A stretch of DNA of 64,000 nucleotides from Sulfurimonas marina (GTDB lineage Bacteria; Campylobacterota; Campylobacteria; Campylobacterales; Sulfurimonadaceae): contig NZ_CP041165.1 of assembly GCF_014905095.1 (NCBI RefSeq), positions 1,736,001-1,800,000 on the forward strand, written 5' to 3'. Made by a program: the position numbers and the translations under genes. Positions 1 through 64,000 of this stretch are shown piece by piece (position 1 is the first letter of the stretch; the number at the start of each line of letters is the position of its first letter). The notes under the pieces are model-generated. The model did no database searches, was not told the DNA's origin, and saw only the letters and a list, made by a program, of their open reading frames with translations.

Positions 1-1513
1 CCAAATACTCGATAAATGCTTCTTCAAGTGTTTCTTTATTTCGTTGTTTTGTTAGTGCTTCAGGTGTATCACTTGCAAGTACACGCCCCTCATGCATCAG
101 TGATATTCTGTCACAGCGCTCACCCTCATTCATAAAGTGAGTTGAGACAAATATAGTTACACCGTCATTACGAGAGAGGTCTATCAGCAGCTCCCAGAAA
201 CGATCCCTAGATATCGGGTCAACTCCGGAAGTCGGTTCGTCAAGTATAAGCATTTTAGGATGGTGTACAACCGCTACAGCTAAAGAGAGGCGCTGACGGA
301 TTCCTAAAGGAAGATCAGCCGTTAAAGAGTCTTTGTAATGCTCTAAATCAAAACGCTCTATCATCTCATCAATACGCTTTTTAATCTTCTCTTTTGGAAT
401 GTGAAACAATCTTGCATGGAGCATAAGGTTCTGAACTACTGTTAGCTCACTATAAAGAGAAAAAGATTGCGTCATATAGCCTACTTGATTTCTCGTAGCC
501 ATATCCTGAGCATCTGTCGGTTGTTCAAATAGCCATGATTCTCCGCTAGAAGGGGTTAATAACCCCGTTAACATCTTCATAGTTGTTGTTTTCCCACAAC
601 CGTTTGAACCTAAAAATCCAAAAATTTCACCACGTTCAATAGAGAAACTTACATCATCAACAGCAGTAAAGTCGCCAAAACGCATAGTCAAACCTTTGGC
701 AACGATAGCTTTAGTTTCATCTTCTTGAACTCTGCGTGGAGGAATTTGTAAAAGTTCATGCCCTTGTCGTTTTGCTTCAGGAAGTAAAGCGATAAATGCT
801 TCATCAAGATTGGTAGTTTTCGTTTGTAAGAGAAGTTCTTTAGGTGTTCCCGTAGAGAGAATTTTACCCTCATCCATCGCAACAAGCCAGTCAAAGCGCT
901 CAGCCTCTTCCATATAAGCCGTTGCAATAATGACACTCATCCCTTCACGTCTTTTTCGAATTCTCTCAACAAGCTCCCAAAACTGACGTCTGGAGAGCGG
1001 GTCTACACCCGTTGTCGGCTCATCAAGTATTAAAAGTTCTGGATCGTGAATCAGGGCACAACAAAGTCCCAGTTTTTGTTTCATCCCTCCAGATAATTTT
1101 CCTGCCGGACGATCTCTAAAGGGAGTCAGCCCCGTACTGGCTAATAGTTCTGTAATTCTTGCTTTTCTCTCAGCCTTGCTTTGACCAAACAGACGGCCGA
1201 AAAAATCGATGTTCTCTTCAACTGAGAGTGACATATAAAGGTTTTTGCCTAAACCTTGAGGCATAAATGCAATGCGTGGCCCTATAGCATTTCTGTCATT
1301 TTGCAAATCAATATTATGATCAAGTACTTCGATAGAACCTTTTTGCAGTTTACGAACCCCTGAGAGCAATGCAAGTACACTTGATTTACCCACACCGTCA
1401 GGGCCTATAAAACCAACCATACATCCTGAGGGTATATCTAAACTTACATTATCTACCGCTATCGTATTACCATAGTGATGAGAAAGGTTTTCTATATGGA
1501 CAACCGGTTTCAT
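1..1513 (-). CDS. RbbA/YhiH-type double ABC ATPase (partial, C-terminus outside window)
   Basis: The frame starts at the ATG at 1513 and stays open to the window edge, giving 504 residues with two nucleotide-binding domains. Domain 1 has Walker [10 protein letters not shown] (about 37-45), signature LSGGMKQ and Walker [14 protein letters not shown]. Domain 2 has Walker [10 protein letters not shown] (about 301-309), a degenerate signature LPLGIRQR and Walker [14 protein letters not shown]. The Asp in the first Walker A and the altered second signature are typical of the RbbA/YhiH family, in which an ABC-2 permease normally follows the two ATPase domains; that part would lie left of base 1. 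The start overlaps the hlyD-like stop (ATGA), so it is the last gene seen of a tetR-tolC-hlyD-abc operon. Likely role: energising a tripartite export pump. The substrate is unknown. Confidence 0.88.
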
Positions 1514-2508
1514 GGAGCAGTTTTATTATTCTCTGTAACTTCAAGATATAGTGGCCACGGCGTTGAACTCTCTAAACGCACATAAGCAACACCCGGAAGA
1601 CCGCTTTTGGCACTTTTAAAACCATCTTTTATAATTTTTGGATCAACCTTTACTTTTATGCGGAACATAAGTTTTGCACGCTCCTTATCAGTTTCAATCT
1701 CCTTTGGAGTAAACTGTGCCTCAGGAGAAACAAAAGATACAAAAGCGGGTATCGGCTTGTTTGGCAATGCATCGATCATAATACGTGCTTCACTCCCTAT
1801 TGCCACACGTCCTGCATCAGCAGTAGGTAGAAATATTGTCATAAATGTATCAGTTACATCTAAAAGAGTATATAGTTTTGTACCGCTGCCGACAATCTCA
1901 CCCGGTTCAACTAGTTTATATAACACCCTAGCGTTGATCGGAGCATATAAACTACACTCTTCAATATTGACTTTTATAGTCTCTACTTGCGCCTTTGCCG
2001 CTTCTATTGAAGCCTCGGCACTGACAACCTGAGCTTTTGCAGCTGCTAGAGCTGCTTTTGCACTTTTGAGTCTTGTTTCATCTTGTTGCAGCTGTACTAA
2101 AGAAATATTTTTATTTACATAGAGTGATTTTGAACGTTCTAAATTCTTTTGTGCAAGAGACAATTCGCTTTTGCGTTGAGCTACTATTGCTTTTGAATAC
2201 TCTTTTTGCTGAATAGCCTGCTGCACCATCGCTTCTGTTTGTTTTAACCTTGCCTCTAACTCTTTGGTATCAAGTTTAGCCATTAACTGACCTTTTGAAA
2301 CTATCTCACCCTCTTGCACCAATACATCTTTTACCCGTCCCGGATACTTCGTAGCTATATCAACTTCCGTCATCTCAAGGCGCCCGTTTCCTGATGCAAA
2401 GGCATCACTCAGCTGATTTGAATTTAAGTTTTCCATCATGTAATATATGATGAAAGCGCCAACAACTAAAACTCCGAAGAGAACCTTTTTTAAAACAGTT
2501 TTATTCAT
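1510..2508 (-). CDS. HlyD/YhiI-type membrane fusion protein
   Basis: A 332-residue periplasmic adaptor. An N-terminal membrane anchor (about 8-25) is followed by the first half of a lipoyl-like domain (about 50-80, [18 protein letters not shown]). A long Ala/Gln/Lys-rich coiled coil follows (about 80-185), then the second lipoyl half ([18 protein letters not shown], about 188-205) and a beta-barrel region. In this family the adaptor joins an inner-membrane ABC exporter to a TolC channel, and both partners are encoded next to it. The ATG at 2508 overlaps the upstream tolC-like stop as ATGA, and its own TGA overlaps the ABC gene's ATG, so all three are probably translationally coupled. Substrate unknown. 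Confidence 0.92.
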
Positions 2509-4856
2509 TCTTTTGCCTTTGATGTTTTGTGTGATTGGTTATGTGAATTTTCTAAAGTTGAGAAAAACTCTTTTGTAAACGATTTACGCTCAGATTCATC
2601 CATAAAAAAGTCAAACCTTCCCATATCTCTTTGCAAGTTCATCAGATCTGTTAGAAACTTATAGATGGCACTTGCAGATCTTTGATCAGCCAAAAGGGTT
2701 TCATTTTGGGCTACAAGCAGATCGGTCATAGAACGAGTCCCTTTTGCATAGTTGTTTTGCACAAGCTCAAAACTTTTTTTGGCCGCTTTTGCTGCTTGTT
2801 GTGTCAGTTCGATAGAGGGATAACTAGAGCGGATAGTATGGAGATCGTAACGGATCTGTTGCTCTATTGAGTTTTCCTCTTGCTCTTTTGAGAGTTGCAA
2901 TTGCTGCAATTTAAGCTGAGAATGTGATGAACGGGCACCTCTAGCACTCCCCTCGTATAAAGGGAGTGAAAGGACAACACTTGCACTCCAATTGGTTTGA
3001 TCTTCCAAACTAAAACCTGATGCAGGGTTACGTTGTTCATCAAAAACTCTCGATACCTCTCCCACAAACTCAACATCTGGTGAGAAGTACGTTCTACGAT
3101 CCGATGTCAGCTTACGCTTTTGAGCAGCTATGTACCCGTTGTACATCTGCAACTCCGATGCATTTTTTAACCCCTCTTGAACAATATAATCATTTATACG
3201 CTTTAGTTCATTTTCATTTGAGATCAAAGAGAGGAGTTCTTTATTGCTGATAAGTAACGCCGGATCTTCTAATGTAGCAGGCGTAGTTTTTATTCTCTGT
3301 GTTATAGGACGGTTTAAAATCAAATTAAGTGCATCTTTCGCCTGTTCTACACCCGCTTTTTCCTGAAGTACACGCTGTTTTGAAGTAGCGATTCTACTCT
3401 CCCAATGATAAAGATCGGAAAGATCAGAGGTTCCTGCATCTACACGAGCTTGTGCCATCTCTAGATTGGACTTGGTCAGTTTTAGATTCTCTTTTTCTAC
3501 TTTCAATTGTGTCTGTGCAATGAGTATATTTAAAAACATTGTTGTAGCTTGTTCCACAACATCCATCTCTAATGTACGCTGCTGTGCTACAGTGGCAGCT
3601 TTTACTTTTTTTTGTATCTCTAAAGCAGCCAAAGCTTTTTCTGAAAAAAGAACCTGATGAACTTTAATAGCACCCATTGAACTTTTCTCGGCATAAAAAC
3701 CGTTTTTTACATATACATTATCACTGTTTTGCTGTGTATATGAGAGACTACCTCTAATTTGAGGGAGTAAGACGGAGCGAACCTCTTTGATGTTTTCATC
3801 TTCCTGTTTTATTCCAAGTTCTCCTGCAATAATATAAAGATTGTTTTTTATTGCCAGTTTGGCAACATCGCTTAAACTCAGTGCCTTCCCTTCTATCACT
3901 TCGCCATCCCCTATCACTTTTGCTTTATTAAGAAGTTCAAAAGAGGGATAGACACCAATTTTATTTGTAGTATTTAAATTGATCAGAAGTTGGTGTTTGT
4001 CTTCAAATTTTGTAGGCAATTGTTGCGCTTCTTCACCTCGCAATACGGCTTGAATATTTAGTGCTAACTGTCTAATCCTTCTAGATGTATTTTCAGTCGA
4101 TACCGATGACATCATAACCCCGTCATAAACATTTAGGTCATCTCCTAAAGAGTAACTTGGAAGACGTTTCTGCACTAAAGTGTCTATTAGCTTTTGTTTC
4201 GATCCACTACTTAAAGATGGAAGCGGTGTAAGCATAACGGCCTGAGTATCAGCAGGTATTTGTTCAAGCAGGTTTTTAGAACCGCTTACAACAACATGGA
4301 AATTAATCCCTCTGTTTAAAGTAGATCTTTTCAAACTCTCCATTGCATTAGGAAGTGAAGATGAGAGTTTTTCATCTACGATAAGGGTCATATTTTTAAA
4401 ACTTACAACATTTAAAAAGTCATTAAGTGCAACATCAAAAGGGGTTCCAAAAGCAAGATAGTTCATATTTGCTTTAGTAGTTTGAGATTGTTGTTCGAAA
4501 TGTAATAGATAAGGTGCAAAAGTTGGTTTTTTAAGTTTTGTTTTTTTAAAAGCAGTATTTGCAGAGACCAGACCTATCGTAATGATCATATCAACCTTTG
4601 GATCGTTTTGTAATCTCTCTAATGCCGCATGAGCTTGAGAAGTCGACCAGTCAATAACTAAAGGGTTTAAAAAATGAATTTTAAATTCACTTTGTGTCAT
4701 CACTTTGAGTTCTGTTGAGAGTTCATCTTTGATATTTTGATACTGAGAAGTTTGTGCATCCATTACAATAGCAACATCTACTTCTGCAGATTGTGGTGCA
4801 CCCCATAAGCTGATAGTTGCGAAAACTGTTAATAAAAGTAGTTTCATCTTATCCAT
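2505..4856 (-). CDS. Fusion of ABC substrate-binding-like domain to TolC outer-membrane efflux protein
   Basis: About 783 residues with a signal peptide (MKLLLLTVFATISLWGA). Residues about 20-310 look like the periplasmic ABC-substrate-binding (TrpX/BMP-like) fold: a DVAIVMDAQTSQY start, MIITIGLVSANTAFKK, and GVMMSSVSTENTSRRIRQLA near the end. From about residue 325 (LSLSDVAKLAIKNN) the chain is a TolC/OEP protein with two coiled-coil repeats, for example MAQARVDAGTSDLSDLYHW and NNYAKGTRSMTDLLVAQNE. An ordinary TolC is roughly 420-500 residues, so the extra 300 are a real added domain. I chose the ATG at 4856 because GGGAG lies just before it; an upstream ATG at 4871 overlaps the tetR stop and a downstream one lies at 4847. 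Context says outer-membrane channel of this pump; the added domain may sense or capture substrate, which is inference. Confidence 0.85.
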   Translation of the reverse strand: MDKMKLLLLTVFATISLWGAPQSAEVDVAIVMDAQTSQYQNIKDELSTELKVMTQSEFKIHFLNPLVIDWSTSQAHAALERLQNDPKVDMIITIGLVSANTAFKKTKLKKPTFAPYLLHFEQQSQTTKANMNYLAFGTPFDVALNDFLNVVSFKNMTLIVDEKLSSSLPNAMESLKRSTLNRGINFHVVVSGSKNLLEQIPADTQAVMLTPLPSLSSGSKQKLIDTLVQKRLPSYSLGDDLNVYDGVMMSSVSTENTSRRIRQLALNIQAVLRGEEAQQLPTKFEDKHQLLINLNTTNKIGVYPSFELLNKAKVIGDGEVIEGKALSLSDVAKLAIKNNLYIIAGELGIKQEDENIKEVRSVLLPQIRGSLSYTQQNSDNVYVKNGFYAEKSSMGAIKVHQVLFSEKALAALEIQKKVKAATVAQQRTLEMDVVEQATTMFLNILIAQTQLKVEKENLKLTKSNLEMAQARVDAGTSDLSDLYHWESRIATSKQRVLQEKAGVEQAKDALNLILNRPITQRIKTTPATLEDPALLISNKELLSLISNENELKRINDYIVQEGLKNASELQMYNGYIAAQKRKLTSDRRTYFSPDVEFVGEVSRVFDEQRNPASGFSLEDQTNWSASVVLSLPLYEGSARGARSSHSQLKLQQLQLSKEQEENSIEQQIRYDLHTIRSSYPSIELTQQAAKAAKKSFELVQNNYAKGTRSMTDLLVAQNETLLADQRSASAIYKFLTDLMNLQRDMGRFDFFMDESERKSFTKEFFSTLENSHNQSHKTSKAKE

Positions 4857-4867
4857 AACTCTCCCTT

Positions 4868-5458
4868 TCATCTGTTCTCAACCAGTAATAAAAAACTCTC
4901 CACCAGCTCATCGCTTTTTTGGAGCAAATCATCATTTACAATAACCCAGTATTTCACCATTGCAGTACTAATACTATCATACAACAGGGTCATTTCCAAT
5001 GAAGTTTTAGAAGTTTTTACTTTTTCTCTTAAAGGCTCCATTATATTTTCGCTAATAAATTTATATACATGCATCATAACATCATCTTCATCGGTAATGT
5101 TGTAAGTATTTATGTAAAACAGCGGATGATTTACACCTAGATGAAGTACATTTTTATGAGACATAAATGCTTGAAATTTTATGTTTGTCAGTATTTGAAG
5201 TTTTTCATACGGATCGTTTACATCTTTTATTTCATTCTCCAGTATCTCAAGATAGTAATCAATTTGATTCAATATATAGTTGTTGTAAAGGTTCTCTTTT
5301 GAACCGAAAATTGTGTAGATAGAGCCAACTGACACACCGACATTTGAGGCCAGCTCTGCTACTTTCATATTTTCATAACCCTCATTTTGGAAGAGTTTTG
5401 ATGCCTCTTCAAGTATTAAGTCTCTTTTGAGCTCTTGAACTTTCTTTTTTAAACTCAT
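4868..5458 (-). CDS. TetR/AcrR family transcriptional regulator
   Basis: A 196-residue regulator. The N-terminal helix-turn-helix (about 10-55) shows ILEEASKLFQNEGYENMKV and SVGSIYTIFGSKENLYNNY, typical of TetR proteins. The remainder is a helical ligand and dimer domain of the usual length. An upstream in-frame ATG at 5500 exists, but the ATG at 5458 has AAGGAAAA about eight bases before it, so I prefer it. Its stop overlaps the reading frame of the tolC fusion gene, making it the first gene of the efflux operon. Repeated TTCAT/ATGAA half-sites lie upstream at 5501-5523, so it probably represses its own operon and is released by a pump substrate; that is inferred from family behaviour. Confidence 0.9.
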   Translation of the reverse strand: MSLKKKVQELKRDLILEEASKLFQNEGYENMKVAELASNVGVSVGSIYTIFGSKENLYNNYILNQIDYYLEILENEIKDVNDPYEKLQILTNIKFQAFMSHKNVLHLGVNHPLFYINTYNITDEDDVMMHVYKFISENIMEPLREKVKTSKTSLEMTLLYDSISTAMVKYWVIVNDDLLQKSDELVESFLLLVENR

Positions 5459-5485
5459 ACTATTTTCCTTTGGAACATTCCACTC

Positions 5486-5523
5486 ATTGTAGTGCAGCAA
5501 TTCATAAAATGAACTTAATTCAT
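5486..5523 (-). promoter_or_regulatory. Putative TetR operator and efflux operon promoter
   Basis: TTCAT-AAA-ATGAA at 5501-5513 and ATGAA-CTTAA-TTCAT at 5509-5523 share a half-site and form two overlapping inverted repeats. On the minus strand TACAAT at 5486-5491 is a plausible -10 for tetR, so the repeats would cover the -35 region. This is what an autorepressor site would look like, but it is inferred from position and symmetry only. Confidence 0.5.
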
Positions 5524-5580
5524 TCTAAATACAATATTAAAAATATTTAGAGTTTTCGAAGACAAATATCTGGTTTATAC

Positions 5581-5586
5581 TATAAT
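5581..5586 (+). promoter_or_regulatory. Putative -10 box of the double methyltransferase gene
   Basis: A perfect TATAAT stands 46 bases before the ATG at 5633, and GGAG lies before the start. No clear -35 is visible, which is usual in this phylum. The promoter is divergent from that of tetR about 90 bases away, so a TetR protein bound at 5501-5523 could in principle affect both. Confidence 0.5.
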
Positions 5587-5632
5587 TGCGATCTTATTTA
5601 AATTTTTAGCATCATATATGGAGTACCCTTAA

Positions 5633-6997
5633 ATGGCAGATACAACACAAATAATTACCCTCTATACAGAACTGGCAAATAATCCACAAAAAGATTTTGG
5701 ATGGGATAAAGGCCTTGAAAATGCCAAGGCTCATCGTTATAAACAAGAATGGATTGAGAAACTTCCTTCTGAAGTATGGGAGTATTGTGCCGCAGTGGGT
5801 AATCCTTTTTCTCTGGGTGAGATTCAAGAAGGAGAGAGTGTTGTTGATCTTGGATGCGGTGCAGGTGTTGATTTACTCGTAAGTGCATTAAAAGTTGGAG
5901 ATAAAGGTCAGGCAATCGGCATAGACATAACTCCTAAGATGGTTGAAAAAGCGAAATATCACGCTGAACTTGCCGGACTTACAAATGTAATTGTAAAAGA
6001 ATCTAGCTTTGATGATACCGGTCTTGAAGAAAACAGCATAGATGTTGTGATCTCAAATGGAGCGATTAATTTAACGGCTTGTAAAGAGAGTGTCTTTGCT
6101 GAGATTCACAGAATACTAAAACCTAATGGAAGGTTGATGTTTGCAGATATGATCGATATCACAAAAAGCTCAAGTGAGTGTTGTTCCGAACAAGCAACTG
6201 CCTGCTGCTCTTCAGAACAAGAGGATTGGGCGAACTGTGTCGCCGGAACATTACGTAAAGATGAACTTATAAACATAATGAAGCAAGCCGGTTTTGAAAA
6301 TATTGAGTTTAAGGGCTTAACACATTACACAACAGCAGAGACTACACAAGGTGCCCTCTTCAGAGCCATCAAAAAACCTCTAGATGAAGTACGAAAAGAT
6401 TACTGGAATAATTTTTTTAATACAAGAGATTATACACAGGTACTATGGCACCAAACACACCCAAGCAGATCGCTTGAACAGATTCAACAATATGCATCTA
6501 AAGATGATCCTATTATAGATGTTGGCTGTGGAGCTTCTTTACTTGTTGATAACTTGATCGCAGAGGCATATAAGAACATCTCTTTACTTGATGCGGCTGC
6601 AGAACCATTGGAGACTGTCAAAAAAAGACTTGGTGAGAATGCAGAGATCCCTACTTTTAACTGTTCAGATATTCTCAACTTTAAACCGAAACAAAAGTTT
6701 AAAGTATGGCACGATAGAGCTATGTTTCACTTTTTACTAAACCCTTCAGACAGAAAAAAATATTTTGAAGCTTTAAAAGAAAGTTTACTGCCTGACGGTA
6801 TTGCAATCATAAATACTTTTGCAATAAACGGAGAAACAGAGTGTGCCGGTTTAAAAACAGCACAATATAGCAGCGATATTATCAAAAATGAACTGCCAAA
6901 AGGTTTGAGTTTGGTTAAAAGTGAAGAGTTCATCCATATTACACCAAAAAATACAGAACAAAAATATTGTGCATTCTTTATAAAGTCAGATATTTAA
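5633..6997 (+). CDS. Double SAM-dependent methyltransferase, ArsM-like domain fused to a second methyltransferase
   Basis: 454 residues with two class I methyltransferase domains. Domain 1 (about 20-245) follows the ArsM layout: motif I VVDLGCGAGVDLLVSA, then SNGAINLTACKESVFAEI, HRILKPNGRLMFADMI and WANCVAGTL. The position that is Cys in true arsenite methyltransferases (SNC) is Gly here, while the Cys of the NCVAG segment is kept. A short insert (about 178-195) adds two CC pairs, ECCSEQ and ACCSSEQ. Domain 2 (about 255-454) has PIIDVGCGASLLVDNLI and VWHDRAMFHFLL, the pattern of a separate SAM methyltransferase family found alone in many bacteria. It may act on arsenic, another metalloid or a thiol; the substrate is unproven. 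The gene is single and divergent from the efflux operon. Confidence 0.8.
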   Translation: MADTTQIITLYTELANNPQKDFGWDKGLENAKAHRYKQEWIEKLPSEVWEYCAAVGNPFSLGEIQEGESVVDLGCGAGVDLLVSALKVGDKGQAIGIDITPKMVEKAKYHAELAGLTNVIVKESSFDDTGLEENSIDVVISNGAINLTACKESVFAEIHRILKPNGRLMFADMIDITKSSSECCSEQATACCSSEQEDWANCVAGTLRKDELINIMKQAGFENIEFKGLTHYTTAETTQGALFRAIKKPLDEVRKDYWNNFFNTRDYTQVLWHQTHPSRSLEQIQQYASKDDPIIDVGCGASLLVDNLIAEAYKNISLLDAAAEPLETVKKRLGENAEIPTFNCSDILNFKPKQKFKVWHDRAMFHFLLNPSDRKKYFEALKESLLPDGIAIINTFAINGETECAGLKTAQYSSDIIKNELPKGLSLVKSEEFIHITPKNTEQKYCAFFIKSDI

Positions 6998-7039
6998 AAT
7001 AAAATATATAATTATTTTAGGATAAGGATAAGATATAAA

Positions 7040-7114
7040 TGGTGGTCACGATTGGACTTGAACCAACGACCACTTCCATGTCAAGGAAGCACTCTACCAC
7101 TGAGTTACGCGACC
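7040..7114 (-). tRNA. tRNA-Val (GAC)
   Basis: The reverse strand folds as a cloverleaf: acceptor GGTCGCG pairs with CGTGACC followed by A and an encoded CCA. The anticodon stem CTTCC/GGAAG encloses loop TTGACAT, giving anticodon GAC. The T-arm carries GGTTCAAGTCC. It stands alone between the methyltransferase and pckA. Confidence 0.96.
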
Positions 7115-7253
7115 ACTTAAAAAAGAGAATAGAATTTTATCCAAAAAATCTTAAATTAATTTGGATAGTTAAAAAAAGTTTTATAGCGGGGCGAATTTTG
7201 TAAAATATTGGAATATTCTCAACATTTTACTTTTAATTTAGGTATAGAAGTTG

Positions 7254-7301
7254 TATAATTTCACCTCTTAGATGATACTAAGATACAGGTATCAATTTTT
7301 T
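7254..7301 (+). promoter_or_regulatory. pckA promoter and leader hairpin
   Basis: TATAAT at 7254-7259 is a good -10 for pckA. Within the following leader, TGATAC (7273-7278) and GTATCA (7289-7294) form a short hairpin followed by ATTTTTT (7295-7301). That is terminator-like in form but weak, so attenuation is only a possibility. The leader then reaches pckA at 7323. Confidence 0.5.
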
Positions 7302-7322
7302 AAAATACCCCGAAGGTAAAAA

Positions 7323-8906
7323 ATGGACATTAAAGAATTAGAAGATTTAGGACTAAAAAGTATTGGTCAAGTCTTTCACAACTTAAGCTATGACGAGCTT
7401 CATAAACATGAGCTGGCCAATCATGAAGTGGAAGCAACCAACCAAGGTGCGACCGCAGTCGACACAGGTATTTTCACTGGACGTAGCCCAATGGATAAAT
7501 ACTTTGTCGAACGCGATCCATCAAACAAATATATCGCGTGGGGCGATGTAAATAAACCCGTATCTCAAGATATTTTTGAAGAGCTTTATGAAGTTGCTTG
7601 TGAACAACTTTCAAATAAAGACTTATATGTTACAGATGTTTTCTGTGGCTCATCTCCAGCTTCTAAGCGTTCTGTACGTTTCGTATCAGAAATCGCATGG
7701 CAATCTCACTTTGTAAAAAACATGTTTATCCGCCCAACTTCTGCTGAACTTGAAGTTTTCAAATCTGACTTTACAGTACTTAACGCTTGTAAAACAGTAA
7801 ATGACAAATGGAAAGAACACGGACTTAACTCAGAAGTTTTCGTTATGTTCGATGTTGAAAGAAACATAGCAATTATTGGTGGTACATACTACGGTGGAGA
7901 GATGAAAAAAGGTATCTTCTCTATGATGAACTACTGGTTACCATTAGAGGGTAAACTTTCTATGCACTGTTCTGCGAATGTTGGAAAAGATGGTGACACT
8001 GCACTATTCTTCGGACTTTCAGGAACAGGAAAAACTACACTTTCAACAGATCCAAACCGCGCACTTATCGGTGATGACGAGCATGGTTGGGACAATCACG
8101 GGGTATTTAACTTCGAAGGTGGATGTTATGCGAAAGTTATCAACCTTGATCCAAAAAGTGAACCTGAAATCTACAGCGCGATCAAAAAAGACGCTCTTTT
8201 AGAAAACGTTGTAACAAATGATGATGGTGAAGTTGATTATGATGACGGTTCAAAAACTGAAAATACTCGTGTATCTTACCCTATTGAACACATTCCAAAT
8301 CACAAACAAGATCTTATGGCAGGTCACCCGAAAAACATCATCTTCTTAACTGCAGATGCATTTGGTGTACTTCCTCCGGTATCTAAACTTACTCGTGAAC
8401 AAGCAATGTACTACTTCTTAAGTGGTTATACTGCAAAAGTTGCAGGAACTGAGCGTGGTATTACTGAGCCGGTAGCAACATTCTCTGCATGTTTCGGAGA
8501 AGCTTTCTTACCACTTCACCCAACAGTTTATGCAAAACTTTTAGGTGAAAAAATCGATAAACACGGTGTAAATGTTTACCTTGTTAACACTGGATGGACT
8601 GGTGGAAAATACGGTACTGGTAAACGTATGAGCATCAAAGATACTCGTGAATGTATCAACTCTATCTTAGACGGTTCAATCAACAACTGTGAATTTGAAA
8701 CTACTGAGGTGTTTGGTTTAAATATTCCTAAAACTTTAGGTGAAATCAAACCGAGCGTATTAAATCCGAAAAATGCTTGGAAAGATACGGAAGAGTTCAA
8801 TAAAACAAGAAATACTCTTGCAAATATGTTCGTAGAAAACTTCCACAAATATCAGACTGAAGACAGCGAATTCGACTACTCTGCAGCTGGACCGAAAATA
8901 AAATAA
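7323..8906 (+). CDS. pckA: Phosphoenolpyruvate carboxykinase (ATP)
   Basis: 527 residues, the normal size of ATP-type PEPCK. Oxaloacetate + ATP gives PEP + CO2 + ADP, linking the TCA cycle to gluconeogenesis; in autotrophs using the reductive TCA cycle it may run in the direction the cell needs. Seen: [16 protein letters not shown] near the N-terminus, [18 protein letters not shown], the P-loop [11 protein letters not shown] (about 231-241) and [20 protein letters not shown] (metal and substrate site), then [16 protein letters not shown] and [17 protein letters not shown]. It appears to be a single gene with its own promoter and ends at the hairpin at 8919-8948. Confidence 0.98.
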
Positions 8907-8918
8907 AACACTTCTAAT

Positions 8919-8948
8919 AACAAAGACTACTTTTTAGTAGCCTTTGTT
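8919..8948. terminator. Bidirectional terminator between pckA and the dedA-like gene
   Basis: AACAAAGACTAC (8919-8930) pairs with GTAGCCTTTGTT (8937-8948) except for one mismatch, around a T-rich centre. It lies between the convergent ends of pckA and the DedA gene and overlaps the last codons of the latter. The runs of T and A on both sides suit termination in either direction. Confidence 0.6.
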
Positions 8949-9484
8949 AAATAGATCCAAATTAACCCCCCGATCGTAAAAACAATCACCGGTGCCAACC
9001 ATTTATTTTCAGATATATAGAGTGCAAATGCTTTAAGCGGTGCTCCAAAAAAGTAACTTGCAAGTCCAAATACAAGTGCCCATATAGCTGCCGCAAAAAA
9101 GTTAAGAAATGCAAACTTTTTAAAGTCATACTTTGTTAATGCAATTGCGATCGGAATAATCGTTTTAAGTCCATAGATATATTTTTGAATAAATATAACC
9201 CAGTCCCCGTGTTTCTTCATCATCATATGAGAAAGTGCCAGCTTTCGTCTATGTTTTCTAAGCCCCTCCATCATCATATGTTTTTGATTTCTAGTCAGCC
9301 AAAAAAGAAGTACATCCCCAAGCATATTACCCATAAAAGCAACTGCCATTGAAGTAGCTAAGTCCATTTTTCCCATGTAACTAAGAACTCCTGCAGCGAT
9401 CAGTCCTACAAAACCACCGCCAAGTGAGTATAAAAATAGTGCTATATATCCGTATGTAGCTAAAGAGCTAAATGTTTCTTCCAT
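8927..9484 (-). CDS. DedA family (SNARE-associated) membrane protein
   Basis: A 185-residue polytopic inner-membrane protein. It shows the DedA features: an N-terminal amphipathic stretch and GYIALFLYSLGGGFVGLIAA, FMGNMLGDVLLFWLTRN, then the central basic loop and IFIQKYIYGLKTIIPIAIAL, ending in a Trp-rich hydrophobic hairpin and a lysine tail. DedA/VTT proteins are implicated in recycling or flipping undecaprenyl phosphate and phospholipids. Which lipid this one handles cannot be told. It is transcribed alone or downstream of uvrB; a 135-base gap with a long stem-loop separates the two. Confidence 0.88.
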   Translation of the reverse strand: MEETFSSLATYGYIALFLYSLGGGFVGLIAAGVLSYMGKMDLATSMAVAFMGNMLGDVLLFWLTRNQKHMMMEGLRKHRRKLALSHMMMKKHGDWVIFIQKYIYGLKTIIPIAIALTKYDFKKFAFLNFFAAAIWALVFGLASYFFGAPLKAFALYISENKWLAPVIVFTIGGLIWIYLTKATKK

Positions 9485-9540
9485 TTGTAAATATTCCTAT
9501 TATTAATTTTTTAATCTGTTTTCTATTATTCTAGTTCAGT

Positions 9541-9605
9541 ATAGAGTTGTTTTCTAAGAGGCTCAGACCATAGGGAGGATTTGTCCTCTTATAAAATAAC
9601 TCTAT
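9541..9605. repeat. Long stem-loop with conserved 25-base loop, copy 1
   Basis: Arms at 9541-9560 and 9586-9605 are complementary at 18 of 20 positions (one is a G-T wobble on the plus strand). They enclose a 25-base loop at 9561-9585, beginning GCTCAGACCA and ending GGGAGGATTTGTC. The same loop, one base different, tops another long stem at 60819-60895. It lies 14 bases beyond the uvrB stop, between two minus-strand genes. No run of T follows on the minus strand, so an ordinary terminator is unlikely. Confidence 0.75.
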
Positions 9606-9619
9606 GCCGCTATAAAGAC

Positions 9620-11602
9620 TTACAGCTGTTTTATTTTTGCGATCTCATCACGAAGACGTGCAGCTTCTTCAAAGTTTAACTCTTTTGCAGCCTGTTTCAT
9701 TTTCAATGACAACTCTTTTACCACTGCTTTTTTCTCGCTAGCAGGCATTTTATCCATTTTTTTATGTTTTTGATACAATCCGCCGCCATCTTCAATCTTC
9801 AAGTTTTCATCGAGTGTTCTTTTTGTTGTTTTTGGAGTGATGCCATGCTCTTTGTTAAACTGCTCCTGTATCTCACGTCTGTATGCTGTTGTATCCATTG
9901 CGCGCTGCATTGAGCCCGTGACCTTGTTGGCATAAAGGATAACTCTTCCGTTTTCATTTCTTGCTGCACGCCCGATCGTTTGAATTAATGCTGTTTCGCT
10001 TCGTAAAAAGCCCTCTTTATCTGCATCTAATATAGCTACTAAACTCACTTCAGGCAGGTCTAAACCTTCACGAAGCAAGTTGATACCTATTAGTACATCA
10101 AACTCTCCAAGACGCAATGATCGGATGATCTGGTTACGCTCGATCGTATCTATATCCGAGTGCATATACTGTACCTTTATTCCAAGGTCTGCAAGATATT
10201 TTGTAAGTGCTTCAGCCATCTTTTTCGTAAGAACCGTAACAAGTATACGCTCATCTTTTTCGATGATTTTTTTGATCTCATCGTGAATATCTTCCACCTG
10301 GTTATCTGATGGTTTTACCTCAACGATAGGATCTAAGAGTCCAGTCGGACGAATAATCTGTTCCGCTTTTACAGCAGATCGCTCTAGTTCATACTCATTC
10401 GGTGTCGCTGAAACAAAAAGATAGTGCGGCGCTTTGTGAATATACTCGTCAAGTTTCAGAGGACGGTTATCTAGTGCTGAAGGAAGTCTAAAACCATACT
10501 CTACTAGCACCTCTTTTCTAGCCCTGTCCCCTGCATACATCCCTCTGTACTGAGGAAGTGAAACGTGTGATTCATCCACGATCACAAGATAATCTTTGTG
10601 ATTTACCTCAAAATAATCTAGCAATGTAAAAGGTGCTTCACCCGGTTTTTTATTTGTTAAAAGTCTTGAATAGTTCTCGATCCCTTTACACATACCCGTA
10701 GTCTCAAGCATCTCAAGATCAAACTCAACACGTTGTTTTAAACGCTGGTATTCAACAAGTTTTCCCTCTTTTTGAAAATATTCAAGCCTCTCATCAAGCT
10801 CCTCTTCAATTCTTTTAATAGCTAGCGCCATTTTGTCTTGAGAAACACTGAACTGGCTTGTTGCATAGATCGTAAAACTTTTATGCTCTTCGAGTTTTTT
10901 GTTATCAATCACGTCAAACGTATAGATAGCTTCGATCTCATCTCCAAAAAACTCAATGCGGATCGCTTCTTGTTCAAAGTACGGAGGATACACGTCAATA
11001 GACTCACCGTTTACACGAATATGCCCGCTGTCAAAGTATGAGTCGTTACGAGAGTAACCCATCTCTACCAAACGAAGCAACAGTTGTTTTTGATTGATCT
11101 CATCCCCTACTTCGATCGCTTGTACCATAGTCATATACTCTTCGGGATCTCCCAAACCATAGTTTGCAGAAACTGAAGCAATTACAATAACATCATCATA
11201 TGAAAGAAGATTTGCCGTAGAACTTAAACGAAGACGCTCAAGCTCATCATTGATCGCACTATCTTTTTCAATAAAAAGATCTTGACGGGGGATATACGCT
11301 TCAGGTTGATAATAATCGTAGTAAGATACAAAATACTCAACATGATTGTTTGGAAAAAACTGACGAAATTCAGAATAAAGCTGTGCCGCCAAAGTTTTAT
11401 TATGGGTCATAATGATCGTCGGGCGTTTTACTTTTTCGATGATTCTAGCCATTGTATGGGTTTTTCCACTTCCCGTTACACCTACTAGTGTTTGGTACTG
11501 GTTCCCTGCTAAAATCGAATTAGCTAACTTCTCGATCGCCTGAGGCTGATCTCCGGCTGGTTGATATGGTGATGCTACTGTAAAATTAGGTTCTTTTTTC
11601 AT
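9620..11602 (-). CDS. uvrB: UvrABC excision nuclease subunit B
   Basis: 660 residues, full length. It is the damage-verifying helicase-like subunit of nucleotide excision repair, loaded by UvrA and then recruiting UvrC. Seen: P-loop GVTGSGKT (about 43-50), [20 protein letters not shown], the damage-probing beta-hairpin region [33 protein letters not shown], helicase motif [17 protein letters not shown], and [12 protein letters not shown]. The C-terminal UVR motif for UvrC contact is at about 620-655 ([19 protein letters not shown]). It is divergent from the receptor gene at 11690. Confidence 0.98.
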
Positions 11603-11653
11603 AGGTGGAATTATAACTAATTGGGGACAATAAATATTTTAAGTCTTTTTGTA

Positions 11654-11659
11654 TATAAT
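11654..11659 (+). promoter_or_regulatory. Putative -10 box of the hybrid receptor gene
   Basis: TATAAT stands 31 bases before the ATG at 11690, in the 87-base gap shared with the divergent uvrB. Nothing like a defined -35 is visible. Confidence 0.5.
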
Positions 11660-11689
11660 TTACCTTTATATCTTATGAAGTGATTAATA

Positions 11690-13843
11690 ATGAAAAAACT
11701 CAGTATCCTTTTTATCTTACTCCTAACAACTATTTTTCTGGTATGGGTTTTCATGCCGCTGGGTAAAGATACTGCACCAACTACAATAGAAAACTCCACT
11801 AAAACTGATGTAATACATCTAAAGTTTGGACATAATATTCCCGTAGACAGCGCTATGCATGAAGCTGCTGTAAAATTTGCACAAGAGGTAAAACAAAAGA
11901 CAAATTCTCATGTAATTATCGATATATTCCCTTCTCAACAATTAGGAAATGACCATCAAATGGTAGAGATGGCAAGAGAGGGTGATATAGATATCATTTT
12001 AACACCTACGGCAAAGATGAGTGTAGCGGTACCTTCTATGCAGTATGCAGATCTTCCGTTTTATTTTCCGTCACGCCAGGATGTTTATGATATGTTAGAC
12101 GGTGAACCCGGACAGATGATTCTTAATCGTCTAAAACCTATCGGTCTTATCGGTGTTGCTTTCTGGGAAAACGGTTTTAAACACTTCACGGCAAATGAAC
12201 CCCTACGCTCTGTAGAGGATTTTAAAGATAAAAAAATTCGTGTTATGAAAAGCCGAATCATCATGGAACAGTTCAGATCCTTTGGTGCCGAGCCTGTTCC
12301 TATAGACTTTCACTCTACAAAACAAGCACTCCACGATAAAGTTGTAGACGGGCAGGAAAATCCTTTAATAGCTATTGTAAGTATGGGATTTCATGAAGAA
12401 CAGTCAGATCTTACTTTAAGCGAGCACGCTTATCTTGGATATGTCCTCTCTTTTAGTGAGAAAACATTCAACAAACTCCCGCAAAATATTCAAATGATTC
12501 TTCTAGAGAGCGCAAAAGATGTAACTCCTTGGGAGAGAGAAGAGACACAAAGACGTGAAGCGAAACTTTTAGACATAATTGAACAAAGTGGTGTGCAAAT
12601 CCATCAAATAAGTGCTCAAGAACGTCAAAGATTTGCTAAAAAAACAGCCCATATTGCTGAAGAGTTTGAAGATATTATCGGTTCAGATATCATCTCAAAA
12701 ACCAAAGAGCTTCTCTACAATAAATATGGTTCTCATCTAAATCATGAAAACCACATCTTAATAGGGATAGATACTGATGTATCTGCGGACTCCAAAGTTG
12801 CCGGCTTAGCTATAAAACGCGGTGCTGAGATAGCGGTTGAGGAGATCAATAAAAAGGGTGGTCTGCTTGGAAGACACTTAGAAGTTATTGTCAAAGACCA
12901 TAGAGCTATTGCCAGTAAAGGGGTTCAAAATATTCAAGAGTTTGCTGAAAATAAACACCTTGCGGCAATTATCGGAGGTGTTCACGGCCCTGTTATCTCA
13001 GCAGAGATCGAGACTATACAAAAACTAAAAATACCTTATTTGATCCCATGGGCCGCTACGGCAGGACTTGTAAACAACGGTTACAAAGACAATTATATTT
13101 TTCGTGTATCGGCAAATGATAATATTGTGGCTAATTTTCTTGCAAAATACACACTAAAAAAATATAATAAGCCTGCTATAATTGTAGTCAATTCTGTCTG
13201 GGGTCGAAACAATTTAAAACTGATGAAACAATATTTTAAAAAGCGCAATATTACAGAAGCTGCTGAAGTTGTTTTCAATCGTGGACAAAACAGTTTTGAT
13301 AAAGAGATTACTGAAATCGTAAATTCAGATGCAGATTGTGTTATTATGGTGGCGAACCCTATTGAAGCTTCAAAAATACTTGAGGGGGTCAAAAACCGTA
13401 AAAAAAGTTTACCTATCATTTCACATTGGGGTATTACCAGTGGGGATTTTTTCAAAAAGAATGAAGAGACTATAAAAGAGTTAGATTTAAGCATTTTTCA
13501 GACCTTCTCTTTTGATAACAAACTAAATGTAAAAGGGAAACATCTTTTAGATAGATACAGAACTAAATATTCAGTAGAAAAAGCTAAAGAGATAAAATCA
13601 TCAACGGGTGTTGCCCAAGCTTATGACGTAGTTTATCTTTTGGCACTTGCTATTGAAAAAGCTGGTTCACTAGATAAAACAAAAATAAAAAACGCACTTG
13701 AAAATTTACCGAATTATCAAGGGGTAATAAAAAACTATACGCCGGCATTTAGCACAGAAGATCATGATGCTTTAGACGGTAGAGATTACTATATGGCCAG
13801 ATATAATAAAGAGGGTCATCTTGTACCAATTACAGACAAATAA
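11690..13843 (+). CDS. Hybrid periplasmic receptor: TRAP DctP-type domain fused to a Liv-type (Peripla_BP_6) domain
   Basis: 717 residues. An N-terminal hydrophobic segment (LSILFILLLTTIFLVWVF) is a signal or anchor. Residues about 40-340 are a DctP TRAP solute-binding domain: LKFGHNIPVDSAMHEAA, FPSQQLGNDHQMVEMAREG, the conserved Arg region KKIRVMKSRIIMEQF and VVDGQENPL. Residues about 355-700 are a leucine/amide-type ABC binding domain: IGIDTDVSADSKVAGLAIK, GAEIAVEEINKKGGLLGR, AAIIGGVHGPVISAE, and GVAQAYDVVYLLALAIEKAG. No transporter membrane genes are beside it. Instead a GGDEF-EAL gene follows after 18 bases, so a sensory role is likely. I infer ligand detection relayed to c-di-GMP turnover; both ligands are unknown. 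Confidence 0.85.
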   Translation: MKKLSILFILLLTTIFLVWVFMPLGKDTAPTTIENSTKTDVIHLKFGHNIPVDSAMHEAAVKFAQEVKQKTNSHVIIDIFPSQQLGNDHQMVEMAREGDIDIILTPTAKMSVAVPSMQYADLPFYFPSRQDVYDMLDGEPGQMILNRLKPIGLIGVAFWENGFKHFTANEPLRSVEDFKDKKIRVMKSRIIMEQFRSFGAEPVPIDFHSTKQALHDKVVDGQENPLIAIVSMGFHEEQSDLTLSEHAYLGYVLSFSEKTFNKLPQNIQMILLESAKDVTPWEREETQRREAKLLDIIEQSGVQIHQISAQERQRFAKKTAHIAEEFEDIIGSDIISKTKELLYNKYGSHLNHENHILIGIDTDVSADSKVAGLAIKRGAEIAVEEINKKGGLLGRHLEVIVKDHRAIASKGVQNIQEFAENKHLAAIIGGVHGPVISAEIETIQKLKIPYLIPWAATAGLVNNGYKDNYIFRVSANDNIVANFLAKYTLKKYNKPAIIVVNSVWGRNNLKLMKQYFKKRNITEAAEVVFNRGQNSFDKEITEIVNSDADCVIMVANPIEASKILEGVKNRKKSLPIISHWGITSGDFFKKNEETIKELDLSIFQTFSFDNKLNVKGKHLLDRYRTKYSVEKAKEIKSSTGVAQAYDVVYLLALAIEKAGSLDKTKIKNALENLPNYQGVIKNYTPAFSTEDHDALDGRDYYMARYNKEGHLVPITDK

Positions 13844-13861
13844 AAGAAAGAGTTATTAGAT

Positions 13862-16123
13862 ATGGATTTTATACTAAGGTCGTTAGCATTTAAAAGTATC
13901 AAAGTAAGAGTGGTAGTACTTATTAGTGCTCTTATTGCTTTTGCTCTTTTTTCTATTACATTACTCGTACTCTTTATTGTAAACTCCCACATGAGTGCGC
14001 AAATGGATGCACTTTTAAAAACAAGAGCCCACTCTGTTTACGGAAAGCTTGATCAAAGGATAGGTTATCTAATTGACAATACTGTTCTTTTAACAAAGAA
14101 TGAACTAATAGTAAACTCTCTCATAGATAAAAACGGAAGAAAAGCATACCTTCCCCCTTTGGTAGATAACTTTATGGAGGGTAAAGATGTCCTCTATTTA
14201 AATATAGTCGACTTTGACGGCAGAGCAATTTTTCAAACGCAAAAAAATATACCTCTTTACAATCAGTCTCCGAGACTTCGGGCAGCTCTTGCACTTGGCA
14301 AAGTATCTTACTATATTGAAAAAGGTGATGATAAACTCGTTATCATTGCACCGATCGAATACTATAACACAACTCAAGGGGCAGCCATAGTTGTCTTTAA
14401 AATGGGTCATGTTGCACAAAGAGCCTTAACAAATAACGATGATATCTATATAAAACTCTTTCATGATAATATAAATATTTTTTCATCAAATTTTTACAAA
14501 GATATAACTTACCATTCATCTTTACATACTGTAGAGAACGGTTCGTATTTAGAGCAATTAAATGTTATTCTAGAGATAGGCCTGCCTAAAAAAATCTATA
14601 TGGCCCCTCTACAAGATATATTTTTAAAACTTTTACTACTTGGTGTAGTGTTTATCTCAATTGGGATGATTTTATCGAATATGTTGGCAAACGGTATTAC
14701 AGATCCTATTCTTACACTATTTCACAGAGTAAAAAACTCCGATAATAAAAGTGAAGTTTTATGCAGTCCTCTTGGAACTAATGATGAACTTGAAGAGCTT
14801 GCAAAAGCTTTTGATGAGCGTTCAATCCTCCTACAACATCAAGCACAGTACGATGCATTAACAGACCTGCCCAACAGACTTCTATTTCTTGACAGACTCC
14901 AACAAAGTATCAAAAATACACTGCGTAGCAAAGAAAAGTTTGCAGTGCTTTTTATCGATCTCGATCACTTTAAAGAGATAAATGATTCTTTCGGGCATGA
15001 TTTTGGCGATAAGTTATTAATCATTGTAGGTGAATATATCGAGAGTGTTTTAAGAGGAAACGATTCGGTGGCACGTATGGGAGGTGATGAGTTTACGGTT
15101 CTGCTTAATGAGCTGCATAGTGAAAACGACATTATACAAATCCTGCAAAAGATTATGGAACTCTTTAGAAAACCGTTTATTATCGCACATCGTCAATTTT
15201 ATGTTACATGTAGTATCGGTATAGCTATGTATCCTTTACATGGGAAAACTCCCGAAGAGTTGCTAAAAAATGCTGATGCAGCAATGTATAAAGCAAAAGA
15301 CAGAGGGAGAAATACCTATCAGTTCTATACAAACGATATGACGGAAAAAGCGTATGAACGTATCACTTTAGAAACGCAACTAAGAGAAGCGATCGTAAAC
15401 AGAGAGTTTGAGGTTTATTTTCAACCACAGGTAAATATTAACGATAACAAAATTATCGGGATGGAAGCATTAGTAAGGTGGAATCATCCACAAACAGGTT
15501 TAGTACCTCCTGGAAAGTTTATCCCGTTAGCTGAAGATACAGGTCTTATTGTAGAAATAGACAGACAAGTTATGCAAGATGCTATGAAACAATTTCAAAA
15601 ATGGATCGATCTTGGTCTCGATGTAGGTGTTTTATCTATAAACCTTTCAATGATACAACTCAACCATGAAGACTTTATAGAGTTTGTTAAAACCACTATC
15701 AAAAATGCAAAAATATCTACTGACAACTTGATGTTTGAAGTAACTGAAACACAGGTTATGAAAAATCCTAAACAAGCTATTTTTATGCTTCAACAACTTA
15801 AAGATATAGGGATAAGGCTTGCCATAGACGACTTTGGAACAGGGCACTCTTCTCTCTCTTATATTAAAAGACTGCCGATAGACAAGCTAAAGATTGATCA
15901 ATCTTTTGTTATGGATGCACTTGTTGATAAAGATGATAGGGAATTAACAAGAGCGATTATCTCTATTGCTAACAGTTTAAATCTTGAAGTTATTGCTGAG
16001 GGTGTGGAAACAAAAGAGCAAGCAGAATTTTTAGTGAAAAACGGATGTGTCGAGGCACAAGGTTATTTCTATTATAAACCTTTAGATGTTTTAACACTGA
16101 CAAAAGAGTTAACAAAGAGCTGA
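13862..16123 (+). CDS. Membrane GGDEF-EAL protein with periplasmic sensor
   Basis: 753 residues. A transmembrane helix (about 15-40), a periplasmic region (about 41-255, Cache-like, e.g. DVLYLNIVDFDGRAIFQTQK), a second helix (about 258-280) and a HAMP-like stretch (NGITDPILTLFHRV) lead to a GGDEF domain (about 335-495) with YDALTDLPNR, FIDLDHFKEINDSFGHDFGD and intact RMGGDEF. An EAL domain follows (about 510-750) with MEALVRWNHP, SINLSMIQL, IDDFGTGHSSL, KIDQSFV, AEGVET and GYFYYKPL, so both the cyclase and phosphodiesterase sites look complete. It makes or breaks down c-di-GMP. It is 18 bases after the hybrid receptor gene and almost certainly co-transcribed; the receptor may act on its periplasmic domain. 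Confidence 0.93.
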   Translation: MDFILRSLAFKSIKVRVVVLISALIAFALFSITLLVLFIVNSHMSAQMDALLKTRAHSVYGKLDQRIGYLIDNTVLLTKNELIVNSLIDKNGRKAYLPPLVDNFMEGKDVLYLNIVDFDGRAIFQTQKNIPLYNQSPRLRAALALGKVSYYIEKGDDKLVIIAPIEYYNTTQGAAIVVFKMGHVAQRALTNNDDIYIKLFHDNINIFSSNFYKDITYHSSLHTVENGSYLEQLNVILEIGLPKKIYMAPLQDIFLKLLLLGVVFISIGMILSNMLANGITDPILTLFHRVKNSDNKSEVLCSPLGTNDELEELAKAFDERSILLQHQAQYDALTDLPNRLLFLDRLQQSIKNTLRSKEKFAVLFIDLDHFKEINDSFGHDFGDKLLIIVGEYIESVLRGNDSVARMGGDEFTVLLNELHSENDIIQILQKIMELFRKPFIIAHRQFYVTCSIGIAMYPLHGKTPEELLKNADAAMYKAKDRGRNTYQFYTNDMTEKAYERITLETQLREAIVNREFEVYFQPQVNINDNKIIGMEALVRWNHPQTGLVPPGKFIPLAEDTGLIVEIDRQVMQDAMKQFQKWIDLGLDVGVLSINLSMIQLNHEDFIEFVKTTIKNAKISTDNLMFEVTETQVMKNPKQAIFMLQQLKDIGIRLAIDDFGTGHSSLSYIKRLPIDKLKIDQSFVMDALVDKDDRELTRAIISIANSLNLEVIAEGVETKEQAEFLVKNGCVEAQGYFYYKPLDVLTLTKELTKS

Positions 16124-16182
16124 TACTATTTTGAACTATCAATAGACTGGACAAACATCTAAAGATAGTTCAAAGTACTATC
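16122..16182. repeat. Inverted repeat directly after the GGDEF-EAL gene
   Basis: Arms 16122-16140 and 16164-16182 share an 11-base perfect core (TTTGAACTATC / GATAGTTCAAA) with further partial pairing outside. It begins in the stop codon of the GGDEF-EAL gene. No run of T follows, so it may stabilise the mRNA end or end transcription weakly. Confidence 0.5.
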
Positions 16183-16196
16183 AGCATTAAATGATT

Positions 16197-16225
16197 GCCT
16201 ATTGAAATTTTATATCTCAATAGGC
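16197..16225. terminator. Hairpin between convergent GGDEF-EAL and outer-membrane protein genes
   Basis: GCCTATTGA (16197-16205) and TCAATAGGC (16217-16225) form a perfect nine-base stem. It sits between the ends of two convergent genes, which is a usual terminator place, but T-runs after the stem are poor on both strands. Confidence 0.45.
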
Positions 16226-16240
16226 GCGTTTATATCAAAA

Positions 16241-16804
16241 TTAGAAAATATATTTAATCCCTGCATATACACTTGACCCGCGAACAGAATCGATAGTACT
16301 GCCTTCATACTCTACTAATGCTTCATAATGCTCATTAATGTGGTATTCGATACCTCCACCGTATACCATACCGTTATCGTTTAGATTAACACCAAGCTCA
16401 TCAATTTTTTCATGTTCAAATTCGTATCCGATTTTTCCCATAATACCGATAGAATGTGTTACAGGATATGTATATGTAACATCTGCTGCATATGTCCAAT
16501 ATTTGGCAACTGCATCTACAATTTCAACACCGTCATCTTCAGTTACATTGTTTCTACTATATGATGTATCTAATTCAATAGCAAAGTGATACGGTAATGT
16601 ATAACCGATATCGATACCTATACCACGACCTGCTTTCCCCTCAAGTGTGACATCTGTACCCTCTTTTAGAGTCTCACCTGTAGTATATAAAGCTTTTGCT
16701 ACCAGATAAAATTCACCTGATTTAGCATGATGATGCTCTTCTGCCATAATTGTTGATGCACAAATTGCAAATGCAGATGAAGCAAGCAGTATTTTTTTAA
16801 CCAT
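16241..16804 (-). CDS. Small outer-membrane beta-barrel protein
   Basis: 187 residues with a Sec signal peptide (MVKKILLASSAFAICAST, cleavage probably after MAEE or nearby) followed by a His-rich mature start (EEHHHAK). Alternating hydrophobic strands follow, such as GIGIDIGYTLPYHFAIELD, YAADVTYTYPVTHSIGIMG and MVYGGGIEYHINEHYEALVE, and the chain ends in Phe (GIKYIF), the usual signature for outer-membrane insertion. The size suits an eight-stranded OmpX/OmpW-like barrel. Ligand unknown. It lies alone between the two c-di-GMP modules and has its own upstream region at 16805-16925. Confidence 0.82.
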   Translation of the reverse strand: MVKKILLASSAFAICASTIMAEEHHHAKSGEFYLVAKALYTTGETLKEGTDVTLEGKAGRGIGIDIGYTLPYHFAIELDTSYSRNNVTEDDGVEIVDAVAKYWTYAADVTYTYPVTHSIGIMGKIGYEFEHEKIDELGVNLNDNGMVYGGGIEYHINEHYEALVEYEGSTIDSVRGSSVYAGIKYIF

Positions 16805-16925
16805 TCCATAATCCTTCTATATTTTAATGAGATTATAGAGTAATTAAAAATTTAACTCTTTACTATTTTTGTTTAAAAAGTTATCTATTTTTGTTATTTT
16901 TATAGTTTATAATTGTTCTAAAAGT

Positions 16926-19226
16926 TTATATACGGACCTGATTTCTTCCATTTTCTTTTGCTTCATAAAGCTTTTCATCAGCCCTTGTAATAGTCTGTTT
17001 AATATTTTCACCCTCTTTATGTATAGCCAGACCAAAACTACATGTAAGAGATGAGATATCTTTAAAATAATGATTTTGAATTTTTACTCTGATATGTTCC
17101 GTCATTTGTTGCAGACTCTCTTTAGACTCTACTCGTGTTATTATAATAAACTCTTCACCACCCCAGCGTATAAGATGGTCATAGTTACGCGTTTGCTCTT
17201 TTACAACTTGAACTAAAGCGATTAAAACATCATCACCCACATCATGTCCGTAAGTGTCGTTGATCTGTTTAAAATGATCAATATCAAAAAATACTATTCC
17301 AGTGTTTGCATTATTATCTTCATTTAATTTCATTATATTTTTTATATTCGTTTCAAAATAAACACGATTATGTGCACTTGTAAGTTGATCACGATTGAGT
17401 TGTCTTTCAAGCTGAAGTTTTTCCAGCATAGAATCACTGATATCATTAAACTCCACAACATAATTTTCATTGTTATACTTATTTATTGAAACACTAAAAG
17501 CATGAGGAGTTGCTGTACTGTCTAACATAGAAACTATTCTTTGTCTTTTTGAAAGGTTTAAGAGACTCTCTATCCAATGATCTTCATCCTCTTTGACATC
17601 TTCTAAAGAGAAAAAACCATCATGTTCTATAAAACGTTCACAAATACAGTCATATTGTTCTTTAAATGCTTTGAGATCTTCAAATCCAAAAAAATGGTAA
17701 AAACTTTTATTTGCAAACTTAAATTGTTTGCCATCTGTCAAAATAACTATTGAACTTTGCAGATCTATAAACCTTTCTAGATTCTCATACGCTGCTATCT
17801 GTTCGGTAATATCATAAAGACTTCCAAAAGTTTTAATTATCTCTCCATTACTATCTAGTTCATGACTTCCATGTTCTTCTACAAAACGGATAGATCCATC
17901 TTTTTGTAAAATGCGATGATTTATCTCATAGATAGTTTTATTTTCAAAAGAGTTTCTATATGCTTGATGTACTTTTTTTCGATCATCAGGATGCACTAAC
18001 GATAAAAACGCTTTATATGAAGGGGTAAAACTATCAGCTGAAATACCGAGGATCTTATACACTTCATCCGTTAAATAAAACTTTTGTTTTTTATGATCGT
18101 ATGACAAAGAACCGAAATGAGCAATTTTTTGAGCATGATAGAAAGAGTCGTTTATTGCTTGGAGTTTATACCTGTTTTTACGTAGTTTTTCGATTTGATA
18201 TAAGATTATAAATAGCAATATAAACACCACTGCACTTATTACAAATGCCATCAGTTTATAACTACAATAATCTTTTTGTATATCTAGAATCTCGTTTTGT
18301 AAGTTAAACGAGATCAGATATCCGGCATGTTTTTGATCTGTATTTATAAAGCTTATAAAGTTTACAGCATACCCTTTACCCTTCTCTACAATATATATGG
18401 AAAAATCTTTATGTTGTTGTAATTGCTCATAAAAATGTGGGGATTTTTTTACTAATTCTGTTAGTCGTGTTACAAGTTTATTCTCTGAATTTCGTTTTGT
18501 AATAGCCGACACTTTGGGATTCTCTATATAATAGTTTTTATCAAAATCCGATACCGAGATCAATCCTCTATGCCATTGAAATACTTTATCGTAACTCTCA
18601 TGCTTTGTTACTATCAGTGCAAAAACAGAATTTGGCAACAGTTTGCTCAGTTTTGCCTCTATCCCTTCAAAAGCGATTGAGAATTCAGCACTTCCCAGAT
18701 ATTCACCTTTATCAATTATAGGGAAGACATATCTATAACCTGAAAAGAGTCTTCCCCCTTCAAACCCTATCACTTGTTTATGTTCACGATTTACAATTTG
18801 AATGGACTTTCTTAAATCTATAATAGAGTCGCCGTTTTCACAAGGCATATTCATACGCAATAAACTTTTTCCATCGATCGTATGTAAATGAAACTGACGT
18901 ACATCCATACTTTTCATTACATCATACGACTTGTATAAAGCTCTGTAAAGTTTCCCCCGTAAAAGATTTCTTTCTTTTTCACTTTTAGAGTTTTTAAAAC
19001 TGTGGAGCAGACTCATAGCCCTGTCATTATGTAAAAGGAAGTTAAAATCTTTTTGACCTGCAACTTCATAAGTATTTATAACACCGTTATATGTAGCTTT
19101 TGTCGTTAGAAGGGCATGATGGTTATAATCTGCTATTGCTACTTTTTTCTTATTCTCTAAATATTCAAGTAAAAAATATACAAATATGATAAAAATGATC
19201 AAGCTGAAAGTGATTTTTTTGATCAT
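16926..19226 (-). CDS. PAS-PAS-GGDEF sensor diguanylate cyclase
   Basis: 766 residues from the ATG at 19226, chosen because GGGGAAT precedes it and it forms ATGA with the upstream stop; an upstream start at 19256 is possible. Order: membrane helix (about 5-22), a large periplasmic double-Cache-like domain (about 30-305, e.g. HLHTIDGKSLLRMNMP and GYRYVFPIIDKGEYLGS), a second helix (about 323-345), PAS with PAC (about 360-475, FGSLSYDHKKQKFYLTDEV, LVHPDDRKKVHQAY), a second PAS (about 485-590) and GGDEF (about 600-765) with LTSAHNR, FFDIDHFKQINDTYGHDVGD and RWGGEEF. The active site looks intact, so it should make c-di-GMP. It is translationally coupled to the PhnD-like binding protein, the likely sensory partner. 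Confidence 0.92.
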   Translation of the reverse strand: MIKKITFSLIIFIIFVYFLLEYLENKKKVAIADYNHHALLTTKATYNGVINTYEVAGQKDFNFLLHNDRAMSLLHSFKNSKSEKERNLLRGKLYRALYKSYDVMKSMDVRQFHLHTIDGKSLLRMNMPCENGDSIIDLRKSIQIVNREHKQVIGFEGGRLFSGYRYVFPIIDKGEYLGSAEFSIAFEGIEAKLSKLLPNSVFALIVTKHESYDKVFQWHRGLISVSDFDKNYYIENPKVSAITKRNSENKLVTRLTELVKKSPHFYEQLQQHKDFSIYIVEKGKGYAVNFISFINTDQKHAGYLISFNLQNEILDIQKDYCSYKLMAFVISAVVFILLFIILYQIEKLRKNRYKLQAINDSFYHAQKIAHFGSLSYDHKKQKFYLTDEVYKILGISADSFTPSYKAFLSLVHPDDRKKVHQAYRNSFENKTIYEINHRILQKDGSIRFVEEHGSHELDSNGEIIKTFGSLYDITEQIAAYENLERFIDLQSSIVILTDGKQFKFANKSFYHFFGFEDLKAFKEQYDCICERFIEHDGFFSLEDVKEDEDHWIESLLNLSKRQRIVSMLDSTATPHAFSVSINKYNNENYVVEFNDISDSMLEKLQLERQLNRDQLTSAHNRVYFETNIKNIMKLNEDNNANTGIVFFDIDHFKQINDTYGHDVGDDVLIALVQVVKEQTRNYDHLIRWGGEEFIIITRVESKESLQQMTEHIRVKIQNHYFKDISSLTCSFGLAIHKEGENIKQTITRADEKLYEAKENGRNQVRI

Positions 19227-20053
19227 TCCATATTCCCCTCTTGCGGTATATCGCAATCTATATTTAAACTATTGTAGAGATTTACATCTGCAGGAACTAC
19301 ACCGTACTTTAAACTTGGGTCCCATTTTTCATAAGTTGTTTTTGGAATATTTAAAAGTATCTCTCTAATCTTTGCAATCTGCTCAGATGAAAGTGTTTTT
19401 TTGTTTACGACTATTGCAAATCCAGGAAATAGTTCACTCTCTGCTATAATCTCCATACCAAGTGATTCATACTGTTTAGCTATATCTTCTGTTGCACCGG
19501 CAATCATAAACTCTTCTCTCATAACTCCTAACAATGCATTAGTATGGGACATGGTGTAAGCATACGATTGTTTTTCCAATGCTATTCCAAGTTTATCTTT
19601 CAGTAATTTGTTTGTAGCATAGTAACCACAGGTTGAAAGCGGTTGTGTCAGTGCAACTGTTATTTTCTTCTCAAAATCTATTTGATCTTCACTAAACTTA
19701 GAGAGTACACATCTGTAAAAACTTTTTCCATCTTTTTGTTTAAAGGTTACAAGCGGTTCAATTTCAGGATATTTTGACTTTAAAACTGCATACGGTAATG
19801 GTCCAAGGTAAGCGATATCTATTTTCCCCTCAATAAAGCCCTTTAAAATATCACTATAGTTATGCTGATAATTAAAATTTATTGTCAGTGAAGTATGTTG
19901 TTGCAGGTACTCTATAAAAGGTACAAAACCCTGAATAGTTTTTTGCTCATTTTTCATAGGTAAAGGGGTAAAGTTAATATCCCTTTTCTGAGTTGCTAAA
20001 AGTGAAGTCGACAATACAATCATAAGAAGCACTACTCTTTTAACAAGGCTCAT
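19223..20053 (-). CDS. PhnD-like phosphate/phosphonate-type periplasmic binding protein
   Basis: 276 residues from the ATG at 20053 (GTAGG before it; an upstream TTG at 20071 is less likely). A signal peptide (VVLLMIVLSTSLLA) is followed by a PhnD-type domain: NFTPLPMKNEQKTIQGFVPF, HNYSDILKGFIEGKIDIAYLG, PLPYAVLKSKYPEIEPLV, then TQPLSTCGYYATNKLLKD and a second lobe ending in LLNIPKTTYEKWDPSLKYG. Members often bind phosphonate or phosphate for an ABC importer, but no permease or ATPase gene is here. Its stop overlaps the start of the PAS-GGDEF gene as ATGA, so it most likely presents a ligand to that sensor. The ligand is unknown. Confidence 0.87.
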   Translation of the reverse strand: MSLVKRVVLLMIVLSTSLLATQKRDINFTPLPMKNEQKTIQGFVPFIEYLQQHTSLTINFNYQHNYSDILKGFIEGKIDIAYLGPLPYAVLKSKYPEIEPLVTFKQKDGKSFYRCVLSKFSEDQIDFEKKITVALTQPLSTCGYYATNKLLKDKLGIALEKQSYAYTMSHTNALLGVMREEFMIAGATEDIAKQYESLGMEIIAESELFPGFAIVVNKKTLSSEQIAKIREILLNIPKTTYEKWDPSLKYGVVPADVNLYNSLNIDCDIPQEGNME

Positions 20054-20140
20054 TTTACCTACTTTTATCAAAATAATTTGATTGTAACTAAAAAATATAT
20101 AAGTGAATCTTAATTGAATCTAATAAATTTATCTTAATTT

Positions 20141-20923
20141 TTATAAATGTTTAATATAAACCTTTGAATCTTTTACCTCTATTTTACCAAGAAGTTCATA
20201 TTCAAAAAGTTTTGAAGCATCTTTTTTCATAGCCTCTTCATAACTTGGATTTGTTTTACAAAACAATAAAAACTCATCTTTATCAATTTCATTTTTTTCT
20301 ATTGTTCCAAACTGTTGTGCAAACTCATCTATATCGTAAATTAGTTTTGCATTCCCCTCTTGAAGCAACTTGGAGCTCCCTGCACTTTCCCCTATTCTAT
20401 GGGGAAATACATAGACCTCTTTTTGCATTTTTAGTGCATATTCTACACTTCTCATTGTCCCGCTGTTTAGGTCTGCATATGCTACGATTAAGATATCACT
20501 GAGTGCGACAATCAATTCGTTTCTTAAAGGGAAGGTATAACGTCTGGAGGGTTCACCCTCTGCAAACTGGCTTAACACTAAACCTTTATTCTCTATCTCT
20601 TGAATCAAGTTTTTATTTACTGCAGGATATCTAACATCTAAACCCGTTCCAGCCACCATAATAGTATTTGCAGCCCCTGCACTTTTATGTGCAATAGCAT
20701 CTATCCCTATCGCTCCGCCACTGACTATTTTTATATCTCTTAAAGCTAATTTTGAACAAAGTTCCTGTGTAAGATTCCGTGCATATTGGTTCGGTTTTCG
20801 GCTCCCTACAACCGATATCATTTTTGATTGTAATAGTTCAACATTACCTTTATAGTAAAGATTTTCAGGATATTTTTTCATAGCTTTTAAGCTGTCTATC
20901 TGAAAATCTATCCTTTTAATCAT
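20141..20923 (-). CDS. dprA: DNA processing protein DprA
   Basis: 260 residues containing the Rossmann-like DprA core: SKMISVVGSRKPNQYARNLT, IKIVSGGAIGIDAIAHKSA, TIMVAGTGLDVRYPAVNKNL and FPLRNELIVALSDILIVAYA. DprA loads RecA onto incoming single-stranded DNA during natural transformation. The N-terminal SAM-like domain seen in longer homologues is mostly absent, and the C-terminal region is short (EYELLGKIEVKDSKVYIKHL). It follows the deacetylase gene after two bases, so the two form one transcription unit. Confidence 0.93.
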   Translation of the reverse strand: MIKRIDFQIDSLKAMKKYPENLYYKGNVELLQSKMISVVGSRKPNQYARNLTQELCSKLALRDIKIVSGGAIGIDAIAHKSAGAANTIMVAGTGLDVRYPAVNKNLIQEIENKGLVLSQFAEGEPSRRYTFPLRNELIVALSDILIVAYADLNSGTMRSVEYALKMQKEVYVFPHRIGESAGSSKLLQEGNAKLIYDIDEFAQQFGTIEKNEIDKDEFLLFCKTNPSYEEAMKKDASKLFEYELLGKIEVKDSKVYIKHL

Positions 20924-20925
20924 AA

Positions 20926-21927
20926 CTAGTAGATTTCACCGATTTTGACTAAATGGACACTTTGAAGCAATGCTTTTGATTCAGCTAAAGCTTGTAATGT
21001 ATTTTTATGCGGATGCCCGATTGCTATAGCTTTGCCATGCGTTTTCGCAAACTTTACCGCTTTTTTGATCTGCTCTTTAACATACTCTTTTTCCATATGA
21101 TGATCTAAAAAAACATCTCGGGCTACATATCTCACCCCGTAATTTTTTGAAACTTTCGGTGCCTGAGTCTCTGCAGTTGTTCTACTGTCGACAAAGTGCA
21201 GATTTAACTTTTGAAATGCAAAAAAGAGTCTGTTCATAGCGACTTCATTTGAAGTAAACTTACTTCCGGTGTGGTTATTGATATACTCAACTTTTGGAAA
21301 TAAGTGTTTTATATCTTGTACCCTTTTATAGATCTCTTGTTGTGAATCATGGACACGTAAAGTATAAGGTTCCTCTTTAGAGAAATGTTGTGCTTCCATC
21401 GGTAGGTGCACCATATACCCACTCTCTTTTTCAGCCAGTTTTGCAGAGTTTGGACGTGCCGAGCTCGGTGGTAAAAAAGACATAGTAAGCGGTATTTTCA
21501 GCGATTTTATAGCACGTACCTGAGAAGCTGTACTCACATCATCAATTATAATCGTCAACTCAGGTTTATTCGTAGTCACTACCCTTTTTTCAGGTGTTTT
21601 CTTTGGAGGATTCACAAGTGTCGTATCTTCTATTTCATGTGAAGCCGATGTGTATGATTTGGACTCTTTTTTCAAAACTTCCTGTAATCTTTTTGTCACA
21701 TCCTGTTTTTCAATTTTAGCTGTTTTTTCAAGTTTTTTGAGTAACTCTTTTTGCTTTTTCTGCTCTTTTTTAACAAGAGTGTTGATCTCCTCTTTACCTT
21801 CGTTAAAACCGAAATAATATCCGGCTACCATAGAACTCAGCATCAACGCAACGATAGCTAAAAACCAAGCTACGTAAGTAAGTGCTTTTGAACTGTTTGA
21901 TGTTTTCTTTTTTCTTTTTCTTGCCAT
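20926..21927 (-). CDS. Divergent polysaccharide deacetylase family protein (YibQ-like)
   Basis: 333 residues. A basic N-terminus (MARKRKKKTSN) leads to one membrane segment (about 15-38) and a Lys-rich coiled stretch (about 45-85). The divergent polysaccharide deacetylase domain covers about 118-333: PELTIIIDDVSTASQVRAI, PLTMSFLPPSSARPN, YMVHLPMEAQ, INNHTGSKFTSNEVAM, FVDSRTT and AIAIGHPHKNTLQAL. The Asp pair, His residues and NNHTGS match this family, whose substrate is not established. Probably anchored in the inner membrane facing the periplasm, acting on cell-wall or other glycans. Confidence 0.85.
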   Translation of the reverse strand: MARKRKKKTSNSSKALTYVAWFLAIVALMLSSMVAGYYFGFNEGKEEINTLVKKEQKKQKELLKKLEKTAKIEKQDVTKRLQEVLKKESKSYTSASHEIEDTTLVNPPKKTPEKRVVTTNKPELTIIIDDVSTASQVRAIKSLKIPLTMSFLPPSSARPNSAKLAEKESGYMVHLPMEAQHFSKEEPYTLRVHDSQQEIYKRVQDIKHLFPKVEYINNHTGSKFTSNEVAMNRLFFAFQKLNLHFVDSRTTAETQAPKVSKNYGVRYVARDVFLDHHMEKEYVKEQIKKAVKFAKTHGKAIAIGHPHKNTLQALAESKALLQSVHLVKIGEIY

Positions 21928-22031
21928 ATTTATAAACTTTATCTGTCTTGTTTTTTGAAACTATATCCTAAAAAAATTAAATCATAAAAAACCATGACAA
22001 ATTGACATAAAACTAATCTGTATAGTATATG

Positions 22032-22059
22032 TTGTCTTTAAGAAAAACTTAGATATAAT
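22032..22059 (+). promoter_or_regulatory. Promoter of rpsF-ssb-rpsR
   Basis: TTGTCT (22032-22037) and TATAAT (22054-22059) are separated by 16 bases. Transcription would begin near 22066, giving a leader of about 100 bases before rpsF. Confidence 0.6.
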
Positions 22060-22160
22060 TCCGAGTTCCTTTCTCTTTGTAATGTCACTAACTGACACTA
22101 TATTTAGATCCGAAAGGGAAACAAAAGCCTAGAGATAGGCAATACCAAGAGGAGATCATA
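22060..22160 (+). promoter_or_regulatory. Structured rpsF leader, candidate S6:S18 autoregulatory site
   Basis: The leader contains CCGAGTTCCTTTC (from about 22061) and, about 50 bases on, GATCCGAAAGGGAAAC, which can pair as a stem around GTTCC/GGGAAAC while presenting CCG. A second hairpin is GCCTAGAGATAGGC. CCG in a loop or bulge is the key of the known S6:S18-binding leader in other bacteria. The match is suggestive, not proven. Confidence 0.4.
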
Positions 22161-22164
22161 CGAT

Positions 22165-22551
22165 ATGAGAAAATACGAAAACCTAGTAATCGTAAAACCT
22201 ACATTAACTGCTGAAGAGATTCAAGCTAGCATCGCTGCTATCGAAGAAGTAATCACTTCAAACGGTGGTGAAATCGCTGCTACAGATGCAATGGGAATGA
22301 GAAAACTTGCTTACCCAATCGCTAAAAATGAACGTGGTTATTACCATGTAATCTACTATTCAGTAGAACCATCTGCAATTGCTGAAATTGAAAGACGTTT
22401 CCGTATTAACGAGGAAATCCTTCGTTTCGTTACTATCAAGTACGAAAAAAATGCTGAAGTTAAAGCATGGGACGCACTTGTTGCAAAAGCAAAAACAGCT
22501 CCAGTTGCTAAAGAAGAAGCACCAGCTGCTGCAGAAGAAGCTGCTGAATAA
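22165..22551 (+). CDS. rpsF: 30S ribosomal protein S6
   Basis: 128 residues: MRKYENLVIVKPTLTAEE, MGMRKLAYPIAKNERGYYHV, IERRFRINEEILRFVTIKYE are diagnostic of bS6, a 16S-binding protein that pairs with S18 in the platform of the small subunit. The Ala/Glu-rich tail (KEEAPAAAEEAAE) is a common variable end. AGAGGAG precedes the ATG. First gene of rpsF-ssb-rpsR; ssb follows after 14 bases. Confidence 0.98.
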   Translation: MRKYENLVIVKPTLTAEEIQASIAAIEEVITSNGGEIAATDAMGMRKLAYPIAKNERGYYHVIYYSVEPSAIAEIERRFRINEEILRFVTIKYEKNAEVKAWDALVAKAKTAPVAKEEAPAAAEEAAE

Positions 22552-22565
22552 TTTAAGGAAAACTG

Positions 22566-23168
22566 ATGTTCAATAAAATAATCTTGGTTGGAAACTTAAC
22601 GCGCGATATCGAACTTAGATACTCTCAGGGTGGTAGTTCAATTGCAAAATCTGCAATCGCTACAACTCGTAAATTCACAAGTAACGGTGAAAGAAAAGAG
22701 GAAGTATGTTTTGTAGATATTACTTTCTTCGGAAGAAGCGGAGAGATCGCAAACCAGTACCTTCGTAAAGGGAGTAAAATCCTAGTGGAGGGAAGATTAA
22801 GCTTTGAACAATGGGTTGACCAAAATGGACAAAAAAGATCTAAACATTCTGTTATAGTTGAGTCTATGCAAATGCTTGATTCTAAAGGTACTAATCCTGC
22901 AACAGGTACACCTGGAATGAATCAAGATATGGGACAGAACTTTGGTGGTAACGATTATGGAGCACCTGCACAAGGGCAACCGCAATCATACCAAGCACCT
23001 CAGATGCAACAACAGCCAAGTTACGGGCAACAACAACCTGCTCAAAACTATGGTCAACAAAATCAAGGCTACTCTCAACAACAAGCTGCGGCTCAACAAA
23101 GTAGAGAGATGCCTAGTAGCAACTCTATACCTGAAATAGATATAGATGAAGATGAAATTCCATTTTAG
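22566..23168 (+). CDS. ssb: Single-stranded DNA-binding protein
   Basis: 200 residues. An OB fold at about 1-108 (NKIILVGNLTRDIELRYSQG, KEEVCFVDITFFGRSGEIAN, YLRKGSKILVEGRLSFEQW) is followed by a Gln/Gly/Pro-rich flexible linker (about 115-185, e.g. QQQPSYGQQQPAQNYGQQ) and an acidic tip IDEDEIPF, the tail that recruits replication and repair partners. It lies between rpsF and rpsR, the common bacterial order, and is expressed with them. Confidence 0.98.
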   Translation: MFNKIILVGNLTRDIELRYSQGGSSIAKSAIATTRKFTSNGERKEEVCFVDITFFGRSGEIANQYLRKGSKILVEGRLSFEQWVDQNGQKRSKHSVIVESMQMLDSKGTNPATGTPGMNQDMGQNFGGNDYGAPAQGQPQSYQAPQMQQQPSYGQQQPAQNYGQQNQGYSQQQAAAQQSREMPSSNSIPEIDIDEDEIPF

Positions 23169-23195
23169 AAAAAAATAGATAAAAAAGGTAATAAC

Positions 23196-23459
23196 ATGTC
23201 AGAAAAAAGAAAATACAAAAAAAGATATTGTAAATATTGTGAAGCAAAAGTTGACTTCATCGATTATAAAGATGTAGCAAATTTACGTTTTTCTCTTTCA
23301 GAGAGATATAAAATCATGCCACGTCGTTTAACAGGTAACTGTAAACGTCACCAAGACATGATCTCAACTGTGATCAAACGTGCTCGTGCAGCTGCATTAG
23401 TACCATACACTGTAACTCGTAAAGCAGTTGTAACTAACCCATTTGAAAATTTAAAATAG
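23196..23459 (+). CDS. rpsR: 30S ribosomal protein S18
   Basis: 87 residues: [35 protein letters not shown] and [13 protein letters not shown]. It is bS18, which binds 16S rRNA with S6. The CKYC pair and the later Cys and His look like the zinc-binding form of the protein. It ends the operon and is followed by the terminator at 23473-23494. Confidence 0.98.
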
Positions 23460-23472
23460 TCAAATGAAAAAA

Positions 23473-23494
23473 GGCCTCATTTTTGAGGTCTTTT
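23473..23494 (+). terminator. Terminator after rpsR
   Basis: GGCCTCA (23473-23479) pairs with TGAGGTC (23484-23490) with one G-T pair, followed by TTTT. It is placed 13 bases after the rpsR stop. Confidence 0.75.
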
Positions 23495-23553
23495 AGCTCT
23501 CAAACTTCCAACTAGGAATATTTTTTGCTTTTACTTTTTTAAAAAGTGAGCAT

Positions 23554-25263
23554 ATGAGACATTTCCTTTTACCCTTCCTACTTTTTATATCCCTGTTTGC
23601 ACAACAAAAAAACTATTCTATTATTATTCATAAACCATTTGATGCAGCACTCTTAGATATTACTCAAAACTACGACAGAACAATCTCTGCTATCGGTTTT
23701 TCAAATCAAAATAAACAAACAACACGCCAATCTAAAACATACTCTGATCCCTTTGAATACCTTGCCAGTGTTTCAGGCCAATACGGAATGCAGATGCATC
23801 TTATTCAAGTGGATGATCAAGCAAACATTGTACTCTCAAAAATTGCAAAGCTCTCTCGATTTAATAAAGCTGTAGCACTTGTTAAAACACCTGATGATGG
23901 CTATTTTGTAGGTGGCTACACTTTAGACGGTGAACTAATCGTTGTAAGACTCGATGCAAAAGCAAATGTTGTATTTACAAAAATATTCGGTACAAAAAAC
24001 TACGATCGTATGAATAAGTTAGTGCTTTTAAGCGATGGTGGAGTATTGGCAGTGGGTTCATCTTTTACGACAAGGGATACGAGCGACAATATGTTTGAAA
24101 CAGGCCTTGGAGTAAGTGATATATTTCTAACAAGATTTTCAAAAAACGGATATATGCAATGGAGCAAAAAATTCGGTACAAAAGATGATGATAAAGGTAT
24201 AGATGCCGTAGAAGCAGCCGATGGCAGTTTTGTAGTTGTCAGTACTACATCTTATAACCAACATACAGATGCCACGTTAATGAGGATTACCGAAAATGGA
24301 AATAAACTTTGGCTCAAACAATATAAATCTGATGATTTGCTCACTCCAAAAAGAATACTTAAACTTCGTGATAACAACTTCCTTGTCTCTTTAGTGGAGT
24401 ACAATGCACTCCAACAAGAACATATTCGCCTGATCAAGTTTGATCTCTATAAAAATGTCTTACTTGATAAAAAAATATTTACAACATATCCAAGCGGTCT
24501 TAATGATATAAAAGAGTTTTCAGATGGGAGTATCATGGGTGTAGGGTATGTTAAAGATGCCTTCAATACAGATGCATTGGCAATGCTGTTAGACTCAAAC
24601 CTAGCAATGCTCAGACAAGAGCATTACGGTGGAGATAATTATGATATGTTTACATCACTCGTAATTCTAAACAACTCTCAAGTTGCAGCAGCTGGTATCC
24701 ATACAGATAATAATTCACAAGAAGCGAATATGTGGATTACAAAGTTAAATAAAGATACTACAGTTACGAAAGTACAGTTCAATTCCAAATCTCTTTACAC
24801 TAAACTTCGTGAACTTTATGCACAAGAGATTCGTAATAAACAGATACACATAACTCAAGATCTCAATATAGAGCTGCTTGATAAGAGTTTATTTTTTCAA
24901 GTAGGTGTTTACAAGCTAACATCTGCACAGAAAAAATTCCTCGTCTCTTTCGGAAAAAAACTTATCCCTTTCCTTATGAAACACCACGAGTCTATAGAGC
25001 AACTTCAGATCAACGGACATACTTCAAGTGAGTGGGCAAAAGAACCTTATACAAATAGGTATCTTAAAAATGAAAAGCTCTCAATGCAACGTGCTTATTC
25101 AGTTTTTTCAACACTGTTTCGTTCACAAGATCTAAGTACACAAAAATGGCTAAGTAAAATAATTGTAGGAAGCGGTTTTAGTTCTTCTAAGAAAGAGATT
25201 TTTAATAATATTGAAGATAAAAAATTATCGAGAAGGGTAAGTTTTAAGGTAATTACAAAGTAG
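23554..25263 (+). CDS. Exported beta-propeller-like protein with OmpA-like C-terminus
   Basis: 569 residues with a signal peptide (MRHFLLPFLLFISLFAQQ). The middle (about 90-410) has five or six repeats of a DGG(Y/V)xxxG pattern followed by a lysine-rich strand: TPDDGYFVGGYTLDGELI, LLSDGGVLAVGSS, ADGSFVVVSTTSYN, FSDGSIMGVGYV and NNSQVAAAGIHTDN, as in the WD40-like propellers of surface proteins. The C-terminal 115 residues (SLFFQVGVYKLTSAQKKFL, QLQINGHTSSEWAKEPYTN, LSRRVSFKVITK) resemble an OmpA peptidoglycan-binding domain. It may anchor in the periplasm to the wall. I do not recognise a specific function. Single gene, with a terminator at 25264-25289. Confidence 0.72.
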   Translation: MRHFLLPFLLFISLFAQQKNYSIIIHKPFDAALLDITQNYDRTISAIGFSNQNKQTTRQSKTYSDPFEYLASVSGQYGMQMHLIQVDDQANIVLSKIAKLSRFNKAVALVKTPDDGYFVGGYTLDGELIVVRLDAKANVVFTKIFGTKNYDRMNKLVLLSDGGVLAVGSSFTTRDTSDNMFETGLGVSDIFLTRFSKNGYMQWSKKFGTKDDDKGIDAVEAADGSFVVVSTTSYNQHTDATLMRITENGNKLWLKQYKSDDLLTPKRILKLRDNNFLVSLVEYNALQQEHIRLIKFDLYKNVLLDKKIFTTYPSGLNDIKEFSDGSIMGVGYVKDAFNTDALAMLLDSNLAMLRQEHYGGDNYDMFTSLVILNNSQVAAAGIHTDNNSQEANMWITKLNKDTTVTKVQFNSKSLYTKLRELYAQEIRNKQIHITQDLNIELLDKSLFFQVGVYKLTSAQKKFLVSFGKKLIPFLMKHHESIEQLQINGHTSSEWAKEPYTNRYLKNEKLSMQRAYSVFSTLFRSQDLSTQKWLSKIIVGSGFSSSKKEIFNNIEDKKLSRRVSFKVITK

Positions 25264-25289
25264 ATTTTAGACTCAAAAGAGTCTAAAAT
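25264..25289. terminator. Bidirectional terminator
   Basis: ATTTTAGACTC and GAGTCTAAAAT form a perfect 11-base stem around AAAA. It sits between the convergent OmpA-like gene and the 107-residue gene, with T-rich flanks both ways. Confidence 0.8.
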
Positions 25290-25612
25290 TATTCACTAAA
25301 TTCGTCAAAATTACTTTGACGGAAAGCAAGTCTTGTTTTATCCTGCTTGAGTTTTTTATAGAGTTTGAACTTTGCTTTTTCTAAGTCGTCATCTGTATAT
25401 TCAAACTCCGCTTTAATATTTTCATCATTGATACCTGCCGTATCCATAGCAAAAAGTTTTAATTCTTTTTTTGTCAATTTCGATTTTAGCACTGCATAAA
25501 GTGCTTTATCGTCGTCGATTAAATCGATAATATCCAATCTTGTAAATTCTGCTAACTTTTCTCTAAAGTTGTTTTCTTGGTGGTACTGTCTCCACACTGT
25601 TTTTTCTAACAC
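25289..25612 (-). CDS. Conserved hypothetical protein, 107 residues, coupled to serB
   Basis: A charged, mostly helical protein (MLEKTVWRQYHQENNF, DIIDLIDDDKALYAVLKS, YTDDDLEKAKFKLYKKLKQD) without membrane segments or a motif I recognise. The start is GTG at 25612, with GGAG upstream, and overlaps the serB stop by one base (TAGTG), so it is translated after serB. I do not know its function. The link to serB may be incidental. It reads as a small cytosolic protein. Confidence 0.65.
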   Translation of the reverse strand: MLEKTVWRQYHQENNFREKLAEFTRLDIIDLIDDDKALYAVLKSKLTKKELKLFAMDTAGINDENIKAEFEYTDDDLEKAKFKLYKKLKQDKTRLAFRQSNFDEFSE

Positions 25613-26235
25613 TATATATGCTCCAAAATTTTTGTTAAGTCTTTTTCATCTACGATGATGTTGGCTTCTTTTTTTAAGATTTCTCTACCACAAAATGCTA
25701 CACGTGTTCCTGCATGAGCGAACATACTTAAATCGTTTGCTCCGTCACCACACACTAGAGTTTCTTCTTCACTTACACCTAAGATGTTTTGCAGGCGTAC
25801 CAGCATATCACCTTTTGAGAAGTTAAACATCATATCCCCACCTACAAGTCCAGTAAGTTTACCATCTTTTACATGGAGGGCATTTGAGAAGTCTGCATCG
25901 TACCCTAAGATATCTTTAGCATAACTAGTTGCCGTTCTGAAACCGCCTGAGAAACATACAACAGTCATCCCTCTTTTTTTCAGTTCAGCGATTGTCTCAA
26001 CTGCTCCGGGCATATAAGGCAAGTTGTGTGCAATCTTTTCAACAACTGAGAAGTCAAGCCCTTTTAAAAGCCCTACCCGTTGTTGAAGTGATTCGAAAAA
26101 GTCGAGTCTTCCGCTCATTGCTTCTTCTGTAATTTGCGCTACTTGTTCACCTATCCCTAACTCATCGGCAAAAAAATCGATCGTTTCACCGTCCATTAAG
26201 GTAGAATCAAAGTCAAATACTGCAAGTTTTAGCAT
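25612..26235 (-). CDS. serB: Phosphoserine phosphatase-type HAD hydrolase
   Basis: 207 residues, HAD superfamily. Motif I is FDFDSTLMDGETIDFFA, motif II VVCFSGGF, a conserved Lys in FSKGDMLV, and motif III/IV VCGDGANDLSMFAHAG. This matches SerB, which dephosphorylates phosphoserine as the last step of serine synthesis. The helical cap is about 15-85. It lacks the regulatory ACT-like N-terminus of longer SerB proteins. It is divergent from metF, sharing an 18-base palindromic promoter region. Confidence 0.93.
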   Translation of the reverse strand: MLKLAVFDFDSTLMDGETIDFFADELGIGEQVAQITEEAMSGRLDFFESLQQRVGLLKGLDFSVVEKIAHNLPYMPGAVETIAELKKRGMTVVCFSGGFRTATSYAKDILGYDADFSNALHVKDGKLTGLVGGDMMFNFSKGDMLVRLQNILGVSEEETLVCGDGANDLSMFAHAGTRVAFCGREILKKEANIIVDEKDLTKILEHI

Positions 26236-26254
26236 AAATTTCCTCTGTTTATTA

Positions 26255-26272
26255 TATAATTTCGAAATTATA
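26255..26272. promoter_or_regulatory. Overlapping divergent -10 boxes in an 18-base palindrome
   Basis: TATAATTTCGAAATTATA is a perfect palindrome. Its plus-strand TATAAT (26255-26260) suits metF and its minus-strand TATAAT (26267-26272) suits serB. The two promoters would therefore face each other through the same DNA and should compete for polymerase. Confidence 0.55.
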
Positions 26273-26289
26273 GCGAAATAGGACTTTTT

Positions 26290-27201
26290 TTGTTTGAAAA
26301 ACTGACAGATAAACTAAAAAACGGCAAATATTTAACTTTAGAGACAACACCCGGACATAATGCCCAGTTTTCTCCGACGATAGATAAAATTGAAGAGCTT
26401 GGTTTAGATAAACTCGTAGATGGATTCTCTACAACGGACAATCCTCTGGCAAAACTTAAATTTAATGCTCTTTTTGGTGCAAAACTGCTTCAAGAGAGAT
26501 TTAACAAGCCTGTAATAGCAACTATGAGTATGCGTGATCGTAATAAAATAGCATTACAGTCTGACCTTTTAGGTGCTAATGAGTTTGATATTAGAGCTAT
26601 CTTAGCACTTACTGGTGATCCTGCAACTATTTCAGATCAGCCAAACACAAAAGGTGTATTTGAGGGTGACAGTACGTTACTATTAGATATCATCAGTGCT
26701 TTTAACTCTGGAATGGACTACTCAGGAAAACCTTTCAATATAGAGCCTCAACCGATCTATCCGTTTGCGGTTGTAAATTCTTATGCAAAAAATCCTAAAA
26801 CGCTACAAAAAAAGATGCAAAAGAAGATCAAACACGGTGCGATTGGAATCATAACGCAGCCTGTGTATGATATTGAAAATGCAAAACAGCTTTTAGAGTT
26901 AAAAGAGGATGCCAATAAAGAGTGTTGTTCTGAAAATAAAAGTGCTGAACTTATTATGGGAGTTTTTCCTATTACAAAACTGCGTACTGCACAGTTTCTT
27001 TCAGCACACGTTCCTGGTATTAACGTACCTGACTGCTGGATCGAAAAACTTCGTAAAGCTAGTAAAGGCGGTTCAGAAGAGGAGTATAAAGTAGGTTTTG
27101 ACTTGAGTAAAAAGCTTGTAGACGATCTTCAGGAACTTCATCCAAAAATCCACTTGATGACTGCAAACCAATTTCAAATAGCAAAAGAATTGCTTACATA
27201 A
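26290..27201 (+). CDS. metF: Methylenetetrahydrofolate reductase family protein
   Basis: 303 residues. The barrel begins YLTLETTPGHNAQF, in which the Glu is at the catalytic position of MetF, followed by IATMSMRDRNKIALQSDLLG, ILALTGDPATIS, and GAIGIITQPVYDIENAKQLL; ELIMGVFPITKLRTAQFLS follows. MetF reduces methylene-THF to methyl-THF using FAD, for methionine synthesis. The start is TTG at 26290. An extra CC-containing segment (ANKECCSENKSAE) sits before the IMGVFPI strand. Family assignment is firm, although the N-terminus differs from the usual FEFFPP form, so a reductase-related role in C1 acetyl-CoA metabolism cannot be excluded. Confidence 0.85.
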   Translation: MFEKLTDKLKNGKYLTLETTPGHNAQFSPTIDKIEELGLDKLVDGFSTTDNPLAKLKFNALFGAKLLQERFNKPVIATMSMRDRNKIALQSDLLGANEFDIRAILALTGDPATISDQPNTKGVFEGDSTLLLDIISAFNSGMDYSGKPFNIEPQPIYPFAVVNSYAKNPKTLQKKMQKKIKHGAIGIITQPVYDIENAKQLLELKEDANKECCSENKSAELIMGVFPITKLRTAQFLSAHVPGINVPDCWIEKLRKASKGGSEEEYKVGFDLSKKLVDDLQELHPKIHLMTANQFQIAKELLT

Positions 27202-27225
27202 CAACTAAGAAAATAAAGGTATATA

Positions 27226-28476
27226 ATGATTGATTTAAAACTATTACAAAAAGATTTTGAAGAAGTAAAAAGAAAACTATTAAGAAAAGGTGTTGATGAA
27301 GCACTTTTAGAAACATTAAAAGCAAAAAATGAAGAGTTAAAAGAAGCTAAGAAAAACTTTGAAGCGCTACAAGCTGCACAAAATGCTATGAGTAAAGAGT
27401 TTGGTGTATATAAACGCGAAGGAAAAGATATCTCTGAACTAAAAGCTCGTGTTGATGAGAATAAAGTAAAAGTTGCAGAAGCTATCGAAGTACAGCGTGT
27501 AAAACAAGAGGAGTTAGAGTCTCTTGCTATGGCTATTCCTAATATGCCTGATGACAATGTACCAGACGGTGCTGATGAAGAGGATAATGTTGAACTTAAA
27601 AAAGTACTTACACCTCGTGAGTTTACTTTTACGCCAAAAGAACACTGGGAACTAGCTGAGACAAACGGCTGGATCGACTTTGAGCGTGGTGTAAAACTGG
27701 CGACTAGCCGTTTTAGTGTTCAATTTGGTATGGGTGCAAGATTAGAGCGTGCACTTATCAACTTTATGCTTGACTTTAACCGCGGACGCGGCTTTGATGA
27801 AGTAAGTGTACCTGCACTTGTTAACAGAGATGCTTTAGAGGGAACTGGTCAGCTTCCTAAGTTTGAAGATGATCTTTACAAAGTAGAAGACCCTGAGCTT
27901 TTCCTTATCCCGACTGCTGAAGTACCTGTTACTAACCTCTACCAAGATGAGATCTTAACGGAACAAGAGCTTCCTAAAAAGATGACAGCTTATACATCTT
28001 GTTTTAGAAAAGAAGCAGGAGCGGCAGGTCGTGATACTCGCGGTATGATTCGTCAACACCAATTCCATAAAGTTGAACTTGTTGCGATCACACACCCTGA
28101 GGAGAGTGAAAAAGTTTTTGATGAGATGGTAGCGTGTGCATCTGATCTTTTAACGGCATTAGAATTGCCTCATCGTCTGGTAAACTTATGTACAGGTGAC
28201 CTTGGTTTCGGTGCTGCACATACTACAGATATCGAAGTTTGGTTACCTGGGCAAAATACTTACCGTGAAATCTCTTCTATCTCAAACACAAGAGAGTTCC
28301 AAGCACGTCGTGCAAAAATCCGTTTTAAAAACGGTAAGAAAAATGATATGGTTCATACGCTTAACGGTTCTTCTTTAGCAGTTGGACGTACACTTGTAGC
28401 TATTATGGAAAACTTTCAAGAAGAAGACGGAAGTATCAAAATTCCTCAAGCTCTACACCCTTACTTAGGGATGTAA
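27226..28476 (+). CDS. serS: Seryl-tRNA synthetase
   Basis: 416 residues. A long N-terminal coiled coil (about 25-100) that binds tRNA-Ser is followed by a class II catalytic domain: [38 protein letters not shown], motif 2 [29 protein letters not shown], and motif 3 [19 protein letters not shown]. It charges tRNA-Ser, and tRNA-Sec if present. It lies 24 bases after metF on the same strand and ends at the terminator at 28495-28518. Confidence 0.98.
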
Positions 28477-28494
28477 GTATATATTCTTTGAATA

Positions 28495-28518
28495 AGTAAG
28501 CAGGAATTTCTGCTTACT
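28495..28518 (+). terminator. Terminator after serS
   Basis: AGTAAGCAG (28495-28503) and CTGCTTACT (28510-28518) form a perfect nine-base stem around GAATTT, followed by a pyrimidine-rich run rich in T. Confidence 0.7.
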
Positions 28519-28607
28519 CTCTCTTTCCTTATTTTATTTGCTCTTCATTAAAATTTATTCCATCAGAAATTTGTTTATATCTATGGTATTAAAATTGCTT
28601 GTTGTGT

Positions 28608-28613
28608 TATAAT
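28608..28613 (+). promoter_or_regulatory. Putative -10 box of the PflB-like gene
   Basis: TATAAT stands 18 bases before the ATG at 28632, after the serS terminator, giving the gene its own promoter with a very short leader. Confidence 0.5.
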
Positions 28614-28631
28614 TTCAAAAACTAGGTACCT

Positions 28632-30968
28632 ATGGCTAACGAACAAGAAGAAGAGATAATTATCATTGAGGATATGGATGCAATCAAAGATGCATCCGAT
28701 CATGAAGTTCAAGATGATACCGATGATACTTCAAACAAAAAACTTATAATCTTTATATCAATAGCAGTTATTTTAATCACTTTGATTTTAGCTGTAATTA
28801 TGTTTTCTAGTTCTTCTGATGAAGAGTTAACTACACTCACAAGCCAATCAGTATTAGAGGAAAAACTCAAAACTCCCCAAGAGATAAAAGTTGAGCCTAG
28901 TAAACTCGAAAAAATGATTGCAAAAGCAAACTATCTCTATTCAAACGGTGATAAACTCAAAGCACTTTCACTTTATCAAAAAATTGCACAATATTCCCAA
29001 GCAATCTCTATGTATAACTTAGGGGTAGCACAACTCAAAGATAAACAATATAAACTTGCATTAGATACCTTTCAAAAAGCAATAGAGAATGATGAGAAAA
29101 GGTGTGTAAGTGCTATTAATGCTGCTGTTTGTTCTTTATATCTCAAAGACAAAGAGAGTTTTTCATACTATATTGATTTAGCATATGCTTATCTCCCGTA
29201 TGAAATCAACTCACCTCTTTACTCATACTATTACACTCTGATCAACTACTATAAACGTGACTATCTTTCAGCACTAAATAGTTTAAATAATGGTACAACA
29301 CAAACTTATCCGATAATCCAGAACAATCTAAAAGCAAAAATAAATGCACTTTATGAAAACAACTATGATGCTATTGATGCTATCGAGATAAATACAGATG
29401 ATATTAATGACTTCTCATTAGGCTTACTTTATGCAAGAGTCGGTGATGTTAATTTAGCAGTGAAACATTTTGAAGCATCTCTCTTAGCTGAAAAAGAGGT
29501 ACTTCGCTCAAGACTGGCAATGGCATTTACACTACTAAAAGCGGGACAAGTCGAAAAAGCAACTATAACGTTAAAAAAAGCTTCTGACAAGTTTCCGGAT
29601 GAGATAACAAAACCCTACCCCGTTATAGTAAACTTAAAAGAGTCACTCTTTGATCCTAAAGAGGCTCAAAAAACATATAGAAATGTCACTCTTAAATCAA
29701 AAAACATCGATTATCAAAAAATATTTTACTATTCACCCTATAAAATGTTTAATGCCGATCAAACAATTAGCTATATCCGTAAAGGGAATGCAAACACTTT
29801 TATAGACAATATTAAATCGGCTCAAGAGTATCTTAAAAAAAGTTCCTCATCATCAAATGTAAATAAAGGGATGACCATTGCTATTAAAAAAGCATTGAAC
29901 CTACAACTCCGTGAGGCAAATGAAGATTTTCAAAAACTAGTTACTATCCAGCCAAAACACTCAATACTTCAATATAACCTGGGATTAACATATGCTCAGC
30001 TGGGGAATCTAAACAAAGCACATGAACATTTTTTACGCTCATACTATCTTGATTCAAAAAACTTTTTAGCGGGTCTTTATGCAGTATTTACAGCACAACT
30101 CACTAACAATAAATATCTAAAACTCCGTTCTATCCTTTCTGATTCTATCCATATGGAAAATGACGGTGAAGAGAAAGAACTTTATAAAACACTTCTGGCT
30201 ATCTCAGAGAACAACTATCTTTTAGCTGCTGACTGGTTTCAGGTAAGTGATAAAAAAAGACCTTTATATCTTGTACTTAATGCGATCATTGCTACACACA
30301 CTAAAAACTATGATGTTGCAAATGCTGCGACATCAGAACTTGTATCTTTATTACCAAACGATATTCTCCCACATATTATGTATATGGATACCCATTTCCA
30401 TAACTATGATGATGTAAAATATGCGAAAGAGATTATCAGTTATCTCAAAGATCAAAGTTTTGACTATAATGATCTTTACTACGGTCCGTACATTACAAGA
30501 TATCTCTATATTCAAACAAATCTTTTAACAGGTAAACTCTACTATCTTCGTCAACAACTCAAAGAGAAACTGGCTACTTCAGACAGTTATACGTTAGAGA
30601 TTGAAAATACTCTTGCACTCGCATCACTCTATGATAAACAGTTTGAAGAGTCGTACTCTTTATATAACCACCTTATTGATGAAAGAAAAGTAACAGATGC
30701 ATATACACTCTATCTTGGGGCTGTTGCATCGACTGCTGCAGGGCACCATAGTAATGCTATTGCCCTTTTAGAGCTTGCAAAGATAAAAAATAGATCATTT
30801 TATGAAAGTAGATTAGCCCTTGCACTTCTATATCTCGAAGCGAGGAACTATGAAGCTGCTATTATCCAACTATCTGGGATAAATTCAAATAACTATAGAT
30901 CGAACTATTTTGACTTTGGTATAGATACGCAGAAGTTATTGTTTGAGAAACAGCATCAAGAGAAGTAA
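28632..30968 (+). CDS. TPR-rich membrane protein, PflB-like flagellar motor disk protein
   Basis: 778 residues. An acidic cytoplasmic N-terminus (about 1-45, NEQEEEIIIIEDMDAI) is followed by one membrane helix (about 48-69, IIFISIAVILITLILAVIMF). A long periplasmic array of TPR-like helix pairs follows, for example KANYLYSNGDKLKALSLYQK, AISMYNLGVAQLKDKQYKLA, LQYNLGLTYAQLGNLNKAHE and LYLEARNYEAAIIQL. In Campylobacter jejuni, serS is followed by a gene of similar size and layout encoding PflB, part of the medial disk that anchors the stator scaffold of the motor. The same neighbour, length and topology make homology likely, but no symbol is assigned. Its end overlaps the convergent Psd-like gene by 13 bases. 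Confidence 0.7.
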   Translation: MANEQEEEIIIIEDMDAIKDASDHEVQDDTDDTSNKKLIIFISIAVILITLILAVIMFSSSSDEELTTLTSQSVLEEKLKTPQEIKVEPSKLEKMIAKANYLYSNGDKLKALSLYQKIAQYSQAISMYNLGVAQLKDKQYKLALDTFQKAIENDEKRCVSAINAAVCSLYLKDKESFSYYIDLAYAYLPYEINSPLYSYYYTLINYYKRDYLSALNSLNNGTTQTYPIIQNNLKAKINALYENNYDAIDAIEINTDDINDFSLGLLYARVGDVNLAVKHFEASLLAEKEVLRSRLAMAFTLLKAGQVEKATITLKKASDKFPDEITKPYPVIVNLKESLFDPKEAQKTYRNVTLKSKNIDYQKIFYYSPYKMFNADQTISYIRKGNANTFIDNIKSAQEYLKKSSSSSNVNKGMTIAIKKALNLQLREANEDFQKLVTIQPKHSILQYNLGLTYAQLGNLNKAHEHFLRSYYLDSKNFLAGLYAVFTAQLTNNKYLKLRSILSDSIHMENDGEEKELYKTLLAISENNYLLAADWFQVSDKKRPLYLVLNAIIATHTKNYDVANAATSELVSLLPNDILPHIMYMDTHFHNYDDVKYAKEIISYLKDQSFDYNDLYYGPYITRYLYIQTNLLTGKLYYLRQQLKEKLATSDSYTLEIENTLALASLYDKQFEESYSLYNHLIDERKVTDAYTLYLGAVASTAAGHHSNAIALLELAKIKNRSFYESRLALALLYLEARNYEAAIIQLSGINSNNYRSNYFDFGIDTQKLLFEKQHQEK

Positions 30969-31588
30969 GCTATTAAACTCTCAGATGCTTTTACTCTGTC
31001 AGTAATGTTTAGATTTAATCGAACATTCGAAGGAAGATAAATAGTTGTTACACAGTTTGTAGCAAAACCATATCTCATAGACTTAATAACCTCCTGCTCG
31101 TCATGCAGGTCACAAAAGATAGGAACAGGTGATTGTTTTAAGCTATGAACCACTTTTATACTTTCTTCTTTATCATTTACAATCTCAAGAGATAAAGACT
31201 CGTTAAGATCAGAAAAAAGTTTAGAAGACTTTGGAGATTTTGTCCCTTTTATAAGTGCAAGTTTTTCAACTTTTCCATTCATTGGCGCACGTAAAAGTCC
31301 TACATCTGTAAAAGTAGATTCAATCTCTACTTTATATCTATATATACCGTTTTCTATCTCTTCTATAGCACTTACAACACCGTCACACGGAGCAATAATA
31401 CTACTTTTATCGAAGATTTGTAACTCTCTCTCCGGATTTCTAAAAATATATACAAAAAAGAGAGTTACAAAAAAAGCGAATGTTGCTAAAAACTCAAAAC
31501 CAAACATATAAAATATGATAAAAGCTAATGCAGAATAACCCACATAACTAAAAGAATATTTTGCAATGATTAAGAGATTATTGTTCAT
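30956..31588 (-). CDS. Phosphatidylserine decarboxylase-related membrane protein
   Basis: 210 residues from the ATG at 31588 (AGAAAG before it; an upstream GTG at 31606 is possible). Two hydrophobic segments (about 12-55) precede [12 protein letters not shown] and [16 protein letters not shown], which match phosphatidylserine decarboxylase. Then [20 protein letters not shown] and [12 protein letters not shown] follow the family. However, where Psd has a self-cleaving Gly-Ser motif near the C-terminus this protein reads [15 protein letters not shown], with no serine at that point. It may therefore be a non-enzymatic relative. In C. jejuni the equivalent gene also stands between ftsH and pssA. 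It overlaps the ftsH end and is probably co-transcribed. Confidence 0.75.
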
Positions 31589-33539
31589 CTTTCTGCTCTT
31601 TGTCACTCATAGAAGCATCCTCTTTAAGTTCCTCTTCTATCCCTTCAACTTCTTCAACAAGTTTAGACTCTATTCCTGCTCTTTCTTCAAAATCTTTAAT
31701 TATTTGACGAACATCATCACCTGTGATGTTCTCTTTCTTATAGAGTAATGATACCATATCTTCTATCGCTTCGCGATATTCTTCTAAACGAGCAATTACA
31801 GCTTCGTAACGCTCTTGTAAAGATTCTTTAATGAAAGTATCCATATCTTCAGCCATCTTGTCACTGTATTCTCTAGCACTTTGTCCAGTTGGCCCTAAGA
31901 ATGACTGACGAGATTTTTCAAGTACCATAAGACCAGCAATCTCAGTCATACCGTACGTTTGTACCATAGACTTAATAATGTCAGTTGCACGTTCTAAGTC
32001 GTTTCCAGCACCTGTTGAAATTTCACCTAAGAACACTTGTTCAGCTGCACGTCCACCGAGAAGAACATCAACCTCTGCCCATAGTTCATGACGTTGCATC
32101 ATAAACTTGTCCTCTTCAGGCTTATTAAGTGTATATCCAAGAGCTGCAAGTCCACGAGGTACGATAGATACCTTAGATACTTTTTTCGCACCCTCTGTAG
32201 TCTCAGCTAAAAGAGCATGTCCACTTTCATGGTACGCTACTATTTTTTTCTCTTTTGGATTGATACGGCGTGATTTTTTTGCCAGACCTGCTAACGCTCT
32301 TTCAACGGATTCAAAAAGGTCTTGCTGTTTTACCGTTTTTTGACTTTTACGTCCAGCTAAAAGTGCCGCTTCATTTACTACATTTGCCAAATCAGCACCA
32401 GCTAACCCTGCAGTTAAACGAGCAACCTCTTCAAGATCAACATCATCATCCATTTTTACATCTTTAACATGTACTTTTAGGATCTGAATACGCCCTTCAA
32501 AGTCAGGTTTATCAACAAGAACTTGTCTGTCAAAACGTCCGGGACGAAGAAGTGCCTGATCTAAAATTTCAGGTCTGTTTGTTGCAGCTAAAATAATTAC
32601 AGGTGTGTCTGTACCAAATCCATCCATCTCAGCAAGAAGTTGATTAAGTGTTTGTTCACGTTCATCATTTCCACCCATTACACCGCCGGCAGCACGACTC
32701 TTACCGATAGCATCGATCTCATCGATAAAGATGATCGAAGGTGCATCTTTTTTTGCTTGTTCAAACAGGTCACGTACACGTGCAGCACCAACACCCACAA
32801 ACATCTCAATAAAACTAGAACCGCTTACTGAGAAAAAAGGCACTTCAGCTTCACCTGCTACCGCTTTTGCTAATAGTGTCTTACCCGTACCAGGAGAACC
32901 AACTAATAATACCCCTTTAGGGATCTTAGCACCGATCTCAACATAACGACCCGGGTATTTTAAGAAGTCAACTATCTCTTGAACTTCCTCTTTTGCTTCT
33001 TGAACACCGGCTACATCATCAAACTTAGTACTAGGTTTTTCAGAGTTTACCATCTTTTTGTTGGCACCCATCCCAAGCATACCGCCACCCATAGACTTTT
33101 GCATTCTTGAAGCAAAAAACATCCAGATACCGAGTATTAGTAAAAATGGGAATAACCATCCAAACATCTCTGTAAACCAGTTTGATTCGCTAAAACCTGT
33201 ATACTCTATCTTATTTTTATCTAAAAGCTCTACAAGTCCATTATCTTCAGGAATTACTCTTGTAGTATATAGTGTAGCACCGTCAGTTGATTTAGCACGG
33301 ATATAACTTTGTCCAATCTCAACATTACTTAATTCTTTATTTTCCACTAGAGCTTTTAGTTCAGAGTAACTTACCTGTTTTACTTTCGCACTACCGCCTA
33401 GTGTTGAAGATGAACCACCATCTTCGCCTATCATCATTTTAAATATCAAAATCACCGCAACTGAAAATATTGCAAATGTTATAAGGGGATTTTGATTAAA
33501 AAAGTTATTGTTTTTATTATTATCTTGTTTGTCTGCCAT
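31578..33539 (-). CDS. ftsH: ATP-dependent zinc metalloprotease FtsH
   Basis: 653 residues. Two membrane helices (about 18-35 and 119-137) flank a periplasmic domain. The AAA domain has Walker A GSPGTGKT (about 213), Walker [12 protein letters not shown] and the second-region motif [19 protein letters not shown]. The protease domain has HESGH (about 434) and the third zinc ligand region [10 protein letters not shown]. FtsH degrades misfolded and regulatory membrane and soluble proteins. The tail is acidic ([18 protein letters not shown]). Order prmA, ftsH, Psd-like matches Campylobacter; prmA lies three bases upstream. Confidence 0.98.
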
Positions 33540-33542
33540 TAT

Positions 33543-34370
33543 TTATCTCTTTTTTACTACTAAACTCACCCATTCATCTTGATAGATCTTGTCTACAATC
33601 TCACAATCAGAATACGATTTTAAAACTTTATCCTCATACTTATCTAATATACCTGATAATATCAATATACCATCATCTTTTAAAGCTTTTTTCAAATCAT
33701 TTGCTAAGAATATTAAAACATCTGCAACTATGTTTGCTACAACAACATCATATTTCTTCTCTAAATTTGTACACGAACCTTCCCAGATTTTATCAAATGT
33801 TAAATTATTCAGTTGTGCATTTTCCAGAGAGTTTTTTACAGATACCCCATCAGTATCACAAGCATCTACACTTGCACCCAGCTTCATTGCAGCTAAAGAG
33901 AGTATACCGCTACCACATCCCACATCTAAAACACTATCATCAGCTTTTACATATTTCGATATTGCTTTGAGTACTGAAGCTGTTGTCGGGTGATGTCCCG
34001 TACCAAATGCTAATGCAGGATCTATTACAATATTTATTAAATCTGGATTGTCTTCACTCCATGTAGGATGGATGTAAAATTTTTCTATTGCTAGTGGTTC
34101 AATGCTGTCTCTATACATTTGAACCCAATCATTGTTTTGGAGCTTTTTTTGTGTAGTCTCTAACTCTATTGTAACACCTAAAGCTTTTTGTAGTGCTTCA
34201 CGAAACTGTTCCAATCCCCAAGCGATAGTTTCTAAATCATCTTCACTTCTAATAATAAATCCATCTTCAGTCTCTTCAAAACCGACAGGAAGTGTATCGG
34301 ATAAAAAATCTGAAAACAGTGAATGATGAGAGGAAACTTTTACAGTGAGTTCATAATAATGCTCTTGCAT
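33543..34370 (-). CDS. prmA: Ribosomal protein L11 methyltransferase
   Basis: 275 residues. The N-terminal substrate domain (about 1-100) is followed by a SAM domain: DPALAFGTGHHPTTASVL, SVLDVGCGSGILSLAAMKLG, ACDTDGVSVKNS, VVANIVADVLIFLAND and GILILSGILD. PrmA trimethylates lysines and the N-terminus of ribosomal protein L11. Its start overlaps the cheY stop at 34370, so both belong to the cheY-prmA-ftsH unit. Confidence 0.96.
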   Translation of the reverse strand: MQEHYYELTVKVSSHHSLFSDFLSDTLPVGFEETEDGFIIRSEDDLETIAWGLEQFREALQKALGVTIELETTQKKLQNNDWVQMYRDSIEPLAIEKFYIHPTWSEDNPDLINIVIDPALAFGTGHHPTTASVLKAISKYVKADDSVLDVGCGSGILSLAAMKLGASVDACDTDGVSVKNSLENAQLNNLTFDKIWEGSCTNLEKKYDVVVANIVADVLIFLANDLKKALKDDGILILSGILDKYEDKVLKSYSDCEIVDKIYQDEWVSLVVKKR

Positions 34371-34744
34371 TAATCAGCGATACCCATAACTGCACCAAGC
34401 TTCTCTTTTAAAACTTGTGGTGTAAACGGTTTTACAATATAGTTATTAACACCCGCTTTTAAAGCTGTAATAACCTCTGCTTTACCACCTTCTGTAGTAA
34501 CCATAATGATCGGAAGATCTGTAAAACGTGCATCTGCACGAACTTTTTTTACAAGTTCAAGTCCATTCATCTCAGGCATATTCCAGTCAGTAATTAACAT
34601 CTCAATATCCGGGTTTGAATCCATTTGTTCCCAACCCTCAACACCATCAGCACCTTCTAGTACATCCTTGTATCCTAAACGAGCTAAAGTATTTTTAATA
34701 ATACGACGCATTGTAGAGCTATCATCAACAACAAGTAATTTCAA
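34370..34744 (-). CDS. cheY: Chemotaxis response regulator CheY
   Basis: 124 residues, a stand-alone receiver: acidic pocket DDSSTMRRII, phospho-acceptor Asp in ITDWNMPEMNGLEL, Thr in MVTTEGGKAE and Lys in NNYIVKPFTP. The single domain, the length and the NYIVKPFT ending match CheY, which when phosphorylated by CheA binds the flagellar switch. It begins the cheY-prmA-ftsH-Psd-like operon, as in C. jejuni. Confidence 0.95.
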   Translation of the reverse strand: MKLLVVDDSSTMRRIIKNTLARLGYKDVLEGADGVEGWEQMDSNPDIEMLITDWNMPEMNGLELVKKVRADARFTDLPIIMVTTEGGKAEVITALKAGVNNYIVKPFTPQVLKEKLGAVMGIAD

Positions 34745-34813
34745 GCGAAATCCTTTTTATATAATTTGCAAATTAATTTCGGTAATAATATCGAAATTTT
34801 TATTGTTTTACTA

Positions 34814-35524
34814 TTAATCAAGTAATTTAAACATTTTAGGCAGGTCTAAAGTCCCCTCATAGTATGCCTTTCCAATAATTACTCCATCTACTTCTTTAGT
34901 ATCTATAAGGGCCTTAATATCATCCTCATCTTTAACACCGCCGCTGGCAATTGTACTAACTCCACTTGCACGAGCAATATCAAGTGTAAACTCAACATTT
35001 ACACCGCTAAGTGTCCCGTCTTTACCAACATCTGTACAAATAATAGCTTCAACACCCGCATTGGCAAATTCACGTGCCAAGTCAGTTGCTTTCATAGATG
35101 AAACCTCACCCCATCCTTCAACTGCAACATAACCGTCAATTGCATCAATACCTACAGCTATCGGATATTTTGCTGCCATATCTCTTACAAATTGAGGATT
35201 TTTTACCGCAATAGAACCTAAAATGATTCTATCGATTCCAATCTCTAACATATTTTGGATTGTAGCTTCATCACGAATTCCACCGCCGAGTTCCAGTTTT
35301 ACATTACAGTTTGCACGAATTTTTTTAATCTGCTCTAAATTTTTAGGCTCCCCCGCAAACGCACCGTTAAGGTCAACCAGGTGAACCCATTCAGCACCCA
35401 TCTCTTCAAACTTTTTTACAAGTTCCCATGGCTCATTTGAGTATATTTTAGCGCTGTCCATAAGCCCTTTTGTAAGTCTTACCGCCTGTCCGTCTTTTAA
35501 GTCTATCGCTGGATATAAAGTCAT
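34814..35524 (-). CDS. hisA: 1-(5-phosphoribosyl)-5-[(5-phosphoribosylamino)methylideneamino]imidazole-4-carboxamide isomerase
   Basis: 236 residues, a (beta/alpha)8 barrel. Seen: [17 protein letters not shown] with the first catalytic Asp, [45 protein letters not shown] with the second Asp, and [16 protein letters not shown]. HisA opens ProFAR to PRFAR in histidine synthesis. The hisH gene lies 124 bases upstream on the same strand, but a terminator-like structure between them suggests separate control. Confidence 0.97.
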
Positions 35525-35565
35525 CTTTGTTTATTTTCCTTCTACATATATTAATTATTTAAAAA

Positions 35566-35640
35566 GCCACTAGTGGCGTGAGCCCTCTGCTGAAGAGAAC
35601 CCAGTGTTAACGTAGCTGGTGGAATTCACTTCCAACAGCG
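35566..35640 (-). ncRNA. Structured intergenic element between hisH and hisA
   Basis: On the minus strand three hairpins follow each other: GCTG-T-TGGAA / TTCCA-C-CAGC around GTGAA, then CTCT / AGAG around TCAGC, then the palindrome GCCACTAGTGGC (35566-35577) followed by TTTTT. It begins a few bases after the hisH stop and ends about 40 bases before hisA. It could be a terminator with a processed 3' RNA, an attenuator for hisA, or a small RNA. It matches no riboswitch class I can name. Confidence 0.45.
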
Positions 35641-35647
35641 TACAAAA

Positions 35648-36259
35648 CTATAGCGAGATAAAATTTTCTAATATTTTTAAGCCGTTTGTATGGCTTTTTT
35701 CTGGGTGTGGCTGAATTCCCATTACGTTATTGTGTGCCACTGCAGATGTAAATTCATAGCCGTAGTTTGTTCTTCCGATTATGTCGTTTTCATCATCACA
35801 ATTCACATGATATGTATGTACGAAATAGAGGTAATGCATATCGTCAAGTCCGTTGAACAACGGATGCTCTTTTGTGAACATTCTGTTCCAGCCCATATGT
35901 GGAACTTTGAGCTTTTCTTCAAACTTTGACTCGTCAAACCTTGTTACTTTCCCTTTGATAAGCCCAAGTCCTTCATGTGCACCAAACTCTTCACTACTTT
36001 CAAAAAGAAGCTGCATCCCTAAACAAATACCAAGCATAGGCTTCCCGCTTGCCGCAAATTCTTTAATCGGTTCAATCATATTACGCTCACGAAGATGCTC
36101 CATAGCATCACCAAATGCACCTACACCCGGAAGAATCAACTTATCGTAATCTTTAAACTTTGCAGGATCGCTCTCAACAACCGTATCTTTTCCTAACTTA
36201 GCAAATGCATTCTGTACACTTGCCAGATTTCCCATATTATAATCAACTATCGCTATCAT
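35648..36259 (-). CDS. hisH: Imidazole glycerol phosphate synthase, glutamine amidotransferase subunit
   Basis: 203 residues, class I glutamine amidotransferase. IAIVDYNMGNLASVQNAFAK opens the fold. The nucleophile Cys lies in MLGICLGMQLLFESS, and the His/Glu pair is in IQPHPEKSH. It feeds ammonia to HisF to make imidazole glycerol phosphate and AICAR. The partner hisF is not in the window. It is separated from hisA by the hairpin array and from the upstream Cache-domain gene by seven bases. Confidence 0.97.
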   Translation of the reverse strand: MIAIVDYNMGNLASVQNAFAKLGKDTVVESDPAKFKDYDKLILPGVGAFGDAMEHLRERNMIEPIKEFAASGKPMLGICLGMQLLFESSEEFGAHEGLGLIKGKVTRFDESKFEEKLKVPHMGWNRMFTKEHPLFNGLDDMHYLYFVHTYHVNCDDENDIIGRTNYGYEFTSAVAHNNVMGIQPHPEKSHTNGLKILENFISL

Positions 36260-36266
36260 TAAATCT

Positions 36267-37172
36267 CTATTCGTCTATCTTTAATTTTGTAAATTTTATA
36301 TACACTGCCAAACTCATAAGTAAGAAGCCTACTCCTCCGACAATGAACATCGCATACTGCAACTTATCCGGATCAGTAATCGCAAACTTAAATACCAACA
36401 TCAATGCTTCAATAGAGAGTGCAATGATGATTGAACCTAAAAACCGTACCATCGTTTTATGCGGTCCGGAGATATTATGCTCCTTATGCCGACCGAGTAT
36501 CTCCTCTTCTATCAAGGTTTTGGAGAGGTCAAATATGGCCAGGGAAAGTGTAAGTAAAATTGTCGCCTCAAATACATGCTTAATATCAAAACTAGCAGGT
36601 GTGATCTCATGTATAAAGAAACTCTGTACCCCTTTTAAGAACAGGAGTATTGCAACAGCTAAAAGTGCAAATGAAAACGTCCCGTATGCATATTTAAAAA
36701 AGTTACTAAAACCTGTATCAAACTTTGTGAGTTGTGCAAGATTTAATACCTCGCCAAGAGGCATATCTAAACATGCTACATACTTAAGATCACCGTTTTC
36801 ACAAAAAATAGGTGCTGAAGCAGTTACCGTCAGGTCACCTGTAATAAGTGATGGATACGGGTCGGTAATTGTACATCTCTCTTCTCTTACTGCACGATAA
36901 TAATATGCACGATGCGCACGAATTTTTCCTATATCATCCTCAATAGTTTTATCTGCCGTGTATGAAGGAGAGACCTGTACACCTTTAGAATCAAGTAGAT
37001 ATACCCCCTCACATTTTTCAAGTTCTGCTTTAATCTTTAGCAGGCGAGGCATAATCATCTCTTGTGTGATTGATGGAAGTCTATTTGGAATATTTTTTGA
37101 AAAAAGATAACAAAAATAAGCTCTTGCTTTTGTACGACTTTCGGAAAACCTTTGAATATCTATAGGTACCAT
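36267..37172 (-). CDS. Cache/PDC sensor domain protein with four C-terminal membrane helices
   Basis: 301 residues from the ATG at 37172, chosen because AAGGAG stands nine bases before it. Residues about 35-150 form a Cache-like domain: CEGVYLLDSKGVQVSPSYT, RAYYYRAVREERCTITDPY and ITGDLTVTASAPIFCENGD. Then come four hydrophobic segments (about 165-190, 205-230, 240-262 and 270-292). There is no signal peptide before the sensor and no signalling output domain, so its topology is unusual. It may sense a small ligand for a partner; I do not recognise a named function. It shares the operon direction of hisH, seven bases away. Confidence 0.7.
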   Translation of the reverse strand: MVPIDIQRFSESRTKARAYFCYLFSKNIPNRLPSITQEMIMPRLLKIKAELEKCEGVYLLDSKGVQVSPSYTADKTIEDDIGKIRAHRAYYYRAVREERCTITDPYPSLITGDLTVTASAPIFCENGDLKYVACLDMPLGEVLNLAQLTKFDTGFSNFFKYAYGTFSFALLAVAILLFLKGVQSFFIHEITPASFDIKHVFEATILLTLSLAIFDLSKTLIEEEILGRHKEHNISGPHKTMVRFLGSIIIALSIEALMLVFKFAITDPDKLQYAMFIVGGVGFLLMSLAVYIKFTKLKIDE

Positions 37173-37202
37173 TAAGTTCGACTCCTTAAAATTTATGGAA
37201 TT

Positions 37203-37208
37203 ATTATA
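37203..37208 (-). promoter_or_regulatory. Putative -10 box of the Cache-domain protein gene
   Basis: TATAAT on the minus strand, 31 bases before the ATG at 37172. It stands back to back with the waaC -10 box about 35 bases away. Confidence 0.45.
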
Positions 37209-37241
37209 GCAAATTGAACTTAACAACTTTATTACTTTAGC

Positions 37242-37247
37242 TATAAT
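37242..37247 (+). promoter_or_regulatory. Putative -10 box of waaC with almost no leader
   Basis: TATAAT ends seven bases before the ATG at 37255. If this is the true -10, transcription starts at or next to the start codon, giving a leaderless mRNA. No Shine-Dalgarno sequence is visible before the ATG, which agrees. Confidence 0.45.
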
Positions 37248-37254
37248 TACATTA

Positions 37255-38256
37255 ATGAAACAAGAAATAAAAAAAATAGCTATTGTTAGACTTTCTGCTC
37301 TTGGAGATATTGTCAACAGTGCTGTAGTATTACAATTTATTAAACAATTTTATCCTGATGTTGAGATTGACTGGATTACCGAAGAGGTTTTTGCTCCTAT
37401 TTTAAAAAATAATCCTGAGATTAACATGGTTCACACCGTTAATATCAAAGAAATTAAAAAAGAAAAAAGCTTCTCAAAACTCAAAGCATTAATCTCAAAA
37501 CTCCGCTCACTCCCTGAGTATGATCTTGTTATAGATATGCAAGGCCTTATCAAGTCTGCAGTTGTTGCAAGAATAGTTTCAAAAAAAACTCACGGCTTTA
37601 ACAAATACTCTACTAGAGAATCTTTAGCCTCTCTTTTTTATAAAACAACTTCAGATATCCCTTACGAGCATAATGTTGTAAAAAGAAACTGTTTTGTTGT
37701 AGCAGATGCACTTGATTTTTCGATCACAGACACTATGCTTTTAGAGAAAAAAGCTGTTTTTCCTATCACAAGCGACTACACACTGATGAAAGATAAAAAA
37801 AATATCGCTTTTGTGATCGGTGCTTCATGGCCTTCGAAAATCTATCCAAAAGAGCTTGTTGCAAAAGTATGTGATAGTTTACAAGAACAGGTCTATATTA
37901 TCTGGGGGAATGAACAAGAAAAAAGTGAAGCCGAGTGGATTTGTGAACATACCGAGCATGCAACACTCGCTCCAAAAATGCAGCTTGATGAGCTTATCTC
38001 TTTTATCTCAAATGTTGATCTTCTAATTGGAAACGATACCGGTCCAACACATATTGCTTGGGCGCAGAATATCCCCTCGATCACACTTCTAGGGCCGACA
38101 ACAAAGCGTATGATATATGAAACTCCTAAGAATATAGGGATTAAGTCATCTTCTGAAGTAGATATTCTAAAAATTAACAAAGATGATTTCTCCATTAAAG
38201 ATATCCCTTATGAGGATATTGTTCAAACAGCAAAGGATCTTTTATGCAAAAGCTAG
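37255..38256 (+). CDS. waaC: Lipopolysaccharide heptosyltransferase I
   Basis: 333 residues, glycosyltransferase family 9. Seen: KKIAIVRLSALGDIVNSAVV, DLVIDMQGLIKSAVVARI, the donor site region LIGNDTGPTHIAWAQN and LLGPTTKRMIYETP. WaaC adds the first heptose from ADP-heptose to Kdo in the lipopolysaccharide inner core. It overlaps the acyltransferase gene by 13 bases, the same pair order as in Campylobacter. Confidence 0.92.
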   Translation: MKQEIKKIAIVRLSALGDIVNSAVVLQFIKQFYPDVEIDWITEEVFAPILKNNPEINMVHTVNIKEIKKEKSFSKLKALISKLRSLPEYDLVIDMQGLIKSAVVARIVSKKTHGFNKYSTRESLASLFYKTTSDIPYEHNVVKRNCFVVADALDFSITDTMLLEKKAVFPITSDYTLMKDKKNIAFVIGASWPSKIYPKELVAKVCDSLQEQVYIIWGNEQEKSEAEWICEHTEHATLAPKMQLDELISFISNVDLLIGNDTGPTHIAWAQNIPSITLLGPTTKRMIYETPKNIGIKSSSEVDILKINKDDFSIKDIPYEDIVQTAKDLLCKS

Positions 38257-39140
38257 GTTATTACATGTTTCTTCTTTTTGAAAAACTTTTAATGCTTCTA
38301 CCCCATTTTATAAGAAAAAAGTTTTTCTTCTCTTTAGCTTTTTTAGGATATCTTTTCTCAAAAAGATACAGAGAGGTCTCTTTTCAAAACCTTGACTTTA
38401 TATTTGGAGATAAACTCTCTGATGAAGAAAAAGTATCTATAACAAAGTATGCTTTTAAAAATCTTGCCCTAAACTTTTTACATGTTATGGAGATTCGTCA
38501 CATGAGTCTGGATGAACTGAAAAAGCGCGTAAAAATTGAGAATTTGGAAGTTGTAGAAAAAGCAAAAAAAGAGAACAGACCAATAGTTTATATTACACCT
38601 CACTACTCTTCATGGGAGCTTGCAGGAAATAGTATAGGTGGACTTATAAGCCCTATTTTACCGGTATACAAAAAGATGAAAAATCAAACATACCAAGAGT
38701 GGCTTTTAGAATCACGCGATCATTTTGGAAATATCTCTTTAGAAAAAACTAACGTGGTTCGACCTTTAGTGAAATATCTTAAAAAAGGGTATGCTCCCGC
38801 TTTATTAATAGATACAAATATTAACCCTAAAGAGGGTGTAATGGTAAAGTTTTTTGGAAAAGATATTCGTCAAACTTCAACTCCAGCATTTTTAGCGCGT
38901 AAATTTGATGCTGCTGTGATCCCAGGAGTTATTCATACTGATGATGAAGAGAATTTCACACTTACATTATACGATGAGATCCCGGTTGAAAAGACAGATA
39001 ATGAAGCTGCAGATATTCAAAAAGCCACACAACTTCAAGCTGACTGGCTCACTTCCGTAATTACAAAAGAACCGAAGTTTTGGTTCTGGCTTCATAGAAG
39101 ATTTAAAGGGGATTATCCGGAGATATACGAAAAAAACTAG
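38244..39140 (+). CDS. Lipid A biosynthesis lauroyl-type acyltransferase (HtrB/LpxL family)
   Basis: 298 residues. A membrane-near N-terminal helix is followed by TPHYSSWELAGNSIGG, in which HYSSWE is the HX4E catalytic motif of LpxL/LpxM enzymes. The acceptor region LIDTNINPKEGVMVKFFGK and TPAFLARKFDAAVIPG follow. These enzymes add a secondary acyl chain to Kdo-lipid A on the inner leaflet. Which chain is added cannot be decided. It overlaps waaC, and its end overlaps the convergent transporter gene by four bases. Confidence 0.9.
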   Translation: MQKLGYYMFLLFEKLLMLLPHFIRKKFFFSLAFLGYLFSKRYREVSFQNLDFIFGDKLSDEEKVSITKYAFKNLALNFLHVMEIRHMSLDELKKRVKIENLEVVEKAKKENRPIVYITPHYSSWELAGNSIGGLISPILPVYKKMKNQTYQEWLLESRDHFGNISLEKTNVVRPLVKYLKKGYAPALLIDTNINPKEGVMVKFFGKDIRQTSTPAFLARKFDAAVIPGVIHTDDEENFTLTLYDEIPVEKTDNEAADIQKATQLQADWLTSVITKEPKFWFWLHRRFKGDYPEIYEKN

Positions 39141-40198
39141 TCCTCTACGACAATTTGTTTTCGTTCACACTCCGCAGTTCTTGCCTCAAATAGTTTTAAA
39201 ATAGTCAAGAAAAATGCAGTAATTGCAGGTCCGAGTATCATTCCCCAAAAACCGAATGTTGTCAGTCCAGCGATAATTGCAAAGAAAATTACCAATTCAT
39301 TGAGCTTCGCATCATCATCGTTTAAAAGCTTTTTATTGATCTCTTTAATGATGATAGGTTTTATAAATGTATCGGCAATAATTGAGATCATAACAATTGA
39401 ATAGATCGCTATAAACCAAGCATTTGTACTGTTTCCGATTGAGAATTCATATAACATAAACGGTAACCACATTAGAATACCGCCCACTACAGGGATAAGT
39501 GATGCAAAACCGTACATAATCCCAAATAAAAGACCATTATAACCTATATAAGAGATAGCTAAACCAAATAAAGCACCCTCGAACATTGCCGTAGTAATGA
39601 TCGAGTAAAATACAACACTCATAACTGACGAGAGTTCACGTGAAAGTAAAGTCCCGTCTTCTGAAGACATCTGTACTACACGTTTTAAAAATGAAACAAT
39701 CGTTGAACCGTTATATTGTGCAAAAAAGTAAAATACGATCACTAAAAAAGCATTTTTCAAAAATCCTGCTGAGATTGTACCCACTTTTCCTGCGAACTTT
39801 ATGGCTCCTGCCGTTAAAGCATTTACATCTAAATCTTTTAAACTGTCTGCAAAATAAGGTTTAAAAAAAAGCAGATAGCTAGGTGGGTTGTCAATCATAT
39901 TTGATATATATATTTCTACTCTCTTAATAGTATCAGCTTCGAGTGAATTTAACTGCAGAGTCAAAGTTGTTAAAAAATACCCTAAAGGTGCAAAAAAGAG
40001 CGCAGCAAGCAATAAACTGGAAACAAAAGAAGCTGCAAGCTTAGAGTGAAGATGTTTTTCCAGATAGTTTTGAATATTGGATGTTGAAATTGCTAAAAGT
40101 GCAGCGATCGTAATAGCCATCAGATACGGTGCATATAACAGATACATCCAGTATAGTGCCGTTGCAAATAGTATTGCTATAAAATATTGTGGTTTCAC
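39137..40198 (-). CDS. AI-2E family transporter (PerM-like)
   Basis: 353 residues, multi-spanning: hydrophobic pairs at about 5-42, 55-80, 150-170, 205-260, 270-295 and 305-345. VPVVGGILMWLPFMLYEF and the late GMILGPAITAFFLTILKL are typical of the AI-2E/PerM family. Members export small molecules or exchange ions; no substrate is predicted. The start is GTG at 40198 with AAAAGGAG about ten bases before. It lies between convergent htrB-type and upstream ruvB genes. Confidence 0.85.
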   Translation of the reverse strand: MKPQYFIAILFATALYWMYLLYAPYLMAITIAALLAISTSNIQNYLEKHLHSKLAASFVSSLLLAALFFAPLGYFLTTLTLQLNSLEADTIKRVEIYISNMIDNPPSYLLFFKPYFADSLKDLDVNALTAGAIKFAGKVGTISAGFLKNAFLVIVFYFFAQYNGSTIVSFLKRVVQMSSEDGTLLSRELSSVMSVVFYSIITTAMFEGALFGLAISYIGYNGLLFGIMYGFASLIPVVGGILMWLPFMLYEFSIGNSTNAWFIAIYSIVMISIIADTFIKPIIIKEINKKLLNDDDAKLNELVIFFAIIAGLTTFGFWGMILGPAITAFFLTILKLFEARTAECERKQIVVED

Positions 40199-40225
40199 TA
40201 TATCTCTCTCCTTTTACAAAGAAAT

Positions 40226-40277
40226 GAATTCTTTGCAAAATTCCTCTCACTAAAGCTTTGCCTTACGGCAAGAATTC
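40226..40277. repeat. Palindromic element between ruvB and the AI-2E gene
   Basis: GAATTCTTTGC (40226-40236) and GCAAGAATTC (40268-40277) pair with one bulged T around a 31-base loop. The loop contains a nested hairpin, TTGCC-TTAC-GGCAA at 40258-40271, competing with the outer stem. T6 follows on the plus strand. Both flanking genes are on the minus strand, so a plus-strand terminator would have no gene to serve. Confidence 0.5.
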
Positions 40278-40289
40278 TTTTTTCGTATT

Positions 40290-41303
40290 TCAAAACAGAG
40301 TCCCGTCAGAATTTACATAATCCATATTAAGAACATCAAAAGTTGCACGAGTAGCACGTCTTCCTTTTGCTGTTCTCTCCAAGTATCCGTTTGCGATCAA
40401 GTAGGGTTCAAGTACATCTTCAACAGTCCCTTCATCTTCACTAAGAGCTGCCGCAATTGTACTGAGCCCCATTGGTTTTCCTTTTGAGCTAACCAATAGA
40501 TTTAAGAGTTTTATATCCATCTCATCAAATCCGTGTGAATTGATCCCTAGTTCATTCAGTGCATACTGAGTTGTATCAAACGTAATAATACTTTCATCTG
40601 CAACATCGGCAAAATCTCTTACACGACGTAGTAGTCTTAAGGCGATACGCGGAGTCCCACGACTTCTTTTTGCGATCTCTAATGCAGATTCATGGACAAT
40701 CTCTTTGTCGAGTTTTCTTGAAGCTTGTGCAACAATTTGTGCCAATTCTTCCGGAGTATAAAAATTCATACGGAAGTTCATTCCAAATCTATCACGTAGT
40801 GGATTTGAAAGCATCCCCGCACGTGTTGTCGCACCAATTAAAGTAAAACGAGGCAGATCAATCTTTACCGTTTGTGCAGCAGGACCGCTTCCTATGATAA
40901 TATCAATGCGATAATCTTCCATAGAAGAGTAAAGTATCTCTTCAACTGCAGGGGAGAGTCTGTGGATCTCATCAATAAATAAGATATCACCCTCTTCCAG
41001 ATTTGTAAGTATTGCAGCCAAATCACCGCTTTTTTCGATCATAGGTGCGGCCGTAACTTTGATGTTGCTCTGCATCTCATTGGCAATTATAAGAGCAAGT
41101 GTTGTTTTTCCTAAACCGGGAGGGCCGAAAAAAAGTACATGGTCAAGCGCTTCTTGACGTTTTTTACTCGCTTCTATAAATACACCGAGATTTTTTTTGA
41201 TCTGATCCTGGCCGATATATTCACTCCATGCATCAGGACGCAAGGTTACTTCAGAACTTTCCTCTTCAGCATTAAATGTCTCGATCTCTACTACACGTTC
41301 CAT
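40290..41303 (-). CDS. ruvB: Holliday junction branch migration helicase RuvB
   Basis: 337 residues, AAA+ ATPase. Seen: [20 protein letters not shown], Walker [14 protein letters not shown], Walker [39 protein letters not shown], arginine-rich sensor [20 protein letters not shown], and the winged-helix end [21 protein letters not shown]. RuvB drives branch migration with RuvA. The neighbouring panB is co-directional, 18 bases upstream. Confidence 0.98.
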
Positions 41304-41321
41304 CTTAGCAACTCTTCTTCA

Positions 41322-42113
41322 TTAATAAGTATGTTCCTCTTTTGGAAACTCTTTTTTCTCCACCTCATCGGCATATTGAGCAACAGCATCTTTTACCAAT
41401 GTGGCACCGTCAAGATATTTTTTTACAAATTTCGGAGTGAATTCCTCAAAGAAACCTAACATATCTGAGAATACAAGAACCTGTCCGTCCACATCAGCCC
41501 CTGCTCCAATACCTATTACCGGGATAGAAACAGACTCTGCAATCTCTTTGGCAACATCAGCTTTAGTCCCTTCGATCACCATACAAAAGGCACCCGCTTT
41601 TTCAACCGCTTTTGCATCTTTTAAAAGCTGCTCTTTTTCCTCTTCGGATTTGCCTTTAACTTTGTAACCGCCCTCGCTTCTTACAGACTGAGGTAAAAGC
41701 CCTATATGACCACATACGGCGATCCCGTTTGTTGTAAGGTGTTTAATAACTTCGGCTTTATCTTTCCCACCCTCGATCTTTACACAATCTGCTGGAGTAT
41801 TTTGAAATACTTTTGTAGCATTTTTAAGAGCTTCTTTTTTATTTAAATATGTACCAAACGGCATATCACATACGACAAAAGTATCTTTTGCACCGTTACA
41901 AACTGCATTTGTATGGTAGATCATCTGATCAAGCGTAGCACTGATCGTATCAGATTTGCCTGCAAAGCTCATATTTAAACTATCACCTACTAAAATCATA
42001 TCTGCACTATTCTCAAAAAGTTTCGCAAAAAGCGCATCATATGCAGTGATCATCACTAACGGTTTTACACCCTTTTGCTTTTTTATAGAAGATATAGTTA
42101 ATTTTTTACCCAT
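41322..42113 (-). CDS. panB: 3-methyl-2-oxobutanoate hydroxymethyltransferase
   Basis: 263 residues, a TIM barrel. VMITAYDALFAKLFENSADM, MILVGDSLNMSFAGKSDTIS with the metal Asp, VVCDMPFGTYLNKKEALKNA, GGYKVKGKSEEEKEQLL and IGIGAGADVDGQVLVFSDML match PanB, the first committed step of pantothenate and coenzyme A synthesis. It is divergent from the Hpt gene at 42193 and upstream of ruvB in the same direction. Confidence 0.97.
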   Translation of the reverse strand: MGKKLTISSIKKQKGVKPLVMITAYDALFAKLFENSADMILVGDSLNMSFAGKSDTISATLDQMIYHTNAVCNGAKDTFVVCDMPFGTYLNKKEALKNATKVFQNTPADCVKIEGGKDKAEVIKHLTTNGIAVCGHIGLLPQSVRSEGGYKVKGKSEEEKEQLLKDAKAVEKAGAFCMVIEGTKADVAKEIAESVSIPVIGIGAGADVDGQVLVFSDMLGFFEEFTPKFVKKYLDGATLVKDAVAQYADEVEKKEFPKEEHTY

Positions 42114-42161
42114 TGAAAAAACCCTTTTGGCATTAATAATGCTATTTTAACCAAAAATTGC

Positions 42162-42167
42162 TATAAT
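42162..42167 (+). promoter_or_regulatory. Putative -10 box of the Hpt-trpA unit
   Basis: TATAAT stands 25 bases before the ATG at 42193; AGGAGA precedes the start. Confidence 0.5.
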
Positions 42168-42192
42168 TTGAACAATACAGGAGAATTATTTA

Positions 42193-42594
42193 ATGGGTAT
42201 AAGAAGTGATTTAGATGCCAATTTTGATTTTGAAATAGTCGATGAGTTTCTGGATCACTACTCTATGATGATCGATAGTATGGAAGTGATGGTTATAGAC
42301 CTTGGCAAAGAAAATATGTACAAAAGAAGCATTAGTGAACTTTTTCGCGTATTTCACAATATCAAATCTGCTTCAAGCTATTTAAAAATTGAGCCTATGT
42401 CAAAACTTGCTGCATTTGTCGAATCAGAGCTAGAAGAGTTACGTGAAAAAGAACCTCCTATAAATGAAGAAACGATTAACTGGCTTCTTGAAGTAAGTGA
42501 TATGTTTGCAGCATGGCAAGATGATCTCAAGCTCGATAATGAGCTCTCTAAAATAAAATTCTCTTTATTAAAAATTCCAGATACGGACAAATAA
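42193..42594 (+). CDS. Stand-alone histidine phosphotransfer (Hpt) domain protein
   Basis: 133 residues, all helical. FHNIKSASSYLKIEPMSKLA carries the HxxKxxS/A signature of Hpt and CheA P1 domains, with the phospho-accepting His at about 56. The preceding helices (FEIVDEFLDHYSMMIDSMEV) complete the four-helix bundle. It probably relays phosphate between a sensor kinase and a receiver, but no kinase is adjacent. TrpA follows after two bases and the two are probably co-transcribed, though no functional link is evident. Confidence 0.78.
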   Translation: MGIRSDLDANFDFEIVDEFLDHYSMMIDSMEVMVIDLGKENMYKRSISELFRVFHNIKSASSYLKIEPMSKLAAFVESELEELREKEPPINEETINWLLEVSDMFAAWQDDLKLDNELSKIKFSLLKIPDTDK

Positions 42595-42596
42595 CT

Positions 42597-43337
42597 TTGA
42601 AAGACTTAGTAGCATATATAACTTCTGGGTATCCAGAAAAAAACTTTACGATTGATTTAGCACTTGCATTAGGGGAAAACGGTGTAGATACACTTGAATT
42701 AGGTGTTCCGTTTTCAGATCCTGTTGCAGACGGACCGGCGATTGAAGCGGCAAACCATAAAGCCTTATCACTCGGATTCAAATTTAAAGACTTACTTGAG
42801 ATCTCACGTGCAGTTGCACCTGCGGTGGATACTTTATGGATGGGTTATTTTAATAGTTTTTATCAGCAAAATATGGATCTGCTTCTTCCAAAAGCACAAG
42901 AGCTTGGTGTCAACGGTTTAATCATTCCCGATCTTCCTCACGAAGAAGCACTAAGATATAAAAATCTATTTGATGCAAACAACCTTGCAAATATCAGTTT
43001 TGTAGCCCCTACAGATACGCCTGAGCGTATCAAAGAGGTTGTAAGCGATGCACAAAAATTTATCTATATGGTTGCCTATACTGGGATCACAGGTTCGGGT
43101 GTAAGCGAAGATCTTCAACCATTTTTAGCTACGATTAAGGAGTTTACACAAACTCCTGTTTATGTAGGTTTTGGTGTAAATGAAAAAACGGCAAAAGAGA
43201 AAGTAAAAGGTGCTGATGGTGTAATTGTCGGAAGTGCATTTATCAATATCTTACTTCAAGACTCTCTTTCATTCAATGAAAAGATCCACAGATGTTCTGA
43301 TCTTGCAAGAGAGATCAAAGATAAAATCAACAGTTAA
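42597..43337 (+). CDS. trpA: Tryptophan synthase alpha chain
   Basis: 246 residues, a TIM barrel. DTLELGVPFSDPVADGPAIE with the catalytic Glu and Asp, GVNGLIIPDLPHEEALRY, VAPTDTPERIKEVV, YTGITGSGVSEDLQPFL and VYVGFGVNEKTAKEKVKGAD identify TrpA, which releases indole from indole-3-glycerol phosphate. The start is TTG at 42597, directly after the Hpt stop. No trpB or other trp gene is in the window, so trpA is away from its usual partner. Confidence 0.96.
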   Translation: MKDLVAYITSGYPEKNFTIDLALALGENGVDTLELGVPFSDPVADGPAIEAANHKALSLGFKFKDLLEISRAVAPAVDTLWMGYFNSFYQQNMDLLLPKAQELGVNGLIIPDLPHEEALRYKNLFDANNLANISFVAPTDTPERIKEVVSDAQKFIYMVAYTGITGSGVSEDLQPFLATIKEFTQTPVYVGFGVNEKTAKEKVKGADGVIVGSAFINILLQDSLSFNEKIHRCSDLAREIKDKINS

Positions 43338-43343
43338 AAAGCT

Positions 43344-44237
43344 TTACCCTTTTACTATTTCAAACAACACTAAAAGTGTATTTTGAAATAAACTGTCATT
43401 ATCGTCACTTACCATAAGGTAAGTGTCTTTATCCACCTTTTCAATCCCCTCAAAATTATCTATTTTCCATCCATCTTGAGAACTTATTTTTGCTAATGAT
43501 TCCGCGTTACATGTAGAATCTATACAACTTGAAAGATCAAGTTTTAAGATCTGTGTAGTTCTAGATCTCGTAAAGATATTAAAATCCCGCATCAATACTA
43601 TAATATAGTGAGTATCTATAAACTTGATATCAGTGATAAACCCTTCTGCATCAAACTTCCAAGTAAAATCTCTCGAATAAATTCTATGTTTCTTTTTCTT
43701 TTTCAAAGGTGCTTCTGGAGCAGTAATAATTCCATATAAAGGACTATAAGCTACAGATTCTAAACCTTTGTTTGTACTCTCATAATTATCGTTTTTTCGT
43801 AGCTTTTTATTAAGCTTAATCGATTTATAACGATTTCCATAAAGGTCATACAGTTCAACTCTGTTTCTTCCCTCAAAAGAGATAGCTACACCTTTTCCGT
43901 ATATATCCATCCCCTCTGCATCTCGGAAGTTTTTAGAGAGTTTTTTACCTTTTTTATCTTTTAATGAATAGCTCTGTTTATATTTAAACCTTGCAATCTT
44001 TTTCTCTTTTATTGAAAAGTCAAAATGAAGCAGTCTCCCTTTATCACTCAAGCAGTAAAGAGTATTTTCTTTTAAAACGAGTGCTGAAAATTCACTGAGT
44101 TTATCATCGAAAGAAGAGAGTTTTTTTGTATCTAATATATGGATCTTTCCTATTTGACACTCTTGTTCTCCATTTGGACAGATTGTATATGCAAATAAAT
44201 TACTTAAGAGTAAAAAGAGAATAATTAAAAATTTCAT
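43344..44237 (-). CDS. Exported phytase/esterase-like (SdiA-regulated type) propeller protein
   Basis: 297 residues with a signal peptide (MKFLIILFLLLSNLFAYT). LSEFSALVLKENTLYCLSDK, NFRDAEGMDIYGKGVAISFE, NKGLESVAYSPLYGIITAPE and EGIEKVDKDTYLMVSDDND are the marks of the esterase-like activity of phytase family, a beta-propeller. Acidic residues around D-x-E-G suggest a metal site. Its substrate is unknown. It ends convergent with trpA, seven bases apart. Confidence 0.78.
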   Translation of the reverse strand: MKFLIILFLLLSNLFAYTICPNGEQECQIGKIHILDTKKLSSFDDKLSEFSALVLKENTLYCLSDKGRLLHFDFSIKEKKIARFKYKQSYSLKDKKGKKLSKNFRDAEGMDIYGKGVAISFEGRNRVELYDLYGNRYKSIKLNKKLRKNDNYESTNKGLESVAYSPLYGIITAPEAPLKKKKKHRIYSRDFTWKFDAEGFITDIKFIDTHYIIVLMRDFNIFTRSRTTQILKLDLSSCIDSTCNAESLAKISSQDGWKIDNFEGIEKVDKDTYLMVSDDNDSLFQNTLLVLFEIVKG

Positions 44238-44286
44238 ATTGTAATTATATCGTTTTTGAAGTTTGTATATATTTAGATATATCTGA

Positions 44287-45255
44287 TTAGATAACTTCCA
44301 TATAAACTTTCATCAAAGCAAGAAAATCTTTTTCATCACATGGCCCATCTTCCAATTCAACTGCAAAACGAGCTCTTTTTTCTTTTAAACGTTGATAATA
44401 ACTATCTACCTCTTCAGAGTCATCCATGCCGATTTTAGAGTATACCAACATCAAACTCCAGTCCCTCAACTGTTTTCTTCCAATAGCATTTAAGACATCA
44501 CAAAATGATGTTATCTCCTTTTCATATTCAATTTTTAGATTCGAAAAGAACTGTAAAAGTGTTAAAGCTATATCAATATGGTCTCTAAAAAAATCAGCTA
44601 ACTGATTTATTGAAACATCTGCTTGAATTAGTTTGTATAATTCATAAATTGAACGCTTTAAAATAGGAAGACTTTCATATGTTTTTAATTCAGGCTCAGA
44701 GATATAATACCCTTGGCACAATTCAAAACCAAATTGTTTTGCAAGTTGCAGTTGTTTATCGTTTTCAAGTTTATGTGCTATGAGTTTATGTGAATGTTTA
44801 TAAGGGGAAAGTTGTATACACTCAGAAGTTGTAACATTTGACATATCAATCTTTAAAAATTCAATCATAGAAAGTACAGATCGTATTTTTTCCTGCCATC
44901 CATCTTCAATGGTAATATTATCTAATGCGAATCTATAACCCTCTTTATGCAAATAAGAGATCATCTCTAGATCTTGATGACGTAGAGCAACAGAATAAGG
45001 GATGTCAAACACAAACTTCTGCTTCGGCAGTGTTTGAACTAATCCTGTAGCCAAAAAACGGATATCTATATTTAAAAAAATAGTATCTGCTTCCATTGTA
45101 GCTTCCATACCCGCTTGATTAATAAGTGTCATAATTAAATGACTTGTCGCTACAGCCGTATTTTTTTGTTCACTTTGTCTAAAGAACCATTCATACGCCT
45201 GAATATTTCCATTATGGTCAGTCATTGGCTGACGCCCTATAGTTATAAGATTCAT
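44287..45255 (-). CDS. Degenerate EAL plus HDOD signalling protein
   Basis: 322 residues. Residues about 1-195 resemble an EAL domain with the catalytic residues lost: the EAL motif is replaced by YEWFF in IGRQPMTDHNGNIQAYEWFF, and FALDNITIEDG stands where DDFG would be; LIAHKLENDKQLQLAKQFGF and CQGYYISEPE still follow the fold. Residues about 205-320 are an HDOD domain (IQADVSINQLADFFRDHI, NAIGRKQLRDWSLMLVYSK). This YuxH-like arrangement has no expected phosphodiesterase activity and probably acts by protein contacts. Single gene. Role unknown. Confidence 0.82.
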   Translation of the reverse strand: MNLITIGRQPMTDHNGNIQAYEWFFRQSEQKNTAVATSHLIMTLINQAGMEATMEADTIFLNIDIRFLATGLVQTLPKQKFVFDIPYSVALRHQDLEMISYLHKEGYRFALDNITIEDGWQEKIRSVLSMIEFLKIDMSNVTTSECIQLSPYKHSHKLIAHKLENDKQLQLAKQFGFELCQGYYISEPELKTYESLPILKRSIYELYKLIQADVSINQLADFFRDHIDIALTLLQFFSNLKIEYEKEITSFCDVLNAIGRKQLRDWSLMLVYSKIGMDDSEEVDSYYQRLKEKRARFAVELEDGPCDEKDFLALMKVYMEVI

Positions 45256-45432
45256 AATTCTTTGATCCTACTATATTTATAATCTGTGAAAATTTTAACA
45301 TATAAAAATACTTAATGTGCTAAAAAAATAGTTGGCATGTCTTGAAAGTTATTAGTTGACTTTTATATGTGAGTTGTTTTGATATAAATTAATGGTGTGT
45401 CAAAGGAGGTTTAAACCCCTGATAACATAATT

Positions 45433-45822
45433 TTACTCAGTAAAATTAGCAAATGCACCTTCAACACTGAGAACACTTTTATATTTTGTGTTTGTAAGTC
45501 TTACTTTCTTTGTTTTTAGATCGCAAACTGCTATGCGAAAACTTGAACCCATATACGGTTCAACAATACAAATAATCTTATCCCCTATTTCACGTGTCGC
45601 ATGGATATTTCCCTGAAGCGTTGGGAAAAAATATTGCGGATAACTCAATGGTGTAATTTCAACGACCTCGACACTTTCTCTTTTCTTAAGAGTCTCTGCC
45701 AGTTTCATAGCATCTTCTAAAGTCTCGCACTGAACGCACCAATCATCAAACTTTTTGTTAAAGTGATGTAAATCTTCATCTAAAAAACCACCTGCCGGTG
45801 ACTGTAAAGTAAATATTCTCAT
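45433..45822 (-). CDS. Conserved hypothetical protein, 129 residues
   Basis: A soluble protein with MRIFTLQSPAGGFLDEDLHH, a CVQC pair (about 29-32) and alternating strands (IGDKIICIVEPYMGSSFRIAV, VRLTNTKYKSVLSVEG). I recognise no family. It stands alone, 141 bases after tRNA-Arg in gene order. A palindrome around GGTTTAAACC lies just downstream at 45403-45419 and may end its transcript. Codon use looks like its neighbours, and it reads as a genuine cytosolic protein of unknown role. Confidence 0.6.
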   Translation of the reverse strand: MRIFTLQSPAGGFLDEDLHHFNKKFDDWCVQCETLEDAMKLAETLKKRESVEVVEITPLSYPQYFFPTLQGNIHATREIGDKIICIVEPYMGSSFRIAVCDLKTKKVRLTNTKYKSVLSVEGAFANFTE

Positions 45823-45963
45823 ATTTATAACCTATTCTCTACGGTGATATAAATTTTGGTCAAACAGATGACCGCTTGTAACTGTACTATAAGCGTGTGC
45901 TAATTGTTGATAAAATGAAAAATGATTATTAATTATATTTTGAAGTTTATTAAAGAAAGTTAA

Positions 45964-46040
45964 TGGTGCGCCCGAAGAGATTCGAACTCCTGACCGCCGG
46001 TACCGCAAACCGGTGCTCTATCCAGCTGAGCTACGAGCGC
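45964..46040 (-). tRNA. tRNA-Arg (GCG)
   Basis: Reverse strand: acceptor GCGCTCG pairs with CGGGCGC, followed by A and an encoded CCA. The anticodon stem CCGGT/ACCGG encloses TTGCGGT, giving anticodon GCG. The T-arm contains GTTCGAATC. Confidence 0.96.
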
Positions 46041-46102
46041 ACATCCGTTTAAGGAGGGTGAAATTATAGCACCTTAAGCTTATAGTTTTCTAAAACAAAA
46101 GG

Positions 46103-46321
46103 CTATTTATTGATTTTCTCCATAATTTCATCTATTTTTTTATTTTGTGTGTAAAGTTCATAAGCTTGTCTTACATAAGCTTGTAGCATTGTCTTTGCAT
46201 CATTATTCCCATCATAGTTGAAATCTCTTTCCATCTGTGACTGTAAAAACTTGGCAAAATCATCATCAACATCTACGTCAAATCTTCTTCCGCCAATATG
46301 CAAGCCTAACTTTTTACTCAT
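46103..46321 (-). CDS. Small conserved protein, 72 residues, possibly ZapA-like
   Basis: MSKKLGLHIGGRRFDVDVDD opens with a strand pair like the N-terminus of ZapA (a short beta-hairpin followed by a helix), and the rest is one long helix (TMLQAYVRQAYELYTQNKKI). ZapA links FtsZ filaments; the resemblance is only in layout. The coiled-coil gene lies six bases upstream. The pair may form a ZapA/ZapB-like complex, which is inference. Too small to be certain. Confidence 0.6.
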   Translation of the reverse strand: MSKKLGLHIGGRRFDVDVDDDFAKFLQSQMERDFNYDGNNDAKTMLQAYVRQAYELYTQNKKIDEIMEKINK

Positions 46322-46327
46322 TAAAAT

Positions 46328-46555
46328 TTAGTCCAATATGCTTTCAATTTTATTTACGATCTCTTCTATCTCTTGATCTTTTTGTAAATTTAACTCTGTT
46401 AACTTTTCGATCTCTTGATCTTTGATCTCTTTTTCAGCCTTTAAAGTTACCAGTTCATTTCTAAGAATTTCATTCTCACCTTTTAAATCGTATAACTGTT
46501 GTAAAATCTCTGAAACCTTCTCACTTAAAACATCTAAAGAAGTTTTTTCTTCCAT
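46328..46555 (-). CDS. Small coiled-coil protein, 75 residues, possibly ZapB-like
   Basis: From the ATG at 46555 almost the whole chain is one heptad-patterned coiled coil: LSEKVSEILQQLYDLKGENE, ILRNELVTLKAEKEIKDQ, EIEKLTELNLQKDQEIEE. ZapB is a coiled coil of this size, but sequence alone cannot identify it. It is followed after six bases by the 72-residue gene, so the two are made together. Confidence 0.6.
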   Translation of the reverse strand: MEEKTSLDVLSEKVSEILQQLYDLKGENEILRNELVTLKAEKEIKDQEIEKLTELNLQKDQEIEEIVNKIESILD

Positions 46556-46642
46556 CTGCAATCCTAAAATTTATTTCTCGTTTATATTCTTGTAATTCTA
46601 TCATAATTCAATACAATAGGATATTTTTTATATCAAATTGGA

Positions 46643-46648
46643 TATAAT
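46643..46648 (+). promoter_or_regulatory. Putative -10 box upstream of the Cys/Met PLP enzyme and the clpS-clpA-aat genes
   Basis: TATAAT stands 31 bases before the ATG at 46680. The following genes are spaced by 6, 3 and -17 bases, so one transcript could carry all four. Confidence 0.5.
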
Positions 46649-46679
46649 TTATCAAATTAAGAATTAGGTATAAATTAAG

Positions 46680-47915
46680 ATGGATAACTTTGAAAAATAT
46701 TGTACTCAGTTTGTTCAAGAGGTAGGTTCTAAAGAAGGTGCTATCTCTCCAACAATAACTTCTTCAGCATCATTTGCATACGGTGATTGTGAGACAGCAG
46801 AAGGTATATTTAACGGTAGTGTTAAAAAACCTCTATATTCTCGTGTCGGTAACCCAACAAGTGCAAAACTAGAGTCATTAATGGCAATGATGGATGGCGG
46901 AGTCGGTGCAGTTGCTACAAGTTCAGGAATGGGTGCTATCAGTTTAAGCGTTATGAGCTTACTCTCCAGCGGCGATGAAGTTATCAGCGTAGGCGGTCTG
47001 TTTGGTGGAACATACTCATTTTTCAGTGAGACTACTGCAAGGTTTGGAATCAAAACAAACTTTTTCGATGTAGATGAGCTTGATGCTATCAAAGCAGCAA
47101 TTACACAAAATACTAAAATTATCTTTTTAGAGAGTGTCGGTAATCCGAATATGAGATTGCCGGATATCAAAGCGATCGCTCAGATCGCAAATGATGCGGG
47201 TATCGCTCTAATTGTTGACAACACTATAACCCCTCTTAGTATTAAGCCGTTAGAGCTGGGTGCAGACATTGTCGTATATTCAACAACAAAAATCATTTCG
47301 GGAAATGCCTCGGCACTTGGCGGATGTGCAGTTTTTCGTCCAATTAATGAAGGGGATGACAAATTTAAATCTGAAAGATACCCTTTTATGGCGAAATTTA
47401 TTAAAGGTGCCGGGAAAATGGCACTTGTACCAAATGCTAAAAAAAGAGCACTGAGAGATTTCGGCATGAGTGCAAATGCACAAGCATCGTACCAAACAAT
47501 GTTAGGACTGGAAACTTTAGCTCTTAGAATGCCGAGAGTTGTCAACAGTGTAGAGGTTATTGCAAAAGAGTTAAGCAAGAATGGACTTGATATCAACCAT
47601 CCGTGTTTAGAGTCTCATCCTCATCATGAACGTTACAAAAGTGACTTTTCAAACGGTTGCGGAACATTGCTAACAATCGATATGGGTTCAAAAGAAAAAG
47701 CATACCAGTTTCTCAATAGAACAAAACTTGCAACTATAACAGCAAATATCGGAGACAGCAGAACACTTGCTCTTCATATGGCATCTACAATCTATAGTGA
47801 TTTTAATGAGCAAGAGAGAGAATTTCTAGGTATAACTGATGGACTTATTCGTGTCTCTATCGGACTAGAAAATCCACAAGATATTATTGAAGATTTTTTA
47901 AACGCAGCAAGGTAA
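46680..47915 (+). CDS. Cys/Met metabolism PLP-dependent enzyme (sulfhydrylase or gamma-lyase type)
   Basis: 411 residues of the cystathionine gamma-synthase fold. Seen: PLYSRVGNPTSAKLESLMAM, VATSSGMGAISLSVMSLLSS, IFLESVGNPNMRLPDIKAI, LIVDNTITPLSIKPLELGAD and the PLP lysine in VVYSTTKIISGNASALGG. Most relatives have TKxxxGH there; Asn replaces the His. The C-terminus ends DLIEDFLNAAR-like (LENPQDIIEDFLNAA). Possible reactions are O-acetyl- or O-succinylhomoserine with sulfide, or methionine breakdown; I cannot choose. clpS follows after six bases. Confidence 0.85.
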   Translation: MDNFEKYCTQFVQEVGSKEGAISPTITSSASFAYGDCETAEGIFNGSVKKPLYSRVGNPTSAKLESLMAMMDGGVGAVATSSGMGAISLSVMSLLSSGDEVISVGGLFGGTYSFFSETTARFGIKTNFFDVDELDAIKAAITQNTKIIFLESVGNPNMRLPDIKAIAQIANDAGIALIVDNTITPLSIKPLELGADIVVYSTTKIISGNASALGGCAVFRPINEGDDKFKSERYPFMAKFIKGAGKMALVPNAKKRALRDFGMSANAQASYQTMLGLETLALRMPRVVNSVEVIAKELSKNGLDINHPCLESHPHHERYKSDFSNGCGTLLTIDMGSKEKAYQFLNRTKLATITANIGDSRTLALHMASTIYSDFNEQEREFLGITDGLIRVSIGLENPQDIIEDFLNAAR

Positions 47916-47921
47916 GTAAAA

Positions 47922-48221
47922 ATGGCAACAGATACTATACATGAAGTTTCGCACGATTTAAAACTAAAGTATCCTAAAAAATATAAAGTTTATCTTTTAA
48001 ATGACGACTATACTACTATGGATTTCGTAATTGACGTGCTAATGAATATCTTTCGTAAAAGTTATGAAGAGGCACAAGATATTATGTTAGAGGTACACAA
48101 AAAAGAGAGAGGTCTTTGCGGTGTTTACACACATGAAATTGCAGAGACAAAAGTGATGCAAGTAGTCACTAAAGCTAAAGACAACGGTTTTCCTTTAAAA
48201 GCTACTATGGAAGAGGAGTAA
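47922..48221 (+). CDS. clpS: ClpS adaptor
   Basis: 99 residues: KKYKVYLLNDDYTTMDFVID, MEVL-like NIFRKSYEEAQDIMLEVHKK, and CGVYTHEIAETKVMQVVTKA. These make up the binding pocket of ClpS, which hands N-end-rule substrates with a bulky N-terminal residue to ClpA. It lies directly upstream of clpA (three bases) and close to aat, which makes such substrates. Confidence 0.97.
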   Translation: MATDTIHEVSHDLKLKYPKKYKVYLLNDDYTTMDFVIDVLMNIFRKSYEEAQDIMLEVHKKERGLCGVYTHEIAETKVMQVVTKAKDNGFPLKATMEEE

Positions 48222-48224
48222 GCC

Positions 48225-50426
48225 ATGATAAGCCCTACTTTAAACGATATCTTTCAAAAGTCTATACTGTTCGCAAAAGAATCACGCCACGAGTACTTAA
48301 CAATTGAACATGTATTTTATCTTCTTCTTTCTTCATCGGAGGGGGCTTATATCATCGAAGCATGTGGTGGCGATGTTCTTCAAATGAAAACTGCTCTGGC
48401 AAATTACATTAAAGACAATATTGAAAGACTTCCCGAAAATGTACATCAAGAGCCGTATGAAAGTGTTGCCCTTTCACGCTTGATCGACAAAATGGTACGC
48501 CATATCCAATCAGCTGGACAGATGAGTGCCGATGTAGGTGATCTTATTGCTGCTTTATACGAGGAGGAGAACAGTTTTGCATATATGCTGTTAGAGCATT
48601 ATCAAATCTCTAGACTCGATATTTTAGAGATGATCTCCCATACAGATATCAAAGAAGATATTCAGGAAGATAAAGAATCGGCATTAGAAAAATACTCTAT
48701 CAATCTCATCCAAAAAGCAAAAGAGGGAAAAATTGATCCAGTTATCGGTCGCGATGATGAGATTAGACGCGTTACACAGATCTTATGTAGACGTAAAAAG
48801 AACAATCCTATCTTAGTAGGTGAACCCGGTGTCGGTAAAACTGCAATAGCTGAAGGTCTCGCACTAAACATTGCAGCAGACACAGTTCCGGAACTTCTCA
48901 AAGGCTCACAACTTTATGCACTCGATCTTGGTGCTTTACTTGCAGGAACAAAATACAGAGGTGATTTTGAAAAACGTCTCAAGGCTGTTATGGATGAACT
49001 TAAAACAAAACCAAATGCGATCCTTTTTATCGATGAGATACATACACTTATAGGTGCAGGTAGTACAAGCGGTACTATGGACGCAGCAAATCAGCTCAAA
49101 CCTGCTCTGGCTTCAGGTGAGATCAAATGTATGGGTGCTACTACTTTTGCAGAATATAGAAACGGCTTTGAAAAAGACAAAGCATTAAGCCGCAGATTTA
49201 CTAAAGTTGATGTTGATGAACCATCAGTTGAGATAAGTTATCGTATCTTAAAAGGTCTAAAAAAGAAGTATGAGCAACACCATAATGTTGAATACACAAA
49301 TAAAGCATTAAAAACGGCTGTAGATCTTTCAAAAAGATACATTACAGACAGATTCTTACCCGATAAGGCAATTGATCTCATCGATGAAACAGCAGCGTCA
49401 TTCCACCTTAAAAAGTCTCATAAAGCAAAAGTAAACGCGAAAGATATACAAAATACTATCTCGAAAATAGTTGGTATTTCAAACGGACAGGTTACAAATG
49501 ACGATATCAAGCTTTTAGAAGATTTCGAAGATAAACTCAAACAGAGAGTTATCGGTCAGGATAAAGCAGTTGATGTTGTAGCCCAAGCGATTAAAATCTC
49601 TAAAGCGGGACTAACACCTGAAAATAAACCTATAGCATCATTTTTATTTTCAGGTCCTACAGGTGTAGGTAAAACTGAACTAGCACTTGCTCTGAGCCAA
49701 ACACTCGGTATCCACTTTGAAAAATTTGATATGAGTGAATATATGGAGAAGCATGCACTTTCACGTTTAGTTGGTGCACCTCCCGGTTATGTAGGGTATG
49801 AGCAAGGGGGACTACTTACAGAAGCTATTAAAAAACATCCTTACTGTGTACTGTTACTTGATGAGATAGAAAAAGCTCATCCCGATCTTGTAAATATTTT
49901 ACTTCAAATAATGGATAGTGCTACATTGACTGATAATAATGGCTATAAAGCAAACTTCCAAAATGTAGTACTTATTATGACTTCAAACATTACTGCAAGC
50001 TCAAGAGCAGTTATGGGCTTTAATAAAGATGATTCACTCTCAAAAGATGAGGAGTTAAAATCTTTCTTTGCTCCGGAGTTTAGAAATAGACTAGATGCCA
50101 TAGTAGAGTTTAATCAGCTTTCACAAGAGATTGTTGAAGGAATTGTTGAAAAATTTATAGATGACTTAAACAGTGAACTTAAAAAGAAAAAAATTGTTGT
50201 ATCGCTTGATGATGATGGAAAAAAATTCATTGCAAAATCTGCTTATTCTAAAGAGATGGGTGCAAGACCGCTTAAAAGATATATTCAAGATAATATTACA
50301 AATAAACTCAGCAATGAGATACTCTTTGGAAAACTCAAAAATGGTGGCTATGTAGATGTAACATCTAGTGCTGATAGTTTAGAACTTTCTTTTAGAGAAT
50401 TAGAGACAAATGATACCGGAGCTTAA
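48225..50426 (+). CDS. clpA: ATP-dependent Clp protease ATP-binding subunit ClpA
   Basis: 733 residues. Helical N domain (about 1-140) that docks ClpS; AAA domain 1 with Walker A GEPGVGKTAIAEG (about 203) and Walker [19 protein letters not shown] domain 2 with GPTGVGKTELALAL (about 483) and CVLLLDEIEKAHPD. The short middle region without a long ClpB-type coiled coil, and the presence of ClpS, point to ClpA, the unfoldase that feeds ClpP. clpP is not in the window. It overlaps aat by 17 bases. Confidence 0.96.
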   Translation: MISPTLNDIFQKSILFAKESRHEYLTIEHVFYLLLSSSEGAYIIEACGGDVLQMKTALANYIKDNIERLPENVHQEPYESVALSRLIDKMVRHIQSAGQMSADVGDLIAALYEEENSFAYMLLEHYQISRLDILEMISHTDIKEDIQEDKESALEKYSINLIQKAKEGKIDPVIGRDDEIRRVTQILCRRKKNNPILVGEPGVGKTAIAEGLALNIAADTVPELLKGSQLYALDLGALLAGTKYRGDFEKRLKAVMDELKTKPNAILFIDEIHTLIGAGSTSGTMDAANQLKPALASGEIKCMGATTFAEYRNGFEKDKALSRRFTKVDVDEPSVEISYRILKGLKKKYEQHHNVEYTNKALKTAVDLSKRYITDRFLPDKAIDLIDETAASFHLKKSHKAKVNAKDIQNTISKIVGISNGQVTNDDIKLLEDFEDKLKQRVIGQDKAVDVVAQAIKISKAGLTPENKPIASFLFSGPTGVGKTELALALSQTLGIHFEKFDMSEYMEKHALSRLVGAPPGYVGYEQGGLLTEAIKKHPYCVLLLDEIEKAHPDLVNILLQIMDSATLTDNNGYKANFQNVVLIMTSNITASSRAVMGFNKDDSLSKDEELKSFFAPEFRNRLDAIVEFNQLSQEIVEGIVEKFIDDLNSELKKKKIVVSLDDDGKKFIAKSAYSKEMGARPLKRYIQDNITNKLSNEILFGKLKNGGYVDVTSSADSLELSFRELETNDTGA

Positions 50427-51087
50427 TAAGTTCTCTCTAACATTCCCAAATCCAAGAGATACCAATGAAGATGGTATTTTGGCTTGGGGTGGCGATCTAA
50501 ACCCTTCTAGACTACTTCGTGCCTACCAAAACGGTATATTTCCCTGGTACTCTCATGGCGATCCAATTTTATGGTGGTCACCGGATCCTAGACTTATGAT
50601 GGAGCTTGACGATTTTAAACTTTCAAAGTCACTCAAAAAAAGTATGAAAAAGTTTACCTATAAGTTCGATTCTAACTTTCGTGAAGTGATGCTTAAATGC
50701 GCTTCAACTCCAAGAAGAGATCAGATGGGTACCTGGATCAATAATGACGTTGTAGAAGCATATACCGAACTTCATCATATGGGATTTGCCCATTCTATTG
50801 AAAGTTATTATAACGGAGAGTTAGTCGGCGGATTATACGGAGTTGTAGTCGGTAAAGTCTTTTGCGGAGAATCTATGTTCGCTCATATGAGTGATGCTTC
50901 AAAAGCTGCGTATGCTACACTTATTCAACATCTAAAAAAATGGGAATTTGATTTTATAGACTGTCAAGTTCCAACAAATCATCTAAAAAGTTTAGGTGCT
51001 AAAGAGGTTGCGAGAGATTATTTTCTTTATAGGTTAGAACAATCTGCTTTTGAAAATGTAAATAATAAATGGGAAATAATAGAATAA
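50410..51087 (+). CDS. aat: Leucyl/phenylalanyl-tRNA-protein transferase
   Basis: 225 residues, full length. FPNPRDTNEDGILAWGGDLN, YQNGIFPWYSHGDPILWWSP, DPRLMMELDDFKLSKSLKKS, HSIESYYNGELVGGLYGVVV and CGESMFAHMSDASKAAYATL match Aat, which adds Leu or Phe to proteins with N-terminal Arg or Lys so that ClpS/ClpA/ClpP destroy them. The overlap with clpA suggests coupled translation of the whole N-end-rule set. Confidence 0.97.
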   Translation: MIPELNKFSLTFPNPRDTNEDGILAWGGDLNPSRLLRAYQNGIFPWYSHGDPILWWSPDPRLMMELDDFKLSKSLKKSMKKFTYKFDSNFREVMLKCASTPRRDQMGTWINNDVVEAYTELHHMGFAHSIESYYNGELVGGLYGVVVGKVFCGESMFAHMSDASKAAYATLIQHLKKWEFDFIDCQVPTNHLKSLGAKEVARDYFLYRLEQSAFENVNNKWEIIE

Positions 51088-51094
51088 ATTTTAG

Positions 51095-51171
51095 TGGTGC
51101 CGACACGAGGATTTGAACCCCGGGCCTGCTGATTACAAATCAGCTGCTCTAGCCAACTGAGCTATGTCGGC
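51095..51171 (-). tRNA. tRNA-Thr (TGT)
   Basis: Reverse strand: acceptor GCCGACA pairs with TGTCGGC, followed by A and an encoded CCA. The anticodon stem GCTGA/TCAGC encloses TTTGTAA, anticodon TGT. It lies 74 bases beyond the 5S rRNA on the same strand, so it may be the last gene of the rRNA operon. Confidence 0.95.
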
Positions 51172-51245
51172 AGTTTTTGAAGACTACTATCCTATTGCAA
51201 AATTTTCATAAACAATTGAATGATAGAATTGAAAAATTGATCTGT

Positions 51246-51364
51246 TAACTAGGCAGCGACCTACATTCCCACACCTGAAAGATGCAGTATTATCAGCGAT
51301 GAGAGGCTTAGCTTCTGGGTTCGGAATGGGGCCAGGCGTTTCCCTCTCTCTATAGCCACCTAGA
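51246..51364 (-). rRNA. rrf: 5S ribosomal RNA
   Basis: About 119 bases. The terminal stem CTAGGTGGC pairs with GCTGCCTAG, and the interior carries the conserved CCCATTCCGAACCCAGAAG-like segment (GGCCCCATTCCGAACCC). Ends are estimated from the stem. It lies about 150 bases beyond the 23S end. Confidence 0.93.
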
Positions 51365-51483
51365 CAAGATCAAGTGTAAAAGTATTGTTTGATACTCTTA
51401 CAGTTGACCTTTAAGATCATAGATAAGAAGATTAAAAAAGTTAAAGTCAACTAAACAACTCAAGGATTACTTCATTTAATGAT

Positions 51484-51507
51484 ATACACTAAATAAGGTA
51501 GTGAAGC
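51484..51507. repeat. 23S processing stem, distal arm
   Basis: This arm pairs with 54409-54432 with one mismatch in 24; 17 bases are perfect (AAATAAGGTAGTGAAGC with its complement). The two arms flank the 23S gene, so they form the RNase III-type stem of the precursor. Confidence 0.8.
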
Positions 51508-51511
51508 TTTT

Positions 51512-54400
<2,889 letters not shown>

Positions 54401-54408
54401 TCTAATTC

Positions 54409-54432
54409 GCTTCACTACCTTATTTAATGTAT
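54409..54432. repeat. 23S processing stem, proximal arm
   Basis: GCTTCACTACCTTATTT and the seven bases after it are the complement of 51484-51507. It lies just outside the estimated 5' end of 23S. Confidence 0.8.
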
Positions 54433-54563
54433 CTCTACACTAAACTCAGTAGTCCTTGTAATTGTAGTTATTTAGTTGTTGACTTTAACAATGTTAATTT
54501 AATGAACTTAGACTTACGTCTAATACAAATCTTTAGATAAAAACTTGTATTAAACGTAAATAA

Positions 54564-54639
54564 TGGTGGAGAGTAGCGGGATCGAACCGCTGACCTACTG
54601 CGTGCAAGGCAGTCGCTCTCCCAGCTGAGCTAACCCCCC
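54564..54639 (-). tRNA. tRNA-Ala (TGC)
   Basis: Reverse strand: acceptor GGGGGGT pairs with ACTCTCC (two G-T pairs), followed by A and an encoded CCA. The anticodon stem ACTGC/GCAGT encloses CTTGCAC, anticodon TGC. It is the only tRNA in the 16S-23S spacer. Confidence 0.96.
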
Positions 54640-54667
54640 ATCAATAATATCAATGATCTCAGATCAC

Positions 54668-54682
54668 TGAAAACTAAGCAAG
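54668..54682. repeat. 16S processing stem, distal arm
   Basis: TGAAAACTAAGCAAG is the exact complement of 56402-56416, so the 16S gene is flanked by a perfect 15-base stem, as expected for RNase III processing of the rRNA precursor. Confidence 0.8.
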
Positions 54683-54769
54683 AAGAGACAAGAAATAATA
54701 CTTTTTTAGTTCGTGAGAACTTATTTGCGACTATGAAACGAATCATATCGCTTTACTCTAGAAAGGAGG

Positions 54770-56280
<1,511 letters not shown>

Positions 56281-56401
56281 TGAATTGTTTAATCTTTAGC
56301 CCAAGATTTAAAAATCATTGGCTTTATCTTAAAGTTATCTACTAACCTATTAAAAGTTAATAGACGGTTGTTGTATTATTAGTTATTATCTCAAGCTCTC
56401 G

Positions 56402-56416
56402 CTTGCTTAGTTTTCA
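56402..56416. repeat. 16S processing stem, proximal arm
   Basis: CTTGCTTAGTTTTCA pairs perfectly with 54668-54682 across the 16S gene. Confidence 0.8.
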
Positions 56417-56499
56417 ATGATCTCAAACGTTAATCAGTAGCTTCAACTCGAAGTACCTCTGACCCTCTTTCGATGGCCTCTCATCGTTTGTGGACGGGA

Positions 56500-56505
56500 A
56501 TTATA
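56500..56505 (-). promoter_or_regulatory. Putative -10 box of the rRNA operon
   Basis: TATAAT on the minus strand, followed by CCCGTCC, lies about 220 bases upstream of 16S and just downstream of the long AT-rich stretch. It is the best -10 candidate before the 16S leader; no strong -35 is visible. Confidence 0.5.
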
Positions 56506-57132
56506 GGAGAATATTCCTTATAGTTTTCTTAATATATGGAAAACTTTTTCACTTTTTGTTTTTTTTCTAAAAAAAGTAATTTTCTTCTCAGAAACAACTC
56601 TTTTAAAGCCCTATTTCTCAACAATTATTAATATTGTGATTTTCTATTCACTGTCACAATAAATGTTGGAAGTTTATATTGTAGTACTATTTTCATGAAC
56701 TGAAAATGAATTTTTCAACTTACTTATTAAGTGTTATATTTGTTCAATTCTAAAACAATTTACTTATTTATATAGATTCATATAAATAATCACTATATAA
56801 ATACTAGTATATATAAAATTGAAGTAAGTTCAATATAGATTTTCTACTATGTTAAAACCAAACTATATATATGTTCAATAATTATAATTCTTATATATAG
56901 ATTAATGAGTACAAAAGATATATGAGAAAAGAAGATCAATAATTCATAGTCTTTCTTATTACATTAGACAAACTTTTCATATGATTTATATATTTCTATA
57001 TTAGTATAGATAAAATAAAGGAAACTATTTTCTAAAAAATTAGTTTGTTAAATTCTAGAGATAAAGTTGATTTGAATTTTGATGATTTAAAATGTAGGTT
57101 AAAAAATTAAAAGAAGTGGGAACTTAGAAGAA

Positions 57133-57492
57133 TTATTTTCTTCTAAGCTCTTTAATACGTGCAGCTTTACCAGCTAGGTTACGTAAGTAGAAAAGTTTCG
57201 CACGACGAACACGACCGCGACGAATAACTGTGATTTCATTGATAGAATCAGTGTAGATTGGGAAAATTCTCTCAATACCAACACCGTTAGCACCAATTTT
57301 ACGTACAGTTACAGTTTCACCTGTACCTTGACCACGTCTTGCGATACAAACACCCTCGTAATTTTGAACACGAGTTTTGTCTCCCTCTTTAATAGTTACT
57401 GCTAGACGAACAGTATCACCAGCACGAAAATCTGGAATGTTTTTGTCAGCGATTTGTGCTTTTTCAAAGTTTTCTATGTACTTATTTCTCAT
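57133..57492 (-). CDS. rplS: 50S ribosomal protein L19
   Basis: 119 residues: [60 protein letters not shown] and IKELRRK at the end. bL19 lies at the 30S-50S interface. It overlaps trmD by 11 bases and ends the ffh-rplS group. Confidence 0.98.
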
Positions 57493-58186
57493 AAGATTTC
57501 CTTGTTTTATGCTTTAACAGCTGCTCAGGTCTGAAAAATTTAGTCTTAGCTTCAGACAAGGCGAATTTTAGTGAGCGAATTTTACTATGATTTCCCTTTA
57601 AGTATTCTGATGGAACACTTATTTGCTCATATGTCTGCGGTTTTGAGAAACTTGGTGCTTCTAGTAATTCAGTCTCAAAGCTTTCAACTTCAAGTGATTC
57701 ACTATTCCCAAGCACGCCTTCAACATTTCTAGCAGTAGCATCACATATAACCATTGAGGCAAGTTCACCTCCGGTCAGTATGTAATCACCTATACTAAAA
57801 ACTTCATCAGCGTATTTCTCAATAACCCTCTCGTCAATCCCTTCATAGCGTCCACTCACAAACGCTACATGTGATTTTTTCGCAAGTCTTTTCGCATCGT
57901 TTTGCGTAAAAGGTTTTGCAACCGGAGTTAAAAACACAATATGAACATCTTCATCTTTTTTTTGCAGATCCTCTAAACAGTCGTAAAGTGGTTGAGGATT
58001 CATTACCATCCCTGCTCCACCACCAACTGCAGTATCATCTACTTTAAGATGTTTATTTTTTGAGTAATCTCTAGGGTTTAGATACTCAATATCTAAAAGT
58101 CCCTTTTCGATCGCTCTTTTTAAAATTGAGTCACCGAAATAACCCTCAATCAAATTTGAAAAAAGGGTTACAAAAGTAAAAGTCAT
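57482..58186 (-). CDS. trmD: tRNA (guanine-37-N1)-methyltransferase
   Basis: 234 residues, SPOUT knot protein. [80 protein letters not shown] and [20 protein letters not shown] are the TrmD marks. It methylates G37 next to the anticodon and prevents frameshifting. It starts at the rimM stop (overlap of one base). Confidence 0.97.
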
Positions 58187-58728
58187 TATGAAGCTTCTAA
58201 GATATCAATCCCACCACTTACAGTGATTTTTTTGTTATCTATATCCACATCTTTTTTAAACGGTTCTATAAAAGGGATTAAAAACCTTTTTGAACGTCCC
58301 TCTTTTACCAATGACTCATCAGTGTCAACTACTAAATAGTTTGTAATATTTAGACGCTGTACTTCGTACACTTTACCTAAAAGCTTTCCATCTTCGAAAA
58401 CTTTACAATCTTCTAAATCAAACCAAAAATACTCACCATCTTCAAGATGACAATTTTTTCTAGTATCTTCATAAGTTGTATAAAGTTTTGCGTTTGTAAA
58501 CTTTTTTGCATCTTCGGGATTGCTAATATTGTTAATCTTAACAAGACCCTTCTCTAAATTTACGTCACTAAGAACAATTTTGTCATTCTTATTGATAAAA
58601 AAACTTGCTCCTGATACAAACTGTTCAGGAAAGTCACTTTGGATATGTAACTTCATATCACCTTTAATACCTACAGTTTTACCTATAGTTGCGATATGTA
58701 GTAGTTTTTTATTCAATTGGTTCGACAT
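58186..58728 (-). CDS. rimM: Ribosome maturation factor RimM
   Basis: 180 residues. [20 protein letters not shown] opens the N-terminal RimM barrel; [20 protein letters not shown] and the later [19 protein letters not shown] belong to the PRC-like C-terminal barrel. RimM helps assemble the head of the 30S subunit. It overlaps khpA by 20 bases. Confidence 0.94.
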
Positions 58729-58948
58729 TTATTCTGTAACTCACACCATCTTTAGCTTTACAGCCAGAGATAACAGTTTTAATAGCCCCTATCATCTTTC
58801 CGCTTTTACCGATAAGTTTACCGATATCTGCTTGGTTTGCATAAAGAACTATCTCTGTTACTTCGTCGCCTTCAATTACTTCAACTCTTACATTTTCAGG
58901 ATGTGAAGCTATAAGTTTCGCAAATTGTGCGACAAAATCAGCTATCAT
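58709..58948 (-). CDS. khpA: KH-domain RNA-binding protein (KhpA/YlqC family)
   Basis: 79 residues with a single KH domain. The GxxG loop reads GKLIGKSGKMIGAIKTVIS, and NVRVEVIEGDEVTEIVLYAN precedes it. In other bacteria KhpA binds many RNAs, often together with KhpB/Jag. The place between rpsP and rimM is standard. It is two bases after rpsP. Confidence 0.92.
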   Translation of the reverse strand: MIADFVAQFAKLIASHPENVRVEVIEGDEVTEIVLYANQADIGKLIGKSGKMIGAIKTVISGCKAKDGVSYRINVEPIE

Positions 58949-58950
58949 GA

Positions 58951-59178
58951 TTATCTACCAGTAATCTTTTTAACGCGATCACTCATTTTAGCACCAACGC
59001 TTAACCAGTAATCTAATCTTTCGTTATCAACTACTAGAGTTTTCTCTTCGTTCATTGGATTGTAGTGTCCAATTAACTCGATCCAACCACCATCTCTACG
59101 TTTACGGCTGTCAGTTACCGCGATACGGTAAAATGGTCTTTTCTTTCTTCCCATACGAGTAAGTCTAATTACTGTCAT
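58951..59178 (-). CDS. rpsP: 30S ribosomal protein S16
   Basis: 75 residues: [40 protein letters not shown] and [20 protein letters not shown]. bS16 binds the 5' domain of 16S rRNA. A long hairpin (59204-59344) stands between it and ffh, just upstream of its start in the transcript. Confidence 0.98.
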
Positions 59179-59203
59179 TTGTTTTCCTGTGTTTTATTTT
59201 TAC

Positions 59204-59344
59204 CTATTACTGGTTAAATCTGTGCAAGTATAAAAGTATTTAAAAGGGGAAGTTTTATTGTAGGTTCTTTATATCTAAAGAAATAAGTATCTTCCCTCTT
59301 AAACATCTCTATAGTTGGATGTACACATTTAACCAGTATATAGG
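59204..59344. repeat. Long hairpin element between ffh and rpsP
   Basis: The outer arms, 59204-59227 (begins CCTATTACTGG) and 59320-59344 (ends CCAGTATATAGG), are complementary at about 20 of 24 positions. Inside, TTTAAAAGGGGAAG (about 59240-59253) can pair with CTTCCCTCTTAAA (about 59291-59303), and CTTTATATCTAAAG forms a small tip. The whole would fold as a 141-base stem in RNA. It lies in the leader of rpsP. A 70-codon frame crosses it but looks like structure, not a gene. Confidence 0.65.
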
Positions 59345-59440
59345 TTACAAATTTTCTTATCACAGAGGTATTGTTTAAGAAAATTTTTTGAACTGGAATT
59401 ATAGCCAAATAATTTATAAATAGCAAATTCCAGTATTATA

Positions 59441-60796
59441 TTATCTAGGTATTCCGCCTAAACCGCCGGGGCCACCCATTTGTCCCATCATAGACTGGAG
59501 CTGTTTCATACCGTTTTTACCAGAAAACTTCTTAGCCATTTTCCCGGCATTTTTAAATTGCTTTATCATACGGTTCACTTCAACAACTGTAAGTCCACAA
59601 CCGTTAGCAATTCTTTGTTTTCTTGAGTTATTTAACAGGTCAGGGTCTTCTCTCTCTTTAAGAGTCATCGAACTAACCATTGCTTTTATATTTTTTAATT
59701 CAGAGGAGTTATCAAAATCAAAATCTTTGATAGCTTTACTCATTCCACCCATACCTGGAATCATCCCCATGATAGAACTCATAGAACCCATTTTTTTCAT
59801 AGATTCCATCTGCTCTAAAAAGTCATTGAAGTTAAACTTCCCTTTTTGGATCTTTTTCGTTAATTTTTTTGCTTGTTTCTCATCGATAACATTTGCAGTT
59901 TTCTCCGCAAGTCCTTCAATATCTCCAAGACCCATTAAACGGTTAACAATACGTTCAGGTAAGAAAACTTCCAAGTCTTCCATTTTCTCACCAAGACCGA
60001 TAAATCTTAGAGGTACTTCTACTTGTGATGAAAGTCCAAGTGCTACCCCACCTTTAGAATCACCGTCGTATTTTGAAAGGATAACACCGTCAATACCTAT
60101 CTTCTCTTTAAATGTAGTTGCCGTTCTTACTGCATCTTGACCAGTTAAAGAATCTGCTACGTAAAAGATCTCATCAGGAGAAGCTACTTTTTTAACATTT
60201 TCAAGCTCTTCCATAAGCTCGTCATCAATAGCTAAACGTCCAGCCGTATCTATCAGTACTACATCGTAGATTTTAGAGTTTGCATATTCTAATGCTGATT
60301 TTACAACTTCTACAGGGTTTTTAGTCGCTTCATCTTCGTAAAGTTCAACTTCGATCTGTGTTGTGATCTGGCGTAACTGCTCAACCGCTGCTAAACGCTG
60401 TAAGTCAGCTGCAACAATTAAAACTTTTTTCTTTTTATTTTTAAGATAGTTTGCAAGTTTACCGGTAGTTGTTGTTTTACCAGAACCCTGTAAACCAGTC
60501 ATTAAGATTACTGTCGGAGGATTCGGTGCAAATACAAACCCTTTATTGCCGCCAACTTCAAGAAGATCTGTTAACGTCTCGCGAAGTGCTTCAAGGAACT
60601 GATCTTTTCCAATCCCTTTATCTTTTGTACGGTATTCAACTTTAGTGATTAACTCTTTTACAACTTTATGATTTACATCCGCTTTTAGTAAACTTTTTTT
60701 CAGCTCGTTTAATGCTTTAGATAATGCTTTTTCATCATCATGAAAACGGATCTTTTTTATTGCGCTTGTAAAACTATCTGTTAAAGTACCAAACAT
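59441..60796 (-). CDS. ffh: Signal recognition particle protein Ffh
   Basis: 451 residues. N domain (about 1-90), GTPase G domain with MTGLQGSGKTTTTGKLA (about 107-123), VLIVAADLQRLAAVEQL, VVLIDTAGRLAIDDELM, ILSKYDGDSKGGVALGLSSQ and FIGLGEKMEDLEVFLPERI. The Met-rich M domain (about 300-451) includes GSMSSIMGMIPGMGGMSK and the C-terminal MGQMGGPGGLGG. It binds 4.5S RNA and signal sequences and docks with FtsY. It is the first gene of the group leading to rplS. Confidence 0.98.
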   Translation of the reverse strand: MFGTLTDSFTSAIKKIRFHDDEKALSKALNELKKSLLKADVNHKVVKELITKVEYRTKDKGIGKDQFLEALRETLTDLLEVGGNKGFVFAPNPPTVILMTGLQGSGKTTTTGKLANYLKNKKKKVLIVAADLQRLAAVEQLRQITTQIEVELYEDEATKNPVEVVKSALEYANSKIYDVVLIDTAGRLAIDDELMEELENVKKVASPDEIFYVADSLTGQDAVRTATTFKEKIGIDGVILSKYDGDSKGGVALGLSSQVEVPLRFIGLGEKMEDLEVFLPERIVNRLMGLGDIEGLAEKTANVIDEKQAKKLTKKIQKGKFNFNDFLEQMESMKKMGSMSSIMGMIPGMGGMSKAIKDFDFDNSSELKNIKAMVSSMTLKEREDPDLLNNSRKQRIANGCGLTVVEVNRMIKQFKNAGKMAKKFSGKNGMKQLQSMMGQMGGPGGLGGIPR

Positions 60797-60818
60797 TGTA
60801 TTCCTTCATACATAAAAA

Positions 60819-60895
60819 AATTCTTGTTATATGATATATGTAACGCTCAGACCAGAGGGAGGATTTGTCGTTGCAGATATTATATAACAAGAATT
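60819..60895. repeat. Long stem-loop with conserved 25-base loop, copy 2
   Basis: Arms 60819-60844 and 60870-60895 are complementary at 23 of 26 positions; two of the three exceptions are G-T pairs on the plus strand. The loop at 60845-60869 is identical to that of 9561-9585 except one base (G for T at its eleventh place). The stems of the two copies share no obvious sequence. It lies upstream of ffh and downstream of the YgjP-like gene, both on the minus strand. Confidence 0.75.
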
Positions 60896-60945
60896 CTCAC
60901 AAAATTTTCGGGGATTATAGCAAAGGAGTGCTTTTTCTTTGCTTA

Positions 60946-61458
60946 TTAATTCCAAGAGGTTATTTTCCCGTTTAAATCTATTTGTGTAAGGTAAAGTCTT
61001 AGATCAAATTCCACTTGATGGTACTCTTGAAACATATGTTCACATAGTTTGTAAAAAGCCTTATTGTGCTCTTTTTCTTTAAAATGAGCAAGTTCATGAA
61101 CAACTATCATTTGTAAAAACTCTTGGGGTGCATTTTTAAACAGTGATGATACACGTATCTCATTCTTTGCTTTGAGTTTTGAGCCTTGTACACGAGATAT
61201 AAAATGGTGTGTCCCCAAAGCATTATGTATAACATTGATTTTTCCATCATATACTGCTTTAGAAAGTGGAGCTGTTTTTTTCATATACTCGTTTTTCATC
61301 TCTTGCACATATGAAAACAAGGCCTTATCGTTTTTATAGCTATGAGCTATTGGGTACTTACTCGTTAAATAGCTCTCCAATTTGTTTGCATCTATAAGTT
61401 TTTGTACCTGCTGTTGAATAGCTTGGGGATAATGGTTTATATATTTTAGTTTTTTCAT
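60946..61458 (-). CDS. YgjP-like zinc metalloprotease family protein (DUF45)
   Basis: 170 residues. The zinc motif is HELAHFKEKEHNKAFYKLCE (HExxH plus a later His), within a domain marked by INVIHNALGTHHFISRVQGS and ASKLKAKNEIRVSSLF-like text. Such proteins are related to SprT/WLM and YgjP; the E. coli relative is described as a putative metal-dependent hydrolase. The substrate is unknown. Its start overlaps the YaiI-family gene stop by four bases. Confidence 0.82.
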   Translation of the reverse strand: MKKLKYINHYPQAIQQQVQKLIDANKLESYLTSKYPIAHSYKNDKALFSYVQEMKNEYMKKTAPLSKAVYDGKINVIHNALGTHHFISRVQGSKLKAKNEIRVSSLFKNAPQEFLQMIVVHELAHFKEKEHNKAFYKLCEHMFQEYHQVEFDLRLYLTQIDLNGKITSWN

Positions 61459-61907
61459 TTTGTAGCTTTCGTTAAAAAGGCATTGATCTGGTTTGCAAAA
61501 AGTTCGGCATCTTTACTGGAAAATGGCTTAGGCCCTTTTGTTATTTCCCCACTCTCACGAATCTTCTCCATCAAATTTCTCATTGCTAGATACTGCTTAA
61601 TATTATCGACACTATACAGTTCCCCTCTATGATCTATTGCATGAGCATTTTTGGAGATTGTTCTGTCTGCTAAAGGAATATCTGCTGTGATCACCAAGTC
61701 TCCTTCTTCTAACATCTCTACAATTTTATTGTCAGCTTCATCTGCTCCTACATCTACGATCATATACTCAACAAGATTTGACTTACCTATATTTATCTTT
61801 TTATTTGCAACAACAATAGTTTCAATCTTTAAACGCTCGATCTGCTTTAAAAGTATAGGTTTCAGCAGATTTGGAAAAGCATCACCGTCTACATATATTT
61901 TGAACAT
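61455..61907 (-). CDS. YaiI/YqxD family protein (DUF188)
   Basis: 150 residues from the ATG at 61907 (GGAG seven bases before; a TTG one codon earlier is less likely). KIYVDGDAFPNLLKPILLKQ, VDVGADEADNKIVEMLEEGD, LVITADIPLADRTISKNAHA, IDHRGELYSVDNIKQYLAMR and ITKGPKPFSSKDAELFANQI match the DUF188 family, a PIN-like fold with conserved acidic residues that suggests a nuclease. Its function is not established. It overlaps both neighbours. Confidence 0.9.
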   Translation of the reverse strand: MFKIYVDGDAFPNLLKPILLKQIERLKIETIVVANKKINIGKSNLVEYMIVDVGADEADNKIVEMLEEGDLVITADIPLADRTISKNAHAIDHRGELYSVDNIKQYLAMRNLMEKIRESGEITKGPKPFSSKDAELFANQINAFLTKATK

Positions 61908-62844
61908 CAATCAACTCCAGTTTTTCTTGTCGGCTTAGTTGCTTGATCGCATATTCCCGTTTTGTAGCATCTACCCTGTCGTCACAATTTTCATAGTAAA
62001 CAAGCTCCACAGGTCGTCTTACCCTTGTATATTTTGCACCCTTGGCTGAATTGTTGTGCTCATGCAGCCTACGCTCTAGATCGGTTGCTACACCTGTATA
62101 CAGAGTGTCATCACTGCATCTTAACATATACACTTTCCATTTACTAATAGGTGTAACAAATGTATCGACATTGTCTACTTGATAAAACTTAGCATCATTG
62201 TACTGACAATACCACATAGCATAACTACAAGTGAGCGAATCCAGCATATCCTCATAGTCTTTAACGCTCTGCCCTTTTAACTCTGCAACATCTTGTTTTA
62301 AAAGAGGATGGCTATGAAACTCTTTGAAAAGGTATTTTTTATAGATATTCAGCTGCTCTTTAATAAACTCACTGCTTCGCCCTTTTTTTCTTTTATAAGG
62401 AAGTATTTCGTGGTTATGAAAACACATTGCTATGGTAGAGTGAGTATAGACTTCGAAGATAACCTTATTGTGTTTGAAATCTCTTTGAAATCCCTCTTTG
62501 CTTAGCTTTTCAAAAAGTTCTATGCTTCTAATTTTTGGAGAGTATTTACTAAGGAGTTTTTTATTTGCAGGAAGCATTGAGATTTTGTACTTTGCAAAAT
62601 CTTTATTAAAGTTTTTTTCGATCTCTCGGTTCCCGGTTTCATTTGGAACAACGAGTGGGGCATCTACACCAACATAAATTTTATGATCTTTATATTGTAA
62701 GATTGCTTGAATTATTTCATCAATTGACTTTAGAAGCTTAAGCTCTATAATTTTAAGTTTTTTTCCTTGAGGCTTTGCGACACAAAATCCGGAGAGATTT
62801 TTCTCTCCCCAGGCGAGGTCTATCCCCACATAGATACTATTCAA
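61882..62844 (-). CDS. DUF429 domain fused to a GIY-YIG nuclease domain
   Basis: About 320 residues. Residues about 4-235 are DUF429 (an RNase H-like fold): SIYVGIDLAWGEKNLSGFCV, KIYVGVDAPLVVPNETGNRE, ELFEKLSKEGFQRDFKHNK and SVKDYEDMLDSLTCSYAMWY. The last 80 residues are a UPF0213-type GIY-YIG domain: WKVYMLRCSDDTLYTGVATD, LERRLHEHNNSAKGAKYTRV, RRPVELVYYENCDDRVDATK and REYAIKQLSRQEK. In most bacteria the two occur as separate proteins. The start is uncertain: a TTG at 62844 overlaps the RluA-family stop and begins next to the conserved core, while another TTG lies at 62889. Nucleic-acid cleavage or repair is a guess from the folds. Confidence 0.8.
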   Translation of the reverse strand: MNSIYVGIDLAWGEKNLSGFCVAKPQGKKLKIIELKLLKSIDEIIQAILQYKDHKIYVGVDAPLVVPNETGNREIEKNFNKDFAKYKISMLPANKKLLSKYSPKIRSIELFEKLSKEGFQRDFKHNKVIFEVYTHSTIAMCFHNHEILPYKRKKGRSSEFIKEQLNIYKKYLFKEFHSHPLLKQDVAELKGQSVKDYEDMLDSLTCSYAMWYCQYNDAKFYQVDNVDTFVTPISKWKVYMLRCSDDTLYTGVATDLERRLHEHNNSAKGAKYTRVRRPVELVYYENCDDRVDATKREYAIKQLSRQEKLELIDVQNICRR

Positions 62845-63571
62845 AGTGAATAAAAGCCTTAGGTTCAGGAGATACAAACTCCATACCAAGAAGTTTCACT
62901 TTATGAGCGTGCAGCATTACTCTTTTTGCACGACGACCGCCGTATTGCTCATCACCGATAATTGGATGTTCAATATATCTGGCATGGACACGGATCTGGT
63001 GTGTACGTCCATGATGGATAATAACTTTTGCTTTTGTTTTTTTTGCACTTACCGCTTCAGGATAAAACTCTGTAATTGCAGGTTTTCCTTTTCCTGAAAC
63101 GTTTGAGTATGCTTTATTGTTTTTCTTTTGCGTAACAATCGGTTTATCTACTGTTACAGGTTCAGCTAAAGTTCCTTCTAACCAAGCAATATACTCTTTA
63201 TATACTTTGTCTTGTGCAAATTCTTTAATCGCTTTTTCACGAAACTCTTCATTTTTTACAAGCATCAATACACCACTTGTTTCACGGTCAAGTCTATGAA
63301 GCAGTCTTGCTCCTTTAAACTGACGCTCTAACTCATCAGAGTTTACATAAGCCGGTTTATCAACAACCACAATATCATCATTTTCAAAGATTATTTTCGG
63401 CTTTTCAACTTTCTCTATACGAAAAATTGTTTTAACATCAATCTCACCACGAGCAATCATAACTTTTTTATTTCCAACATAAACAAGTCCGCGATCAATC
63501 ATTGACTTGGCTTGAGAATTTGAGATCCCCTCTTGCTGTGCTACGAGTTTATATGCTTTTTCAGTTGCCAT
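62837..63571 (-). CDS. RluA-family pseudouridine synthase
   Basis: 244 residues. The N-terminal S4-like RNA-binding domain (NSQAKSMIDRGLVYVGNKKV) is followed by the catalytic domain: FENDDIVVVDKPAYVNSDEL, RLLHRLDRETSGVLMLVKNE with the catalytic Asp, KVIIHHGRTHQIRVHARYIE and HPIIGDEQYGGRR. It makes pseudouridine in rRNA or tRNA; RluC- or RluD-like, target site not decidable. Its start overlaps the end of waaA by 11 bases. Confidence 0.93.
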   Translation of the reverse strand: MATEKAYKLVAQQEGISNSQAKSMIDRGLVYVGNKKVMIARGEIDVKTIFRIEKVEKPKIIFENDDIVVVDKPAYVNSDELERQFKGARLLHRLDRETSGVLMLVKNEEFREKAIKEFAQDKVYKEYIAWLEGTLAEPVTVDKPIVTQKKNNKAYSNVSGKGKPAITEFYPEAVSAKKTKAKVIIHHGRTHQIRVHARYIEHPIIGDEQYGGRRAKRVMLHAHKVKLLGMEFVSPEPKAFIHFE

Positions 63572-64000
63572 CGTTTTTTATTTCCTTTATTTTGTCTATA
63601 ACTTTTTGCAAATCTATCTTCTCTTCAACCATTGAAGGGGGAAGCTCACTTGCATTTTGAAGTGCTTTTAAAATTTCATCACTCTCTACATACTGTACAT
63701 GATGTACATATTTAAAAAGCTCTTTTTGATGAAAAAAATGTTTTCCGGTAATGATTTTACACCCAAAATGTGCCGGTTCAAGAGGATTATGTCCACCTAC
63801 ATCTGTTCTAAATGCACCACCTAAAATGGCAATATCACTTACAGCATAGATGTTATTTAACTCCCCCATCTTATCGACTAGGATCATATCACTACTAAAA
63901 TTTTGTGTCTCAGAAAATCTCTCTAAAGAAAAACCATGCTTTTGTGCTTGCTCTTCCATCAGTTTGTATACACTATCAAAGCGTTCAGGATGACGAGGAA
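63561..64000 (-). CDS. waaA: 3-deoxy-D-manno-octulosonic acid transferase, C-terminal part
   Basis: The reading frame is open at the right edge; the visible 145 residues start PRHPERFDSVYKLMEEQAQK, the PRHPERF motif of WaaA/KdtA, and continue with YAVSDIAILGGAFRTDVGG and HNPLEPAHFGCKIITGKHFF. WaaA transfers Kdo from CMP-Kdo to lipid A. The start and the N-terminal two-thirds lie beyond the window. It is followed by the RluA-family gene. Confidence 0.93.
   Translation of the reverse strand, partial: PRHPERFDSVYKLMEEQAQKHGFSLERFSETQNFSSDMILVDKMGELNNIYAVSDIAILGGAFRTDVGGHNPLEPAHFGCKIITGKHFFHQKELFKYVHHVQYVESDEILKALQNASELPPSMVEEKIDLQKVIDKIKEIKNDGN

Follow-up and report, generated by a model that had tools for sequence, protein, structure and literature searches.

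The window (the whole 64,000-nt stretch of Sulfurimonas marina DNA that was analysed) carries on its + strand two copies of a 25-base loop which are identical at 24 of 25 positions and have the consensus GCTCAGACC-A[T/G]A-GGGAGGATTTGTC (Table 1). The first copy is located between the gene of a membrane protein and a reading frame which we take to be uvrB, a name given from general knowledge of the protein and not by a family search; close homologues of this frame were found in 88 of 100 congeners. The second copy lies ahead of ffh, the −10 box of which is conserved in the two closest species (G277 and G171). The preliminary description had reported both loops at the tips of long stems, and this was confirmed, with stems of about 22 and 26 pairs, to which the inner pairs are added, and no occurrence of the loop in shuffled sequences. 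The predicted folding energies of the + strand are −33.8 kcal/mol (z −4.8) for element 1 and −33.2 kcal/mol (z −7.6) for element 2, against −24.8 and −25.7 kcal/mol, respectively, for the minus strand. A covariance model of the element matched them in the host genome (G000) at C1:1745536-1745610 with 79.3 bits and at C1:1796820-1796894 with 81.7 bits. Elsewhere in the window, positions 6955-7078 (+) match the HPnc0260 antisense RNA of Rfam (RF02194, 65.8 bits) and overlap a tRNA on the opposite strand.

Table 1 Features of the window around the two hairpin elements
Feature	Position	Strand	Basis or remark
VTT-domain (DedA-like) membrane protein gene	8927..9484	-	Pfam PF09335; start codon faces the 5' foot of element 1
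Hairpin element 1	9539..9607	+ (motif strand)	stem of ~22 bp plus closing/inner pairs
Conserved 25-nt loop of element 1, GCTCAGACCATAGGGAGGATTTGTC	9561..9585	+	motif search
uvrB (presumed)	9620..11602	-	ORF; stop codon on the 3' side of element 1
ffh (SRP54)	59441..60796	-	Pfam SRP54 domains; element 2 antisense within its leader
Hairpin element 2	60818..60896	+ (motif strand)	stem of ~26 bp
Conserved 25-nt loop of element 2, GCTCAGACCAGAGGGAGGATTTGTC	60845..60869	+	motif search
TATAAT −10 box of ffh	60914..60919	-	direct reading; just upstream of element 2 in gene sense

A dispersed hairpin family in Campylobacterota

Further copies in the genome and its relatives, which had been proposed as the test of a selected motif, were found in both. 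The host genome (2.26 Mb) contains 13 copies of the loop at ≤3 mismatches (none in the reversed control) and 19 copies according to the covariance model, the E-values of which are rough, each with a stem of about 22-27 bp. Thirteen copies are present in G277 and three decayed ones in G171. Among the Campylobacterales, the family was detected patchily, in 37 of 399 genomes and 14 of 87 genera, the copies counted per genome being at least so many; in a sample of the phylum, it was found in 8 of 298 genomes. A scan of all prokaryotes with one genome per species, many of them metagenome bins, provided at least 120 stretches, and all 80 titled entries among the matches listed belong to Campylobacterota. 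The loop is decayed in species with a single remnant copy. Neither the two elements of the window nor 27 other loci matched an Rfam family at the gathering score, in line with the preliminary description, the author of which knew no fitting class, and the sub-threshold matches were mostly to microRNA hairpins. We found no description of the hairpins in the literature. A plasmid or phage origin was rejected since one representative element had no match in plasmid and phage searches and viral contigs gave 0 matches. The dispersed hairpins with a fixed loop look like very small mobile palindromes that form a family not described so far.

The stems vary while their pairing is kept. In 11 aligned copies, 93.7% of the cells are paired, 22 of the 29 stem pairs show changes on both sides, and 84 cells are altered on both sides, against 27 in shuffles and also far fewer in slid controls; the suspected selection on structure is thus borne out by covariation. 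The stems of the 19 host copies are at best about 60% alike, which is about chance for AT-rich arms, and the arms of different host sites are unrelated, so that the loop is indeed kept while the stem changes. The further suggestion that this is the reverse of a copied DNA repeat did not hold: the elements are dispersed repeats of one family, some of them recently gained, and the arms have a common consensus (TAGACTTCTTnnnAAAACTATTTCGTGAG) in some other genomes, which indicates that the copies are related and have diverged rather than formed as hairpins by chance. Stem lengths range from 22 to 35 bp in the family. Within the loop, the strongest covariation links positions 8 and 14 (MI 0.58; CG 40, GC 6; also AT) and is also seen between the host and G277 at the same sites (mqn, nadB and speE), which implies that C8C9-NNN-G13G14 forms a small helix at the apex. 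At one site, pta, the first loop type is exchanged between close species for a second one, CUCGUGAGYCAAGGGAGG. At the foot, 14 of 57 copies have TAG and CGG on one base pair (4.8 in shuffles); TAG is enriched 26-29 nt from the loop in part of the copies, and the full GTAG is not general.

Strand asymmetry and position relative to promoters

Selection for folding acts on the motif strand alone. Counted as cells and not as independent events, the mismatches on the motif strand of 68 copies comprise 116 GT against 29 AC and 66 AG against 16 CT (about fourfold). The copies of the species-wide scan, a set which overlaps the former in some species, gave 152 GT against 46 AC (threefold) and 102 AG against 15 CT (nearly sevenfold). 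The motif strand provides the better fold in 63 of the 68 copies and, regardless of gene orientation, in 107 of the 123 species-wide copies. The excess of G-T and A-G mismatches together with this better fold in either gene orientation points to the folded motif strand as the selected form. Since these mismatches are tolerated by both DNA and RNA, the asymmetry alone does not separate the two.

The copies are situated just downstream of promoters. In Sulfurimonas, a start codon on the strand opposite to the motif lies within 150 nt in 66 of 68 copies, compared with 27 of 68 on the other side (gene starts were called by simple ORF rules). In gene sense, boxes resembling −10 elements are over-represented at 10-30 nt upstream (23 and 17, where about 12.5 each are expected), which places the element in the leader, with the motif on the template strand of the neighbouring gene. 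Outside Sulfurimonas, both orientations to the gene occur, and intervals between convergent genes rarely hold copies in these other lineages. A ribosome-binding role of the Shine-Dalgarno-like GGGAGGA noted in the loop is unsupported, as one loop class carries GCGAGGA and the motif is on the template strand in Sulfurimonas. Judged by Pfam domains, the neighbours in the host genome include thiG, riboflavin synthase, hemN-like, transketolase, ffh, aspartate-oxidase-like FAD protein, queD-like, mog-like, pta and dnaJ genes; no neighbouring gene that might encode a trans-acting factor recurs convincingly across lineages. Inverted pairs of hairpins occur at FGGY, at mog and in other genomes. Two-hairpin loci of this kind are located at 688807-688988 of the host genome, at C1:429383-429541 of G277 and at L296, L299, L302, L306 and L212, with the 5' feet facing each other in most.

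Recent gains and the favoured reading

Both elements of the window were gained recently, as their sites are empty in the two closest species; this rests on a comparison of species, not of strains, with one genome per species. The spacer between uvrB and the VTT gene is 15 nt long in G277 and G171 and about 137 nt in the host, and the ffh leader of these two species is short (about 30-35 nt after the −10 box) and contains neither arm; the Ffh protein of G277 is 98% identical to that of the host. In other species, the same genes carry copies with different stems. When the host, G277 and G171 are compared, the shared sites at S4, queD and thiG have identical stems, those at mqn, hemN and ribE show compensated changes, and mog shows a pair and an apparent inversion. 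In four other species, different hairpins are present in the uvrB-VTT spacer, and in others it contains unrelated repeats, which marks it as an insertion hot spot. The thiG leader looks like a general hot spot as well. Unrelated intergenic repeats of the types GGAACCCGTAC...GTGCGGGC, GGGACAAATGTCCC/GGGGACACAAGTTTCCCC and GTTAGCGTAGGTAGCGG were observed in other species in this spacer (L368, L370, L376, L377, L382) or in the thiG leader (L222, L232, L233).

We favour, at about an even chance, a new family of REP/MITE-like mobile hairpins of Campylobacterota that are read as a folded single strand by a putative protein. The element of about 75-95 bp would fold on one strand into a hairpin of nearly fixed length, consisting of a TAG...CGG foot (in part of the copies), a freely drifting stem of about 24-27 bp and a purine-rich conserved apical loop with the pairs 8-14 and 9-13 as its cap. 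A putative strand-specific protein would recognize the foot and the loop and bring the element, by insertion or copying, into intergenic DNA close to promoters, where cruciforms may be easily extruded. Single-stranded DNA would be the active form. Against this reading, old copies have retained loop and pairing through drift, for which past mobility does not suffice and each site must have a function.

Copying of an arm from the target (snap-back) was rejected because neither arm is present in the empty sites. No parent stem was found, as no other host copy resembles the ffh arm, and this arm has no second copy in the host genome outside its own element. The arms were also rejected as guides to other loci, since about 200 kb of the host genome gave no further match to them; in five relatives, the ffh arm gave single matches with 3 mismatches, at the level of the reversed control. 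No intermediate was found, and no target duplication is evident at the empty uvrB and ffh sites, the boundaries of which are blurred by divergence; like the missing parent stem, this speaks against the favoured reading. A rather unlikely though conceivable scheme is a class of mobile or rewritten hairpins which pass on only foot and loop, receive a new stem of nearly fixed length whenever they insert, and are used by an enzyme that is specific for single strands and belongs neither to the Y1 nor to the reverse-transcriptase families. Clean empty sites and pairs of close species make both the origin of the stem and the partner protein testable.

The main alternative, less probable than the mobile-hairpin reading and still a serious possibility, is a structured non-coding RNA or an RNA site for protein binding on the motif strand which acts via the conserved loop, antisense over gene leaders in Sulfurimonas and as part of the leader itself elsewhere. 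The covariation and the tolerance of GU and GA are typical of RNA, loop classes switch through compensatory change, the site lies between promoter and start codon, and orthologous sites are common to several species. The conserved internal loops also look RNA-like and speak against mobile DNA. However, motif and gene lie on opposite strands in Sulfurimonas but often on one strand in other lineages, Rfam provided no match at the gathering score, and a motif-strand transcript from a promoter at its own foot is unsupported in the antisense class, where −10 boxes on that strand at the foot are not enriched (7 against 6.5 expected). It is improbable that the element acts in the sense transcript, regulating the downstream mRNA as a hairpin of its leader (5' stabilizer, RNase III site or translation control). 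The nearby start codons and upstream −10 boxes would suit such a role, and the sense strand also folds strongly, but the Sulfurimonas mismatches spoil the sense RNA as A-C and C-T and suit the other strand, and the orientation flips between lineages.

Comparison with known systems

A true REP/REPIN family moved by the TnpA-REP (RAYT) transposase is very improbable, even though strand-specific folded hairpins, an NTAG-like foot in part of the copies, inverted dimers and the intergenic location are all found here (cf. PMC3733652, PMC8266576), together with CCA-like 3' tails in some lineages. The Y1_Tnp domain (PF01797), which scored in controls such as E. coli, gave 0 matches in the host and in two other genomes with many element copies (G013 and G014). 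A RAYT partner was therefore rejected for the host, no mobilizing protein was found for the elements, and the family was not filed as REP. Retroelements (group II introns, retrons and DGRs) were rejected as well, the reverse transcriptase domain (PF00078) being absent from the host and from most element-carrying genomes. Ordinary bidirectional terminators or chance palindromes, suggested by long AT-rich intergenic hairpins, have a negligible probability and are refuted by the extra genome copies, the stem covariation and the 19 covariance-model copies. The T-tract pattern is missing at the foot, the elements stand at gene starts and rarely between convergent genes, and the loop is conserved across families.

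Campylobacterota gain a family of short hairpins, either mobile or regulatory, with evidence of structural selection on one strand and of recent gains ahead of housekeeping genes such as ffh. Like REP/REPIN sequences, the elements are intergenic palindromes, in part with a TAG-like foot, and the loop may outweigh the stem sequence in importance. TnpA-REP reads single-stranded DNA hairpins by recognizing loop and foot, and the stem sequence can matter little (PMC8266576, PMC3733652). In contrast to REPs, the present elements carry a conserved 25-nt loop on a free and much longer stem (GTAG-family stems have 6-13 bp; PMC3733652) and occur in tens of copies instead of hundreds. NEMIS/Correia, ERIC, RUP and other bacterial MITEs are likewise mobile hairpins of about 100 bp near genes and are often co-transcribed, but they have conserved terminal inverted repeats, many with target duplication and TA ends, whereas the arms differ here at every site and no duplication is evident. 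The elements resemble integron attC sites in that the structure is kept while the stem sequence varies, one strand folds and unpaired features stand at fixed places; they differ from them in being scattered singly, with no cassette array seen, and in having the apical loop as the conserved part.
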